A stretch of DNA of 64,000 bases. Source: Zopfochytrium polystomum (lineage: Eukaryota > Chytridiomycota > Chytridiomycetes > Chytridiales > Chytridiaceae). The stretch covers positions 248,001-312,000 of the forward strand of contig JAIVFJ010000044.1 in the NCBI GenBank assembly GCA_025765615.1, read 5' to 3'. Under the pieces are notes generated by a model. The model was not told the DNA's origin. It saw only the letters and a program-made list of their open reading frames with translations, and searched no databases. How positions within the stretch are numbered: position 1 is the stretch's first letter; every line of letters starts with the position of its first letter. The position numbers were made by a program, and so were the translations under genes. Of the stretch, positions 1 through 64,000 are shown piece after piece.

Positions 1-195
1 TCTTTTCTCTCACTCTCGAATTTCGCCCCGCCCCGATGGGGGGCTGTTGGCTGTTGGCCCGGGTTAACAGCAGCAAAGAGAGAACAATTCAGTTCAATCT
101 ACATGTAGTGCGTGCATCAATCAAATGCAAAAATGCACCCGCGTGAACACTCTTTCCGTTGCGTAGATATTGCTTATTATATAGGATTTGCATTA

Positions 196-448
196 TTACG
201 ATTTGCTCGTCCGCCACGCCACCACGCCAAACACCCGGCCCGTGCGAGGGTGCACCGTCAGCACGTACGAGTGAAACGTGAACGGCTCGCTCCACTTGCC
301 CTCTCTGCACTCGACGCCAAACACGAGCGGCGGCGGCGGCGCGTTCTCGCCGCCGCGACAAATATCCACCGAGACATACTTTGCAAACCCTTCCACCAGC
401 CGCTTGCCGCCGCTCGGCACGTCCGCTTCTTCATAGTCATACTCGTCG

Positions 449-480
<32 letters not shown>

Positions 481-987
481 CCAGCAGCAGTACCCGCCCG
501 ACACCGACGCCGCGCAAAAGTCGCAGGACTGCGCGCCGCGGCGGCGGCGGCGGCGGCGGCGGAGGCGGCACAGGCTCGCGGCGGAAGCGACCCGCATCCC
601 GCGACGACAAGAGTCCCACTGCTCGGCCTCGTCCCACCCCAGGTGTTTGCCCGCGTCGCCGCCGCCCGCAGGCGGCAGCGCCACCACGGCCAGCGGGAAC
701 CCCGAAGCGTACGCGCCAGCCGTGAGCGCGTCGAACACGGCCCGGTTCACCACCGACGACGGGTCGTCGGTGACGTCGACCTCGGCGGCGAGACACCGCC
801 GCAACTCCCGAACCCGCTCGCCCGCCCCGTTCGACAACACGATCGGCACCACCCCGGAAGGGTAGCCCCACCCGTCGCCGTCGCCCACCATCCGCCCGCC
901 CTCCTTTGCCCAGAGCCATTCCACGTACGTCACGTCGCGCAGCAGCGAGTACCACTCGCCCGGAGACGCGCACGGGAAGCCCGCGTG

Positions 988-1019
<32 letters not shown>

Positions 1020-1485
1020 AGAGTTTGCTGCCGGACGCGCGCAAGGCGTCCACCCGCCCGCAGCGGTAGTGGACGATCGGGCGGTACGGCGCCGAGGGGT
1101 AGAGCGCGTGGAAGGGGGAGGAGGAGCGGCGAGGGTCGGGCGATGGACGCGCGACGGGGAGTAGGTCGCCCCAGTCGTCTTGGTACCCGGCCCACGGGTT
1201 CCCCGTGACCGCGGGGTCGAACAGGTCGTGCCACCCGCGGAGCCGGCGGTAGCTGTCGCCGTCGTCGTCGTCGTCGGCGTCGTCTAGGGGGTGGGAGTGG
1301 TGTCGGCGGCGGGATATCGCGAACCACGCCGGGCCGCAGCGGCCGAACGCGTGCCGCGAGACCGCGTCGGACTGCGCGGCGTCGCGCCAGCGGGTGGCGA
1401 CGCGGCAAAGGCGGAAGAGGGCGAGCGTCGCTTCGAGCCGGCAGATGGGGCCGCGGCGCGCGCGCGGGTGGTTGGAGTCGGCGCT

Positions 1486-1529
<44 letters not shown>

Positions 1530-1593
1530 GTCCCACAAAGTGCTGTAGGATTGCGACGAGGACGGGGTGCGGCAGCGGCAGCGAGGGCGCCAT
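196..1593 (-). CDS. F-box-like protein with poly-Asp tracts
   Basis: Single-exon reading frame of 465 aa. I start it at the ATG at 1593-1591, because the longer frame to 1779 would read through a GT microsatellite (a His-Thr run). The N-terminus (MAPSLPLPHPVLVAILQHF, then LFRLCRVATRWRDAA) has the Leu-Pro, Ile-Leu and Arg-Trp spacing of an F-box, which in known proteins binds Skp1 in SCF ubiquitin ligases. The rest has no domain I recognise. Two long poly-Asp tracts come from trinucleotide runs, one splitting the F-box after residue 20. CDFC and YCCW cysteine clusters lie near the C-terminus. It is divergent from a second F-box gene at 2165. The F-box call is inference from pattern; the C-terminal target-binding part is unknown. 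Confidence 0.6.
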
Positions 1594-1821
1594 GCGGTGG
1601 GGTGTGTGTGTGTGTGTGTGTGTGTGAGAGTTCGCTGAGCCGATCGTTTTGTCACTGTTGACAAGGCACTCTGTCACAGAAAACACGAACGTTGGTCGTG
1701 AAACAACGTGCATTGAATGAATGGAGACGGAGGCCACGTGGATAAAATAGTCGGGCAAAAAAACAAACAAAACGGTCAATTGCCACGACCGAACAGTGAG
1801 GGAGCGTCGAGGTCAGCCAGA

Positions 1822-1865
<44 letters not shown>

Positions 1866-2164
1866 GGCAAGAAGGAAGAACCCACAACCAATTGCCCTGC
1901 GCACGCGGAAAAGACACTGGAACCCAGTCTCGCGATAAAGAAAGCGCTCTGGATCGACAATTGTGTTGTGTGCTGCCTGTCGCCTTTTTCAGTCGATAGC
2001 GCCCGCCGCAGTCGTCGACCCGCCGCAGTTTTCGACCATCGAGCCGGCAATTCAACAAACTGTCTGCGCCACCCCCCCCCCAAAATCCCACTCAGAGACA
2101 TTAGACAAAATACAACACCTCACAGCCTGCACCCGTTCCCAGCCGTCCACCAACCGACGTGATA
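1594..2164. promoter_or_regulatory. Shared intergenic region between divergent F-box genes, with GT microsatellites
   Basis: 571 bp separate the starts of two divergent F-box genes, so it should hold both promoters. It contains two GT/TG dinucleotide runs (1602-1626 and 1825-1863). No TATA box or other core element is clear to me. Confidence 0.4.
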
Positions 2165-3730
2165 ATGTCAAAGGCGCCGCCACAGGTGCAGCCGCAGCCG
2201 TCGGCGACGACGGCGACTTCAACGACGCCCGCTCCTCCTCCTCCTCCTCCTCCTCGCCGCCGCCGCCACCGCCCAGTCCCGCGCCTCTGCCGCTTCGGCC
2301 ACGTGCGAACCCTGCCGCCCCGACGCAAGCTGCGCGCCCTCCTCCTCCTCCTGCGCAACAACAACACACCGACGACCACGATCACGCCCGCACCCTACTA
2401 CGACGACTACGACAACAACGACGACCGCCTCACCCGGCTCCCCACCGAGATCCTGCTCGAGATCTGCGCCGCCCTCGCCGCCTCGGTCCACGGCGTCGTC
2501 GCCATGCTGCGCCTCGCCGCTACGTGCAGGACGCTGCGCGCGCTGTTGCGTGATGATGGGGAGGTGTGGACGCTGGTTGCAAAGGTGAGGAGATATTGGC
2601 TGTGTGTGAGATTTAGAAGGAGCAGAGGGTTATTCATAGACACTTTATCTTTTTTTTTTTTTTTTTTGTTTGATTATACCGGTAGTCGCTCGACATGCCC
2701 GTTCCTCCGCCAGGCTTCCTCACCGTCCGACAAGTGCTTACCCTTATCACAACCGTCGGTTGCCAGGTTTTTTGTTGCGTTGCGTTTCTGTCGATGCGCG
2801 CAATCGTTTTCGCTCACCCCCCCCCAAAACAAACCAAACAGAGCTGTGGAGCCGATTACCGCGGCAAAGTCTTTTGGGACTTTGGAGTCCGCTGCTGCCG
2901 AAATTGCATAAAGCTGCACACGATCAGGTAGGCGGGTTTTGTGTGTCTTATTTTTTTTTTTTTTTTTTTTTTTCCGGCGTGGTCGGAAAAAAAAAAAAGC
3001 GCCCAACTGACAACCTTTTTTCTCTTTCCTTTCTTTGGCGCCCCGCCCTGCAAGCCAACCCGCTCTCATCAAACTGCGCGTCCCTTACGACTCGTACGGG
3101 TTCCTACCTTACGGCTTCGTTACGCCCGGACAACAGCTCGGCGTGTACCAACGGCGATACTGGAAAGCAGACATTATCGAGTGCAGCAAAGGCGGCGGCG
3201 GGCCGCTGTCGCATCACCACCATCATCATCATCACCTCCAAGACCCGTACCACTTTTACCGCCGCCGCGTCGAGTGGGCCAAGCGGATGCCCGTGTGGGT
3301 GCGGAGCCGTTGGAACAAGCGGCGCGCCGAGGAAGACGCCCGCGACCGCGCCGCGCGCGAGCGCGACCTCGTCCGCCGACTCCTCCGCGCCGCCCAGGAC
3401 GAGCGCGACGAACGGGGCTATGCGCGGTGGCGGAGGGTGTTGATGTTGCTGGAGGCGACGACGACGACGAGGACGACGACGACGACGAGGAGCGTCGTGG
3501 CGGTGGAGTCGACCGCGTTTCGGAGGTGGGTCGGCGTCGGGAGACCGTTGACGGAGCGCGAGTTTAGGGCGTTTAGGAGGCAGGTGGAGGACGAGTTGGG
3601 TGGAGGTGAGGGCGGCGGGGGCGGGGGCGAGGGCAGCGGATGCGGGGCGGGTGGTGGTGGAGGCGGCGGCGGCTTCGGTGGTGGCGGCGTTTCACGACGC
3701 CTTGGACCTGTGGCCTTCCCATCGTTTTGA
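2165..3730 (+). CDS. F-box protein, three exons
   Basis: Exons 2165-2584, 2842-2927 and 3055-3730 join in phase to give 393 aa; all junctions are GT-AG. Exon 1 has a Pro/Arg-rich leader and then an F-box (RLTRLPTEILLEICAAL, with later RLAATCRTLRALL). Exon 2 encodes a short Trp/Cys-rich stretch (VFWDFGVRCCRNC) that looks like a small zinc-binding motif. Exon 3 has a basic helical region, a His run and a Gly-rich tail. It probably acts as a substrate adaptor of an SCF ubiquitin ligase. A similar F-box-then-Cys layout recurs in the broken gene at 12.3-13.5 kb, so this may be a local gene family. The substrate is unknown. Confidence 0.75.
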
Positions 3731-4125
3731 TGCCCGTTCGATAATGGAATGGACTGTTCGCAGGGACGCTGCTGGCGCTGCTTTTGCTGCCGCAGGTGTT
3801 GTGCTGGTGCAGTGGAAGTATTGGGAATGCTTGTCTGTCTGTCTGTCTTTCTTTCTTTCTTTTTTTTTTTTTTTTTTTCTCCTTTTTTTTCTTTCGGGCA
3901 CTGTGTGTGGAAGGAAGAAATTGTCTCACTGCTGCCAGACCAATCAAATCAGTCTTGCTGTCTGTCACGTGAGTGAAACCCCTCCTTCGCCTTGACAAGA
4001 CAGCAAGGCGCCCGCCCACGACAACACACAAGCAGAAGGAGGAAATTTCACGACGAGGAATCAATCAATCAATCAATCCGTCACACCCACCAACCACCCA
4101 CCAACTACCCGCCGACCACCACCGC
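3731..4125. other. Intergenic, polypyrimidine-rich
   Basis: About 395 bp with CTTT/poly-T tracts around 3845-3895. It should include the TIM50 promoter and 5' UTR. No other feature is seen. Confidence 0.4.
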
Positions 4126-6668
4126 ATGTTACCGCCTACTATACTCGTCGCGGCAGCATCAGCCGCCGCCGCCGCCGCTACCCGGCGCGCTGGCTTTGTC
4201 GCTGGCGGCGCCATCCTGCGGCATGCGAGCACCACGACCACCACCACCACCACCTCCACTGCCGCCGTCGCTGCTACCACTGCTACTGCTGCCGCCGCCG
4301 CCACTGCTGTTGCTGCGATGCCGATTCGGATGCCGACAACGCGGCTGCTTGCGACCGGCGCCTTCTCCTCCTCCTCCTCCTCCTCCTCCTCCTCGTCGTC
4401 CTCGTCCTCTTCCTCCTCCTTCTCCTCCTCTCGACCCCCCATCCCGCGGCCGCCAACGACAAGAAGCATGGCCTCACTACTTTCCGCTCGATCTTTCTCT
4501 TCAGCCCACGTCTCTCGCAACAACAACAACAGCAACAGCAACAGCAACAGCAACAACAACAACAGCAGCTCCAGCGAAGGCGCCGGTAGCTCTGGCCACG
4601 CGAACGACGGCCCCAGCGAGGCGCCCGGCATGGACCTCTTCACCCGCGCCCTCAAGGCCCAGCAAGCACGGAAACAGGCCGAGCAGAGCCGACAGCAGCA
4701 GCAGCAGCCGGGAGGATCCTCGACGGCACCGCCGCCATCCCCACCGCCATCCTCCGCGTCATCGCAGCAGCAGCAGCAGCAGCAAGCTCGGCAAGGCGTC
4801 GACGACGAGGCGTTGAACGAGGAGCTGACGCCCGAAGAGGAGGAACGCCGGAGACGCTGGAAGGAGGAGGCCGATCGCCAGGAGGGGAAACGAATGGCAA
4901 AGGGCTCGTCCATGGGCCTTGCCGCCGCAGTGCTCCTCGCCGGAGGTGCCTACGCGTACCTTGGTAAGTCGCTTCGCTGCGGGGTGCTGTGGGCCCCCCC
5001 CTGTGTCGTCGTCCTATGGCATTAGCTCACACCCTTCCCGCCTTTCTTTCTGTGCAGGCATGCCGACAACTGAAGACAAGGAAGATACGGTCGGCGCGCA
5101 CCACCGTCGCGTCATGCAGAACTTGAAGTGGGGTTACAAGAGCACCGTGGAGCCGCCGAGCGTGAAGCTCCTTCCCGATCCCCTGCCGGAGCCGTATCAG
5201 AGACCGTACACTCTGTGCTTGGAGTTGAACGACAACCTGGTGCACCTTGTGTGGGATGTAAGTTTCCTCGCACTTTCGAGTTCTTTCACGAACTCAAACA
5301 ACTGACGTGATTATCTGCGACTACGAAAGGCCGAGTACGGTTGGCGAGTGGCGACGCGTCCCGGCGTGAAGCAGTTCCTGTCGTACTTGACGCGCTTCTA
5401 CGAGATTGTCATTTTCACAACCTCGCAAAACTATGTAAGCCAACCTGGATCGTCGATCGTCGTCACTCTGATTATTTTGGCTGACAACTTTCCTTCTCCG
5501 CCTTCCTCCCACCTTCCCCCGAAATTACAACACAGATCGCCCAACCTGTCATTGACACGCTCGACCCCTATCGCTACATCATGTACAGCCTCTACCGCGA
5601 TTCTACGCGTCTGATGGGCGTCAAGCACGTCAAGGACATCTCCTGCCTCAACCGCGACATTGGCAAGATCATCATTGTCGACTCGGACCCGGAAAACTTT
5701 CAGCTCCAGCCCGAGAACGGGCTTGTGCTGAAGCCGTGGAAGGGCGACGACCCCGAGGACCGCGAGCTGCCGAAGTTGATGAAGTTTTTGGAGGGTGAGT
5801 GAGTGAGCGAGAGAGGGCTGGGAGGATCGTGTTTTGCAAATTAGTTTCCGCTCTGGCGTCGTCGTCGTACCGCCGTCGCTGTCGCTCGAGCGAGGCCTAA
5901 CGGGAAATCCCCCGCCTCCCGCGCCTTCTTTTCGCCCGACAGAACTTGCCCTTCTCTCCTCGGTCGTGAACCTCCAGGACCTCCGCCCGCTCCTCAGCTC
6001 CATCAAGTCCCTCGATTCCACAGACGTTTATAAGGGCTGGACGCTGCGCAAAGACCAGCTCCGCGAGCTCTTTGCCGAGCACGAGCAGCGCGCCTCCCGC
6101 TCCACGTCCGCCGACATGACCCTGTCCGCTTCGTCCTCTTCCTCTTCCTCCGCTCCCGCCGCCGAAAAGCCGTCCGCCGTCACGGTCGTCACCGGGCTCG
6201 TCCGCTCGCTGTTTGGCGGCCGCGGCCTGCAGGCACCCGCGGCGGAGAAGCCGGCCGGCGCCGCCGGCGCCGCCGCGGCGGTCGCGGCGCAGCAGTCGAG
6301 GCAGGTGAACCTGATCGACATTATCGAGCAGGCCGGCAAGGAGGAGTACGCGGCGTTCCTGAAGGAGTACAAGGAGATGATGGACCAGGCCGAGGAGATG
6401 CGCCGGAAGCAGGAGGAGGAGATTCAGAAGCATTTGCAGGGGATCAAGGAGAAGAAGGTGCGTTTGTTTTTTTGTTTTTTTTTTTTTGTTTTTTTTTTCA
6501 CGTGCGTAGCTGGAGAGCCTTTTTTTCAGTTCGGGATTGGCATGGCTGATGAGTATTTGCTCACTGTTCTTTCTTCTGCAGTTGAAACTTGTCGACTACA
6601 TGATGGGTGCCGGAGCGCCCCAGCCCGGCGTAGCCCAAGGAGCGGCGGAGGCCAAGCCGGCGGCGTAG
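4126..6668 (+). CDS. TIM50: Mitochondrial import inner membrane translocase subunit TIM50
   Basis: Six exons (4126-4963, 5058-5257, 5330-5434, 5536-5794, 5943-6457, 6582-6668) join in phase to 667 aa. TIM50 is the inner-membrane receptor that hands presequence proteins from the TOM complex to the TIM23 channel. The Ala/Arg/Ser-rich N-terminus fits a mitochondrial targeting signal. A hydrophobic segment (about residues 262-280, [17 protein letters not shown]) is the single membrane anchor. Exons 2-5 encode the FCP1-like (NIF) domain: [43 protein letters not shown]. The catalytic DxDx(T/V) of true FCP1 phosphatases reads LELNDNLVH, as expected for a TIM50 without phosphatase activity. Poly-Ser, Asn and Gln tracts make it longer than typical homologues. 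An in-frame ATG at 3973 is a less likely start. Confidence 0.95.
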
Positions 6669-7242
6669 ATGCTTTACAGTCGGTCCATTGCGTGGGGTCT
6701 AAGTCGGGTGTAGTGTGTGTGTTGAACGTTGTTGGGGCGGCCAGCATGGTTGCATTTTCCGTTGGAGTGCTTTTCTTTTTCTTTTCTTTTTTTTTTCCCT
6801 TTTTTTTGTTTCCGGTTTTCGCCTTTCTCGGCGAGCGAGTGGGCGAGTTCTTTCTTTCTTTCTTCTTCTTTTTTTTTTTTTTTTTTTTTGAGTTTTTGTG
6901 TTTGTTTCTTTGTCTCGTCCCCTTGGGTCCCTTCTCTCTCTCTCTCCCCACTTGACGTTTTGCTGGAAAAAAAAGGTTTTTGATGAGGCGAACATAAAAA
7001 CCGGGACGCGTTCGCTGCGTTGGAGCATGAGGCTGGAGCCAGGCGGCTGTCGGGGTGCTGCTGTCGCACGCCCGAGGACAATCAGGTTGGGAGGACGGCG
7101 GAGAGACACCGCACTCGCTGACGTTTTTTCCCAGGTCGCCCGCCAAAAACAGCCCATCCAATGCAGAGAAATTTGAAGAAGCCCCATCAAGATGGACTCT
7201 ACAGCTATAACGATAAAAACAAAAATAATAACATGCGAAACA
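6669..7242. other. Intergenic, poly-T tracts
   Basis: TIM50 3' flank with CTTT/poly-T runs (about 6770-6890). No gene is supported here. Confidence 0.5.
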
Positions 7243-7324
7243 GTCCTGTTGGCGGAGTGGTTAACGCGGTGCCCTGCTAAGGCATTTCCCTTTGGGAGCG
7301 CAGGTTCGAATCCTGTGCAGGACG
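7243..7324 (+). tRNA. tRNA-Ser (GCU anticodon)
   Basis: 82-nt type II tRNA. The acceptor arms GTCCTGT and GCAGGAC pair, with G as discriminator. The anticodon stem GTGCC/GGCAT encloses loop CTGCTAA, giving anticodon GCT. A variable arm (TCCC...GGGA) and a T arm (GCAGG-TTCGAAT-CCTGT) follow. There is no intron. A T-run at 7368-7374 could end Pol III transcription. Confidence 0.93.
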
Positions 7325-8651
7325 TCAATTTACCGTTTTGGGAAAAGACGACTAAACGTTCTTGTCCATTTTTTTGCGCGTTTCGTTTGAGCGCTTTTTC
7401 AACCCCACGCACACACCCTTCCCACCCAACCCAAACCAAACCCCCTCGGCCGGCGAGGCGTCCTCAAGACCCTACTGTGTGCTGGCTTTATGGAAGATGG
7501 GAGCTTGGCTTATTGACCAGCGGCACAATTTTTTCCCGTCGAATGCAAGGGCACGCCGCCGCCCGCATCCGAGTCTCTCGTGGACCACCGATAGCGCTTA
7601 AAGACGGGAGTGTGCAGCGCGGGTGGGCGGCTCTCGGGTTTGGAAGCGCGTCTAGGACGCCTGGGTGTAGTGAATGAGACCAAGGTTTTATCTCTCGCCT
7701 CCCCCCCCCCCTCGAGAGCGCCCTTGGCGTAACCCAGTTGACGGTGGACTCGTCCAAAGTCTGATTGAAGAAGCATCATCTCCAGGTCGAAGGAGCCCCG
7801 GGGGTACTACTGATCGTTTGTCTGTCCAGTACCTAAACAAGAAGCCGAAAAAGCGAGCGAGGGTTTCATGACGCGAAAACGCTAAACATGCCACTTTGCA
7901 GAGCGCCAAGGTCGGCGAAACGATGACTGACCGCGGTCGAAAGAAGAAAAAAAAAAAAAACGAAAAAAAAAAAAAGCCGAGGCGAGGCGCGAACAATTTA
8001 AGCAGAAGCAGGAAATCAATGTTGGTGTACAACGTGGGCCAAGTGCTATTACATGTAATACTTCGAATTCAAAAAGGAAACAAAACAACAAAAAAAAAAG
8101 ACCCCCCTTTCGACTTGTTTATGTGACCGTGAGGTATACACACACTAGCCGAGAGGCAATAAACAAGCAGCAGCAGCAGTCGGGGCAGCTTGGTCGGCCA
8201 CCCCACAATCTATTTGTCTGGTGCTGGGAATGGTCTTTTGCGGTGGCACGTGGAGAGGCGGGCGAAGGCCCCCTCGGGTGCGTCAAACTGTTTCGGCGGG
8301 CGGGCGGGCGGGTCAGTCCGAGGGGGGTGAAGGCCGCCGACGAAGACGGCGTGTGGGCAGGGGGGGTGAGGTGGCCCCCGCGACGTTGCTGCTGCTCGAG
8401 CGTTGAATGAGAGAAGCCGCGGTGCCGCTGGATTCCAAATAGCCCCGAATCGGGAGACAAACACTTTCGTCCTTATTCGCAATAATGAAAGAAGAGAAGG
8501 TAGACAAACAGAGGAGGGAGAAGAAGAAGAACGAAGAAAGAGGGCGACAAATGAAAACACAACGCCAAGAAGCCCGCAGACCACCGTGCAATGAATACCC
8601 ATCTTTGCGGCTGCCGCCCACCGCCGCCGCCACCACTCTCTGGGAAATATC
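7325..8651. other. Gene-poor stretch
   Basis: I see no supported gene. The sequence has C- and A-rich simple tracts (about 7695-7712, 7942-7975) and a GGGC-rich stretch near 8295. Open frames here are short and lack recognisable features. Part may be the 3' flank of the gene at 8652-9630. Confidence 0.5.
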
Positions 8652-8982
8652 CTAATTCCACAGCTTGTACTCTTTGTAAACCTTTTTTGGGGGTTCGGCG
8701 GCAACCGGCAGGATCTTTGGTTTTTCTTCCGGCTTTGGCTCTGGCCCCATCACTGGCGGCGGCGGCGGCGGCGGCAGGTTGCGAAACTCTTCTTGCGGCC
8801 CCGAGACCGCGCCCGACGAGGACGACGACGAGGACAAGGCCCCCGGCTCCGGGGCCGCGGGCCGCGGCACCCTCAGGTTTTCGTACCGCGTTCGCTCCGC
8901 TTCTTGTTTGGCAGGTTCGGCTTTGCGTTGGGCGTTGGGAAGCGGCAGAGCTGGAATGAACGGGACGTCTCGCGATCGCTGC

Positions 8983-9020
<38 letters not shown>

Positions 9021-9630
9021 CTGCTCCTGCTGCTGCTTCTTCTTCTTTTGGAACGGCCACGACCACCCCGGCTTTGTCTGTTTTCTGCTTCTGGTTCGGC
9101 AGCGGCGGCACGCCCCTTGATCGCTGCTGCAGCTGCTGCTGTGTCAACGACCTCGACGACGACGACGGTGTCTTTGTCTGTTTCTGGGACTTGACCGGCC
9201 TCTGCTGTTTCTGCGGTTTCTGCTGCTTCTGCTGCTTCTGCGGCTTCGGCTGCTTCTGCTTCTTTGGGGGCGGCGGGGTGCGCGCGCGGGTTTGCTTCTG
9301 CTGCCGCGATGGTTTCCGCGCCGACGTCGTCGACTGTTGCTTGGATCGCGTCGCCGAAAGGGCCGAAGCAAAGCCGACGCCGTAGCCGTCGTCGGAAGAG
9401 GAGGAGGGCGAGAAGCTGGCGATGACGGCGAGGACCGCGAGCACGGCCAGCAGAGGCACGATGACGGTGGAAAGGCCGATTCCCGCACGGCCGCGACGGC
9501 CGCAGCCGTGCATGCCGTCGCGGAGACGGCGGCAGCGTGGAGGGCCGCGATGGTTACCGCGGGTGGTGCGCGGCGTCGATGGTGACAAGAGGGACGATGA
9601 CGACGTCGACGACGAGGAGGAGGAGGACAT
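8652..9630 (-). pseudogene. Frameshifted copy of a single-pass, Lys/Gln-rich membrane protein
   Basis: Paralogue of the gene at 10896-11942, in inverted orientation. Both share an RGNHRGPP/RGSHRGPP-type N-terminus, one membrane segment (PLLAVLAVLAVIA) and a long PKKQKQPKPQ/Lys-Gln repeat tail. Near 9095-9100 this copy has one extra base (AAAACAGAC where the other has AAACAAAC). The start frame then runs on as poly-Ala, while the sensible tail, ending KVYKEYKLWN, lies in the next frame. It is a pseudogene, a frameshifted allele or a sequencing error. The topology suggests a small N-terminal part, one membrane pass and a very basic far side. Function is unknown. Confidence 0.6.
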
Positions 9631-9856
9631 ATTCTTCTTTTTGATACAATAAAACTGACTTTTTTAAAGTTGAGCTTGTTATATGTGCGTGGAGTTGTTG
9701 ACGGGCAAGCGACGGGGTCCATGTTGAGAGGGAGAGAGGAAGGAGACAGAGGGGGAGAATGCGCAGCGAAAGATGAAGGACAGAGACAGAGACAGGGACA
9801 CGGAGAATGAATGCTGTATGCTGTTTGCATCATGCGGAGGGGCACCCGAGAACCAC

Positions 9857-9890
<34 letters not shown>

Positions 9891-9970
9891 CGCGCGCGCG
9901 CGTGTCTCGCTCTTTGTCTTTTCACTTTTTGCCCATATCTGAACCTCTCGTTTGCTTCCATTGAACCTCG
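8652..9970. repeat. Left arm of an inverted duplication
   Basis: This arm and 10615-11942 carry the two membrane-protein paralogues in opposite orientation. Similarity extends past the start codons into the upstream DNA. The GACAGACA run at about 9858-9890 and the adjoining GAGACACGCGCGC motif reappear inverted at about 10660-10760. The arms flank a spacer of about 645 bp. Boundaries are approximate. Confidence 0.6.
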
Positions 9971-10174
9971 CTGCTGCTGCGTGGACTTGTTTGTTCGACT
10001 TTCCTTCGCAAAAAAGACACCGAGACACACAACTTCCCTTCCCCTCGTTGTTTCTTTCCACTTAGACTAGTTCATGCCGGATTTTTGACCAAGAACATTT
10101 CGTGAGGTCTTGCCTCCCTCCTGAACAGAACACAGCACACACAAGGACATTGTCGTCGTCGTCGATCCGATCTA

Positions 10175-10399
10175 GTGCCCTGCAGCGCGTACGAGTGCGA
10201 ACGATCGAACGAACTGTACGGTTTCGTCGACGACGACAGGCCCCTTTACGTCGCCGCCAACGGCTACATCTCGCTCACGTCCGTCCACCAGCGACGGCTC
10301 CCGCGTCCCCCCGTGACTGAAACTGTGGACATCACGCTGAACGGGGTCGGCTATGCCCCGGTCGGGATCGTCCCAGCTGCCACAAAGCAATTCCGTTAA
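10175..10399 (+). CDS. Hypothetical 74-aa protein in the inverted-repeat spacer
   Basis: A frame of balanced composition (FVDDDRPLYVAANGYISL, ending ATKQFR) lies in the unique spacer between the inverted arms. I recognise no domain and no clear splice sites. It could be an exon of a gene broken by the duplication, or chance. The GC-rich context makes spurious frames common, so support is weak. Confidence 0.25.
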   Translation: MPCSAYECERSNELYGFVDDDRPLYVAANGYISLTSVHQRRLPRPPVTETVDITLNGVGYAPVGIVPAATKQFR

Positions 10400-10614
10400 C
10401 GCGTCCTCCGGCATCAACCTCCGCAGAGTGTCCTTGAGCCACGGGAAACATGTGTGGGTCGCTGTATGTACAAAGGTTATACTGGTCGTCTGCAGAAAAA
10501 AGATTGAAGGGAACTGTGTGTCTCTCGTTTTTGGGGCACAATCAAGCAACCCAAGCATTCACAAGCATTCAGGGCAAACAACAACAACAACGACCAGCCG
10601 GCAGCCGGGAGGTT

Positions 10615-11942
10615 CAATGCAGAGAGGTTCAGTCAGATGTGGGCAAAAAACGACCTGAGGGAGCGAGACACGCGCGCACTCGTTTTCGATTGTCTCGAGC
10701 GGTCTGTCTGTCTGTCTGTCTCTCTGTCTCTGCCTGTCTGTCTGCCTGTCTGTCCATCTCTCTCTCTCTCTCTCACGGCTCTGTCCCCCACCCTCTCCTC
10801 TCCAGTCTCGTCCTCTCTCTCTCTCACTCTGAAAAATGGACCCCGCTGCTCCTTTCCGCAGAGCAGGAAAAATCACAAATCAAACAGAAAGAATAATGAC
10901 GGAAACTCGCCGAACAAACCCCTCGTCCTCTTCGTTGTCACCATCATCTTCATCATCTTCATCGCCTCCACCCACCACAACCACCACCACCCGCGGTAGC
11001 CATCGCGGCCCTCCACGCCGCCGCCCCAACGACATCATGCGCGGCCGCGGTCGTGGACGCGCGGGACTCCGCCTTTCCACCGCCATCATGCCTCTGCTGG
11101 CCGTCCTCGCCGTCCTCGCCGTCATCGCCATCTTCTCGCCCTCCTCCTCCTCCTCCAGCAACGGCTACGGCCTCGGCTTTGCCTCCGCCCTTTCCGCGAC
11201 GCGATCCAAGCAACAGTCAACGACGACGGCGCGGAAACCATCGCGGCAGCAGAAGCAAACCCGCGCGCGCACCGCGCCGCCGCCAAAGAAGCAGAAGCAG
11301 CCGAAGCCGCAGAAGACGCAGAAGCCGCAAAAGCAGCAAAGGCCGCCAAAGCCCCCCAAACAGACAAAGACACCGTCGTCGACGCAGCAGCAGCGATCAA
11401 GGGCCGTAGCGCCGCCGAACCAGAAGCAGAAACAAACAAAGCCGGCGTGGTCGTGGCCGTTTCAAAAGAAGAAGCAGCAGCCTCCCCAGAAGCAGCAACA
11501 GCAGCAGCAGCAGCTTCGGCCTCAGCATCAGCAGCAGCCGCAGCAGCCGCAGCGATCGCGGGTCCCCTTCGTTCCAGCCGTGCCGCCGAAAGACCTTGCC
11601 AAGAACCAACGCGCGCAACAAGCTTCCCAACAAGCGGCCCAACGAATCGCGGCCGAACGAGCAAAGATGAAGGCTGCGGCCATACGACAGCAGGAGGAGC
11701 AGCCGCGGCCACCCCCAAGTCAGCAGGCGGCGGTCAGCGTGCCGGCGCGGCCTGGCAACCCGCTACCCGAGCCCGTCGGCAAGAAAGACGGCGGGATCCT
11801 GCCGATCGGCATTCCCCTCAAGCATCCCTCTGGGTACGTTCCCCGATGGAAGTGGGAAGCTAAGAATGGGCCGATGTATCCGCAGCAGCAGGAGCAGGAC
11901 CAGCAGCAGCAGCAGCGGCGGCGCCGGCGGCGGCGGCGGTGA
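10615..11942. repeat. Right arm of the inverted duplication
   Basis: Partner of 8652-9970: it carries the intact paralogue on the opposite strand plus shared upstream sequence including CTGT repeats. Confidence 0.6.
10896..11942 (+). CDS. Single-pass membrane protein with Lys/Gln-rich tail
   Basis: 348 aa, started at ATG 10896 because it aligns with the paralogue's start; an in-frame ATG at 10836 is less likely. It has a Ser/Thr/Pro-rich N-terminus, then one membrane segment (IMPLLAVLAVLAVIAIF, about residues 65-82), then a long basic Lys/Gln/Pro region, and a C-terminal part with ordinary composition (LPIGIPLKHPSGYVP, about 306-320) ending in poly-Arg. No known family recognised. The charge layout suggests a signal-anchor protein with a disordered basic domain. 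The inverted paralogue at 8652-9630 is frameshifted, so this is likely the working copy. Confidence 0.55.
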   Translation: MTETRRTNPSSSSLSPSSSSSSSPPPTTTTTTRGSHRGPPRRRPNDIMRGRGRGRAGLRLSTAIMPLLAVLAVLAVIAIFSPSSSSSSNGYGLGFASALSATRSKQQSTTTARKPSRQQKQTRARTAPPPKKQKQPKPQKTQKPQKQQRPPKPPKQTKTPSSTQQQRSRAVAPPNQKQKQTKPAWSWPFQKKKQQPPQKQQQQQQQLRPQHQQQPQQPQRSRVPFVPAVPPKDLAKNQRAQQASQQAAQRIAAERAKMKAAAIRQQEEQPRPPPSQQAAVSVPARPGNPLPEPVGKKDGGILPIGIPLKHPSGYVPRWKWEAKNGPMYPQQQEQDQQQQQRRRRRRRR

Positions 11943-12317
11943 AGCGATGAAGATTTTTTGTGTTGGTGTGTCTTGTGTGTGTGGCGTGTTGCTCTGTTTT
12001 CTTTGTCTCTCGCCTTTTTCTTTGGTTCTTTTGTCTACCCCTCTGCTTGGCCGCCGCGCAGTCGCTTTTTGGGTCCCACTTGCTCGACGCCGTCCTCCAT
12101 ATTCCCAGCACAGGTAGCAGCTGAAGCGGCATCGGACTCTCGCAAGATCCAGTTTACTGCGTCGGTGGGACAATCTTGCCGACTTTGTGCTCGATGACCA
12201 CTTTCTCCACAGTCAGTCGCCTAGACGAATTGGTGCAAGTGCGGAATTTGAGGATCCTTTCGCTTGGGCTCCTGCACTCTCTTCTGACCAATCTCAAAAA
12301 ATGGATTTCATTAGATC
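11943..12317. other. Intergenic between converging genes
   Basis: About 375 bp between the membrane-protein gene and the converging F-box-like relic. No feature seen. Confidence 0.4.
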
Positions 12318-13515
12318 CTAGTTAGCCGTAGTGAGTCTCATGGTTTCCAGAGGCGATTCCTTCATGGTCGCCACTCTTCGCACACAATACTCCGCTACTA
12401 CCGCGATGCGGGGCGACACATCTTTCCACAGCACCGTTCCGCACTCTTGGAGAAGGCGCACAACGAGCTCATCACTCGCCACCAGCTCCAAAGAGTTTCC
12501 ATAACCGTGGGCGGTCAACTGGTGATTGATGTCAGCCATTGCGCGAGCTTTCCACGCCCCCGGCGCAATGAGCGTCAGCGCTCCGTCGACGGCCTGTCGT
12601 ACGCGGCGCTTGGTCGGGTGCCAGGACCCGCCAATGTCCTTCCGCAGCTTGAGAAACTCTGCGCTGGACGCGATCGCAGCTTCAAGATGCACGGCGAGCG
12701 GCGCCGTCCACATGGCGCGGAACGCCCGCTCCGCCTCGGCCATCCGCGCCTGCTTGTCCACCCAGCTCGTCCACCCAGCTCGTCTTGCGCCGCGGCTGCG
12801 CGGCGCAAGACGCCGCCCCGACACGCTCCCGAGCCGCTTCAACACCAACGATTTCTCCTTCTCCTTCGCCGCCGAAACTGTCCGCTCCGCCCCCTGCTGC
12901 GCCTCCCTCTCTACCCGCCGGACGCCACAACGAAGGGTCTTCGTCTCTTCCGCCGTCGACGAATTGAGCCGCGCGCACTACTTAACTTTGTTGTCCAAGC
13001 GCACACGTCCGTCCTCGGTCTGTGTTGTGAAACAAGAGCACTTTGTCCTTGCCTTGTCTTGTTTGTGTTCTTCGTCTTTCCTCTCCTTTAATTTTCTCTG
13101 ATTCTCCATAAATTCGTTGCCCAGTGATCATGGGAACTTCTTCATCCCCGATCACTGTGCAGGTACTGTTCTCTTGACTTTGTTTCCACTCTGTTTGCAT
13201 CCTTACAATACATGGGAACTTCTTCATCCCTGATCACTGGGCAGGTCGCCTCGCTCCTGCTCAACAGTCCTGCCGCAGCGCGACCGCAACCTCCTCATGC
13301 GTGCACATCCTGGTGTGCCACAGTCTCGCCCCCGTGCACGCCTCGTACAAGCGCAGCTGTAGCGGCCGTACCACGCGGAAGATGCGCGGCTTGCCGCAGC
13401 TCTGGCAGCCGACGCCCCAGGCGAGGAGGAGCGCCGCGTGCGGAGTCATTTAATCGTCAAAGCCGGAAGCGCGTTCCAAGTTGTGCCACAGCAGCGGCCA
13501 TGTGCGTTGGGCAGC
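12318..13515 (-). pseudogene. Broken F-box-like gene
   Basis: Two minus-strand blocks look like exons of one gene. The first (13515 to about 13270) begins at an acceptor and reads AAQRTWPLLWHNLERASGF, then a TAA at 13452-13450, then a Cys-rich stretch (GVGCQSCGKPR, LRLYEACTGARLWHTR) like exon 2 of the F-box gene at 2165. The second block (about 12984-12318) reads a charged helical region (ETKTLRCGVRRVE) and ends SPLETMRLTTAN at a stop. The in-frame TAA and the lack of a recognisable F-box exon make this a likely pseudogene, unless an intron removes the stop. Exon boundaries are only partly resolved. Confidence 0.45.
13129..13246. repeat. Duplicated 36-bp motif
   Basis: A 36-bp motif beginning CATGGGAACTTCTTCATCCC and ending GCAGGT occurs at 13129-13164 and 13211-13246 with two mismatches. 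It lies between the two blocks of the F-box-like relic. Confidence 0.7.
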
Positions 13516-14559
13516 CTGCAATTCATTACTTTTCTTTTCAATTACGCAGGGATGTTTGATGAAGGGGGGAAGGCAAGGGAAAGCTGCCGAAGTTTTCTCC
13601 CTGAACACACACAAGTATTGCCTCCAAGGCTGGCTGGCTGGGCATTGGTTAGGGCTGGGCAGAACTGGGACCCTCATCCTCATCAGAGCCTCCTTCCATT
13701 TCGATTTCAAAATGGCTTGTGAATGCTGAAATCGCTCGTGAACCACAGAGACTGCTTTGAAGTCGCTGTGGGTTTCACCGCTGCAAACATAAGATCAATT
13801 TACACAGCAGCTTTTTGTACATGGTCCACAGGAGAAGACTTTGACTTTAAAGGTATAACTATTTGCTTCTGTTTTAGTTCCTCAGCTTGAGTTGCTTGAC
13901 CTGAAGATAGATTGGTTGACCTGAACAACAGATCATATTGTGAGACAAGAACACCACCAATACATACCACCTGCACAAGCAACGGAGATTTTGTTTCGCC
14001 TGCCCTTCTGTATGGAAACAGTCTACTCTGAGTGACTGAGTGGAAGGAGTGAATGAAGTGGAGATGTGTGTTTGTGGGTGATCCTTCTCCCCAACTTGGA
14101 GAGAAAGAGAAAAACTCTGTTATCAATTATTGATAATATACACACTATAAAAGTTGCTAGGCAAGCGTGACCGGCACAGGGTAAAAACCTCTCCTATATT
14201 ATCTGCTTGAGCAGAGGAGGAGGAAAACTGTTTACACCAGGTTTCTGTTCCACTTAATACTCGGAGTATTTGTCATCAGCGCAAGCCAGCGCCCAGGTCT
14301 GCATTGGCGGTGGCTTGCTCTCCCATGGGCATTGTGAGAATGATAACTGACAGTCACAATAGGTTTGGGTCTGTCTTGTGCCCCTTACAACTAACCATTC
14401 AGTTCTGCCTAACACCCCCCTGCACGATGACCATGGGGGTAGCACCCGTTATGCAAAGCGTGCGTAAGCGACTGAGGCTTCGACTAAAAGGGTGTTCGAA
14501 AGGTCAGAGACAAGTAGTGAGGTCAGTTGCTTCCAACCAGCCAGTAGAAGGGAATGGGG
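13516..14559. other. Gene-poor stretch with a dispersed repeat
   Basis: No gene is supported. The only recognised content is the dispersed repeat at 14015-14183. Composition shifts here from GC-rich host DNA toward transposon-rich DNA. Confidence 0.5.
14015..14183. repeat. Dispersed repeat, copy 1
   Basis: About 170 bp, closely matching 32421-32599: shared GAAACAGTCTACTCTGAGTG start, an interior TGTGTGTTTGTGGGTG, and GCACAGGGTA end. No coding capacity; the family is not recognised. Confidence 0.8.
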
Positions 14560-14673
14560 TGCTCTGGGTGTGAGTCAAACTCACGACCTTCGGATGTCTG
14601 TGTGGAGGTGCACCTGTGGGACCAGGTGTGTCATGTATGAGACCGACGCTTTAACCAACTAAGCCACCAGAGC
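14560..14673 (-). tRNA. tRNA-Met-like sequence with an insert after the anticodon
   Basis: On the minus strand, GCTCTGG and CCAGAGC form a perfect acceptor stem with discriminator A. The D arm GCTTAGTTGGTTAAAGC and the anticodon half TCGGT-CTCATA are typical of elongator tRNA-Met (CAT). About 40 nt then interrupt before the matching TCCGA, at the usual place of a tRNA intron. The T arm (GTGAG-TTTGA-CTCAC) has a short loop. It is either an intron-containing tRNA-Met, a tRNA pseudogene, or the head of a SINE. I favour a degenerate or tRNA-derived copy. Confidence 0.5.
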
Positions 14674-14804
14674 CACTGCACAAGTGGGTACACTTCATGT
14701 GTTGTTGTGTGCCTGCCATTTTCTCACTTGTTTTAGTGGAACATGGCTGGAGGATTCTCCTCATGCCACGCAATCACGATGCAAGGCTTGTTGGCTCTTG
14801 CTAT

Positions 14805-14864
14805 TCCCAGATTGTCTAATGGTCAAGATTCCGCCCTTTCACGGCGGCGATTCCCCGTCTGAGA
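14805..14864 (+). pseudogene. tRNA-Glu-like sequence lacking a full T arm
   Basis: TCCCAGA and TCTGAGA can pair (one mismatch) as an acceptor stem. A D-arm-like TGTCTAATGGTCAAGA and an anticodon stem CCGCC/GGCGG around loop CTTTCAC (anticodon TTC) follow. The T arm is shortened to CGATTCCCCG. A tRNA-Glu (UUC) with an internal deletion fits best. Confidence 0.5.
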
Positions 14865-15136
14865 GCCATCAGTTGGACTTCACTTACTGGATGGAGCTTC
14901 CACTTCCAGGCTCAGACTCCAGTCCTGGACTGGCTTGGCTTTCACTTGACAGCCACTGGCTGCTTTTCTGCTAAATCACTTCAAATTGTTTCTGTGCTTT
15001 TTCCCTAGGATCTGATTTTGTTAGAAATTGAATACTCCATCACGCAAGCCAGTTGATGTGAATGAACAAATGGGAAAAGTGATTGTTGGTGCATATTTCA
15101 GACCCTGTCCATCCTACAATCAACCCACCTCTGCAG

Positions 15137-15434
15137 TGTCAGGAACAGGGCAGGACAGGACAAGGCAGACAAGGAACTGAGAGGAGTGATGATTGTATTG
15201 GAAACAATAATTCACTTGAGGGATGGGACAGGTCCCCCATCCCCCTTTTATACCTTTTGAGAGTCTTCCTTGTCAAGACTCAAAGAAAGTTCCAGAAAGA
15301 GCAATTAGTAATACAAGGATACCAATGATACCAATGACAACAAGACAAGTCAGGAAAGCAAAGAAGGTTCCAGAAGGCCCCATGAAGGAATGTTCTAGAA
15401 GGTTCCAGAGGTTTCCAGAGGGTGATTCATAACA
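15137..15434 (-). repeat. 3' LTR of the gypsy element
   Basis: 298 bp, nearly identical to 19897-20186, with small internal insertions relative to it. It begins TGTTATGAATCACC in the element's orientation. Confidence 0.92.
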
Positions 15435-18400
15435 TCATCTCCCCCTTTTAGGCCTCTTCTGCAACTTGGTGGGGTACCTGGTCTTGAACTTGAGCAGAAG
15501 GTCTTGGCAGTGAGTGAGGTTTGACTCAGGTTCCCAGGTGTTGTCAGCATCTGAGTAACCTTTCCACTTGACAAGGAACTTGAGTGTCCTTCCAAACCAC
15601 TTGGCATCCAAGATTTGTTCAACCTCAAATCCCTCTTCACCTTCTCCTCAACTGGAGGAGGAGGAGGAACAACTCTGCCTGGAATGGAATTGGCCACAAA
15701 CTTCTCCAAAAGGCTGACATGGAAAACTGGGTGGATCTTCATGGATGCAGGGAGATCCAGCTTGAAGGTGACTGGATTGATTTGCTCCAAGATCTTGAAA
15801 GGTCCCAACTTGAGGTTGTCTAGCTTGGGACTTGGTCTTTTGGTCTGCAAGTTCTTCCTCAGAAGCCAAACTTGCTGACCCACACCAAGGTCATCGTCCA
15901 TTCTTTGAGTGTTGGCAAATCTTGAGGCATCTTCTTGGGCTCGCTTCAGGGTGGAGTCCAGGAAGGTGCTAATGATCTTGAGCTTATGCAAGTGTGAAGC
16001 CACAGCAGGAGCTTGGACATTGGATAGGGTCTCTTGTCCCAGAAGATCTCCTCTTGGATTGAAGCCATAGGTTGCAAAGAAAGGAGATAGCTGGGTGCTT
16101 GAGTGGAGAGAATTGTTGAGAGCAAATTCTGCCAGGGAAGGAGGGTGGGCCAATCATCCTGTTGATAGCTGACATAGCACCTCAAATACTGCTCCAGAGT
16201 CTGGTTTGTTCTTTCTGTTTGTCCATCAGTCTGAGGGTGATAAGCAGTTTACAGTTGAGACTTGATTCCAAGGGCTGCTGTGAGTGCTTTCCAAAATTGA
16301 GATCTGAACTGTGGTCCTCTTTCACTGATGATTGACTGAGGCAGCCCATGGAGCCTGAATATGTGCTGCAAAAACAAGTCTGCTGTTCCTTGTGCATCTA
16401 TATTCTCAGTGCAGGGGATGAAATGGGCCAACTTTGTCCTTCTGCAGATGACAACAAGGATAGAGTCAAATCCATGGGATGGGGGCAGTTTCACAATGAA
16501 GTCCATGGATATTGATGACCAAGGGCTGATGGCAATTGGGAGGGGCTCCAGAAGTCCATAGGGCTTGTGTCTGCTGGATTTGTTTCTTTGACAGGTTTCA
16601 CAGCTGCTGACATAGTTCTTGATGTACTTCCTCATGCCTGGCCAGTAGAAGTCTCTGGAAACAAGCTCATATGTCTTGTGCTCTCCTGGGTGTCCAGCTG
16701 TTGCTGCATCATGCCTTGTCTTGAGTATCTCAAGTTTTTCCTCTTCTTGGCTGATTTGAATCTTGTGAGGCTTGGGTTCTTGGAAATAGCACGGGCCCAC
16801 ACACTGTCAGGAAGCAATGAAAGGTGTGTCTTGGATGGTGGGGTTAAACCATCTCCCCCTTCAGGTGCAAGGTCTGTTCTTCTTGACAGGGCATCAGCCA
16901 CAGTGTTAAGGTGGCCAGGAGAATAGCACAGCTTAAAGTCATACTCAGAGAGCAGTTCAGCCCACCTGGCATGCCTCTGCTTGAGCAACCTCCTTGCCCT
17001 GAAGAAGGTGAGGTTCTTGTGATCAGAATAGACAGAGATGCCTTTAGAACCAGCCAAGTAGTGTCTCCAGAATTTGAATGCTTCCACAATTGCAAGCAAC
17101 TCCTTGTCATGGGCTGTGTAGTTACACTCAGCACCGTTCAGCTTCCTGGAGTAATATGCCACTGGATGCAGAGGAGCAGAGGGGTCCTGAGAGCTTGGCT
17201 GGGACAGAACAGCACCAAGGGCATAGTCTGAGGCATCAGTTTCCAAGGTGAAGGGAAGCAAGGGATCCACATGCTTAAGGAGTTGTGCACTTGTGGTTGC
17301 TGTCTTAAGAGCTAGCCAGGCTTGCTCTGCTGCTGGGGTCCATTCAAACTTGGTGGTCTTCTTGGTGAGATCAGTGAGAGGCTTGGCTATGGCAGAATAG
17401 TTGGCAATGAAGGTTCTGTAGAAGTTGCAAAATCCAAGGAAGCTTTGAACATCCTTGATGGAATTTGGAGCCTTCCATTCAAGAATAGTTTGGATCTTGT
17501 CTGGTGCCATGGAGATCCCTTTGTCAGACACAATGAACCCCAAAAACTCAATGGAGGTCTTGTGGAATTCACACTTCTCCAGCTTTGCATAGAGATGATG
17601 CTGTCTGAGTCTCTCCAAGACAGTCTTGACATGTCCCATATGGCTTGCAGTGTCGGACAAAAATTCCAGGATATCATCCAGGTAGACAATGACAAAAAGG
17701 TCCAGAATATCCCTGAAGATGTCATTCATCATGCCTTGGAAATAGCTGGCGCATTGGTAAGTCCAAAGGGCATGACCAAGTACTCAAAGTGACTGTATTT
17801 GCATCTGAAGGCAGTCTTCCATTGATCCTGGGGCTTAATTCTGACCAAATTGTAGGCACCTCTGAGGTCAATCTTGGAAAATATTCTTGCATGGCTCAGT
17901 TTGTCCAGTAATTCAGAGATGAGAGGCAGTGGATAGCGGTTCTTGACTGTCATCTCATTGAGATCTCTGTAGTCCATGCAGGGTCTCAGTCCCCCATCCT
18001 TCTTCTTGACAAAAACGATGGGAGCTCCAGCTGGTGACTTGGAAGGTTGGATGAATCCCTTGTTCAGCATTTCTTCAATGTATTCTTGGAGAGCCTTGGC
18101 TTCTGGTGGAGAGAGGTGGTACAGTGGCTTGAAAGGTGGGCTGCAAGTTTCATCCTTGAGTGGGATTTCACAGTCATAAGCCCTCTGAGCTGGTAGCAGG
18201 TCTGCCTTGGTCTTGGAAAACACATCAGCATAAGGGAGATATTCTTTTGGTAGCTTGGATGCCAGCAAAAGGTCTGATGGGTCCAAGTTCCTGTGCTCTT
18301 CAGCAGTGGGGCATGAATTCTTGACTGGGAACTGTGATTCTTGAATCTTTGACTGAGAGTTCTGTTCTTGGCAAAGACTGTGAGCTGTGGAACTTGAATC

Positions 18401-19017
18401 TTGAATGTGGACTGTGAACTGTGGTACTTGAATCTTGACTGTGAACTGTGAACTGTGGAACTTGAGTCTTGGCTGGCTGTTCCAATTGGTGGAGGTTGGA
18501 CTTGACCAGTGACCCAATCAATGGCAGGGTTCTGGGCTTGCAGCCATGGTAATCCCAGGATGACAGAGAATGTGGGTGAGCCAAGATCCAATACTTCCAG
18601 GTTGACCATGGATGGTGGAAAGCCTTGGATGTGGAGGTTTAGCTTGGTTTCATGTCTGATTTCCTTGAACAGAGCATGATTGGCAAAGTGGACCTTGAGG
18701 GGTGTGGATTTCTTGATGGTGGGAATGGCACAAGACTTGGCAAGGGTGGCATCAATGATGTTGCAGGATGATCCAGAGTCGATAAGGGCCTTGGTTGTGA
18801 TGATTGACTTGGGTGAGAGTTGAATCTTGACATCCATGGTGAGTTGGTGGGGCTTGGAATCTGAGGTGTTTGTGGTGCTGGTGGTGGTGATGAAACAGGG
18901 GCAGCTTGGAGGAGGGTCCAGGGAATTGCCCCTCAGTGAGCCTGGACCTGGGAGTTTGGGTGCTTCTTCCTTGGGCAGTCCTTGACAGCATGCTCCTTGG
19001 AGCCACAGTAAAAACAC
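15435..19017 (-). pseudogene. pol: Gypsy pol with chromodomain, broken by frameshifts and a stop
   Basis: Pol opens in the -1 frame relative to gag. In order: aspartic protease (ALIDSGSSCNII), reverse transcriptase ([27 protein letters not shown], then YLDDIL), RNase H (LETDASDYALGAVL), integrase zinc finger (HPGEHKTYELV, CETCQRN), integrase core ([19 protein letters not shown]) and a C-terminal chromodomain (FLVKWKGYSDADNTWEPE). Breaks: a frame change in a degenerate repeat at about 18300-18500; one base missing near 17745, just before YLDD; a TAA at about 16252 before TAYHPQTDG; and a frame change near 16150. The chromodomain stop (15437-15435) abuts the LTR. Chromodomains of this class direct integration to marked chromatin. 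Confidence 0.9.
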
Positions 19018-19856
19018 AGTCCCTGCTGGGCCCTCCTTGTTTTCTCCTCTTGGCTCAGAGGACCCTTAGGAAGTGTCTCAACTGCATCCACTTGCATGGG
19101 TTCAGGAACTGTAAGAGCTTGAGGGACTGGGGTAGGTCTTGATGTAGTTCCTACTTGTCTTTGCTTCAGCCTCTTGGAGTAGAGTCTGTTGTCAATCTTG
19201 ATGGCAAGGAGAATGTACTCTTCCAAGGTCTCAGGGATGTGCAGAGACTGGGAGAGCATGTCTTGGATAGACTCATGGAGACCATCATGGTACAGCTCCA
19301 TCAGAGCTGCATCATTGTATCCAGAGTCTCTGGCTAGTTGCTTGAATTGGTTGGTGTAGGCCACACAAGATTGCTTTCCTTGCTTGATATGCTTGAGCTT
19401 GGATCTTGCTGTCCAAGATGCGTAGGGGTCACCAAAGGTAGCTTCCAGCCCCTCCCAGAGCTCTTGCAGGGTGGTGGGTGTGCTTGGGAGAGATCGGTAC
19501 CATGATTGAGCTTGACCAGACAGGAGGGTGCTTGTGAAAAGAACCTTGACTTGCTCACTGGGAAATCTTGAAGGTTGGAGAAGGATGACATTCTCCACAG
19601 TGGCCATAAAGTTCCTGAGGTCTTTGGCCAGCCCAGTGAACTTGTCAGGGCTGGGAACCTTGGGCTCTCTTGCTTGGTTGGCTTGGGGCAGGGGAAGAGC
19701 TTGATGTTCTTTTTGGTGAAGTTGTTGTTGAAGCTGGTGCTGCTGGTGAAGGACTTGTTCTTGAAGTTGGTGTGTCTGTCTTGAAAGGGCTTGCAATTGG
19801 TCCATCAAGGCTTGGAAGGCAGTTGCATCAGGGAAGGTGTTGTTTGGGTCAGACAT
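18933..19856 (-). CDS. gag: Gypsy Gag with zinc knuckle
   Basis: 307 aa, intact. A Gln-rich coiled N-terminus (MSDPNNTFPDATAFQALMDQ) precedes a retrotransposon gag domain (LQELWEGLEATFGDP, YTNQFKQLARDSGY) and a CCHC zinc knuckle (CFYCGSKEHAVKDC). Gag packages the element's RNA in virus-like particles. The 3' end overlaps the start of pol by about 85 bp in a -1 arrangement, so pol probably needed programmed frameshifting. Confidence 0.92.
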   Translation of the reverse strand: MSDPNNTFPDATAFQALMDQLQALSRQTHQLQEQVLHQQHQLQQQLHQKEHQALPLPQANQAREPKVPSPDKFTGLAKDLRNFMATVENVILLQPSRFPSEQVKVLFTSTLLSGQAQSWYRSLPSTPTTLQELWEGLEATFGDPYASWTARSKLKHIKQGKQSCVAYTNQFKQLARDSGYNDAALMELYHDGLHESIQDMLSQSLHIPETLEEYILLAIKIDNRLYSKRLKQRQVGTTSRPTPVPQALTVPEPMQVDAVETLPKGPLSQEEKTRRAQQGLCFYCGSKEHAVKDCPRKKHPNSQVQAH

Positions 19857-19896
19857 GATGGCAGGGAGTAGTAGGAGAGGGTGAAGTGAATTATGA

Positions 19897-20186
19897 TGTC
19901 AGGAACAGGGCAGGAAAAGGCAAGGCAAGGCAGAGAAGGAACTGAGAGGAGTGATGATTGTATTGGAAACAATAATTCACTTGAGGGATGGGACAGGTCC
20001 CCCATCCCCTTTTATACCTTTTGAGAGTCTTCTTTGTCAAGACTCAAAGAAAGTTCCAGAAAGAGCAATTAGTAATACAATGTTACCAATGTCAGGAAAG
20101 CAAAGAAGGTTCCAGAAGGTTCCACAAGGTTCCATGAAGGAATGTTCTAGAAGGTTCCAGAGGTTTCCAGAAGGTGATTCATACCA
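19897..20186 (-). repeat. 5' LTR of the gypsy element
   Basis: 290 bp. The sequence right after it on the minus strand is TCATAATTCAC, the expected site for primer binding; I do not recognise the primer tRNA. The same LTR-end junction reappears in the gag relic at 62.84 kb. Confidence 0.9.
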
Positions 20187-20820
20187 TGCAGTATCACCAG
20201 GCGCACCCCGTGGATCCTTACTCAGGTGCCTGATTTAGAAGCAGGAAATGTAAAGCCACTCTGAATCAGTCTCATCTGGACCTGTTGAGTGCACTCTCTG
20301 GCATAGGTGTGAGAATCTCCTACTTCTCCTGGCAGACCATGGAGCGTGGTGCTCCAGGACAATCCCTCTGGAGAACAGGTTGAGACAAAGTGTGGGGCTT
20401 GACTGCTGGGTGTGAGGAAGCAGCACTGTGTGTGGCGGCAATCAAGCAGGATGCAATGGTGTTGTGGCAAATGCAATGGCAAAGCAGCAGTGATGCAGGA
20501 ACAGAAATCCTCCTTGAGCTGCAGGTATGCTCTCTATGAGCTCAAATTGTTGGACACCCCTTTCTCGTCTGCCACTTAAAATTCCCAGACTGAGAAAAAG
20601 CACAAGCACACTCAGGCAAGCTGGTGCTTTCCAACGTGGCACCATTTCTTTTCATGAAAACAAACCAGGAGAATCACCTTTTTGGATGATTTAAATTTTG
20701 TGTTGGGCCATTGGCAAGCCCAAAGCCAGGGACTGAAGTTGTCTGTGGCTCGTGCAATATCAGGCTGCTGCTGCACATCCAGGTTTGGAGCTGCCTGCAA
20801 GTGGCACTGGTAAGTACCAA

Positions 20821-20872
20821 TTGTCACTTTTTTGGCAATCGACGTCACTTTTTTGATAATCGACGTCATTTG
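20821..20872. repeat. GTCACTTTTTTGGCAATCG repeat, first cluster
   Basis: Two to three units of (GA/GG)CGTCACTTTTTTG(G/A)(C/T)AATCG. The same motif recurs in more copies at 22823-22950. Confidence 0.7.
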
Positions 20873-21120
20873 AAGAGTAAAAAGCAACATTTTTACGGGC
20901 ATAAAGGAAAAAGATGCTACTCACTGAAAAAGACATTGAAAGGAATAATATTTTTGCTCTAAAATTAATATATTTTTGCTCTAAAATTAATAGAGAAAGC
21001 TTTTGAAGGAGTGATGTTGGAAGGAAGAAAGAAAGTTGACGGTAAGGAATATAGAAATGTGTTTGTGGGCCTGAAGTCTAGATGTACTGTTTCGGATGTT
21101 TGAAATGTACAATTATTTGG

Positions 21121-21215
21121 AAAAGCGTACAAAAAAGCGTACAAAAAAGATGGAAAAGCGTACAAAAATATTGGAAAAGCGTACAAAAAAGATGGAAAAG
21201 CGTACAAAACGATGA
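21121..21215. repeat. GCGTACAAAAAA-GATGGAAAA tandem repeat, first cluster
   Basis: About five units of roughly 18-21 bp (GCGTACAAAAA followed by GATGGAAAA or TTGGAAAA), the period varying slightly. A second cluster is at 21625-21745. Confidence 0.8.
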
Positions 21216-21624
21216 AAAACAGGCCTAATTATTTAATGGAAATCACAATTATGACAGTGATATATGCAAAACAAAAGATATGTGAGACTGTAAGAAATGC
21301 TGTCGAATAAAATTTTTTTCTAAACAAAGAAAAAAGTCTTTTGGTTACAGAACAAATAAGAATGTGATAGAATTTATGATACTTTACTGTCAATTTCATG
21401 TACCTTGAGATTTTGAGGCAGCAAAAAAAAAGTTTGGTGGAGGGCAAAAAAACACTTTTCACTATTGGAGACGGACCATCCCGAAATGGAGACTGACCAC
21501 CCCCCCTATCGAAAACTTTTTTTTGCTCCCCTCGAAACATTTTTTTTTCATCCCCAAAATCTCAAGGAATATGAAATTCACTGTAATATTAATTTCTTTA
21601 AAACTAGACCATAAATTTAAAAAA

Positions 21625-21745
21625 AGGCGTACAAAAAAAGTTGGAAAAGCGTACAAAAACGCTGGAAAAGCGTACAAAAAAATCAGAAAAGCGTACAAAA
21701 AAGTTGGAAGAGCGTACAAAAAAATCAGAAGAGTGTACAAAAAAC
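21625..21745. repeat. GCGTACAAAAAA-GTTGGAAAA tandem repeat, second cluster
   Basis: Six units of 18-21 bp with the same core GCGTACAAAAA as the cluster 400 bp upstream. Confidence 0.8.
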
Positions 21746-22332
21746 ATCGCTCAACACATTACCAGCTTTAGATAAGTCAGATGAAGGATCTGAATGTTAA
21801 AAAGGATATTGTTCTCATATCGAGATTGGTTAAATCTGAATTCCCAGGGGTAATATATGTTAACAGGAAAAAAAATTAATGGACAAGATTTTTACAATAT
21901 TTTAACAGGTATAAAGGAAAAAGATGCTCTCCTGTCTGATTTTTGAAGGGGGTACTTTTTTCATGTATAGGGGGTATAAAATTCAAACAGGGAGGTATAA
22001 AAAATTGGAAAAGGGGGATAAAAAGTGTTAAATGGGGGATTTTTAGCATAAAAATAAATAAAAGTATTGAAAAGAACGATTTTGAAACCATAAAATATGT
22101 AAGAAAAAAGGAAATTTTTAGTAGATGTTCTACAAAATTCTATGGTATTAATTTTGAGAAATAATTTTTGAGAATAATTCTTGTGAAGCTTTCAATACAT
22201 ACATTTAGTCACACGAAATAAAATTGAGACCATAAATATATGTATTTCCAAGATTTATTTAGATTATGTGTCATAAGAGGGGGATATAAACACAGATAAA
22301 GGGGTACAAAAAACGGATAAAGGGGTATAACA

Positions 22333-22675
22333 TAAGAGGTTGTTTCAAGTGGAAAAGGCGGAAAAGGCGGAAATCTTTACTGGGGAAAAAAAGATTTGAT
22401 TGGCTGAAAACTTAATGGAGGAAACATTTTCCTCCATTTCCTTGCCACAGCTAATCTTGCACTATTTCTTTAATTGAGCTAATTCAGCTAATTCACTCTG
22501 TCCGAGAGGTGGTCCATCTCCTCGGGGGTGGTCCTTCTCCGCCAGTGAAAAAATTCTTTTTTCTATTTTTTTTTCACTTGCTCATGTGCCAGTCCGTGGG
22601 AACAGCACTTGGAACAACCATTTCCTTGTTTGCTCAAAAACCTTTTCCGCCTTTTCTACTTGAAACGACCTCTAA
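22333..22675. mobile_element. Harbinger-like MITE, family 1, copy 1
   Basis: Element 22336-22672 with terminal inverted repeats GAGGT(T/C)GTTTCAAGTGG, flanked on both sides by TAA, a 3-bp target duplication typical of PIF/Harbinger elements. It has no coding capacity. It shares its interior with copies at 30175-30498 and 32064-32386. Confidence 0.85.
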
Positions 22676-22822
22676 TATAAAAGGGGATAAAATCGAGATA
22701 AAGGGGGATAAAATAAGAAAAAAAAAGGGGGAAAAATCATTTCTTATTTTCCATTTGTGTACAAATATGACATGAGTATGGTCTCAAGTATATAGAATAG
22801 AACTATTATTTTTTTTTATCGA

Positions 22823-22950
22823 CGTGAAAGGCGTCACTTTTTTGGCAATCGGCGTCACTTTTTTTAAACAAAAGGCGTCACTCTTTTGGCAATCAGCGTC
22901 ACTTTTTTTTTAAAAAAAGCGTCACATTTTGGGGAAACGGCGTCACTTGA
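22823..22950. repeat. GGCGTCACTTTTTTGGCAATC repeat, second cluster
   Basis: Five or six imperfect units of 20-25 bp around the core GGCGTCAC plus a T-run. It forms an array related to 20821-20872. Confidence 0.75.
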
Positions 22951-23203
22951 AACGGATATTTGGCGTGAGAAGTCTAAAGTAAATAAAATGAAAATATTCA
23001 GAAATATTAAAAGATATGGAAGAAAAAAAAATACAATAGAAATGAGCTCAATATATTATTTGTTATGGAAATTCGCGATAATCTCTCGTTGACCAGAGCA
23101 ATCACTTATTCATTTTTTGTCAGACAACACACAGCCTTTTAAAAAACAAGTTTTCCCCAAATGAAAAACATCAGAATATCAAAGAGGCAGAGCCATTACA
23201 TGA

Positions 23204-26200
23204 TCAAAATTGTGTCACAGAAGAAAAGCCTCGACCAAAAATGAAAACATTTTGCCTTGAGAGAAGCTGGACTTGACCACGTAACTCAAGTGGAAGCCAG
23301 CAACAAACTTTGGTGACATTGAAGATGAACCAAACACCATCTCTCATGACAGATTTAAGGACACCTAACCGCACCCCTGACAAATTACGTGCACTGAAAT
23401 TGTGTGCCAGGCTTAGACTTGTGAGTGTAACATCTCTTCCTTCCACAGGCTGTCCTGTTCTGAGGTTGACGAATATTCTCTTGTCATTTTCGTCCTTCAA
23501 AACAACAGATTGCCCATCAGCACTGAATCCAGAAGACATCATAAACCAAAAACCATCCAGCTTATGCAGCTCCTGGCCAGTGGAAGCATTCCAAATCCTG
23601 ACCGTGCCATCACCAAGTTCACAGGAAGGAAAAATGGAAGGAAACTTAAAACGTAAACTTCCAGACACAACAAACTGCCCGTCAGGACTGAATGCTGCAG
23701 CTGTGACAGAACCAGAGTGTCCCACCAGCTTGTGCAGCTCCTGGCCAGTAGAAGCATTCCAAATCTTGAGAGTCCCGTCAACATTTCCAGACACAACAAA
23801 CTGCCCATCAGGACTGACTGCTGCAGAATTGACATGACTAGAGTGTCCCTCCAGCTTATCCAGCTCCTGGACAGTGGAAGCATTCCAAATCCTAACTGTC
23901 ATGTCGTCACTTCCAGACACAACAAACTGCCCATCAGGACTGAATGCTGCAGTGTTGACAGAATCAGAGTGTCCCTTCAGCTTATGCAGCTCCTGGCCAG
24001 TGGAAGCATTCCAAATCCTGACTGTCATGTCCCAGCTTCCAGACACAACAAACTGCCCATCCGGACTGAATGCTGCAGAGTAGACAGCACCATGGTGTCG
24101 CTCCAATTTGTGCAGCTCCTGGCCAGTGGAAGCATTCCAAATCCTGACTGTCCTGTCCTGACTTCCAGACACAACAAACTGCCCATCAGGACTGAATGCT
24201 GAAGAGCTGACAGAATGAGAGTGTCCCTTCAGCTCATGCAGCTCCTGGCCAGTGGAAGCATTCCAAATCTTGACAGTCCCATAAACACTTCCAGACACAA
24301 CAAACTGCCCATCAGGGCTGAATGCTGCAGAGGTGACAGAATCAAAATGTCGCTCCTCCAGCCTACGCAGCTCCTGGCCAGTGGAAGCATTCCAAATCCT
24401 GACTGTCCTGTCCAAACTTCCAGACACAACAAACCGCCCATCAGGACTGAATGCTGCAGAGTTGACCCTCCAAGCGTGCCCCATCAGCTTATGCAGCTCC
24501 TGGCCAGTAGAAGCATTCCAAATCTTGACAGTCCCGTCATCACTTCCAGACACAACAAACTGACTGTCAGGACTGAATGCTGTGGAGTAGACACCACTAG
24601 CGTGTCCCACCAGCTTATGCAGCTCCTGGCCAGTGGAAGCATTCCAAATCCTGACTGTCTTGTCATCACTTCCAGACACAACAAACTGACTGTCAGGACT
24701 GAATGCTGCAGATCTGACAGCATAAGAGTGTCCCTCGAGAATATTTAGACAGGAAGGCCAGGATTTTGGTTGTCCCTTCACAACTTTGGGGCACCTTACA
24801 CTTCCAGGCACATTCTGAACAAATATTTTATAAAATTCAGAGTCCCTTGGGGAGAAGGGTACAGCAGTGAAGTAAACTTGCAGTGCAGATTCCTTGAGTG
24901 GAATGAAAAACTTTTGCACGACCCTTTTCATGTCTTCCATCAGGGTGTACAGTTGGTGTGTCTTGTCAAGAAATAGTGTCTGGAGCTTGGTCATGGCAGG
25001 AATAATCAAATTGAGTGAATCAATTAAACTACAGGCTTCCAAGAAGTGATGTCCGTGTTGCACGAGAAATTTTTGCAATTCAACGGACAGTCTCTGATCA
25101 ATCTGAAAGAAATTGCTGATGAAAGTCACAGGTTTCTTGTGCGCATTTTCCGTTTGCTGGGCAACAACTTTTGTTCTGCTATGCCTCTTGAATAAACTGA
25201 AAATTGATTTCTTTCCTTTGGCCTTTTTGTCTTGTTCAGGGGACAATGGCTCTGGATGTTGCTTCTCTTCCATATCAATAGTCTGGTTGGTAGTTTCCAC
25301 TGAGGAATTGCAGTGTTCCCAGAAGTGCTTCACTGCATATTTGACATGCTCAGGGACTCCCTTCTCCACTTTATCATCAAAATCAGGAATCTCAGAGTGA
25401 AAATCTGAAAATGGCAGATCACACATATTAAATTTGAGATTCTTGTCCATCGCACTGATGCACAGCCTTGCAAATTCAGAGTGGCTACGTTTTACATCGA
25501 TCTGAACCGACAGCTTGCATCTTTCTGGAGTTGTCAGGTAGTCCTTGACAGACTTGTGGAAAATCCTGATCTTCTTGGTGGAACCATCAAGCACAAGGAT
25601 TGAATCAAGCATTCGGATGCACTTCATCACATTTTCAGGTTCCTCCTTGTCCAGCAGAGAGACAATGGCTACTGCAGTCAGAGGTTCATAGGCAAGAACA
25701 ATGGTGGACAGCACAGTATGAAGAAGAGTTTCCAAATGACCTTCTTTGACAGACTCCAGAATGGCAGCAAAGATTCTGTCATACATCAAGTCAATGCTTC
25801 CATCCATCTTGTCGCCCTCAGGAAGGTCTTTAATTTGCTCAATAGTAAATTCTTCAGCATGGGAATTCTTCAGGTAAGTGCAAGCAGCCACAAGCCAGAC
25901 AAATATTCCAGCAGACTTCAACACCAAATTCTTGGATCCCTCACCAACAACAGATTTTTTAGCACCCAAGGACCTGAGGAAATCTTTTGTGAACTCAATC
26001 TGGTCCTTAGTGTTCTCTTCAGCAGTTGGCTCAATCTCCTCAAATGGAATCTTTTCAAAGGCTTTCACAATATCTACTTCAGGGCGTCCAGTCACCAGCA
26101 TCTTCACATTCTCAGGAAGCAGCCTGTCCAGCTCCTGAAATACTGAGAGAATCTCATTCCTCTTCCCAATAACACTGCATTCATCAAGGGCATCGACAAC

Positions 26201-28067
26201 CAGGACCACAGGTATATCCAGCTTCTTGGCAGCAACGACCTTCTCCAAGGGCTGAACAAGCAAAACTTTCATCATCTCAAATACAGATCTGGACAGAATA
26301 TCTGGATTGTCTTGCTTGACTTCAAGAAGAATCTCTCCAAACTGAAGGTTGAACCTTGCAAGACCAAACACAAGAGTCAAGATCAGGTTTCGAGCACTGC
26401 TGCGACGCTCGTCATCATGCTTGCAGAAGAACAAGCCACCAAGCATGCCCTGCGCCTGCAGTTCCCTGGACACCATAGCAGCCATCACAGACTTGCCCAC
26501 TCCAGCCACTCCTTTCAACCACATAACCCTGTTGGTGTTAGCTACTGAAAGATCCTCTGGAGACAAAAACTTGAACACTCTCTCAAGCAGCCACTGTCTG
26601 GATCCAGAAAGAACATACTTCAGGAGAGCTTCCCTCTCAAGATCCATGAATTCAGACAGGGGAGACAACCATTTCTCCAATTCAGCAAAACTAGATCTGG
26701 AAAGTGAAATATCTTGGCTTGGACTAGGAGTTTTCAATTCAGCCTTACGGCGACTATAAACTTCTCTGGCTTCAGTCACAATCCTTTCATGAGAACATCA
26801 AAATCATGTGAAGTAACAAGGAAATCAATGGTGTTAACACTTACATCATCGCATCAGTCTCAGGGTTTGCTTTTGGCCCATTCAGCTCCAAAATCATCTT
26901 GACAGTTTCAGCCACTGTTTGGAGTCCCGGGCTCAGAGGGTGTGCATGAGGTTCAGCAGGAAACTTCGAGTGATCAAACGTGCTGAAGTCTACCAAGACC
27001 TTTGCCTTCTTGCCATTTGCGCGGGTTCCATCTTCCCTGCAAGAAAGAAGGACAGGCAGAATGTCATGGCCTTTTTCTTTCTTCATTTGAAGTGCAAGCT
27101 CCCACTGAATGAACGCGTCACCACATATGATATTGATGGAAAATAATCTCACCTCCAGCAAGCAGTTGTCAGGCTTTTTGTCAGCCTCAAGCATCCTTTT
27201 CATACTTTCATCGGAACACAGCAGAATGATGACTTTCGAGTGAAACAGTCCAGACATGAAGTTGATTCCCCATTCCTCGGCGTAAGAAAGGCATTCCGCA
27301 TCCCAAAACGCATGTCTCCCATCCAGTCTGGACTCCTCAGGGAGGACAGATCCAGTGTAAGCTTCCAAGAGGTTGATCTTCATCCTTTCAAATAGACTTT
27401 TTGCAAAGGCCGCTTCAGATGCTTGCCGGTAGCTAGCAGAGTTTTAAGGGTAGGTAAAAGCAGAATACAAAAATACCTGATAAAAAATGGATGTGTTTGA
27501 ACTTTGGTTTTGCACTCCCAGTCATCAGGAATGAGCTCGATCCATTTATCTACAAATAAAAGAAGACAATTGTTTGCATTTACGAAACTAACTGAAACGT
27601 CTTTCTCACCTTTCTTGCGTGCAAGAGTTTTATCGTAGATGTCACCTGCAGTAGCAGCAACAGATCCAGTAGGAGGAGCAGCAGCCAGTCCAGGGCTGTT
27701 TGTGGCTGCGGCAGAACCAGCAACACTCCCAGTGGAGATAGCTTTCACAGCACCAAGAACCTTTCAAGTTTTAGAATGTGAGAATTGAATCGAATAGAAC
27801 GACAGAAAAGGGCAGATAGAACATAATAATTACCTTCCATTTATAATTCTGAGTAAACATGTTGGACAAATCGTCATCTGCATCAAGGATTGTTGCATTG
27901 TTTGTGGCAGGGTCCACGTACAGCAACTCCACGGCATCAGGGATCTGGAATTTGGCAGCAACAAGCTGAAGCAAGCCGTTGAAACCAGTGGCTGCAGGTA
28001 CACGGATCTTCCTTCCAATGCCTTCGTACACAAAGATCACAGTCCATGCAGTCACTTGGTTGGCCAT
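23204..28067 (-). CDS. NLR-like receptor: PB1-like, TIR, NACHT and WD40 repeats
   Basis: Six exons (28067-27834, 27760-27610, 27549-27477, 27432-27153, 27104-26845, 26783-23204) join in phase to 1,525 aa. Residues 1-78 resemble a PB1 or ubiquitin-like fold (GRKIRVPAATGF, then DADDDLSNMF). An Ala/Ser/Gly linker follows. A TIR domain (about 148-300) reads FISYRQASE across an intron, FWDAECLSYAEEW, then DNCLLEWELAL, whose first Glu aligns with the NADase glutamate of catalytic TIRs. The NACHT NTPase has P-loop GVAGVGKS (about 424-431), Walker B VVLVVDALDE and LVTGRPE. About nine WD40 repeats of 42 aa (1014-1415) are almost identical. STAND proteins of this type sense non-self and trigger a response, often cell death. 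The reading frame is intact. Confidence 0.85.
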
Positions 28068-28872
28068 TTGTTGATTAGTGCCAGAGTCTGGAAGTAATAC
28101 AGGAGTGTTAGATTTTGGCGATAGAATATGTAGAAAAGAGCTTTGTAACAGATCGGGGGACGGGGGATGGGTATAACTGAATCGTTTGGTATGAGCGGGG
28201 ATCGATGGGAGCTTGACAAGGAACGTTCTCACTGTTGACAAACATGCGGCGAATCTAGATCCATCAAGGTTAGCGTTAGAATGGTAAATATCGATCAATG
28301 CAATGGAGAACGACTATCAACGAAGGAGACTGTCACAGGGAATTGATCGATCGGCTCAATAGGAAGCGTGGGATGTGAGAGATTGAGGTGTACAATTCTA
28401 ACACTGGGTTTCAGTTGGAATAGTTGAGAGATCCAGAGAGGCTGAGGAATCGAGTGATCAAGAGGAAATGGTCAAAGGGATTTGATTGGAAAGCGATTGA
28501 TTGAGCGATCCACCGCCAAAGCGAAGCTATGTAAGAGGATTGATCAGAGGGCGATGTTAGCAGGTTCTTACAGGGGAGGGATCGGGCAACCAGCGTTCGT
28601 TCAATTTTTTCCTCGTTTTTTTCTTTGAAAATCTGTTTGACAAGTCATCCTTTCAGAACGCACCACAGCCTGGTTGATGTCGGTACAAAAATATCTGGAA
28701 ATGGTTGGTGGAGGGGTGACAGATGAAGAAACATATTTAGGAGATTGAGAGTATTGTTATAGTAAGAGGTGAAATCGAAAAACCACAAAATTAGCTGGTT
28801 ATAAATGTTGGACATCTCTTCAACGGGTTCACACTGAAATACATTTATATATCGTAAACAGAAAATAAAAAT
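28068..28872. promoter_or_regulatory. Upstream region of the NLR-like gene
   Basis: An acceptor-like site just upstream of the start codon (minus strand TTACTTCCAG, about 28083) suggests an intron in the 5' UTR. The part at about 28385-28510 is similar, inverted, to 32966-33095 (shared AACCCAGTGTTA and ACCTCAATCTCTC), pointing to a duplicated promoter or leader. Confidence 0.5.
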
Positions 28873-29118
28873 TCAAATAGAGTCGAGAAGTTGTGGTAGT
28901 TGTTGATCAGGATTTTGTTGTTGTTTTTTCCTCCTATAATATTTGATAGAATCTTGCCGAGCCCTTTCTGGATGGTGAATGTTATAAAACAAATGTTTTA
29001 CAGAATTTGGATTATCCGATTTTCGTTTGTTGAACTCATCATTAACAGCAAGATAAAGTCTCAGAAAATCTGTTTTTGAGAGATTTTTTACTTGGTCTTG
29101 TAAGGGAAACTGTGACAT
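28873..29118 (-). CDS. 81-aa protein of a local repeated family, copy 1
   Basis: Intact 81-aa frame (MSQFPLQDQVKNLSKTDFLR... ending QLPQLLDSI). It matches copy 2 at 29306-29551 in length and pattern: a short N-terminus, LSKTDF(L/I)RLYLA, (K/E)SDNPNSV-type stretch, HP/RP motif, then a basic KKQQQNPDQQL tail ending LLD. It is mostly alpha-helical by composition. I do not recognise the family. Copies in this window lie beside or inside SF3 helicase relics, so it may belong to the same virus-like DNA. The DNA is AT-rich, unlike host genes at the start of the window. Confidence 0.6.
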   Translation of the reverse strand: MSQFPLQDQVKNLSKTDFLRLYLAVNDEFNKRKSDNPNSVKHLFYNIHHPERARQDSIKYYRRKKQQQNPDQQLPQLLDSI

Positions 29119-29305
29119 ATTACTACAATAAAAACAGAAGAAATTTTAAATTAGTGCGTAACAAAATGAGCAATAGATTCCAAGTCAAACGAAAAAATGC
29201 TATTGAAAATATTAGCTAAAGTTCTAACCGATATTTATGGTTACAAATATCTAAAGAAATTCTGTTGACAATTGTGACGATATTTGTAAACAGAATATAA
29301 AAAAA

Positions 29306-29551
29306 TCAAACACAGTCGAGAAGTTGCATTAACTGTTGGTCAGGATTTTGTTGTTGTTTTTTGCGATTATAATAGCAAGAAGACACCTCCCGAATTTTAT
29401 CAGGGCGTTTGATGGCATAGAGAAGATGATGGACAGTATTTGGATTTTCGGATTTTAAATGGGCGAATTCTTCATTAATAGCAAGATACAGTCGTATAAA
29501 ATCTGTTTTTGAAAGTGTTTTTATGTGTTCTTTAAGAGGATATGAGTCCAT
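29306..29551 (-). CDS. 81-aa protein of a local repeated family, copy 2
   Basis: Intact. I start it at MDSYPL (29551) because this gives 81 aa, equal to copy 1; the open frame extends upstream to 29599. It shares IKTLSKTDFIRLYLAINEEF and a KKQQQNPDQQL tail with copy 1. The keeping of length and motifs in two diverged copies argues for selection on the protein. Confidence 0.6.
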   Translation of the reverse strand: MDSYPLKEHIKTLSKTDFIRLYLAINEEFAHLKSENPNTVHHLLYAIKRPDKIREVSSCYYNRKKQQQNPDQQLMQLLDCV

Positions 29552-29803
29552 ATTCATTACATTGCAGCGAGAAGAAATTGTTTTAAATAAAAAGCGCATA
29601 AAAAAAGTGAGAGTGTTATGGTTTAATAAGTTTTTAAGAGTCTGAAAGAAAAAATAGAATGGTTCTGTGAAAATAATATATGAAAATTTTTTGATATATT
29701 ATATTGCTGTGGGTTAGATATATTTTAATGGACAAATGCATCTAACAGGAAAGGGCGGGGGGTAATAAGAAAATATTGAAAAATAAATAAAAGAAGAAAA
29801 TTA

Positions 29804-30912
29804 ATGGACGGGGAATTGTTAATAGAAAGTGTGTCAGATACAATAAAAACAGTCAAACTGATAAACACAGGTATATTTGCATTTGTTAATGAAGAAAAAA
29901 TGTGGTGGTATTATGACAAAAGTGATGGATTGTGGAAAGAAGATAAAAAGAAAGAGTTCTTACGAGCAGAAATAGAAAACGCTTCAAGACTATATATAGA
30001 ATTAAAACATAAATACATATTTAATAATATAAATAACAATGATATGTTGAAAGCAATAGACAGAAAAATAAAGATTTGAAAAAAAAAGAGGAAATAGACT
30101 ATATGATAAAACTTGCCACAAGAGCCTGGCATGACATATCAGATGAATTTAAAAAAATAAAGACAAAAACATAAGAGGTCGTTTCAAGTGGAAAAGGCGG
30201 AAAAGGTTTTTGAGCAAACAAGGAAATGGTTGTTCCAAGTGCTGTTCCCACAGACTGGCACATGAGCAAGTGAAAAAATAGAAAAAAGAATTTTTTAACT
30301 GGTGGAGACGGACCACCCCTGAGGAGACGGACCACCTCTCGGACAGAGTGAATTAGCTGAATTAGCTCAATTAAAGAAATAGAGCAAGATTAGCTGTGCA
30401 AGGAAATGGAGGAAAATGTTTCCTCCATTAAGTTTTCAGCCAATCAAATCTTTTATTCCCCAGTAAAGATTTCCACCTTTTCCACTTGAAACGACCTCTA
30501 AATATAATTCCATTCAAAAATGGGGAAAAAAAGGAGTTTCGAAATTTCTCAAAATGTGATTATGTTACAAAGCGCTTAACATATGATTTTAACAAACACG
30601 CAGACATACAAAAAGCAAGCGAATTCATGGAAGCGCTTTTACCGGATTCTGAGCAAAGGGAATATTTAATTAAAGAAATATCAGAAGTGGTATGTCCAAT
30701 TAAAGGGGGATATATATCATGCTTGGAAGGCCCAGGTGGTGAAAAGTTGATGAATTTATTAAAAACAGTATTTGAATTTTATACTGGAGAGCTAATTGCT
30801 GAAAAAATATTACAGAAGACACAAACAAGACAAAACCTCACTTATACAACTTGAAGGATGTAAGATACGCATGTACAAAGCTGTCTAGTGAACAAATGTT
30901 TTCTGAACCAAT
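29804..30912 (+). pseudogene. D5-like SF3 helicase relic A, split by a MITE
   Basis: The first part (29804-30079, with a shifted continuation to about 30173) matches the region before a D5_N domain (WWYYDKSDGLWKED). A MITE (30175-30498) follows. Then NIIPFKNG, FSKCDYVTKRLTYDF and the SF3 helicase core with a Walker A position reading GPGGEKL instead of the usual GxxxxGK(S/T). After a frameshift near 30835 it continues as HLYNLKDVRYACTKL and stops where an antisense member of the 81-aa family begins. D5-like proteins are replication primase-helicases of large DNA viruses and related elements. No intact product is possible. Confidence 0.65.
30172..30501. mobile_element. Harbinger-like MITE, family 1, copy 2
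   Basis: Element 30175-30498, opposite in orientation to copies 1 and 3, with GAGGTCGTTTCAAGTGG inverted ends and TAA duplications (30172-30174, 30499-30501). It sits inside helicase relic A. Confidence 0.88.
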
Positions 30913-31086
30913 AATGAGATTGAGGATTTGCGCATTATATCAGGATTACGAACATTGTAAATAAGGTTAGTGACGAGTCTTGGATTTTGCGATTTAAGAT
31001 GCTGAAATTCATTTGTAACCACGAGATTAAGTCTAATCAGACTTGGAAAGAGTTTTGATAGAGTCTTCAAAAGGAAATGAACTCAT
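30912..31086 (-). pseudogene. 81-aa family, copy 4, broken
   Basis: Starts MSSFPFEDSIKTLSKSD, then a 4-bp deletion relative to copy 3 shifts the frame (RLNLVVTNEFQHLKSQNP continues). It is cut off after NPDIMRKSS, where helicase relic A begins in antisense. Confidence 0.6.
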
Positions 31087-31202
31087 AGATACTATTAATT
31101 TTCGTGTAGAAATTTTTTTAAGTATAATCGCGGAAAATTGAAAAAAAAATAATATGTACCAATGTCAAGAAGACAAGTACATGACGAACCTAAATAAAAT
31201 GA

Positions 31203-32420
31203 GAACTAGCACACGAAAACAGTTGGATATACTATGGTATAAATATTAAGCGGGATGAGAATGGAAACAAAATCCGCAGCCCAGCACCAAAGAATTGGCA
31301 AAAATTAGAAGCATCAATTTACAATAATCAGAAAAACATAGCAATTTTGACTGGAAATAAAAGCAAAATCCTAGTTGTGGATCTAGATAGAAAAGATGAA
31401 GCGTACACTGCAAAAAAGTGGTTTGAAGAAAATATAAGACCTTTGGATGAAGAAGAAACACTCATTACCGAAACAGGTTCAAAAGGGCATCACATATATT
31501 ATGCATATGATGAGAGAGTCAAACTCACAAACAACCATGAAAAACACATAGACATTTTGTCAGATGGACGTTGTTGTTATGAAGGAGAAGGTTACAAAAT
31601 AATAAAAAATGTACCATTAAGAAAACTTTCTGTTGAAGAAATTAATAAAATAATGAGTCTTGCACCAAATAGCAATAATAAAAATAAAAGAAGAGACACA
31701 CAAACTATTTCTGAGGCTGGAACACTTGTAAATGAAAGTGAAAGTGATAAAATCCAAATTACACGTGAAGAGGAAAATCAAATCAAAGATTTTATTGGTG
31801 AAAAATTTGATATAGCTGAAAATGATATAGAGACATTGTCTTAATAATATAAGTTGCAGAACAGATAAAGGTGCTTCTATATGGCAAGAAATTGTTAAGA
31901 CAAAAACCATCTATGAAAGTTTAAGAGATAAATGTAATGATAAGCAAAGAATAAAAAAGTATAACAAAATAATTGAGCTACTTGGATCATATGGTTATAA
32001 ATCGAATATTAGGAAAATTTTGGAAAATGAATTATATGATAAAGAGGAAGTATTTTACAATAAGAGGTCGTTTCAAGTGGAAAAGGTGGAAATCTTTACT
32101 GGGGAAAAAAAGATTTGATTGGCTGAAAACTTAATGGAGAAAACATTTTCCTCCATTTCCTTGCCACAGCTAATCTTGCTATATTTCTTTAATTGAGCTA
32201 ATTCAGCTAATTCACTCAGTCGGAGAGGTGGTCTGTCACCTCAGGGTGGTCTGTCTCCGCCAGTGAAATAATTCTTTTTTCTATTTTCTCACTTGCTCAT
32301 GTGCCAGTCTGTGGGAACAGCACTTGGAACAACCATTTCCTTGTTTGCTCAAAAACCTTGTCCACCTTTCTACTTGAAACGACCTCTAAGTTAAATAAAA
32401 ACAAATATTTAATACCATTT
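31203..32420 (+). pseudogene. Primase-polymerase (AEP type) relic fused to a D5-like region
   Basis: Open from 31203 without an ATG. It reads NIKRDENGNKIRSPAPKNW, IAILTG, then ILVVDLDRKDE (the acidic metal-binding motif of archaeo-eukaryotic primases) and ETGSKGHHIYYAY (the sxH motif). After a stop at 31842-31844 it continues in another frame (SIWQEIVKTKTIYESL) to a MITE at 32064-32386. After the MITE it reads NKNKYLIPF, the start of a D5_N-type motif, and is truncated by a dispersed repeat at 32421. Primpol-helicase fusions are typical of large DNA viruses and some plasmids. This copy cannot make a full protein. Confidence 0.65.
32061..32389. mobile_element. Harbinger-like MITE, family 1, copy 3
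   Basis: Element 32064-32386, TAA duplications on both sides, same orientation as copy 1. It interrupts the primase-polymerase relic. Confidence 0.88.
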
Positions 32421-32599
32421 GAAACAGTCTACTCTGAGTGAGTGAGTGGAAGGAGTGAATGAAGTGGAGATGTGTGTTTGTGGGTGGTCCTTCTCCCCAA
32501 CTTGGAGAGAAAGAGAAAAACTCTGTTATGAATTATTGATACATTATGATGATATGCATGCTGTAATAGTTGCTAGGCAAGCATGACTGGCACAGGGTA
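32421..32599. repeat. Dispersed repeat, copy 2
   Basis: Close match to 14015-14183. Its left edge coincides with the end of the primpol/D5 relic, so it marks a breakpoint or insertion. Confidence 0.8.
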
Positions 32600-32794
32600 C
32601 TGCACTACACTCGTTCCAACATATTCCAAACACATTTTTTTTCTTAAATTATTCTCATAAGGTAAAGTCTTTAGACTTGACTTTATTGAACATTTTGCTA
32701 TTAATTTATCGTCAAACATTTTATGAATTTTTTTGAGATTTTTCTTAATATATTGTTCTCGCACTAAGCTCTTTTATTCTTCGGTGGCACGCTT

Positions 32795-33110
32795 AGATCT
32801 TTCCAAAACAAATCCCTGTGACGATTTCTTTCATCGCCTCTCCCTCATCTCTTTGTTCTTTAGATCTCTTGATATTCCAACCTAATCCTAGGGTAGAATC
32901 ACAAACCTCAATCTCTCAATCTCTCACTCACATCACAGATCAATTCTTCCACGCTCTTTCATTGCTTTGATCTTTCCAAACAAATCCCTGTGACCACTTC
33001 CTCTCGATTGATCACTAAATCTCTCGATTATTCCAACTAAAACCCAGTGTTATAATCATAAACCTCAATCTCTCTCTATCTCTCACACTGTCTTCATTGC
33101 CTCTCAACAT
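32795..33110 (+). repeat. Copies of the NLR-gene leader region
   Basis: Two imperfect tandem units (about 32795-32935 and 32940-33095) share ATCTTTCCAAA(A)CAAATCCCTGTGAC and CCTCAATCTCTC. The second matches the region upstream of the NLR-like gene (28385-28510, opposite strand). Confidence 0.6.
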
Positions 33111-33224
33111 CTTGCAATCTTTTTTGATCCATCTCGATCCTTCCACCTAATTTCCCATGCAAGCTCGATCTCTTTCATATTGTACACTTTTTCGGTGGGA
33201 GGGAGATCGATCAGTTAATTGGAA

Positions 33225-33480
33225 TAGAATGAGCTGGCACTCTGAAAGAACGACTTGTCAAGCTTGTTATGAAAGGATGCCTTGTCAAGCTCGTTCTGAA
33301 CACACACATTCAGAAAGAAGGACTTCTCAAGCTCGTTGTGAATGGATGCCTTGTCACACTCATTCTGAAAGCTCGCAAAACATGTCATGCACATTCAGAA
33401 AGAAAGAATGACTTGTAAGGCGAACAAACAACTTGTCAAGCTCGTTCCTAAAGGACGCCTTGTCAAAGCTCTCCACTCAT
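33225..33480. repeat. Minisatellite-like CTTGTCAAGCTCGTTCTGAA array
   Basis: At least six imperfect units built on (A/G)(C/G)CTTGTCAAGCTCGTT(C/A)TGAA with GAAAGGATG or GAAAGAACGA between them. It lies between the NLR-leader copies and the gene at 33555. Confidence 0.65.
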
Positions 33481-33554
33481 TATATGGTTGGTTGAGTGTC
33501 TTGTTAAAAGGCATGGTATGGTTAATCAAGTGTGTTGATTGATCCAGTGTCTGA

Positions 33555-34517
33555 TTGTTTGTTTTGATCCCATTGTGGCATTCTTTGTCTCAATTAAACA
33601 AACTAGCTTTCCCTGCTGATCCACAGCAACAACCAGCACAGAACAGGAGCACAGACTGCAAGACCCACACATGGACATGGTATAGCCCTGAGGAGCTGCG
33701 CATCATCGGATCACAGGTACTACGTGGTGCACTGTATGACTTAGTGATGGAGACTGTAAGCATACGTACTCGAATCTGTGCGAACTTCTTGCGCCGGCAT
33801 GTGGCAGGTATGACCTCAGCTTATCAACAGCAACGATCTGCAGTAGGCAAGAAACCCACCAGAGAGGAGGCGGATACAATCGTGGGGTATGCCGAGTCAT
33901 CCCTCTCCTTCGTAGTCACTACAAGCAAGATGATGCGAGACTATTGGCAAGAGACTGTAACGAAGCTGGATGAAGTGATGAAGCAATGTGAGGAGAAGCG
34001 AACTGTTGATGCCTACAATGAGCTGGTGAAGCGGGCGACTGAGAGCGTGGAAGCCATGGAAATGCACCTGGCACACTCTATCGCTGCACTTACGCATGTA
34101 CGTCAGGCTGATCCTGCAATACCGATTGGTGGGGGACACATAGCTCCCATCGTGCAGGTACGCAAGACAACAGCACAGTCATCAGGCATACAGATGCGTG
34201 TCATCAACAGTAGCATAAGCAAGGCGAAGCAACCGGCAACAGCAACAGATATAGCACAAGCCAAGCAGAAGCACAGAGTGCAGGCAGCTGACAATCTCGA
34301 ACATGCACCGGCAGTACAGCTGCGCACTACATCATCAGTACCACCATTCAGCACACCAGCTACACGCAATGATCTTGGCAGTGCACCAAGTGCAGGGATC
34401 AGTACACAAGATGAGGACAGCGATTGGGCAGGTATCACGCACAAGATAGCCAAGCTCAAGAATCTGCCTGTTGTACCCATATCCAGCATTATGGGGAGAA
34501 AGAGTGACCAGCAGTAG
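33555..34517 (+). CDS. Unknown helical protein, 5' end unresolved
   Basis: An open frame of up to 320 codons ending SIMGRKSDQQ. There is no ATG near its left end: the first in-frame ATG is at about 33747 (METVSIRTRICANF), and acceptor-like CACAG/CCAG sites at about 33628-33640 suggest an upstream exon. The middle (SAVGKKPTREEADTIVGYAE, YWQETVTKLDEVM) looks like a long helical bundle. The C-terminal third is Ala/Thr/Gln-rich and disordered, with a short end motif (WAGITHKIAKLKNLPV). No known domain is recognised. It follows a copy of the NLR-gene leader. It could be a host gene or a retroelement Gag-like protein. Confidence 0.5.
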   Translation: MFVLIPLWHSLSQLNKLAFPADPQQQPAQNRSTDCKTHTWTWYSPEELRIIGSQVLRGALYDLVMETVSIRTRICANFLRRHVAGMTSAYQQQRSAVGKKPTREEADTIVGYAESSLSFVVTTSKMMRDYWQETVTKLDEVMKQCEEKRTVDAYNELVKRATESVEAMEMHLAHSIAALTHVRQADPAIPIGGGHIAPIVQVRKTTAQSSGIQMRVINSSISKAKQPATATDIAQAKQKHRVQAADNLEHAPAVQLRTTSSVPPFSTPATRNDLGSAPSAGISTQDEDSDWAGITHKIAKLKNLPVVPISSIMGRKSDQQ

Positions 34518-36237
34518 CAGTGTGCGTGTTTTAAACTACACTGACTCGAATACGAACATATGCCTCAACACAGGGATCTATGAGATCCTCCACATCTCTG
34601 AAGGCTCATCCCATAGTCTAGTAGATATGTGGGGAAAGGACAAGTCATCAATGATGGGGAACTCCTGGTTCTAAGGGCCAGTACCCTGGTGTTGGTGTTA
34701 ATACTACTCTCTATGTATGCTTTGAAAGCACAGATATACCAATCAATAACTGTCACGAGTCATAGCTGACTCATGAGTGCCATAACAGCCATGGACAAAC
34801 ATACAGAGACAAGTCTCCACATGAATGAATCATGGGTGCCATAGGCATGAGATGACAGGGTTAAGCCCTGGAGCGCCCATACAGGACGGGATGGTATCCG
34901 ACATACCAACTTGATGTGGAAGATGAGACAGGCTTGACTTGAAGAGGGAAGAACCTGATGGTGAAGTTGTGCTCAAAAGAGGGGTGCAATGGCAGATTAC
35001 TGTAAGTAACAAAGAAAGCTTGGTCCACTCTGCACTAGCCTCTCTAAGTTCTCATCTCAGTAGACCCAACCCAACTTGGTCTTCACACACTCTTGCTTTG
35101 GGAAGGGGGCACTCACACAGCTTGGCCTACTCTGCACTTGCCTGGGGGAATGCTACCTCTACTTGCTTAGTCTGGGGGCTCTGGCCAAAGAGGACTTCTA
35201 ATCCACCCTGCTTGGCCCACTCTGCACTTTGCCAGGGAAGGTCTCCTATCCACCACACACATGGTCTTTTGGGGAGGCACTCACCTTACAACACCCTGAG
35301 AGGAGATATGAGGGACGCAACTAGTCAAACAGGGGCTGCCCAAGGGGGAGTCTTATTGATTGTTTTGAGTTGAGAGTTATTATTGAAGAGAAGAAGGGGG
35401 AAAGGGGCAGTATTTATGGGGATCAGAGAGAGAAAGAAAGAAGGAGGAAGAAAAAGAAGAAAAAGACAAAAGATAGTAAAAAGGAGAAAATGAAAGAAAA
35501 GAACAATTTGTAAGAATGAATCATCTTTCAGCCACACCCCCCTCCACCCAGTGTCTCTCCTGCCTCATATTTGAGATGGGCTGAAATTGAGGGCTGGGAG
35601 GCCACATCAGTGCAGGGACAGAGGCTTGAAAGGTGGGAAAAAGGAAAATAAGAGAAAATGAGTAAAAATAAGAAGAAATAAAGGGTGTGCGCCTTGTGCT
35701 TAGGCCCATTCAGCACAAGGAACACCAGATGCTCTTTTGATGCGGGGCATCAGCACTGAGTTACTTTTGAAAGTAAGAATAAGTATTCAAACATAGGAAT
35801 AGAGTGGTTGTTTGTGATTGATGGGGGGGCCACTATACGTAAAGGTAAAACCAATGAACTAGTCAAGGAAGAGCTTTTAAAGAGACCTCAATTGCTCAAT
35901 GGCCCATGAGATTAGGAATCTCATAGATCAGCTGAGTGTAGTAATCAGTATGCGTGAGGCACAATGTGCTGCTGTATAGCTTACAGTGGGTGTCTAGCTG
36001 CTGACTTATGAGTACAGGCTCAACAATCTGCGCATGTTCTGGCATTCGGAACACACCATACCCAGGGCAGCTATACAGGCGCATGGTAATGCCGAAGCAA
36101 TCGAACACCATGGTCTGCTTCGTCGTACATAACAGCTTCACCAAATGGAGACAAATTTTTCTTCTCTGCTGTGGCCTGTCCCCACCCCTTTCAACAGCAA
36201 AAGGAGGCAAAAAAAAAAAAAAACCTTTTCTCTCTGA
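34518..36237. other. Repeat-rich, no supported gene
   Basis: It contains GA-rich DNA and a repeat shared with 44 kb (35380-35690). A minus-strand frame at 35896-36210 (LYSCPGYGVFRMPEH) has coding-like composition but no recognised domain or complete ends. Confidence 0.45.
35380..35690. repeat. Dispersed repeat shared with 44.2-44.5 kb
   Basis: Shares the order GGGAAAGGGGCAGTATTTAT, a GA-rich run, AAGAACAATTTGT, CAGCCACACC, GGGAGGCCACA and a GAAAGG/AATGG(T)AAAA stretch with 44200-44520. Possibly part of an LTR; boundaries are not resolved. Confidence 0.6.
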
Positions 36238-38080
36238 TCAAACCCCTTCCAACAGAGAGCACACAGAGTAATCCACACGAAAGAAAGCAAGCAGCAGCAG
36301 CAAGTCGCTGACCCCTGGTCATCCGCCGCCCTAATCACTGCCGCCCGCGATTCTTCCGGCGGTGGTGCACACTTTTCGACCGTTCCGTTCTCGTCCGGCC
36401 AATTCCCAGCTGAACCCCCCGCCGCACTCAACGACGCCCTCGCCGCGATCTATGCAGGCCGCCGCGCCGCAGTCCTCGACGCCGACGACGACCAGCCAAA
36501 GCAGGCCGCCTCTCGCCCCGCCCCGCACTTCACCCACCTCTGGATGGACGTCCTGTGCATTCCCCAAGACAGTGACGCGCACAAGGCCGCGGAGGTCGCC
36601 ATGATGGGCGACTACTACTCCCGCGCCGCGTGCGTCTGGGTCTTTCTCGACGTCCTCGGCAAGCCCGCCCTGCCACCTGAAACCGCAGGGCGCGGTCGTC
36701 GCGGGATTGGTTCACGAGGCTGTGGACGCTGCAGGGTGCGTGCTGCCGAGCAAGCTCTTGTTCCTTGTGCCCGCTGGAGCGAAAACGCAGGCAGAAGGGA
36801 CGGCCACCGTGACGACGCGCTTGGTGACGACGTCGAATGGGTCGACGGCAGCACTGCTCGTGAACGCCGAATCGGGGATCGCCAGCGACCCACTCCAGGG
36901 CGGTCAGTGGGTGTCCCGCATCCACCTCATCGCGCTCTTGTGAATACCCGCGTCGTCAATGCTTGTCGGGAAAACGCTCCCCGCAAGTCATCAGTTCCGC
37001 GTCGCCCTGCAGCTCCTGCCCCTCACCGTGCAAGCCGTCCGTCCGCACGGCCCTGCTCCTCTCCAGCGTTCACGAGTGTAGATACCCCGTCGACCGCCTT
37101 TACGGCATCTTGGGCCCTCTGCCGCGGGATCGCCCGGACGTCTTCGACGCGGACAAGGTGATTGTAGACTATCAGAAACCGTTTGAACTGGTTGCGGCAG
37201 AGTTTGCCGAGGCACTAGGCCCTGCGGTCGTGAAGAGCTTTTCCCTGGTCTCGCTGGCACCGCTGGAACACGATGATGACGAAGAAGGCACGGACGCGCC
37301 GCGGGCGAAATCCGATGCAACCGCGACAGCAACCACCACGACCAGCGCAAACACGCTCAGCTGGTTCGGCGGGTTCCAGCCTGGCCTCTTTTGTCGCCGG
37401 CGGAACCCCCGTCTCCTCCGCACCAACCGCGAGCACGAGGAGTTTCTTTCTAAGGACGACTTCTCCGCGGCAGACTACCCCCCGTTCCGCATCGACGCCG
37501 CGCGTGGTGCCCGCTTCACCCGCGTCGACGTCAACCCGCTCGTCACCCCCCACAGGCGTGCTCCTGCGCCAAGTGCCCGTCGTCCAGGTCTCCACAATCG
37601 ACTGCGGCGAGCCGGCATTCTTCACAAAAGACAACGTGTTCTACTCCGAATCCGCCGCCGCCGCCGATCCAACCGCAACCCCGACGTCCCCCAAACAAAC
37701 CATCTTCTCCCGCGCCCGCCTCCGCCGCCTTCCGCGGATACTCGGCCGGCGGTGCGGCCCCTCTACCACGCCTCCGCCGAGTCCGCCGGACGAACCCGCA
37801 CATCCTTGACGGCGACGCCAGCCGCATCCGCGAGGCCGTCGACGCCGCCGGACAGGTCGTGCTCGTGCTCGCCGGCTCGGCCGTTGGGAACGACTTTGAC
37901 GACCCGTTGCACGCGTTCGGCGCAGCCCTGGCCGACGTGTACGCTGTCTGCGTTGTTGTCGGCGGCGGCGGCGGCACTGGAGATGGCATCAAAAAGCCAC
38001 GATCCCCAACCACCGAGCACACATTGGTGCCCACGGCGATTATTTTTTTGCGGATTGGCGAGAAATATTCACAATCTTGA
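36238..38080 (+). pseudogene. HET-domain gene relic
   Basis: A frame open from 36238 reads the HET core: FTHLWMDVLCIPQDSDAHKA, then MMGDYYSRAACVWVFLD. HET-domain proteins cause cell death at heterokaryon incompatibility in filamentous fungi. Beyond about 36690 the expected continuation (RDWFTRLWTLQ, then VLPSKLLFLVPAG) lies in two successive other frames, indicating two small indels within 60 bp. Further on, YPVDRLYGILGPLPRDRPDV (37079-37140) is the conserved post-HET segment in yet another frame. A terminal frame ends near 38080 (IIFLRIGEKYSQS). There is no start codon in frame. This is best read as a pseudogene, though a spliced gene cannot be ruled out. It converges on the Crinkler-like gene. 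Confidence 0.7.
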
Positions 38081-38333
38081 CAATCTAGAACGATACACTT
38101 GACAAATGGGTGAGCACCACTTTCTTTTGAGTTGAAGTTATTTATTTCGCTGTTTCTCTTGAGGGAGTAAAATGCAATTTATCGTTTGTTCACCAATCAT
38201 GTCGCCTTTCGGACGTGCTGTGCGCAATAAAAAGGCTTGCAAAAACTGATCTCGATGCGAAACCAAGTTGAATAGTCGTTGATACATGCAAATAGCGATT
38301 TTTAAATTAACCAAAGGATGAATCTCGCCGGCT

Positions 38334-41300
38334 TTAGGGAGTATCCATTTCCAAATAGGCCCGAGAGTCGTCGCCTGTGTAGGCTTCAACTGAGCGCATT
38401 TTCGCAACGCTCGAAGGATACGTCATTCGAGCCAAAACGGCCTTCGATTTCTCCGTCGCGGAGCTCAACGGGTTGCTTGGACCGCGTAAAATGTCGCCGA
38501 GGCATTGAAGCACGGCTGGCTTTCCAGCAAGGCAGGGATACAGCAGCTCGTTGAAACCGCGCAGCGAAATCGCAACCTGCCGCCTCTTGCGAAGGGCCTC
38601 CACGAGATTCACCACCAATGAGTCGGCCGGGTCCGTTCCCGATTCCTCTCCACCACGGGAGACGCTGCCGACACTGTCAGCTCTCTCAATCGTCAATCTC
38701 GTTGATTTTTCGAGCCTCACGCGTTTTTTCTGCTTTTGATGCTGCCGCCACAGGTCCGTCGCCTTCTGTCGGAGGTTTTGAAGTTCTGCGGTCCATCTGC
38801 CCTGATGCAGCAACAACGCGTACTCGCCAAAGCCAACCCGATCGTCCTTGTCTGTGCCTGCAACTGGGGCCAATACTTGACATACTGCGGGATCAAAATC
38901 CAATCCCATGTAAACAGACAGATACAAATGCTGCGGGAAAGGATCCAGACCACACCGCTGCGGCGTATTGTCGACTGTAGCAGAGTCCGGGAACGACCGG
39001 TCTTGGCCACGAAGGTGGTCGTTTTTAACCTGAACAAGCAGAAACGACATGTTCCCTTCGAGGATCCGGAAGTTCCCAGTGACGTCCGGCATGAGCACTG
39101 GAATTATCAAGTCCACCCCGGGGCACCCTGGGGAACACTTTACGGCCGCGCCACGCGAGAAAAGGGTGGCCAGGTCTCTCATGCTCGTGACTCGTTCGAA
39201 CATAGGAACAAAGTGAGTGAAGGACACTTTTCCTTCAGTCACCGGGTCCGGTAACCCAGTTTGCGACGCAAGCAATGCCGACGCCCCGCGTAACTCCTGC
39301 ACCGCTACCGTCGGGAGAGTTGCTTCAAGGAAGGCAAGTACACTCACGGCCCCGCTAAACAGACACGAGTCTGCTGCTGTGTAGGCGCGATTGAGACGCT
39401 GTCTACGGGCCTGCAGATGACAGATACACAACTTAGGGTTTGAAAGAAGAAAAAAAAAAAAAACAAAGATTGCTGGGAACCACGAACCTCAGTTTGAGAC
39501 GGATTCTGTTCTGTTTCTGTTGTGAGGTCTTCTGCGCTGACTTTGACACTCATTGGCGGGCTCTATTTTCGTGAACAGACTTGTGAGATGTTTATCGGCA
39601 ACATATCAATCACAAGTACCTGAACGACAAGAGACTCGCCTGAGATAGGCGACACAGATCTTCCCAAGCTCGCAACGGCAGAGTCTCGCCCAAGTATGAG
39701 AACAAGCTGAGCAACTGTCTCGCCTCCTTCTCCAACATCAATGAAACCAGCCGTCACCGCTTTGCGGAAATGTTGGAAAATCGAATCGCGGTAGCTTGCA
39801 ATGTGCGTCCAGCAAGCACCGGCTTCTGCGAGAACGGGTTCGGAGGGAAGCCCCGCAACAACGTGCCGCCGGGTATCATCGATCCCCAGGCACCACCACA
39901 TATGCGACGCAACAAGGTCTGTCGCAACATGTGATCGCAAGACGACGAATGGCACTCTTGTACGGATGACGGCAATAGCAAAGGTCTCATCGAACTCCGG
40001 ATTTGTGGAGCCGCCTGCCAACTTTACAATAGCAAGGGTGCGCACCCTCCTCTTAAACATGGACGTTTTCTCTTTCAACATGGACTGCCATAGTGGCCGA
40101 CCGAGGCAGAACAGTCGACCTTCATCCAATGCATCGTCCATGGATTGACCGTACGCACTGTCCAGTCCAACGTCGATGCTCCCTATCATAAACAATGGAG
40201 GGAACATCCGTTGCCCCTCTACGACTCGCATCGACGGATCGTTTTCAGCAGCTGGCGAAAGCGTGGCGACTCGAGACGTCGTATCCATCATAATAATGAA
40301 TGCTGGCGGGCGCCGCTTGCTAATCAGGCTGGCCGCCGCCCTCCGCATTCTGACAAAAGCTGTCTCACCGATCCCGCTGGGTCCAGGAATGGTGTATTCA
40401 CTCCGCAACTGGCGCGCCTCATCGAAAACAAAAAGCGCCTTCAAGGAGGAGGGGTTGCTGAGACCACTACCAGTGCCGGCGACTCGAATTTCCAACATCG
40501 TCCGCTCCAGGTCTTGATAAAAGGTCGTCCCTTGTCGGATCTGCTGCTGAAAAAACCGGCGGCGAATCTGTTCCTGCGACAGCTCGGAAAGACTGTTCTG
40601 CCTTTCATACCTTCCGATCATTTCGTAGCATGCCTTAAAATAGGTTGCAAAGTCGCTGTTGCCGTTGTAAAGCTCGTCTGCAATGTACGAGCGCTGGGGA
40701 TATCCTGAAGAATCCTTCCTCATGAAGCTGCAGTACACGACGTAAAAGGACTTTGCCAGCTCGGCGATGGCCCGCGATTTTCCCGAACCGCTCGTTTGAA
40801 CAATCGAGACGCCCGGAAAGTAGAAACGATCGCTGTATTCTTCCGCGTACTGTAGGAGTTGACGCCGCAGGATTTCCAGATATTCGTCAGGGTCCGCGAA
40901 TGTCCGTGAGAACGCCTCCTCCAACTCTATTTTGTCGTGGTCTTGGAACACATCGTGAGGTGAGGAAAGATCAACATTGGTATTTCTCTTGATGACGTCC
41001 CGAACGCTCGCCACAGTCGATCCGGTCCTCTCCATCTCGATAAGAATGAAGATGGCAATACTCTCCAATAACACACGCTCAAGCCTTGTCGCATTTGGGC
41101 TGTTGCCTGCAACGGCTGGAATGACTACATCCTTCACAAAGTCGAAGCGAGCCTGTTTGAACGATTTCATGGCCTCGCTCCATCCCTCTTCCGTCGTTGG
41201 AAAGTTTCCGTTAATGAATTGGAAGATATTCCGGAGATGGCTTGGTAAAGCAGGAAGCGTTGATTCTGAAACGGCCGAGTCCGAGCTCACAGACTGGAGG

Positions 41301-41407
41301 GGAAGGTGATGGCCTCGGTCGCCTCGGTGATCGCCATTGTCCTCATTCACACTCATCGGCTCCTCGTTTTCGTTGTCCAGCAAACTGTTACTGGAGCGAC
41401 GGTCCAT
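38334..41407 (-). CDS. Crinkler-like protein: P-loop NTPase plus PD-(D/E)xK-type nuclease
   Basis: Three exons (41407-39620, 39562-39488, 39410-38334) join in phase (introns 57 and 77 nt) to 979 aa. Residues about 204-212 (TSGSGKSR) are the P-loop; FVFDEARQL follows as Walker B. The C-terminal exon carries FTHFVPMFERV, GVDLIIPVL and, about 20 residues on, FLLVQVKND, a spacing of D...QxK that fits a PD-(D/E)xK nuclease core. An NTPase followed by such a nuclease is the layout of many Crinkler (CRN)-family proteins in fungi and oomycetes, proposed as effectors or in intragenomic conflict. The usual ubiquitin-like N-terminal header is not obvious. All reading frames are intact. Confidence 0.75.
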
Positions 41408-41437
41408 GAGTCCTTGTCTCTGTTGGAATATGCCCCG

Positions 41438-41595
41438 GCGTGCAGGTGATAATCAAAAAGGAAAAAAAAAGAAAAGAAGAAATTTTGTGTTTGATTCACC
41501 AACGTCTCGCCCCGCGTGCACGTGATAATCAAAAAGGAAAAGAAAAAAAAAGGGAGAAAATTTGTGTTTGATTCCATCCACCAACGAACGTCTCG
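41438..41595. repeat. Tandem duplication upstream of the Crinkler-like gene
   Basis: Two units of about 75-80 bp: each starts GCGTGCA(G/C)GTGATAATCAAAAAGG, has an A-rich run, and ends TTTGTGTTTGATTC and ACGTCTCGCCCC. It lies just upstream of the start codon and may include promoter elements. Confidence 0.75.
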
Positions 41596-42105
41596 CCCCC
41601 GTCACTCGCTCGCCCTCGCAGTCACACACACACTCGCCCGCAGGCCCACTAGGCCCACTGCAAATTATCGCTCGAATTTCAACACCATACCAGGGAGAGT
41701 TCTCCAGAGCGAGTGCAACATCGCGACCCGAGCGCATTTACCTCGCAAGCGAGCGAACAACAAGAACAAGTGATTGCAATCACCTGCCTGCCTGCGACTG
41801 ACCCCCGCGTACCCTCAAGCGAACCCAAAAACAACAACAACAATCGTGACAAACGACTCGCCACACGACAAAGTTCTCAACACGAAGAGAGTGAGTTGAA
41901 CCGACCATCCATCGATCACCACCACCAATCGAACAATCCTCTTCACCAGCCAGCTAAACAGCCACTACCACTCCCAATCCCTTGTAAATTTGAGATGCAC
42001 TACACATCCCTACTGCACACACAGTAACTCACCCCAATCGACATTCTCTGCCAGTTTGACATAACCCTAAGTTTCTGTTCTGCTGTCCATGTACTAAACC
42101 AAAGT

Positions 42106-42264
42106 TTCAAGAACAACAAATACTGGTTTCCCCAAGTCAACCATTATATGGGCAAGATTGATGACAGCACCATCACAGACATCACTGGTTTGTTTGACAA
42201 CCTGAAGATTATGGAGGCTCACAACTGTGACCCTGAAGACTTCACACAGCCACCTGCCGACTGA
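42106..42264 (+). pseudogene. Copia-type Gag remnant
   Basis: 53 codons (KYWFPQVNHYMGKIDDSTITD..., MEAHNCDPEDF, stop) match the Gag of the copia element at 62 kb (YWHIGTENYLSRVDNNTITD, TMEACN). It is a diverged fragment of a related element; the flanks are not recognisable. Confidence 0.65.
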
Positions 42265-44529
42265 GTGAACAAGAGGAGAAAAAGAGCCCATCAACTGTGA
42301 ACTGTAATAGACTCTGTCCAGGTATCACCTCACAAACCCACTGCAGCAACAGCAACTGCAGACCTGCAGCAACCAGGACACTTCAGAAGTTGACAGTGTC
42401 ATCACTTGTCAGCCAGCCCAAGCTCTCATCATCAGTGTCAAACATTTGTGGCCTCTGTCAACAAGGCGGGTCAAGTCACAGAACTTGATCGAGTTGACAG
42501 ATCCTTCGAGGGAGTACATGTACGCACAGGTGCACCTATGGGTGTGGGCTTACGTGTAGCTGTATGGGCAGGCACCTCCATGGTGCTTGCACAGGCACAG
42601 CGTCTGGCACAGCGTCTTGCTGATACCCAGAGTTGCTTCAGGATAAGGCTCGGTGGTTTGCTTAACCAGAGTTCTGACTCGCATTGCTCTGCCCTGAAAT
42701 ATTCCAGTGAAAGCAAAGCACATGAAACTTTCCAGCAATATATGCCACTGGGTGAAATTTTACATTGTTTTAAGCCCTGTGCCGGCCTTAAACCAGTCGG
42801 ATAAAGCACCAGTTTGGTCAAACTGCTGAGCCCTTACTTCAGGATGGACCAGGAGCCAGCTGCTGCTCATCGGCAATCTGCAGGTACGGGTAAGGCGCTG
42901 AGGGTGGCAGCAGAGGGAGTTCAAGTGCAATCCAAGCAGCTACACGACAAAGCTGTTATTTGGTTGTACATTGAGGCTGCTATCGAGAGGTGAAACATAC
43001 CAAGAAGTTTGTGTCTGTGCCAAGTCTGGGCTTGTGCACACACCGGCAAGGTTTCAGACTGTTGAGGAATTCTTGAGATACCACCTGAAACCTGGCCAAG
43101 GTAAAGTCTGGCTTTTCCTGTTTTTGCCCAGTACTGTCCCAGAACCAGCCATCACACAAGGCTTGGTCTTCACACACTGGCCCAAGGGGAATGTTGTTCT
43201 TGCCTCTTCAGCTTGATCTGATGGCTCTGGCCTAAGAGGACTCATCTTCTCCCTCCTTGGTCAACAACGCACTGGCCAGGGAGAACCACCTCAACAAACA
43301 AAGAACAATATGATGGCCCTGAGAGAGAGAGTTTTATTGATGTTGAAGTTGCAGTGTAGAAGGCGATGTCGTGAGTGGAGGCAGTGTTGCAAGAAGGTTG
43401 AAGGGTGGAGGAACTGAGGCTTGAATTGAGAACTTGTACAGGGGAGTCAGCGTAGCAAGCGGCCAAGGGCAAGTGGGTAAAGAGAGCTTGTTTTTGACAG
43501 GGACTGGCAAATTGGAGTGAGAGTTTTTTTTTGTCAATAAGAAAACTGCCCAATTTATACTCCTGCAAGGATTTTGACCAGTTTTCCTGTTTTGCTCATC
43601 TGAACAAGTTGCAAACTGCTTCAGACAGTACTTTGCTCTGGGGAGGTGTTGTAAACCCCTTCCCACAGGTGATTTGAAATATTCAGAGCATTTCAAATCA
43701 GCCAACCTCTGTGTGGAGCCCAGTGTGCAAGCACTGGGCTCCCCACAGAGAGGGGAAAATGATTTGAAATCTTCAGGAGCATTTCAAATCAACCAAGGTC
43801 TGTCCAGAGGTCTGTGTCCAGTGACCAGTCTTCCCACAGAGGAAAGATGATTTGAAATCATCATGGGCATTTCAAGTCAACCAGTCCTGGTTCAACATTG
43901 GTTCAGACAACAGTCAGCTGACCTGGAGCTGCTGTGAGCTGCCCCAGTTCAACATTTCTCTGAACCCATTGAGTTTGATTCTAATCGCATTGTCCTCGCC
44001 AGCGAAGCCAAGGAAAGCAAAGCTAGAATCACCACTGTCTTCACCTAACTCTTTTCGTTGGATTCAGATTAGGCCTTTCGGCTTACCCGACTTAGTGTAA
44101 GTCGCATCAGCGGCAGCGACGAGGCTGCCGTCGACATAGGAAGCTGACTTCCTAGGCTCAAATCTCAACAATTGAGGAAAGTAAGATAGAACATAGATAA
44201 AGAGAAAGGGATAGGGGAAGGGGTGGCAGTGTTTATAGCAGTCAAGTCGAAAAAGAAAAGACAAGAAGAAAGAAAGAAGGAAAGCAAGAAAATGAAACAA
44301 CACAAAAGAATTAAAAAAAGGAGAAAAGGGAAGAAAAGAACAATTTGTTAGGAGACAGCCACACATTCAGCCACACCTCTCTCAAATTTGAAGAGTTTTC
44401 CTCAAAATTGACAATGGATGAAATTTGAAGCTCTGGGAGGCCACACATCATTGCACAGAAAGGGGATTGAAGAATGGTAAAAGGGAGCGACATCAACCAA
44501 AGCAACAAAAAGTAAACAGAAAAGAAAAT
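42265..44529. other. Repeat-derived stretch without supported genes
   Basis: It contains short coding-like scraps (for example QVQSKQLHDKAVIWLYIEAA at about 42915-42990), recurring TTTCAAATCA(A/G)CCA motifs near 43670-43880, and the repeat at 44200-44520. No complete gene is seen. Confidence 0.45.
44200..44520. repeat. Dispersed repeat shared with 35.4-35.7 kb
   Basis: Same order of motifs as 35380-35690, including GAAAAGAACAATTTGT and GGGAGGCCACA. Confidence 0.6.
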
Positions 44530-45553
44530 TTAATCAAAAGTTTCTCTTCTTTTTATCCCTTTAATCACATCTTCCGACGTATAACTTTTACTCCCGTATT
44601 TGTCACAACAACCTCGTTTGTGTTCATTTCTACACTCCTTACATATCATTCGCTTTAATTGCTGATATCTACTATCACATGCCAGTATACTTCCTTTACA
44701 ATTTTGACCTGTTTTGTTTGTGGTGTCTCTCTCATAATTTGACTTAATGTCTTTCAGTTTCAATACAGAATGCTCATCGTAGACATAATGTATTTTGACA
44801 TACTTGAAAAACGGATTTCTTTCTGTTCTAAGAGGACGGTTCAAGTGCGTCCCCCCTTTGGAAAATAAAAAAAGAATTTCTTTTTCGGCCAATCAGGGAA
44901 TTTCTGTTCCCCCTTTTCTCCCCCCTCGGCGAGGGGACCTCTGCGGGTCACTTTTTTGATTTTCCATCCCCCTTTTTGAAAATCGCTTCCAATAAAAATA
45001 AAAAAAAAGTTGCTTTGTCATCCGGCTCTGGCGACGCTCACCCGGCTCCAGCGACGCACGCCCGCCCGAAGGACGATGACGGAGGACGGCCACGAGGTCT
45101 CTTCTCTTTCACTTGGTTGTCCGCCATCTACTTGACTTGGATCTCTTTCTTTTGATTGGACAAGAAATATGGAAGGAAAAGGGGGATGTGTCCCCCTTTG
45201 AACCACCCTTTTTGATTTTTCAAAAATTCCGCGAAAGGGGGGACGCACTTGAACCGTCCCCTAAGATCCTCTTGCTTTTCAATGAAATAAGAAGGTGCCA
45301 CATCCCATATGCTTTTATTTCTGACACGCTCCTCCCATTTTTTGTACAACAATGTGGACTTGTACAATATTGCATCTAGTTCTTCTTTTCTAATTCTATC
45401 AATCAACGATGTGTCTTTCTGTCTAACGATGTTTTCAAACTGTGCAACCATCACACGTCTGCTAATTTGCCCCATATCTGTATAACTGATCATGTAATTA
45501 CTTGCAAACATCAAAGGTGTTTTCCATACAAAGTCCACTGCAACTCTATCAAA
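44530..45553 (-). pseudogene. Viral-type SF3 helicase C-terminal relic B2
   Basis: Minus-strand fragments read VWKTPLMFASNYMISYTD, GQISRRVMVAQFENIV, KSIWDVAPSYFIEKQEDLR, matching the sensor region and C-terminal part of SF3 helicases from virophage/polinton-like and large DNA viruses. A MITE (44832-45261) splits it. Beyond the MITE it continues TERNPFFKYVK and ends with a Cys-rich knuckle (ICKECRNEHKRGCCDKYG) and a stop. Its upstream edge meets an antisense copy of the 81-aa family at 45557. The ATPase half is not contiguous with it. Confidence 0.6.
44829..45264. mobile_element. Harbinger-like MITE, family 2
   Basis: Element 44832-45261 (430 bp). Its ends read (GAGG/GGGG)ACGGTTCAAGTGCGTCCCCCC in inverted orientation, and TAA duplications lie on both sides (44829-44831, 45262-45264). 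The outer TIR resembles family 1 (GAGGTCGTTTCAAGTGG), but the interior is different. It interrupts helicase relic B2. Confidence 0.85.
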
Positions 45554-45556
45554 ACT

Positions 45557-45766
45557 CTTTCCAAGTCTGATTTTATTAGACTTAATCTCGCGGTTACAAA
45601 TGAATTTCAGCATCTTAAATCGCAAAATCCAACGCTTGTCAGTAACCTTATGTACAATGTTCGTAATCCTGATATAACGCGCAAGTCCTCCAGTAATTAT
45701 AGGGAAAAAAAGCGTCAAGAACAACAACAAGGTTCACAGTTACCACAACTTCTCGACTGTATGTAA
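45557..45766 (+). pseudogene. 81-aa family, copy 3, 5' truncated
   Basis: Reads SIKTLSKSDFIRLNLAVTNEF... to QLPQLLDCM and a stop, with the family's basic Gln-rich tail. Similarity to copy 4 stops abruptly at CTCTATCAAAACTC, leaving no start codon of its own. It lies antisense to helicase relics on both sides. Confidence 0.6.
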
Positions 45767-45926
45767 TTAAAATTTACTTTATATACCATTATGGTCATAA
45801 TAGTTACTAAGATTCTCATACACATTTTCGACCACAAATGTACATGAGAATCACATTTCGTCGTTTGACTTGCTATCCATTGTACATTTTGTTCTGCACA
45901 CGCCTTACAATCAGCACTCACCCAAC

Positions 45927-46982
45927 TTAAACTCGAGGTCTATTAAATGGAGCTTCTTGTTTGACTGATTCAGGTTCTTTAACATTTTTATGATAGTATT
46001 GAATCATAATTTTCATTAAAGCTTTTATATAGTAATCTGAATCTGAGTCTAGTTCAGAATCATTTGTGTGTATAGCTTTTGCACGTCGATTAAAGTATAA
46101 TTCTGGCAAAGTGTCACATAACACAAACACTTTTGAATGCACTTTACACTTATCATGTTCAAATATCTCTGAATAGTTCCACTAGCCATATGATATGGTG
46201 ACATTGTCATGTACGCAAATTTCTTTTTTTTGAGATAAAACAAGTGATCATTAGGACGAGGGTAGTTTCTATCAGCTTTAATGATTTCATCACCTAATAG
46301 TTCATATGAACTGAATTCAAATGCTTTAATCATTAGATCTACAAGTTTCTTGCCACCAGGTCCACTCAAATAAACAATACTTTGACCAGTGTGGTAGAGA
46401 GCATGACTCATAGATTTTTTCAAGTATTCACGAATGTTTCTGTGAGGAACAATTTCCTTTAAAAATTTTTCAAATCTAGTTGTATTAATATTTTCATCAT
46501 AATCGTAACTTAATCATTTTGAACAGTAATCATCTTTACTGAAAGGTTTGAAACATTTTTCTTCAAGATGATATGTTCCATTTTTTAAAGGAATGAACTC
46601 AGAGTTTGAATCCAATCGTTCTTCAAATCCTCCTGGAACCAGGCTATTTGTGCATTACCTATAATATCTCGTTTGACGAGAGGTTTTAGTTCATTTAATC
46701 TGTCATTTATTTTTTAACAATTTCAGGACGATCATTGTATTTGTCTTTTAAATGGAGATAAACAGTTGGAAAAATATTATTCAAGAAAATAGTCACTTTT
46801 AACTTATTGACATCTTTTTTCCAGATACCATTATCATCAGAATCATCATAGTACCACCATTGATTTGTGTACGATGTTCTTTTTTTGGTGGAAGTATATA
46901 CAAATTTCCCTTTGAAACATTTATGCATGTCATAATAACTATCGATATTGTTTAATAAAAGTTCTTCACTTGTGTCTTCCAT
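45927..46982 (-). pseudogene. D5-like SF3 helicase relic B1
   Basis: From right to left on the minus strand: a D5_N-like start (MEDTSEELLLNNIDSYYD, WWYYDDSDDNGIWKKD) at 46982-46707; a decayed middle with stops; the helicase core at 46423-46049 with Walker A position reading SGPGGKKLVDL; then, in another frame, KVFVLCDTLPEL and a helical end (YYIKALMKIMIQYY) at about 46130-45927. It is homologous to relic A (EGPGGEKLMNL). Both lack the GxxxxGK(S/T) consensus in the same way, which suggests a common ancestral change. Confidence 0.6.
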
Positions 46983-47129
46983 TTATTTTATGATATACTT
47001 TTTTTTTCTTTTTCTTCTGTGCCCCTCCCCCCATTCCCGACATACACCTACAAAAAACCTTTGACTTTGCAAATGGCCCCACGCATTCTCTCCCACCCCC
47101 ATGCCACTCAAGCGCTCAACAGAATTTTC

Positions 47130-47947
47130 ATCAAACCTTTCACCAATTTGTCATCTACTTTTTCACTCCCATTCACTTCTAAAGTATGCACATATTCTGG
47201 TGGATTCTTGTCAAATAATGGTTTCTGTTTTGCAAATACATGTACTGCACACTTGACATCTGACCATTCTTTCATTCTTTGTGAATATATCGTATCTCCA
47301 TTTTCTGCAAAGAAATATACTAATCTATATTGATTCTCTAATGCTCTCTTTTTTTTTTTCTGAAATCACTGCACTTCCCACAAAGAATAAATATCCAATT
47401 TGTGATTGATACTCTCCAAACATTTTTGTCAATAGTTCACACATTGTCTCCATTCCTCTCCCATGGTGAATCACTATACTATGTTTAGTTCCAATCAATG
47501 TTTCTGCTAAACATTTTATCGCTTTTTCTTTATTTTCTCCATACATTCCTTCTAAAAATTTGTTTGCAGTTTCTGTCTCTACATTTGGATCAAATTCTAT
47601 ACCACACGTTAATGTCACCTTTTCTTCCACTTTTCCTTTTCTGAACTCTTTTTTAATGTATCATATACACCATTTTTGAAACCTATTATATGTTTTTCTT
47701 TGTCGAGATCATATACACTTCCTTTACATAATTCTGCTAATTCTTCTACTATTTTCGATGTGTTTCTTATTATTTTTCTAAATGTTTTGTCTTCATACGC
47801 ACTGTATATTTCTGGAAAGTCTCGTATATAATTTGGTTCATGTTTTACGTATATTCCTGTATATTTATCGTACATGTACCATTCTTCTATTTCTTTTATG
47901 TATACCATTGGATCGTATAATTCTCTTATTTCTTTGGCTGTTATCAT
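47130..47947 (-). pseudogene. D5-like helicase relic C
   Basis: Starts MITAKEIRELYDPMVYIKEI and reads KHIIGFKNGVYDT, the D5_N hallmark. After a frameshift near 47635 it continues KFLEGMYGENKEKAIKC, then HHGRGMETMCELLTKMFGEY at the Walker A position. After another frame change near 47335 it continues to LVKGLMKILLSA and a stop at about 47130. It is more diverged from relics A and B1 than those are from each other. The ATP-binding consensus is lost here too. Confidence 0.6.
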
Positions 47948-48042
47948 CTCTCTTCTCTTTTCTTTAATTTTTTATTTAAAGATAATTCTTACCCTGCTCA
48001 TTCCTGACACTGTCACGTGACCTTGTCCTAAAAACCGCCATA

Positions 48043-48085
48043 AAAAAAAGCCCACAACACTGCTGGCTGCAGCGCTATGGGCTTT
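48043..48085. repeat. Hairpin repeat, copy 1
   Basis: AAAGCCCA and TGGGCTTT arms around a loop containing CTGCTGGCTGCAGCGC. It lies just downstream of the stop of the minus-strand frame at 48106. Copies 2 and 3 are at 48641-48684 and 48765-48813. Confidence 0.6.
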
Positions 48086-48105
48086 CTCTCTCACTCCCTT
48101 CTCAA

Positions 48106-48474
48106 CTATAATCCCTTTACATCTCCTATTTTGTGCACTACTATGTCATCTATACAGTTCAACATCATTCCTTGTCCATATTTTTTAAACATTTGCTTTG
48201 TGTTTTCTTCTTCCACTTCTTTCATTTTATTTTCCATTAACCATTCCTCACATGCTTTTCTTATTTCTTTCATGTCAATTCCTTCCAGATTTTTCCCTTC
48301 AACCACTTCCATAAATTCTTCAATCCTTCTTTTGTTTTCACTTGTGTGATCCAATTCCATGTTTGATTCTCCTTTCTTATCTCTTATTATTAGTATCTTA
48401 TTCGTCCATTTTCTCAAACTTAACATCTTTTCATAAGCCTCTGATGTTAGCTTTGATACCACATCTATATACAT
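48106..48474 (-). CDS. Hypothetical acidic/basic helical protein in AT-rich block
   Basis: 122-aa frame (MYIDVVSKLTSEAYEKM... ending VVHKIGDVKGL), rich in Glu and Lys (EEFMEVVEGKNLEGIDMKEI). No domain is recognised. It sits upstream of helicase relic C on the same strand and has the same AT-rich composition, so it probably belongs to the same virus-like DNA. A hairpin repeat lies 21 bp beyond its stop. Confidence 0.45.
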   Translation of the reverse strand: MYIDVVSKLTSEAYEKMLSLRKWTNKILIIRDKKGESNMELDHTSENKRRIEEFMEVVEGKNLEGIDMKEIRKACEEWLMENKMKEVEEENTKQMFKKYGQGMMLNCIDDIVVHKIGDVKGL

Positions 48475-49246
48475 TTTGACTTTCCTAACTCATCTGTTAT
48501 TACAAACACCTTCATTTTTTTATCTTATCTTCTTTCAAATTTAAGAAATCTTCTTTCTTTATCTTCACCATCATTCCCTTCCACTTCGTTCCTCATTCTT
48601 TCTTCATCCTTTTCTTTCAGTTTTTTCCCGCCAAGCCGTCATAAAAATGCCCTATAGTGGACACTGCTGTGCTAAGAGCTTTTCTTTCATTCTTGTGTAA
48701 TACTTTTTTTCTTTCCCTCTCTTTTTCATCCATTCTTTCTCTTCTCATATTCTTCTACATTCCATCATAAAAAAAAGCCCCTACCACTGCTGGCTGCAGC
48801 GCTAAGGGCTTTCTCTTATTTTTTTTTCTTCACACAATCCATTTCCCATGGGTAGTACCCCTTAAGAACCATCTTTCACTGTATCCATGCATTTGCTGAT
48901 AGTGTGTGAAAGTCATTGTCATGTTTGTTTTTGACAACACTAGAACTTTTCTGTTTCTGTGTGGTTCAATGTTCCAATGAATTTTCCTCCACTCGGTTGC
49001 TCTCTCTCCAATTATTTTAAATATCTCATTCTATCCTCATTTTGAATCACAAATCCAAAGTAATCTCCGACTTTGGCTTCGTTCCAAAGTGTCGCGTTCT
49101 TTATTTTTGATGTCACGTGAGAAATTGCTGTTTCTTTAGTTAAAAAAAAACAGCTTTTTGCTATTACTCAACGTTTATCTACAAACATGCATCAACATGG
49201 ATATTTATAGTGTATTTAACTTGCAATAGTTGAGAAACATGAATGA
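48475..49246. other. AT-rich stretch with hairpin repeats
   Basis: Hairpin copies 2 (48641-48684) and 3 (48765-48813) lie here, each with AAAA(A)(T/G)(G/C)CCC...(G)GGCTTT arms or a close variant. No gene is supported. Confidence 0.5.
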
Positions 49247-49540
49247 TCATGCTAGTGAATAAATCATAAGCAGACAGAGGGAATTAAACATATTTTTCGA
49301 GAACTTTTTAACTTCAGCATCTCCAAACTCGTCAAACTGTTTTTTGAGCAGTTCTCGCAACTCAACAAGTGACTGGTATTCGGGTCGTTTCTGGTCAACT
49401 ATTTTTAAAAACCTCAAATAAACCATTGTGTTTGGGGTACAATAGTTTATTGATTTTCCAATCAAAATGATAGAGAAAAAACAGAGATATATTCTATACC
49501 CAAGAAAGCAGAAGCTTTTGGAACTGGGTGGGGTTGTCAA
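49247..49540 (-). CDS. Possible small protein, weak support
   Basis: A 97-codon frame whose C-terminal two thirds (RFLKIVDQKRPEYQSLVELRE..., KQFDEFGDAEVKKF) look like a genuine helical protein. The N-terminal part is hydrophobic and odd. The likely start is an internal Met before VYLRFLK. No family is recognised. Confidence 0.3.
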   Translation of the reverse strand: MTTPPSSKSFCFLGYRIYLCFFSIILIGKSINYCTPNTMVYLRFLKIVDQKRPEYQSLVELRELLKKQFDEFGDAEVKKFSKNMFNSLCLLMIYSLA

Positions 49541-49665
49541 AACAAACTGCCCTTGTCTGGAGGGACAACGAAGTCAATGAAGGGCATTTAACGGGGAAAA
49601 AAAAAAATTAAAAAAAAAAATTGGAAAATTATCCGGGTCAGCTGACTTGTCACAAATAACACATT

Positions 49666-50563
49666 ATGTCGGTCAGCGATCATCGCCCCTCATGGCGTCG
49701 CAACTTTCTTCCCACGTACACACGGTTCGCGTCTCCGCTTCACGTTGCATTCCCTTTTCCTCCTCAGCCGGGCAAGAGAGTGATTATCGGCCCTGATCCG
49801 ATCCCAGATGCGGATGACGCTTCTCGCGAAGCAACCTTTTTGAACGTCCAAGCAATCCAACGTCTTGATACGGTGAACTGCCTTTGGGACGCATGCACGG
49901 TTCTCTGTGGATACATGATCGCGCACGCCAACCAGATTTTCGATCGATGCTCTTTGGGATCAAGGAACAGGTTCACAGTGGTTGAGATTGGAAGCGGTTG
50001 TGGGGTTCTGGGAATGGTTGCTGAGGAATGTCTTCAATCGCACGCGAGAACAAGGTCGGGAACCCCTGAAGTGGTGGTCGTCATGACAGAGATTGAATCC
50101 GAGATTGACGTTTTGAAGCAAACTGTTTCTCTCAACAAAGAAGGTAGTGTTTTTATATGTTCTGCGCCATGGAATTTACACGTTCATCTGTTCAGATCCA
50201 ACGCACCTTTTGGTTGAACCTCTTCCTTGGGGATCTGCTAGTCACCTGGATCGCTTGAGAGAAAAAGTTGGAGGCGGAACGCAACCGGACGAGCCTTGGG
50301 TGAACCTGATTTTGGCGACGGACATTGTTTACGAGCTGCAGCATTTTGACTTGTTGGTCGACACAATTGGGAGACTTTGCCCGCGAAATTCGTCGACAAG
50401 GCTCCTGATGGCTATGGAGAGACGATGGAGTGATATCACGCGTTTTTGGTGGGAAGATGTTTCGAAGCAGGGTTGGAAGTGGGAAATTGTTCCCAAAGGC
50501 GAGCGACGGGAGTGGTGGGAGGAAGTCGAAGAAATCGATGTTATTTGGATGTGGCGGTTATAA
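49666..50563 (+). CDS. METTL21-type protein lysine methyltransferase
   Basis: Two exons (49666-50143, 50196-50563; 52-nt intron) join in phase to 281 aa. Motif I reads VVEIGSGCGVLGM (about 105-117). LLVEPLPWG and LILATDIVYELQHFD follow; the D-x-x-Y (DIVY) signature is typical of the methyltransferase-16 (METTL21/FAM86) group, which transfers methyl groups from S-adenosylmethionine to lysines of protein substrates. The N-terminal Trp/Pro-rich segment (NCLWDACTVLCGYM) fits this family. The substrate cannot be told. Its stop is only 32 bp from the stop of the converging TIR-LRR gene. Confidence 0.85.
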
Positions 50564-50595
50564 GCAAGAGGCACGTTTATTCAACAAAACAATTC

Positions 50596-53015
50596 CTACA
50601 GACAGTCCACATACTGGAGCTTACTTAGTTTGGTCATCCATAACGGCGATATTCCAGGGTTATTACCGATACCGATATCTACTTTCACGTTTTGCAGCAC
50701 GTTGTACAACTGCTCCGCACCAGCACTGGTTATGTCACACCGAACCACAAACAGTGCCGTAAGTCCAACCCCATCTTTAACAAAGAATGGGATAATGTTT
50801 CCCAGCCCAACATCGCCGATAGCATTCTCCGAAATATCAAGGGTTTTGAGCTTCACGCCATTCATAGATATACCTTCGAGGAGCGTCGACAAAACACGAG
50901 GAAATACGGTGCAGCCAACCAGATATAATTCCGTCAAGGTATCACAGTGCGAGATTCCCGATGCCAGTACCATCATTACACGAGGATCGCACAATTGTAT
51001 TCCATCAAGGCGTAAGACACGAAGGGACTTGAGGCCTTTCTCGAGTGCAGTTGAAAGTGCCTCCATTTGCTTGTACGATTGCAACATTTCATTCCGCGCA
51101 AGGCCAAGTTCTTCCAATGTTCTATTCGTCTGCAATTGCTTTAGACCTTCTGAGGACAAGTCGCAACTGGCGATATCAATGGCCTTGACCGTCTCGTTGC
51201 TACTCAATGCGGTTCCAAAGTTATCTCCCTGCCGAATATTGTTGTTTCCGACACGAAGTTCGACAAGTTTCGTCTCATTCAACACATTCGCAATATCCAG
51301 TCCCCCTTGACAAAGATTATTTTCGGAAATATCAAGAAATTCCAGAGAAGTGCGAGGAAGAATTTTTGCAGCGCTACGAGCACCATCCTCTCCAATAAGA
51401 TTTCTGCGAAGATTAACTTTCTTAATAGGGACCGATTCCAGTGCGGCGAATATAGAGTCTGCGCCCGCATCTTGGATACAATTGTCACTTAAGTCGAGCT
51501 CGGTTAATCCTATAGCTGAATCATCGTTTTCGGAAAGACTTTTTGCCAGGCGATGAACATCCTTATCACAGAGCTTATTTCCGGAAAGAATCAAGTTCTT
51601 CAAATTTGAATTATACTGAAGAGATGCACCAATTCCGGACAGTTCAAACGTTAAGCCTTTGCTTTTAAGATCTGCAAAATCGAGTTACTGCCAGTAACTG
51701 AAACTGATACTTACTGATCGTCAGTGTCACCCAATTTGGGTTAAAGCGCACTGAATCAACCAAAATTTCGAATTCTTTGGTGGAAGCGGGCGCGAAATCA
51801 GCCTTTTCCACGCACCAGAGGTTGCCCGTTTTTTCTAATTCTTTGTAGAGTTCTTCTCTTTTTTTGTTGCGAGCGGAGAAGTTCTTAAGGGAATCTTCGC
51901 AGTGAGTAAGTAGATCCCGTGTATCAAAGGGTTCCGGGCAGACGAATGCTGTTTCACAACAATCAACACGAGTGGATAGCCGAACAGTTCAAACAATCTC
52001 ACCTTGAATTCGGCAAATAGCATCAAACAGAGCCTTGCACCTGCTTGAGGGGGTCTCGCTGGATCTAATGTCGTCAACTTTGGCCCCGATGAAAACTGCG
52101 TCAAAAATAAGAGTGTGCTGAATCGTTTTTCGAAAGACCACTCTTACTCGGGGTAACGATACACTTGTTGAACCTCTGAGCAATGAGGGACGTTTCCCAT
52201 TGACGGCGAAGATATTCATTACCCGCAGCGGGGTCACGAAGTGCTTCCAGAGCGGCTGGAGTAATAAGAAGGATCAAGACCTTGCTTCTTTTCATATCTA
52301 CAATTTCGTGGTCCTATAAACAGGATCAATCCAAAGCCAACTCCGACTGAACCTACTGGTCCCCACGAGTCAGCCACTGTTTCGAACGGTTTAGCATTTG
52401 AACGTACACCCGGCAGTGTCGTCATAACATGCTCCGGATTAAGAAATTTCTTCATCATTGAGAGTTTTAATCGATAGTGCAACTCTGATGCCAGCTTATG
52501 ATCTTTCTCGCTTCGATCATGACATATGAAGTAGTCATTTGAGTATTGGGAGTCATTATCTGGCCAGTCACGAAGAGCATCTTCAGTCGAAACCGGGGCT
52601 GCAAATTCACCCGACTTTTCGATATTGCGTTGCTGCAGTTCAATTTTTGCCTGTTGCCAGGAATTGATACATACACACCAAGGAGTGAACAAGCAATTAG
52701 ATACCTTTCGCAAGAACTGCAGGATTTCTTCTGCCTGGTTGATTGGTATCGGTGTTTCAGAAATTTGACGCCATCGGGTGAGACGTGTTTCGTGACGGAA
52801 ATTTACATACAAACCTCTTTGACAGCCGCCTTGTAATTAACCCGCGCATCCTCGATGATGCCCATCAAACATGTCAGATCTTCCGCGGACGAAGTGCTGA
52901 CTGAAAACTGATCGAAGGGCAACAAGGATGGCTCTCGGCAGACTGGAGCCGCGGCAAGTGAAGCGGGGTCGTTTGTTGTGGTCGGTGGCGCCACCGTGGA
53001 AGGTCCTCGCATCAT
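50596..53015 (-). CDS. TIR-LRR protein A
   Basis: Seven exons (53015-52815, 52734-52705, 52650-52357, 52313-52148, 52095-52003, 51948-51715, 51671-50596) join in phase to 697 aa; introns are 29-110 nt. A short N-terminal helical region (EEILQFLRKAKIELQQR) leads into a TIR domain: DYFICHDRSEKDHKLA, KRSKVLILLITPAAL, LRRQWETSL, then TPIFIGAKVD across an intron. Gln occupies the position that is Glu in protein B (LLLEWETAL), aligned with the NADase glutamate. A linker and about ten RNI-like leucine-rich repeats follow (LTELDLSDNCIQDAGA, LEFLDISENNL). No NB-ARC or NACHT module lies between. Head to head with TIR-LRR B. Likely a non-self sensor or partner; function is inferred. Confidence 0.82.
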
Positions 53016-53492
53016 TATGTATGTAATTTTTTTTTTTTTTTAATATTGCCCATTTCATTGAAAGTTGGACAACTCCCGTGGTCGTTCTGTCCACACACTT
53101 GTCAGCGACACACTGGTTGTTTTTGAAAAGGAAAAAAAAGGACTTGTCAGTGGATTGGGCTTGGCAGCCACATCTGTCTGCATCCTGTGTCGGGGAAACT
53201 GGTTCAACGTCGGGGAAAACTGGTCGCGGAAATTTTCAGCCACAGCACGAATATGCCCCCGCGTGTATGTTTATTGAAAGAGCAACACCGCTCCTGAAGG
53301 CCAAATTTCAACAGCACGCAATAAAACTATATTTCCAGAAAAGGAAGAAAAGTTTTGATGATTTCTTCGTGCCTTCGAGGTTCGCCAGAAGATGCGGTCG
53401 CTCCTGCTGTCGCTCTGGGCGGGGGCCCATCGCGCACCTCTCGACGCCAACAACTTCTCTCGTGCTTCGGCACCGCCGATCATGAAGACTTG
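53016..53492. promoter_or_regulatory. Bidirectional promoter region of the TIR-LRR pair
   Basis: 477 bp between the two divergent start codons, so both genes are probably driven from here. It contains a poly-T tract (53028-53041) and repeated GGGGAAAACTGGT(C/T)-like motifs near 53190-53225. No core element is certain. Confidence 0.5.
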
Positions 53493-55947
53493 ATGCCTAC
53501 GCCCACTATCCCAGTGCATGCTCAGTCCCAGATTCTTTCTTTCTCGAGCTCGCAACGCAGTAGCAAGGCTCCTGATACCTTAAATGTTTCGTCGGTGGTG
53601 GAGGAGATTCAGAAAGACAGTCAGTGGCGATTGGATCAGGTTCGTTCGTCACCCTAACTCTCATTCAAGAGTCAGTTGACCTACTGCAAAACTTTGGGCG
53701 AGCAGCTTCGATCACTGAAAGAGTACTTAACCGGGGTATGTGCTCACACTTGACGTTCTCCTGGGTTGGACTTACTGGTTAGCCAGGCAGCACACCACAA
53801 AAAAGGGCAAGAGGTTGTAAGAATCTTTTGATTACATCCATATTAACGTTTCCGATTATAAGGAAAGTCAACCCGACAATGAGGAAGACGCCGAGATAAA
53901 TGCCTTGAAGAAATGGCCACTCTCGGACGGAGACTACGCGTACGACGTGTTTATTTCCCACCGAGTAGTCCCAGAGCAAGAGCTGGCAATGCAGCTTTAT
54001 TTTCGACTCAACGAAGCCCTGCTCACCAATCTTATTCTTGAAAGGCAAGGTGCGGCGTCTGCCACTAAACTTGAGAATGGCCCAAGGCTCGAGCGAGTAT
54101 TTTGGGATCATGACTCCCTTATTGTTGGAGAGGTACTGTAACATTTTTTCGGACGTGCGCTGAAACGACATTGTAAGGACTGGCGAAAGGGTTTTGTTAA
54201 TGGACTAAAGAAATCGCGGCTGGTGGTACTGCTCATTTCAGAAGCATCCACACCGCGTATGAAGACGTCCCACATCGAAACTGATAACCTTCTTCTTGAG
54301 TGGGAAACGGCATTGATGGCAGCCAAGCACCATAGATGCGCTATCTTTCCAGGTTCACTGAAAAAAATTTTGACGAATTTATCTAAAATATTTCAAGTCT
54401 TCATTAAGGGTGCAGAAAAGCTCATCAAACCGGAGACGCTCCCCTGTGCTCGCCCAAAGACTGTCTATGGCACACAAAGCTGCAGTCTCAGCGCAAGATC
54501 GATTCTCAATAAAGTTCTGTCTTTCGACCCCAAAGGTACAACTTCACTTTGCTCAAACTCACTCAACGTGGCATGATCCCAGATTGTGTTCACTACGACG
54601 GTACAAACATAGATGAAATCATAAGTCAGTGTTTGCTTAAGGTTAAATCGTTTTCATCTCCCAATGAATCTGCCATTCGGCTTCGGCGCGAGGATCAATT
54701 TGCTGAATTAATACCCACTGATGTTGATGATATGCCCAATTGGAACAAGGAGGAACTACGTCGTCACTTGTCACCCACGCAGTTCCTTGTAGTCGCTGAG
54801 AGCCTTCCATTCAACGAATTCTGGAAACGACTTATCCTGTGTATGTTGACGGTTCCACGTTTTCTTTTGTATTTATGTTTCATCCCAAGCTTTTGATATC
54901 TCACAATGCAAGGAGTATGTGAAAAGCTTTGGTCAGTCGTTGCGGAAGAACAAGACTCTGATTCAGCTGGACTTATCTGGCAATGTAATTGGAGATAATG
55001 GACTTTCATCGCTCATCGAAGGACTTATTGGTGACCCACCCGCCTCTCTACAAGTGTTGAAGCTCAGTTCGAATTCTATTACAATTGATGGATTGAAAGG
55101 AATATTTGAAAGATTGCTTCCGAAAGTGCCAATTAAACGGCTCGGATTAAAAAACAATTTGATAGGAAAAACCGCGAAGGAAAGCGATTTGGTCATGCGT
55201 AATTCGCTACCGTCGACGTCACTCGAATATTTGGACATATCTTTAAACAAGGATGCATATCTGTCTCTAGACTATACAAATCTTACTGGTTTGCGGGCAG
55301 GAAACAACGACTATCCATTTGGACGGAATTACCTATCTGCCCTGAAAGGAAATGCATCACTGAAATCCCTAGAGGTCGCATCCTGTGGAATTGATGGCAA
55401 CTATGAGTGCCTGGTTGGAAACACGTGTCTAACTCGACTTGACCTTAGCAACAATGAAATGCTGGCACTCCCGGAACATTTTTCAAGCCTAATGACCGGA
55501 ATTTCGGGAGCTACAGCATTGGAAATTCTTAAGATCAATGATGTTGACTTGGCCAACGTTATACACCTGGCTGAACATGGAGTATCTCAGCATCCGACGC
55601 TGCGAGATTTGTATTTGAGTAATTGCCAACTCAGCGCCGCGGCACTATCTGATCTGATGAGTGCAATCGCGGACTCAGAAGTGCAGCTTCTGGACGTTTC
55701 CAAAAACACATTTGGTGACGAAGGGATCGAGCCGATTCGAAATGCTGCGGGGAATGCAAAATCGACGCTTTGGGATATTTACGTCGGCTTATGCAATATC
55801 ACGGGCGAGGGTGCGATTCGATTGATATCTGCAATGAAAACTTCTGGAAAAGACTTCCAGATTACGGTGTACAGGGCTGATGCTTGGCCTGACGAAGTCT
55901 CCAAAGTTGCAGGAGTTGTTATATTGGAAGACGATGAGTATTTGTAA
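53493..55947 (+). CDS. TIR-LRR protein B
   Basis: Seven exons (53493-53639, 53670-53735, 53863-54132, 54178-54352, 54398-54535, 54583-54840, 54890-55947) join in phase to 703 aa. The exon count, phases and domain order match protein A. N-terminal helical segment (QSQLTYCKTLGEQLRSLKEY), then TIR: AYDVFISHRVVPEQELA, RVFWDHDSLIVGE, DWRKGFVNGLKKSRLVVLLIS, DNLLLEWETAL (retained Glu), FPVFIKGAEKLI. The LRR region runs about 350 residues (LIQLDLSGNVIGDNG, LEYLDISLN, LTRLDLSNNEML) and ends VVILEDDEYL. No nucleotide-binding domain. The first exon's start is the least certain part; the second intron (127 nt) is longer than the rest. Confidence 0.82.
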
Positions 55948-56195
55948 TCTTGCTTTCAGACTGGGTGAAAAGATGTCGGGGGATTCGGAGGTTGAAGGAA
56001 GGTGCCGTTCGCCCTTTTTTCCCCGGCTTTTCTATCTTTTGGGGAATCTTTCGCGCGATTTCGCTCTGTACATGTATGTGAAGTGGAGTGACAGAAGGCT
56101 TTATACAGTTGAACAAGGCGTCAGTTCAAGCCCCTTTATTCACACATCCAAAAAAAAAACAAGCAAAAGTAAAATGTGTATAAGGAGCAGCTACG
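55948..56195. other. 3' flank of TIR-LRR B
   Basis: Nothing recognised before the Tc1-like relic. Confidence 0.4.
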
Positions 56196-56309
56196 TCAAT
56201 ACTTCGTGAAACCCCCTTTGTTTTTGATAACAGCCTTGATTCTCCTTGGCATACTTTCAACTAATCGTTGAAAAAATGAATGAGAAATTTTGCTCCATGC
56301 ACTTGAAAC
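56196..56309 (-). pseudogene. Tc1-like transposase, C-terminal fragment
   Basis: Reads AWSKISHSFFQRLVESMPRR, IKAVIKNKGGFTKY and a stop, the usual end of Tc1-type transposases. It continues on the far side of the copia insertion at 62656-62757, which carries the preceding part. Confidence 0.8.
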
Positions 56310-56458
56310 TGTTGAAATCCGACAGTGTCAAGTGTGATCTCGACGACGATGTGATCGCAATCTCGGGTCGCTTGTGTGGTCGCAGGAAAGGGCGTGACAA
56401 GTCAAGTTTTTTTTTCTGTTGATTCTTCCATTTTCTCTCGCGAGGGCATATTCCAACA
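56310..56458 (-). repeat. 3' LTR of the copia element
   Basis: 149 bp, matching 62507-62655 except for a few substitutions. Very short for an LTR. Confidence 0.92.
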
Positions 56459-56716
56459 CTCCCCCTTGCACAAGCGCCTTTAAAAGCAAAACTACCTCAA
56501 AGAAAGGAACTGAGTGAGAGAATTTAAAACGCCACTGCCCAGGTGAAAAACCCAAACCAATTGACCGATCTGGGAAAACCATAGCAGGGTAAGGAAAGGA
56601 AACGTATCAGGAAGGCGCTGCTGAGGAGAGTACTGCAAAAAGGGAGGGATAACAAAAGGGTGCCCAAAACGGCAAAATGAAAGAAGGAAAATTTAACCGG
56701 TGCCCCACCCTGGGGC

Positions 56717-59700
56717 CTAACCCACTACTTTACCCTTGCGCACCATGCGCGCCCTCCATGCAGCGCCATGCGCTGCATTCTTCTCCTTGTCCTTGGTCCG
56801 TTTCTGAAGGAAGTGATCTTCGCGGCGTTTTGTCCTAATTGTTCGTACATGCTCAATCAACTTGTTATTTTCGGCTGGTGGTCCCTTGCTCGAGTCAACA
56901 AGTCCAAGTAGTATTCGGCCTTCGAAAACCATATCGTGTCCATGTGGCTTGGTGAGGAGATCAGCAAGCTGATCAAAGGAGGGGACGTGATCAACCTGCA
57001 CAAGACCTTCCTCAACAAGCGACTGGATGTGGTGGTAGTGAAGTCGAATGTGCTTGGAGCGGTCTGTATGAAGATCGTTCACCGTCATATGGATTGTTGG
57101 TGTGTTGTCCTCATAAGCAGTCAGTGGTAGCTTGAGGGGCATCTTGACCGACAGGTGAAGGTTGTTGATAGCCTCAAGCTCCCGACCAAGTTCACTGAGG
57201 GCAATATACTCTGCTGCTGTTGATGATGTGGGGATCGTTGACGAACGTGTCGACTTCCAGCCAATTGCTCCCCCTGCTAGCAGCACAAGGTATGCTATCT
57301 GCGAGCGAGAGTCATGGCGGGAGTTGAATGATGCTTCTGCGTATCCGACAGGTTGAGGGTTGCTGTCTGCACTGTAGCGAAGTCCAACTGTGGCAGTGGC
57401 CTTGACATACCCAACAACATCCAACAACTCACGCCAATGCTGTCGGCATGGATCCTGGGCAAAGGAGCCAAGTAGACTGACACTGAGTGCAAGGTCTGGT
57501 CTGGTTGATGTTGCTGCGTAGTTGAGGCTGCCAATCACATGGAGATACTCAGTGCTGTTGACACTCTCTTCGTCAGGGTCGATAGATTCTGGCACGCGAG
57601 GGGTGAGCTTGGAGGTAGTCTTAAGTGGTGCGCCTCGAGGCCTCACAGCGCCGTGTTCAGCCTCAAAGCGAGATAGGAAGTTTCGGATGAAGTTAGCTTG
57701 GTGAATGATTGTGAAGTTTGAATCACGGATAACTTCCATTGAGAGAACGTAGGTGAGCTTCCCAAGCTCCCGAAGCTTGAACTCCCCCTTGAGGTCAGCA
57801 ATCGCATCCTTGATAGCAGCAGTGTGACTGAACAAGGGGAGGTCATCAACATAGGTGAGGATGAAGCAAATTCCATGCTGGTTCTGCCGCCAGAACAAGC
57901 ATGGGTCTGCCCGACTCTGCTGGAATCCCTTCAACTGTAGGTGTGCTGCAAGGCGCAGGTACCAAGTCCGACCTGATTGCTTCAGCCTGTACAATCCCTT
58001 CCGGAGTAACCAAACCATTCCAGGGAGGATTGGTACACCAGATGGTGGCGCCATGAAGATGGCGACATCGAGTATTCCGTACAGGTAGGCTGAGGAGATG
58101 TCGATCATCTCCATGTCCCAGCCATACAGGGTGCTGAGGGCAATCATCCATCGGAGAGTGTTACCTCGAATTACCGGCGAGTATGTCAGAGTGAAGTCAA
58201 CGCCAGGCTGCTGTGTGAAACCACGAGCAACAAGACTCGCGCGAAATCGTTCGATGGTGCCGTCGGGTTTGAACTTCAGCTTGTATACCCATTTGCAACT
58301 CACAATGTTTGTGTTGGGTGGAGCTGTGGCTTCGATGAATACGCCCATGCTGCGGAGCATGCTCAGTTCGTACTCTTCAGCCTCTCTCCACTCTTTGGCA
58401 AAGGGTGAAGCCATGGCCTCCTCGTGCGTCAGCGGATCCTTGTATGTGTCAGGTGACACTCGAACTGTGTTGGAGTTGACATTGAAAGCGAAGAGTGGTC
58501 TGTCTTCGTCGTCTGAGTCTGACATGTACACAGATTGATCGTCGTTGTCGTCAGAGTCCTCATATGGTCCGCATGCAAATAACGCATCTGGCACGTCAGG
58601 AGCACTCTCAGCAGCAGGTGGGTCACTTGGCATGGCTGGTTCTGCTGCATCACTGGGCCTTCCACCCCTAGCGATGTGAGTGTCCCAGGCTCGCGTGGGC
58701 GCAGAGCCCCACCCCACGGGGCTCTCACCATCCACGGCCACCGGAACCTCTGCGCTGGACTGAGATGCCACGTCTACAAAGCCGCTAGGCCCACCGCCCC
58801 TCGCGCCGCTGGAAGGACGGTCCCCAACCACACCATTGGTGCCCTGTGCTATGGCTCCCTGCATGTGTGATGGTTTTGGTGGGATGAGGTTGTGTTAATT
58901 GTTTTGATGTGTTTTGAAGAGGTAAAGGGTATAGAGAATTGTTTGTTAGTATGGTGATTCTCAGGGTTACTCACCAGTTGGTTGTTGGTTGGGTTCTTTC
59001 TTGGTCGTCCACGTTTCTTCTTTGGTGGTGGTAGGTCAGGGTCAATGCTGGGGGCCACTACTGTTTCTGGTGATGCAGTTTGTGGTGGTGGTTCAGGCAG
59101 TGGCTCTGCAGGTGGTGGTTGTGGAGCTAGTGACGACTTTGGTGGTCGCCCCCGCTTCTTCAGTGTTGGCACTGTCTGTGCTTTGTCGTGCCCCACCTTC
59201 TGCTGCTGCTTCTGCACTTTTGCTGCAGTGCCTGCTGGAGAATCTGCTCTGCATGAATGACTGATTGGACTGCCTTTTCACATGCTGGGTGACTGAGGTC
59301 TGAAAGTGGTGGGAGGTTAACGCTGATGCTCTCAATCCCCCCCCTCACAGCGTGAACCCCAGTAAAAGGAGGGAACTTGTCTTCAAAGAAGACAATGTCA
59401 TGGTAGCGCTGGTAGATGATGCGCTGCTCTTGGAGCTCCCACAACACCAAAACTGATCGTGAAACAGAGCCGAGGTAGACAGCTGGATGGCCCTTGGGGT
59501 CAAGTTTCTTGCGAAGAGTTGGGCTGACCCGGTAGAAGCACTTGGAACCAAAAGTTCGAAAGTGGCTAACTTGTGGAGGTACGTGGTGCCGGCCCTCGTG
59601 CGGTGAGAAGATGCCTCGCTGTACATTTGGGAGGCAGTTCTTGATCTGCGAGGCTTGCCGATACGCATAGCTCCAAAAGGTGAGGGGAACATTGGGAGCG

Positions 59701-60752
59701 CCAAGGAGAAGAGAGCGAGTCATGTCTGTCACAATCTGGATGTGGCGTTCTGCAACCGAATTCATCTGCGGGGTTCGCGATGGCGAAGGTTTGAGCTGAA
59801 TGCCACGCGAATCGCAGAAGGACTTGAACGTCTGGTTGAAGTTTTCTTTTCCTCGATCCAGGCGGATGATCTGGATTTTTCGTCCCTCAGTTTTCTCAAG
59901 GAAAAGGATTAACTTAATAAGGAATGGTAAGGCGTTGCTCTTTCGGGGGATGGGCTCATTCCATGAATAGCGGGTGCTCTCGCAAACAACAGTGACTGCG
60001 TAGTTGCAGCCGTCAAAGGAGGTGATGGGGATTGAATTGACATCAACGTTGAGGGTGTGTGCAAAGGGAATTGGCTCATCAGGACGGGCTGTGAAATTCT
60101 TCTGGCGCATCTTGGCTGCAACGCAGATCTCGCACTTGGGGATGTGAGAGGTGTTGAGTAGTGGAAGGTCTGCTGTCGTTCGGTGGTGAAGCATGTAGCC
60201 TAGGCGCTGGAAGCCAACATGACCCAGTGCGCGATGCAGCCGCTCAACCTCAGCGATGCGAAGTTGTTCTGCTTTGGTAGCGACTGGTGATGGGCTGTCA
60301 GGTGATGGAAAGGTCTCCTGATGAACCATTGCAATGGTAGCAGCAGCTGTGTGACTGAGTCGATGAAGCTTTGAATTCTTGGTGACGAGGAAGTGAAGTC
60401 CTGAGCGTTTGACACAGCGGCCAATGGGGGACTCGTCACTAGTTTTCAAGATAACAGCAGGGCGGCCTTTGAACTTAGAAAAGAAAAACTTCCCATCTTC
60501 TTGAAGGCCGTTTGTGGCGAGGAGACTGTAAAGAGCGCTTGGAGCGTAGCAGGCTTCCTTGATTACAATCTCCACACTGTTTGGAAGAGGGATTCTTGCT
60601 GGTCCAACGCCTTTGATTTTGAGCGGGGTGGAGTCTTTGTCAATGGTTCCAACAGACGAGGTGCGTTCGGTGTAGGATGTGAAAAGGTGGGCGTCTTTGA
60701 GAATGGTCTTGACACAGCCAGAGTCGACAACGATGGGTGATTCCTTGAACAT
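56717..60752 (-). CDS. pol: Copia Pol: protease, integrase, AT-hook linker, RT, RNase H
   Basis: From 60752: a protease motif (VVDSGCVKTI), the GAG-pre-integrase zinc finger (LHRALGHVGFQRL, CEICVAAKM), integrase core acidic residues (LNVDVNS, IIRLDRGKE, NSVAERHIQ), then a linker. Near 59210 one base is out of frame, after which two AT-hooks (KKRGRPPK, KKRGRPRK) follow. A GT-AG intron with strong sites (58974-58859, 116 nt) joins NNQL to GAIAQG in phase. Reverse transcriptase (EMIDISSAYLYG, ILTYVDDLPLF) and RNase H (GYAEASFNSRHDS) run to the stop at 56717. Only the single frameshift near 59210 blocks a continuous Pol; it could be a mutation or a programmed event. Confidence 0.85.
58859..58974 (-). 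other. Putative intron inside copia pol
   Basis: CTG|GTGAGTAACC and ACATGCAG|GGAGCC bracket 116 nt that contain stops in every reading, and both exons are in phase 0. The frame continues cleanly across it. Confidence 0.65.
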
Positions 60753-61159
60753 GGTGGGTGACGATGATGAAAGGGCGAGGTGTTTGGGGACATGAGGTGC
60801 TGGTTGGAAGTTAGAGGTCTGCTTTCGACGTGCCTGAGGTGGGTGCCTCGGGCCAACTAAAAATCCGACGAATACTCCCCAGGGTCGCTCCTGCCGGTCT
60901 CGCTATCGTCAATAGATGGCACGTCACTGGTGCTGCCTGTGGCGATAAGTGCGACTGGCTTGTCCCGTTTCCTCATTATGCAGTGTTTTGCAAAGTGGTT
61001 CTCCTTCCCACAATGGTGACATAGCACTGATTTCCCCAGCGGTGCAACTCCTTGTCGCTGATCCTGAGCTGTAGCGCCTGGGGTGTTGGCCTCAGGTGCT
61101 GCACCATGTGCAGCTCGATTTTCTGCTCGTCTTTGAGTTCGGGAGGTGTGGTGTCCACG

Positions 61160-62170
61160 TCACTCAGAATGCCGTTCTGCATGCCGTTCTCTACCCTGTC
61201 GCCCAGCGCGGCCACCCCGGCCATGGCGGCGCCCACCACGGATTTCTCTGCCTTGGTGGTGTCGCTCAGCCTGGTGGGAGCGCCTTTGCTCTGGGTGGTC
61301 GTGGAAATTGCTAAGTAGTGCAGCCTCATTGACTGGCTCCGCTAGTGGTGCGACAGTTGGTCCTCTAGGTTTGTTACAGGCTTCCATAGTCTTGAGGAAG
61401 GCAAAGAGGGCAGTCATGTCTGTGATGGTGTTGTTGTCCACTCGAGATAGATAGTTCTCAGTTCCAATGTGCCAGTACTCTTCGTCCTCTAAACATTCTG
61501 TCAGTTGATCCACCATTGACTCAAACTTCAGCATTTCGTTGATTTTGCCTAAGACACCCCTGGGGGCAAGGCTCCTGACTTCAGCTAGGTCTCTATAGTG
61601 CTTCTCAAATATAGGTTGAAAATCAGCAATCTTCCCCCCTGGTTCAATCTTGAGGGAAGCATTCTTGCGAATCATTGCATGCGCCTGTGCTTCGTCAATG
61701 CGTCCAATCTTCCTCTTGAGTTCTTCAAGTGCCTGAAAGACAAACTTAATACCACTGATTTTATGTTCAAGAGTCTCGCTTATGTGGTTGTAGATGTGCA
61801 GCATCCTGGCCCGATTTTGGTCATAGGTTCCCAGGAAGACGTTTGCATCATCACTAAATGTCCAGTAGCCAACATATTCTGGGTTGTTTGGGATGTACTC
61901 GTGGGTGATATGCATGACTTCCCATTCGTTATATCCAGCTGGGGGGTTTGCTGACCAGAACTTGAAATGCTCAGGGACGGCAGGAATCGCAGCGGTTGTG
62001 TCTGTAGCAGGAACTGCTGGGACAGCAGCAACTTTGTGCGCAAGTCGGACACGGACAGCAGCACTTGCTTGCTTACTGGCAAAATGCCCCTCCACATAGT
62101 CCATCCATCTTGTAAAGTCGACAGGGTTGACTAGCTGACGGTGCAGGAGCTTCACACTTGGCTCGCTCAT
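61160..62170 (-). CDS. gag: Copia Gag, 3' part frameshifted
   Basis: Starts MSEPSVKLLHRQLVNPVDF; an in-frame ATG at 62206 is possible. It carries the copia gag region (FDYVEGHF-like DYVEGHFASKQ, YWHIGTENYLSRVD, MTALFAFLKTMEACN). After about 61330 the frame degrades to a His/Arg/Gly-rich run. The CCHC knuckle (CHHCGKENHFAKHC, about 61020-60979) lies in another frame. So the nucleocapsid end is separated from Gag by one or more frameshifts. Confidence 0.8.
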   Translation of the reverse strand: MSEPSVKLLHRQLVNPVDFTRWMDYVEGHFASKQASAAVRVRLAHKVAAVPAVPATDTTAAIPAVPEHFKFWSANPPAGYNEWEVMHITHEYIPNNPEYVGYWTFSDDANVFLGTYDQNRARMLHIYNHISETLEHKISGIKFVFQALEELKRKIGRIDEAQAHAMIRKNASLKIEPGGKIADFQPIFEKHYRDLAEVRSLAPRGVLGKINEMLKFESMVDQLTECLEDEEYWHIGTENYLSRVDNNTITDMTALFAFLKTMEACNKPRGPTVAPLAEPVNEAALLSNFHDHPEQRRSHQAERHHQGREIRGGRRHGRGGRAGRQGRERHAERHSE

Positions 62171-62506
62171 CGCGTTAGGGGAGAACGAAGGTAACAGCTG
62201 GAACAAGAGAAGTTAAAATGAGTGTTCCACAGCACTTTCAACTGAAGCTGGTGAATCGATCACTCAGAGTTCGATGGGGTACAGTCACTTGGTGGGAAGA
62301 AATTGACAGTGATTGTGTGGAATTCGGTGTCGACGGCGTTGAGACCGATCGCAATTGTGAAGGTTGGCAGTGGCTGTTTAGCTGACTGGTGAAGACGATC
62401 GCTTTCTCGACACGGTGGACAGCTTCAGTTCGATTCCTCGATCGACAATCGCTCGATCGCTTTTTGGGTAGCCTCCTTTAACGGTGGAGAACTATCCCTC
62501 GTAAGG

Positions 62507-62655
62507 TGTTGGAATCCGACAGTGTCGAGTGTGATCTCGACGACGATGTGATCGCGATCTTGGGTCGCTCGTGTGGTCGCAGGAAAGGGCGTGACAAGTC
62601 AAGTTTTTTTTTCTGTTGATTCTTCCATTTTCTCTCGCGAGGGCATATTCCAACA
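62507..62655 (-). repeat. 5' LTR of the copia element
   Basis: 149 bp starting TGTTGGAATCCGACAGTG and ending ATATTCCAACA. The 5' and 3' ends of each LTR are themselves a short inverted repeat (TGTTGGAAT / ATTCCAACA). Confidence 0.92.
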
Positions 62656-62757
62656 GAAACCGATTTTTTCAGGGCTGAGATTCCAGATGGGAGATCCTTT
62701 TTGCACTTTTAGCTTCAGGTGTTGCCAGAGATTCTCAATCGGGTTTAGGTCTGTGTT
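62656..62757 (-). pseudogene. Tc1-like transposase fragment, upstream part
   Basis: Reads DLNPIENLWQHLKLKVQKG, the region holding the last catalytic acidic residue in Tc1/mariner transposases, then SPIWNLSPEKI up to the copia junction. It is truncated at about 62757, so most of the transposase is missing. Confidence 0.8.
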
Positions 62758-62844
62758 ATGAACCAGACTCTGAACCCTCTGACAATGACATGGACATCAG
62801 ACTTGGCAGATCATCATCACTCCCCGTAGCCTCTTGTCCTGTCT

Positions 62845-63188
62845 AGCCCTGTTCCTGACATCATAATTCACCTCCCTCATATCCTGCACTCTGCCATCAT
62901 GTCCAACCAAAACCACTTCCATGATGAGACCACTGTCCAAGCCTTGATAGAGCAATTCCAAGCCCTTGCAAGGCAGACCCACCAAATCCAAGAACAACTC
63001 CTCCAACAGCAACACCAGCTTCAAGCCCAGCTAAAGCAAGAGAGCCAAAGGTTCCCAGCCCAGACAAGTACACTGGACTAGCCAAGGACCTTAGAACTTC
63101 ATGGCCACTGTGGAGAATGTCATCCTTCTCCAACCTTCAAGATTCCCAAATGATCAAGTCAAGGTCCTCTTCACAAGCACTCTCCTGT
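62845..63188 (+). pseudogene. Gypsy LTR end and Gag remnant
   Basis: CCTGTTCCTGACATCATAATTCAC is shortened here as the same LTR-end/leader junction as at 19.9 kb. It is followed by a gag start (MSNQNHFHDETTVQALIEQF), a deletion near 63080, and ATVENVILLQPSRFPNDQVK. It breaks off after CTCCTGTCT at 63188 and joins AT-rich LRR-like sequence. Confidence 0.75.
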
Positions 63189-63189
63189 C

Positions 63190-63707
63190 TGTCTTCAATT
63201 GGTTTTCTCCGCACATTAATTCCGAAAGTTCTGGAAGATCCTCCGGATTTGGTAATTTTGTTTGTTTAGTTTTCCAGCATTCCAATTTTACTGGTAATCT
63301 TTCTATTAATATTTCTTCATCACTGTTTCCACAATTTAATTCTATCAATTTTGGATGCTCTCTTATGTTTTTACCTTATTTCCCATACATGAAAGTTTTT
63401 TCAGATTTGGTAGGCTTGGCAGTTCCATTATTTTATTGTTATCGCACTTTAACATGTTCATTACAAGACTATCATGCAAGTCCTCAATCTCGTTATCTTC
63501 ACACTGTATTGTTGTTGCATTTGGAAGTCTGGGTAATTTTTTTAAAGTTGTGCGTCGACATTTAAAGGACGTTACATTTGGAAGTACAGGAATGCTTTCT
63601 AACTCTAAGTTTTCATTCCACTTTCCTGTAAGTGTTATGTTTTTCACATAATAATTTTTCATGTACAATTTGTAAACTTTTTCCAGATCTTTTTCTACTT
63701 TTTTCAC
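63190..63707 (-). pseudogene. Leucine-rich-repeat relic in AT-rich DNA
   Basis: Minus frame 63707-63363 reads repeats such as LPNVTSFKCRRTTLKKLP, LPNATTIQCEDNEIEDL, LPNLKKLSCMGNKVK. After a one-base shift near 63350 it continues IREHPKLIELNCGN and LPELSELMCGENQ. The Leu/Asn pattern with period near 20-22 resembles short LRRs seen in many bacterial and giant-virus proteins. The 3' end is cut by the gypsy remnant. Confidence 0.55.
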
Positions 63708-64000
63708 ACCGTTATATACATAAATGAAACTAAAGCTTTTTTGGATATTGACATATTTGATAAACTATCTATATCATAATTGTCTATACAATATTCCATT
63801 ATTCTTTCTATTATTTCTTCTGTGTTCATTCACATTTATTGCTTTTCTTTTTTTTTTCAATATTTCTTCTTATCGGTCCGCAAATTTATTCACTTTGCAA
63901 ATATATTATATGATTTTTTTTTAGAATTTTTTCCTATATTATTCAGCACTCTGTCCAAAATATCTTGTCTGATAACATTTTTTTCTTTTTCTATTTCAAT
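63708..64000. other. AT-rich end of window, nothing recognised
   Basis: Low-complexity T-rich sequence. A gene extending past the window edge cannot be excluded. Confidence 0.5.

What the first reader, a model, noticed from the sequence alone, without database searches (positions are those of the whole stretch)
50596..55947. Head-to-head pair of TIR-LRR genes with no nucleotide-binding domain
Two paralogues of 697 and 703 aa share a seven-exon layout, an N-terminal helix, a TIR domain and about ten RNI-type LRRs, and they diverge from a 477-bp shared promoter. TIR joined directly to LRRs without NB-ARC/NACHT is rare outside animal Toll-like receptors (which have a membrane pass) and some plant forms. 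I see no membrane segment. Divergent receptor pairs are known in plants. I know of no described fungal counterpart, but I could not search.
Basis: partly seen in the sequence, partly recalled or inferred. Interest (0 to 1): 0.87.

Follow-up and report, generated by a model that had tools for sequence, protein, structure and literature searches.

The report
Paired fungal TIR-LRR receptor genes
A water-living fungus carries two back-to-back genes for a kind of immune-sensor-like protein not expected in fungi, and one of the two seems to have a switched-off signalling part, as in some paired disease-resistance genes of plants.

Summary
Real, with corrections. The window is Zopfochytrium polystomum (Chytridiales). 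Two divergent genes at 50596-55947 encode a TIR domain joined directly to RNI-type leucine-rich repeats; no Walker A motif, NACHT/NB-ARC match or membrane helix was found. Gene B is annotated at NCBI (745 aa); gene A (697 aa) was not among the hits of three protein searches. The architecture recurs in Obelidium mucronatum, Chytriomyces hyalinus and a third Zopfochytrium gene (contig C38). The genome has at least 142 other TIR places, 45 of them just upstream of a NACHT match.

B keeps the glutamate aligned with SARM1's catalytic E642, as do 29 of 30 chytrid TIRs compared; gene A alone has glutamine, and its TIR is eroded while its LRR is as conserved as B's and its frame is open. In plants, TIRs lacking this glutamate mostly belong to the sensor member of genomic receptor pairs. 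Best reading: an NB-less sensor/executor pair; the mechanism is inferred, not shown. Passages of fungal reviews and a 2026 TIR atlas describe LRR receptors as absent and TIRs as nearly absent in fungi.

The parts
50596..53015 (-). Gene A: TIR-like plus LRR protein, 697 aa; exons 53015-52815, 52734-52705, 52650-52357, 52313-52148, 52095-52003, 51948-51715, 51671-50596
   Evidence: GT-AG splice model, open frame, paralogue of B; LRR_6 57.5 bits; TIR region matches a profile of six kin TIRs, E 5e-24; no RNA evidence; not among the hits
52003..52650 (-). Gene A degenerate TIR region (residues about 100-264; exons 3 to 5)
   Evidence: hmmsearch alignment to residues 100-264; Pfam TIR_2 not matched at E 1; identity to kin TIRs 25-34% against 43-46% for B
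52200..52202 (-). Gene A codon CAA (Gln213) at the slot of the TIR catalytic glutamate
   Evidence: E in 29 of 30 rows, Q in gene A alone
50596..51671 (-). Gene A LRR exon, 12 strands of a beta-alpha solenoid
   Evidence: AlphaFold2 of window:50599-51669:- (357 residues), mean pLDDT 80.7, pTM 0.82
53016..53357 (.). Shared intergenic stretch between the two start codons (342 bp; to 53492, 477 bp, if the second ATG of B is used)
   Evidence: promoter function not tested
53358..55947 (+). Gene B: TIR plus LRR protein (NCBI DFJ73DRAFT_832181, 745 aa); exons 53358-53639, 53676 (NCBI 53706)-53735, 53787-53816 (NCBI 53813), 53863-54132, 54178-54352, 54398-54535, 54583-54840, 54890-55947
   Evidence: the NCBI exon ends are my reading of the protein P0001 on the DNA
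53863..54500 (+). Gene B TIR domain, intact core (P0001 residues about 120-270)
   Evidence: TIR_2 29.6 bits whole protein, 34.0 for the cut-out region; AlphaFold2 secondary structure; the family profile hits SARM1 in the PDB, E 1.2e-11
54298..54300 (+). Gene B codon GAG, Glu255 of my model = Glu244 of P0001, aligned with SARM1 E642
54890..55947 (+). Gene B LRR exon (RNI/ribonuclease-inhibitor type solenoid)

Best explanation
The two genes encode a cytosolic, nucleotide-binding-domain-free receptor pair. The LRR solenoid of each protein is the sensing and regulating surface. The TIR of B is the output enzyme, probably an NAD+ hydrolase of the SARM1/plant/bacterial kind, which becomes active when TIRs are brought together. 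Protein A has kept its LRR but lost the catalytic glutamate and much of the TIR core, so it most likely acts as the non-signalling partner (sensor, brake or scaffold) that binds B through LRR, helix and/or TIR contacts and is made from the same promoter region so that the two stay balanced. Activation of B would deplete NAD+ or make an ADP-ribose signal, ending in growth arrest or cell death, or would feed the genome's TIR-NACHT set. Shown by sequence: architecture, absence of a detectable NB domain and membrane pass, family in three genera, conserved glutamate in B, its loss in A, asymmetric TIR erosion in A. Inferred: NADase activity, heteromer, shared regulation, immune or cell-death role.
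For: Architecture and no NB/TM found. Family present in both Chytridiales families seen: Obelidium P0002 (34% identity over 81% of B, both domains in its Pfam list), Chytriomyces P0090 (40% over P0001 residues 120-400, both domains), Zopfochytrium C38 (TIR_2 37.1 and LRR_6 49.9 bits). SARM1-type TIR: 17 of the 32 PDB sequences matched at E 10 or better are SARM1 and head the list, and the Glu of DWVHKE (position 642 in the 724-residue chain 7knq_A, whose match starts at 563) aligns with B's Glu. That slot is E in 29 of 30 rows, Q only in A. A's TIR is 25-34% identical to four kin against 43-46% for B to three of them, while its LRR is 27-30% identical to Obelidium and Chytriomyces, B's 29%; A's LRR branch is no longer than B's (2.19 against 3.51) but its TIR branches are very long. 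A's open frame is not neutral drift: 0 of 200 simulated neutral runs kept it free of stops at 80% identity, nor 0 of 200 at 60% or 50%. Precedent read in passages: plant TIRs lacking the glutamate are mostly sensor-type TNLs that work through a genomically paired TNL, and RRS1 lacks it (PMC7282519); CHS3-CSA1 head-to-head pairs form heterodimers and depend on CSA1's glutamate (PMC11298796).
Against: No expression, binding or enzyme data. Whether the divergent pair itself (as against the architecture) is conserved in Obelidium or Chytriomyces could not be tested, as their contigs are not held. A was not among the hits of three protein searches, so it may be unannotated. B's TIR_2 score is only 1.6 bits over the cut-off and A has none. 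B's model is moderate (mean pLDDT 69.4, pTM 0.57): residues 1-81 are under 50, so the N-terminal helix as an oligomerisation module is a guess, and so are 176-188 and 197-205, where a BB loop would lie. The other TIR-LRR loci are not known to be paired, so the family can exist without a partner. Without an NB domain, how ligand binding would drive TIR assembly is unexplained.
Confidence: 0.5

Rival explanations
1. Only B is a working TIR-LRR receptor; A is an inverted duplicate that is losing its signalling half, and the head-to-head layout is an accident of the duplication.
For: A's TIR lost the catalytic Glu and much of its core; A was not among the hits; the other TIR-LRR loci are not known to be paired.
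Against: A's 697-codon frame is fully open with canonical introns, and 0 of 200 neutral runs reach that; its LRR is as conserved as B's.
Confidence: 0.22
2. TIR-LRR proteins are adaptors or regulators for the genome's TIR-NACHT NLRs: the TIR joins heterotypic TIR assemblies and the LRR tunes them. (Not exclusive of the best reading.)
For: 45 of 142 other TIR places lie 373-729 bp upstream of a NACHT match on the same strand; the C344 locus is TIR + NACHT-type + WD40; one such NLR lies about 23 kb away in this window.
Against: 20 of the 22 other TIRs in the tree, 11 of them with a NACHT match nearby, fall on one side of a supported branch (98/95), apart from the TIR-LRR ones; separate lineages need not interact, though nothing forbids it.
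Confidence: 0.2
3. The proteins are not immune receptors but serve NAD metabolism or programmed cell death in development (zoospore or sporangium), like SARM1 in axons. (Overlaps with the best reading in its chemistry.)
For: The nearest solved TIR is SARM1; RNI-type LRRs also occur in structural and housekeeping proteins among the fold matches (CARMIL, RanGAP, axonemal proteins).
Against: Strong divergence of the LRR (24-38% among five proteins), several loci in one genome and pairing fit recognition better than housekeeping; this is a judgement, not a test.
Confidence: 0.15
4. Gene-model artefact: true transcripts include a nucleotide-binding domain or separate the TIR from the LRR.
For: No RNA evidence was available here.
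Against: The modelled introns are 36-80 bp and cannot hide a domain; NCBI's B model and the Obelidium and Chytriomyces proteins have the same domain order; no Walker A.
Confidence: 0.03

Closest known systems
Plant paired TNLs (RPS4/RRS1, CSA1/CHS3)
   Same: Genomically paired receptors with TIR and LRR; RRS1's TIR lacks the catalytic glutamate (PMC7282519, passages), CHS3-CSA1 is head-to-head with catalysis attributed to CSA1 (PMC11298796, passages)
   Different: Plant proteins have a central NB-ARC with a P-loop that is needed for oligomerisation; here there is none; LRRs here are RNI type
Animal Toll-like receptors
   Same: TIR and LRR in one protein without an NB domain
   Different: Order LRR-TM-TIR with a membrane pass (PMC6040629, passage); here TIR is N-terminal of the LRR and no TM was found; no TLR chain was among the 32 PDB sequences matched by the TIR profile
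SARM1 / tir-1 NADase
   Same: Closest solved TIR by profile (E 1.2e-11) with the catalytic glutamate aligned
   Different: SARM1 is controlled by ARM and SAM domains (ARM recalled); here an LRR
Fungal NLRs (HET- or TIR-NACHT-WD40/TPR/ANK)
   Same: TIR-clan effector domain on the N-terminal side, repeats at the C-terminus; the same genome has a TIR-NACHT set
   Different: No NACHT/NB-ARC; LRRs instead, which the 2025 review PMC12881547 says were not identified in the analysed fungal NLRs (passage)
Vertebrate NLRP LRRs and ribonuclease inhibitor
   Different: Only the repeat fold is shared

Membership tests
TIR domain (Pfam STIR clan) | Profile match above curated cut-off | tested here: met
   B 29.6 bits against cut-off 28; C38 gene 37.1; gene A not matched alone at E 1
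TIR NADase | Catalytic glutamate at the SARM1 E642 slot | tested here: met
   B, Obelidium, Chytriomyces, C38, C144, C21 and C3 have E; gene A has Q, so A does not meet it
TIR NADase | NAD+ cleavage | not testable with these tools
   needs protein
LRR protein, RNI type | Tandem beta-alpha leucine-rich repeats, horseshoe fold | tested here: met
   LRR_6 matches, AlphaFold2 of both, fold search for B
NLR / TNL | Central NB-ARC or NACHT with Walker A | tested here: not met
Toll-like receptor | Single transmembrane helix between LRR and TIR | tested here: not met
   max 19-residue hydropathy 1.56 (A), 1.12 (B); TIR precedes LRR
Paired sensor/executor receptors (works like) | Head-to-head adjacent genes, one with a catalytically intact and one with a catalytically lost TIR | tested here: met
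   catalysis judged by the glutamate alone
Paired sensor/executor receptors (works like) | Co-expression and physical hetero-complex | not testable with these tools
   needs RNA and protein work
SARM1 orthologue | ARM-SAM-SAM-TIR architecture | tested here: not met
   LRR and no ARM or SAM match in A or B; the architecture itself is recalled

The most novel reading that the evidence does not exclude
Chytrid fungi evolved their own head-to-head sensor/executor TIR receptor pair, parallel to plant RPS4/RRS1, but with no nucleotide-binding switch at all: an LRR-gated TIR enzyme (B) controlled by a partner (A) whose TIR has lost its catalytic residue. This would be a minimal two-protein TIR immune switch and would show that pairing with loss of catalysis is a repeated evolutionary outcome independent of the NB-ARC resistosome.
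Probability: 0.35. Interest if true: 0.93.

Novelty: new variant of a known kind. Interest (0 to 1): 0.86.

Why it matters
A 2010 survey that held 49 fungi reported no TIR (PF01582) and no LRR-with-NACHT proteins (PMC2939053), a 2025 review says that LRRs were not identified in fungal NLRs (PMC12881547), and a 2026 TIR atlas found almost no fungal TIRs, those it found all from one chytrid (PMC13142454) (passages of each). Here one chytrid genome holds well over a hundred TIR places, a TIR-LRR family shared by three genera, and a pair whose asymmetry mirrors plant paired receptors. It makes testable whether LRR-based intracellular sensing exists in fungi, whether an NB domain is needed to control a TIR enzyme, and whether loss of catalysis in one partner is a general consequence of pairing.

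Tried and rejected
NB domain hidden in introns or linker: rejected (modelled introns 36-80 bp; no Walker A; no Pfam match). Membrane receptor: rejected on hydropathy. TLR descent: not supported, since the profile search of the PDB listed SARM1, tir-1, bacterial and plant TIRs and one TIR-STING but no TLR among 32 sequences at E 10; an absence, not a disproof. A whole-model PDB search for the TIR fold led nowhere because the LRR fills the list, so the TIR fold rests on Pfam, the SARM1 profile match and AlphaFold2 secondary structure; I did not hand in the TIR alone or spliced A whole for folding, as neither is clearly among the sequences the tool takes, and folded A's single LRR exon instead. 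TIR-LRR TIRs as one clade: not shown (the tree needs two changes because two long-branched rows, L020 and L022, join Obelidium; holding the eight together is not rejected, p-AU 0.113). LRRs of the C144 and C21 loci: of six single exons Pfam matched none to an LRR (one chance-level FANCL match), and the joined C144 pieces gave 21.7 bits, under the cut-off 23.4; they are called look-alikes only, and the part of the C3 locus downstream of the TIR and its linker was not examined. The TIR exon of the TIR-NACHT locus C344 was not matched by Pfam at E 0.1; it is called TIR because the chytrid TIR profile matches it at 64 bits. PADLOC: one weak match (PDC-S66, 22.7 bits) for B, none for Obelidium and Chytriomyces. 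Repeats in the shared intergenic stretch: only short two- or three-copy families and poly-T/poly-A pairs, no conclusion. Limits: protein searches scored only about 7,990 candidates and missed the Chytriomyces protein that one search found, so the family census is incomplete. The 142 TIR places are exon-level places from two searches, without the window's pair; they are not a gene count, later searches add a few more, and two of the 47 TIR-NACHT joins were 3.8-4.0 kb apart and are left out of the 45. Of the 22 non-LRR rows in the tree only 11 have a NACHT match nearby.
Full report
WHAT IS THERE. The window is part of contig C44 (376,797 bases) of an 80.16 Mb genome. Gene B matches DFJ73DRAFT_832181 of Zopfochytrium polystomum at 98% identity on a contig of the same length, so the organism is this chytrid (Chytridiales, Chytridiaceae). 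Gene A runs on the minus strand from 53015 to 50596, gene B on the plus strand from 53358 (or 53493) to 55947. A splices to 697 aa over 7 exons with introns of 43-80 bp; B splices to 756 aa in my model and is 745 aa at NCBI, over 8 exons with introns of 36-51 bp in my model. They are paralogues (E 2e-58, 29% identity).

IT IS A FAMILY. Three searches of 5.8 billion proteins gave two further proteins with both domains in their Pfam lists: Obelidium mucronatum (632 aa) and Chytriomyces hyalinus (626 aa, partial), both Chytriomycetaceae. The other hits carry LRRs but no TIR in their Pfam lists: many are animal or metagenomic NACHT-LRR proteins, some LRR only. In the same genome, contig C38 holds a third TIR-LRR gene: my model of 896 residues over 12 exons has TIR_2 at 37.1 bits and LRR_6 at 49.9, both over cut-off; one of its introns has a GC donor and its 3' end is uncertain. 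Loci on C144, C21 and C3 have a closely related TIR (47-51% identity to B over 59-61 residues) and the same post-TIR stretch; C144 and C21 have LRR-like exons by eye that Pfam does not confirm, and C3 was not examined further. Two intron positions, GE|DW in phase 0 (GP|DH in A) and P|VFI in phase 1, are shared by A, B and C38, and by eye by C144 and C21; they are absent from the TIR of the C344 TIR-NACHT gene (my reading).

THE GENOME AROUND IT. A TIR_2 search of the genome gives 85 matches and a search with B 65, five of them in A and B themselves and one an LRR-only hit. Merged, without the window's pair, these are 142 places; 45 lie 373-729 bp upstream of one of 86 NACHT matches on the same strand, and 3 lie upstream of an NB-ARC match. 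No LRR_6 match lies within 15 kb of any of the 142; but that search found only 19 LRR_6 places and missed C38's LRR, so it is insensitive. One examined NACHT gene (C344) is TIR + NACHT-type + WD40 (Pfam alone does not see its TIR exon), and this window itself holds another.

THE ASYMMETRY. A profile of seven chytrid TIR regions matches SARM1 first among PDB chains (E 1.2e-11). In the 724-residue chain 7knq_A the match begins at residue 563, which puts the glutamate of DWVHKE at 642, the residue required for NAD+ hydrolysis (PMC7282519, passage). It aligns with Glu244 of P0001. In a set of 30 chytrid TIRs (8 of TIR-LRR or look-alike type; 22 others, 21 of them found because they resembled B) this slot is E in 29 and Q in gene A alone. 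A's TIR as a whole is 25-34% identical to B, Obelidium, Chytriomyces and C38, where B is 43-46% identical to the last three; but A's LRR is 27% and 30% identical to Obelidium and Chytriomyces, B's 29% and 29%. Five-row trees agree: in the LRR tree A's branch (2.19) is shorter than B's (3.51); in the tree of TIR plus linker A's branch is 10 and B's 0. These trees are small, long-branched and saturated (C38's LRR branch is 10 too), so only the direction counts. A's frame has survived: of 200 simulated neutral runs to 80% identity none stayed free of stops. So A has kept its LRR and lost its catalytic TIR.

MECHANISM. In plants, TIRs that lack the glutamate are described as mostly sensor-type TNLs that act through a genomically paired, signal-competent TNL, and RRS1 lacks it (PMC7282519, passages). 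Head-to-head pairs such as CHS3-CSA1 form resting heterodimers and depend on CSA1's catalytic glutamate (PMC11298796, passages). The chytrid pair has the same three marks - divergent genes, TIR and LRR in both, the glutamate left in one - but no P-loop. I therefore propose B as executor and A as partner. This rests on analogy; no interaction, activity or expression was measured, and the pair, as opposed to the architecture, was seen in one genome only. The rivals overlap in part with this reading, so the odds given need not sum to one.

NOVELTY. Passages read: PMC2939053 (49 fungi among 101 eukaryotes: no TIR PF01582, no LRR with NACHT), PMC4986451 (an architecture, by its context NOD-LRR, described as lost in fungi; HET related to TIR), PMC9815663 (other repeats in place of LRR in fungal NLRs; TIR reported in NLRs of Chytridiomycota), PMC12881547 (2025 review: no LRRs identified), PMC9153377 (TIR architectures; fungi represented by HET), PMC13142454 (abstract, passages and one section of a 2026 preprint: almost zero fungal TIRs in EukProt, all from Rhizoclosmatium globosum; InterPro STIR clan without fungal entries; a very small number reported before). 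Also looked at, passages only: PMC4102429, PMC7075850, PMC6040629, PMC7285305, PMC11291939. TIRs in chytrid NLRs are thus known to exist; a fungal TIR-LRR without an NB domain, and a fungal TIR pair with one partner lacking the glutamate, were not met in searches, of which I read listings and the passages named. The library holds open-licence papers only.

VERDICT. Real, unusual, and more interesting than reported because of the asymmetric pair. A new variant of a known kind: TIR-LRR sensing and paired TIR receptors are known, their NB-less fungal form is not among what I could find.

Noticed in passing
window 23204 to about 28070 (-): A TIR-NACHT-WD40 NLR gene lies in the same window, about 23 kb from the pair: WD40 by Pfam, NACHT by the genome search, the TIR read by eye and hit by the C38 query; its N-terminus looks like a PB1 domain by eye, not tested.
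   Followed up: partly
own genome G000, for example C344:26500-33999 (L041): TIR-NACHT expansion: 45 of 142 other TIR places sit 373-729 bp upstream of a NACHT match on the same strand, in a kingdom where TIRs are described as nearly absent.
   Followed up: partly
own genome C52:275000-280999 (L042): The strongest TIR_2 match of the genome lies just upstream of a Sel1-repeat ORF (seven matched stretches): a possible TIR-Sel1 architecture.
   Followed up: no
own genome C250 and C550: Three TIR places are followed by NB-ARC rather than NACHT matches, a further TIR architecture in one fungus.
   Followed up: no
own genome C241 and C60: Four TIR_2 matches on C241 (within about 53 kb) and three on C60 (within about 2.3 kb) suggest TIR arrays or split genes.
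   Followed up: no
window 56717-60902 (-): Copia-like retroelement ORFs next to gene B: the 725-aa ORF looks like a Copia reverse transcriptase by eye; the 580-aa ORF matches integrase-related Pfam families.
   Followed up: partly
window 16632-19065 (-): Retroelement ORFs with reverse transcriptase, RNase H and aspartyl protease matches.
   Followed up: no
window about 49660-50563 (+): Lysine methyltransferase (Methyltransf_16) gene ending about 30 bp from the 3' end of gene A, tail to tail (its second exon read by eye).
   Followed up: no
window 7243-7324 (+) and 14560-14673 (-): Two Rfam tRNA matches; the second is 114 bases long, was not called by ARAGORN and may hold an intron.
   Followed up: no
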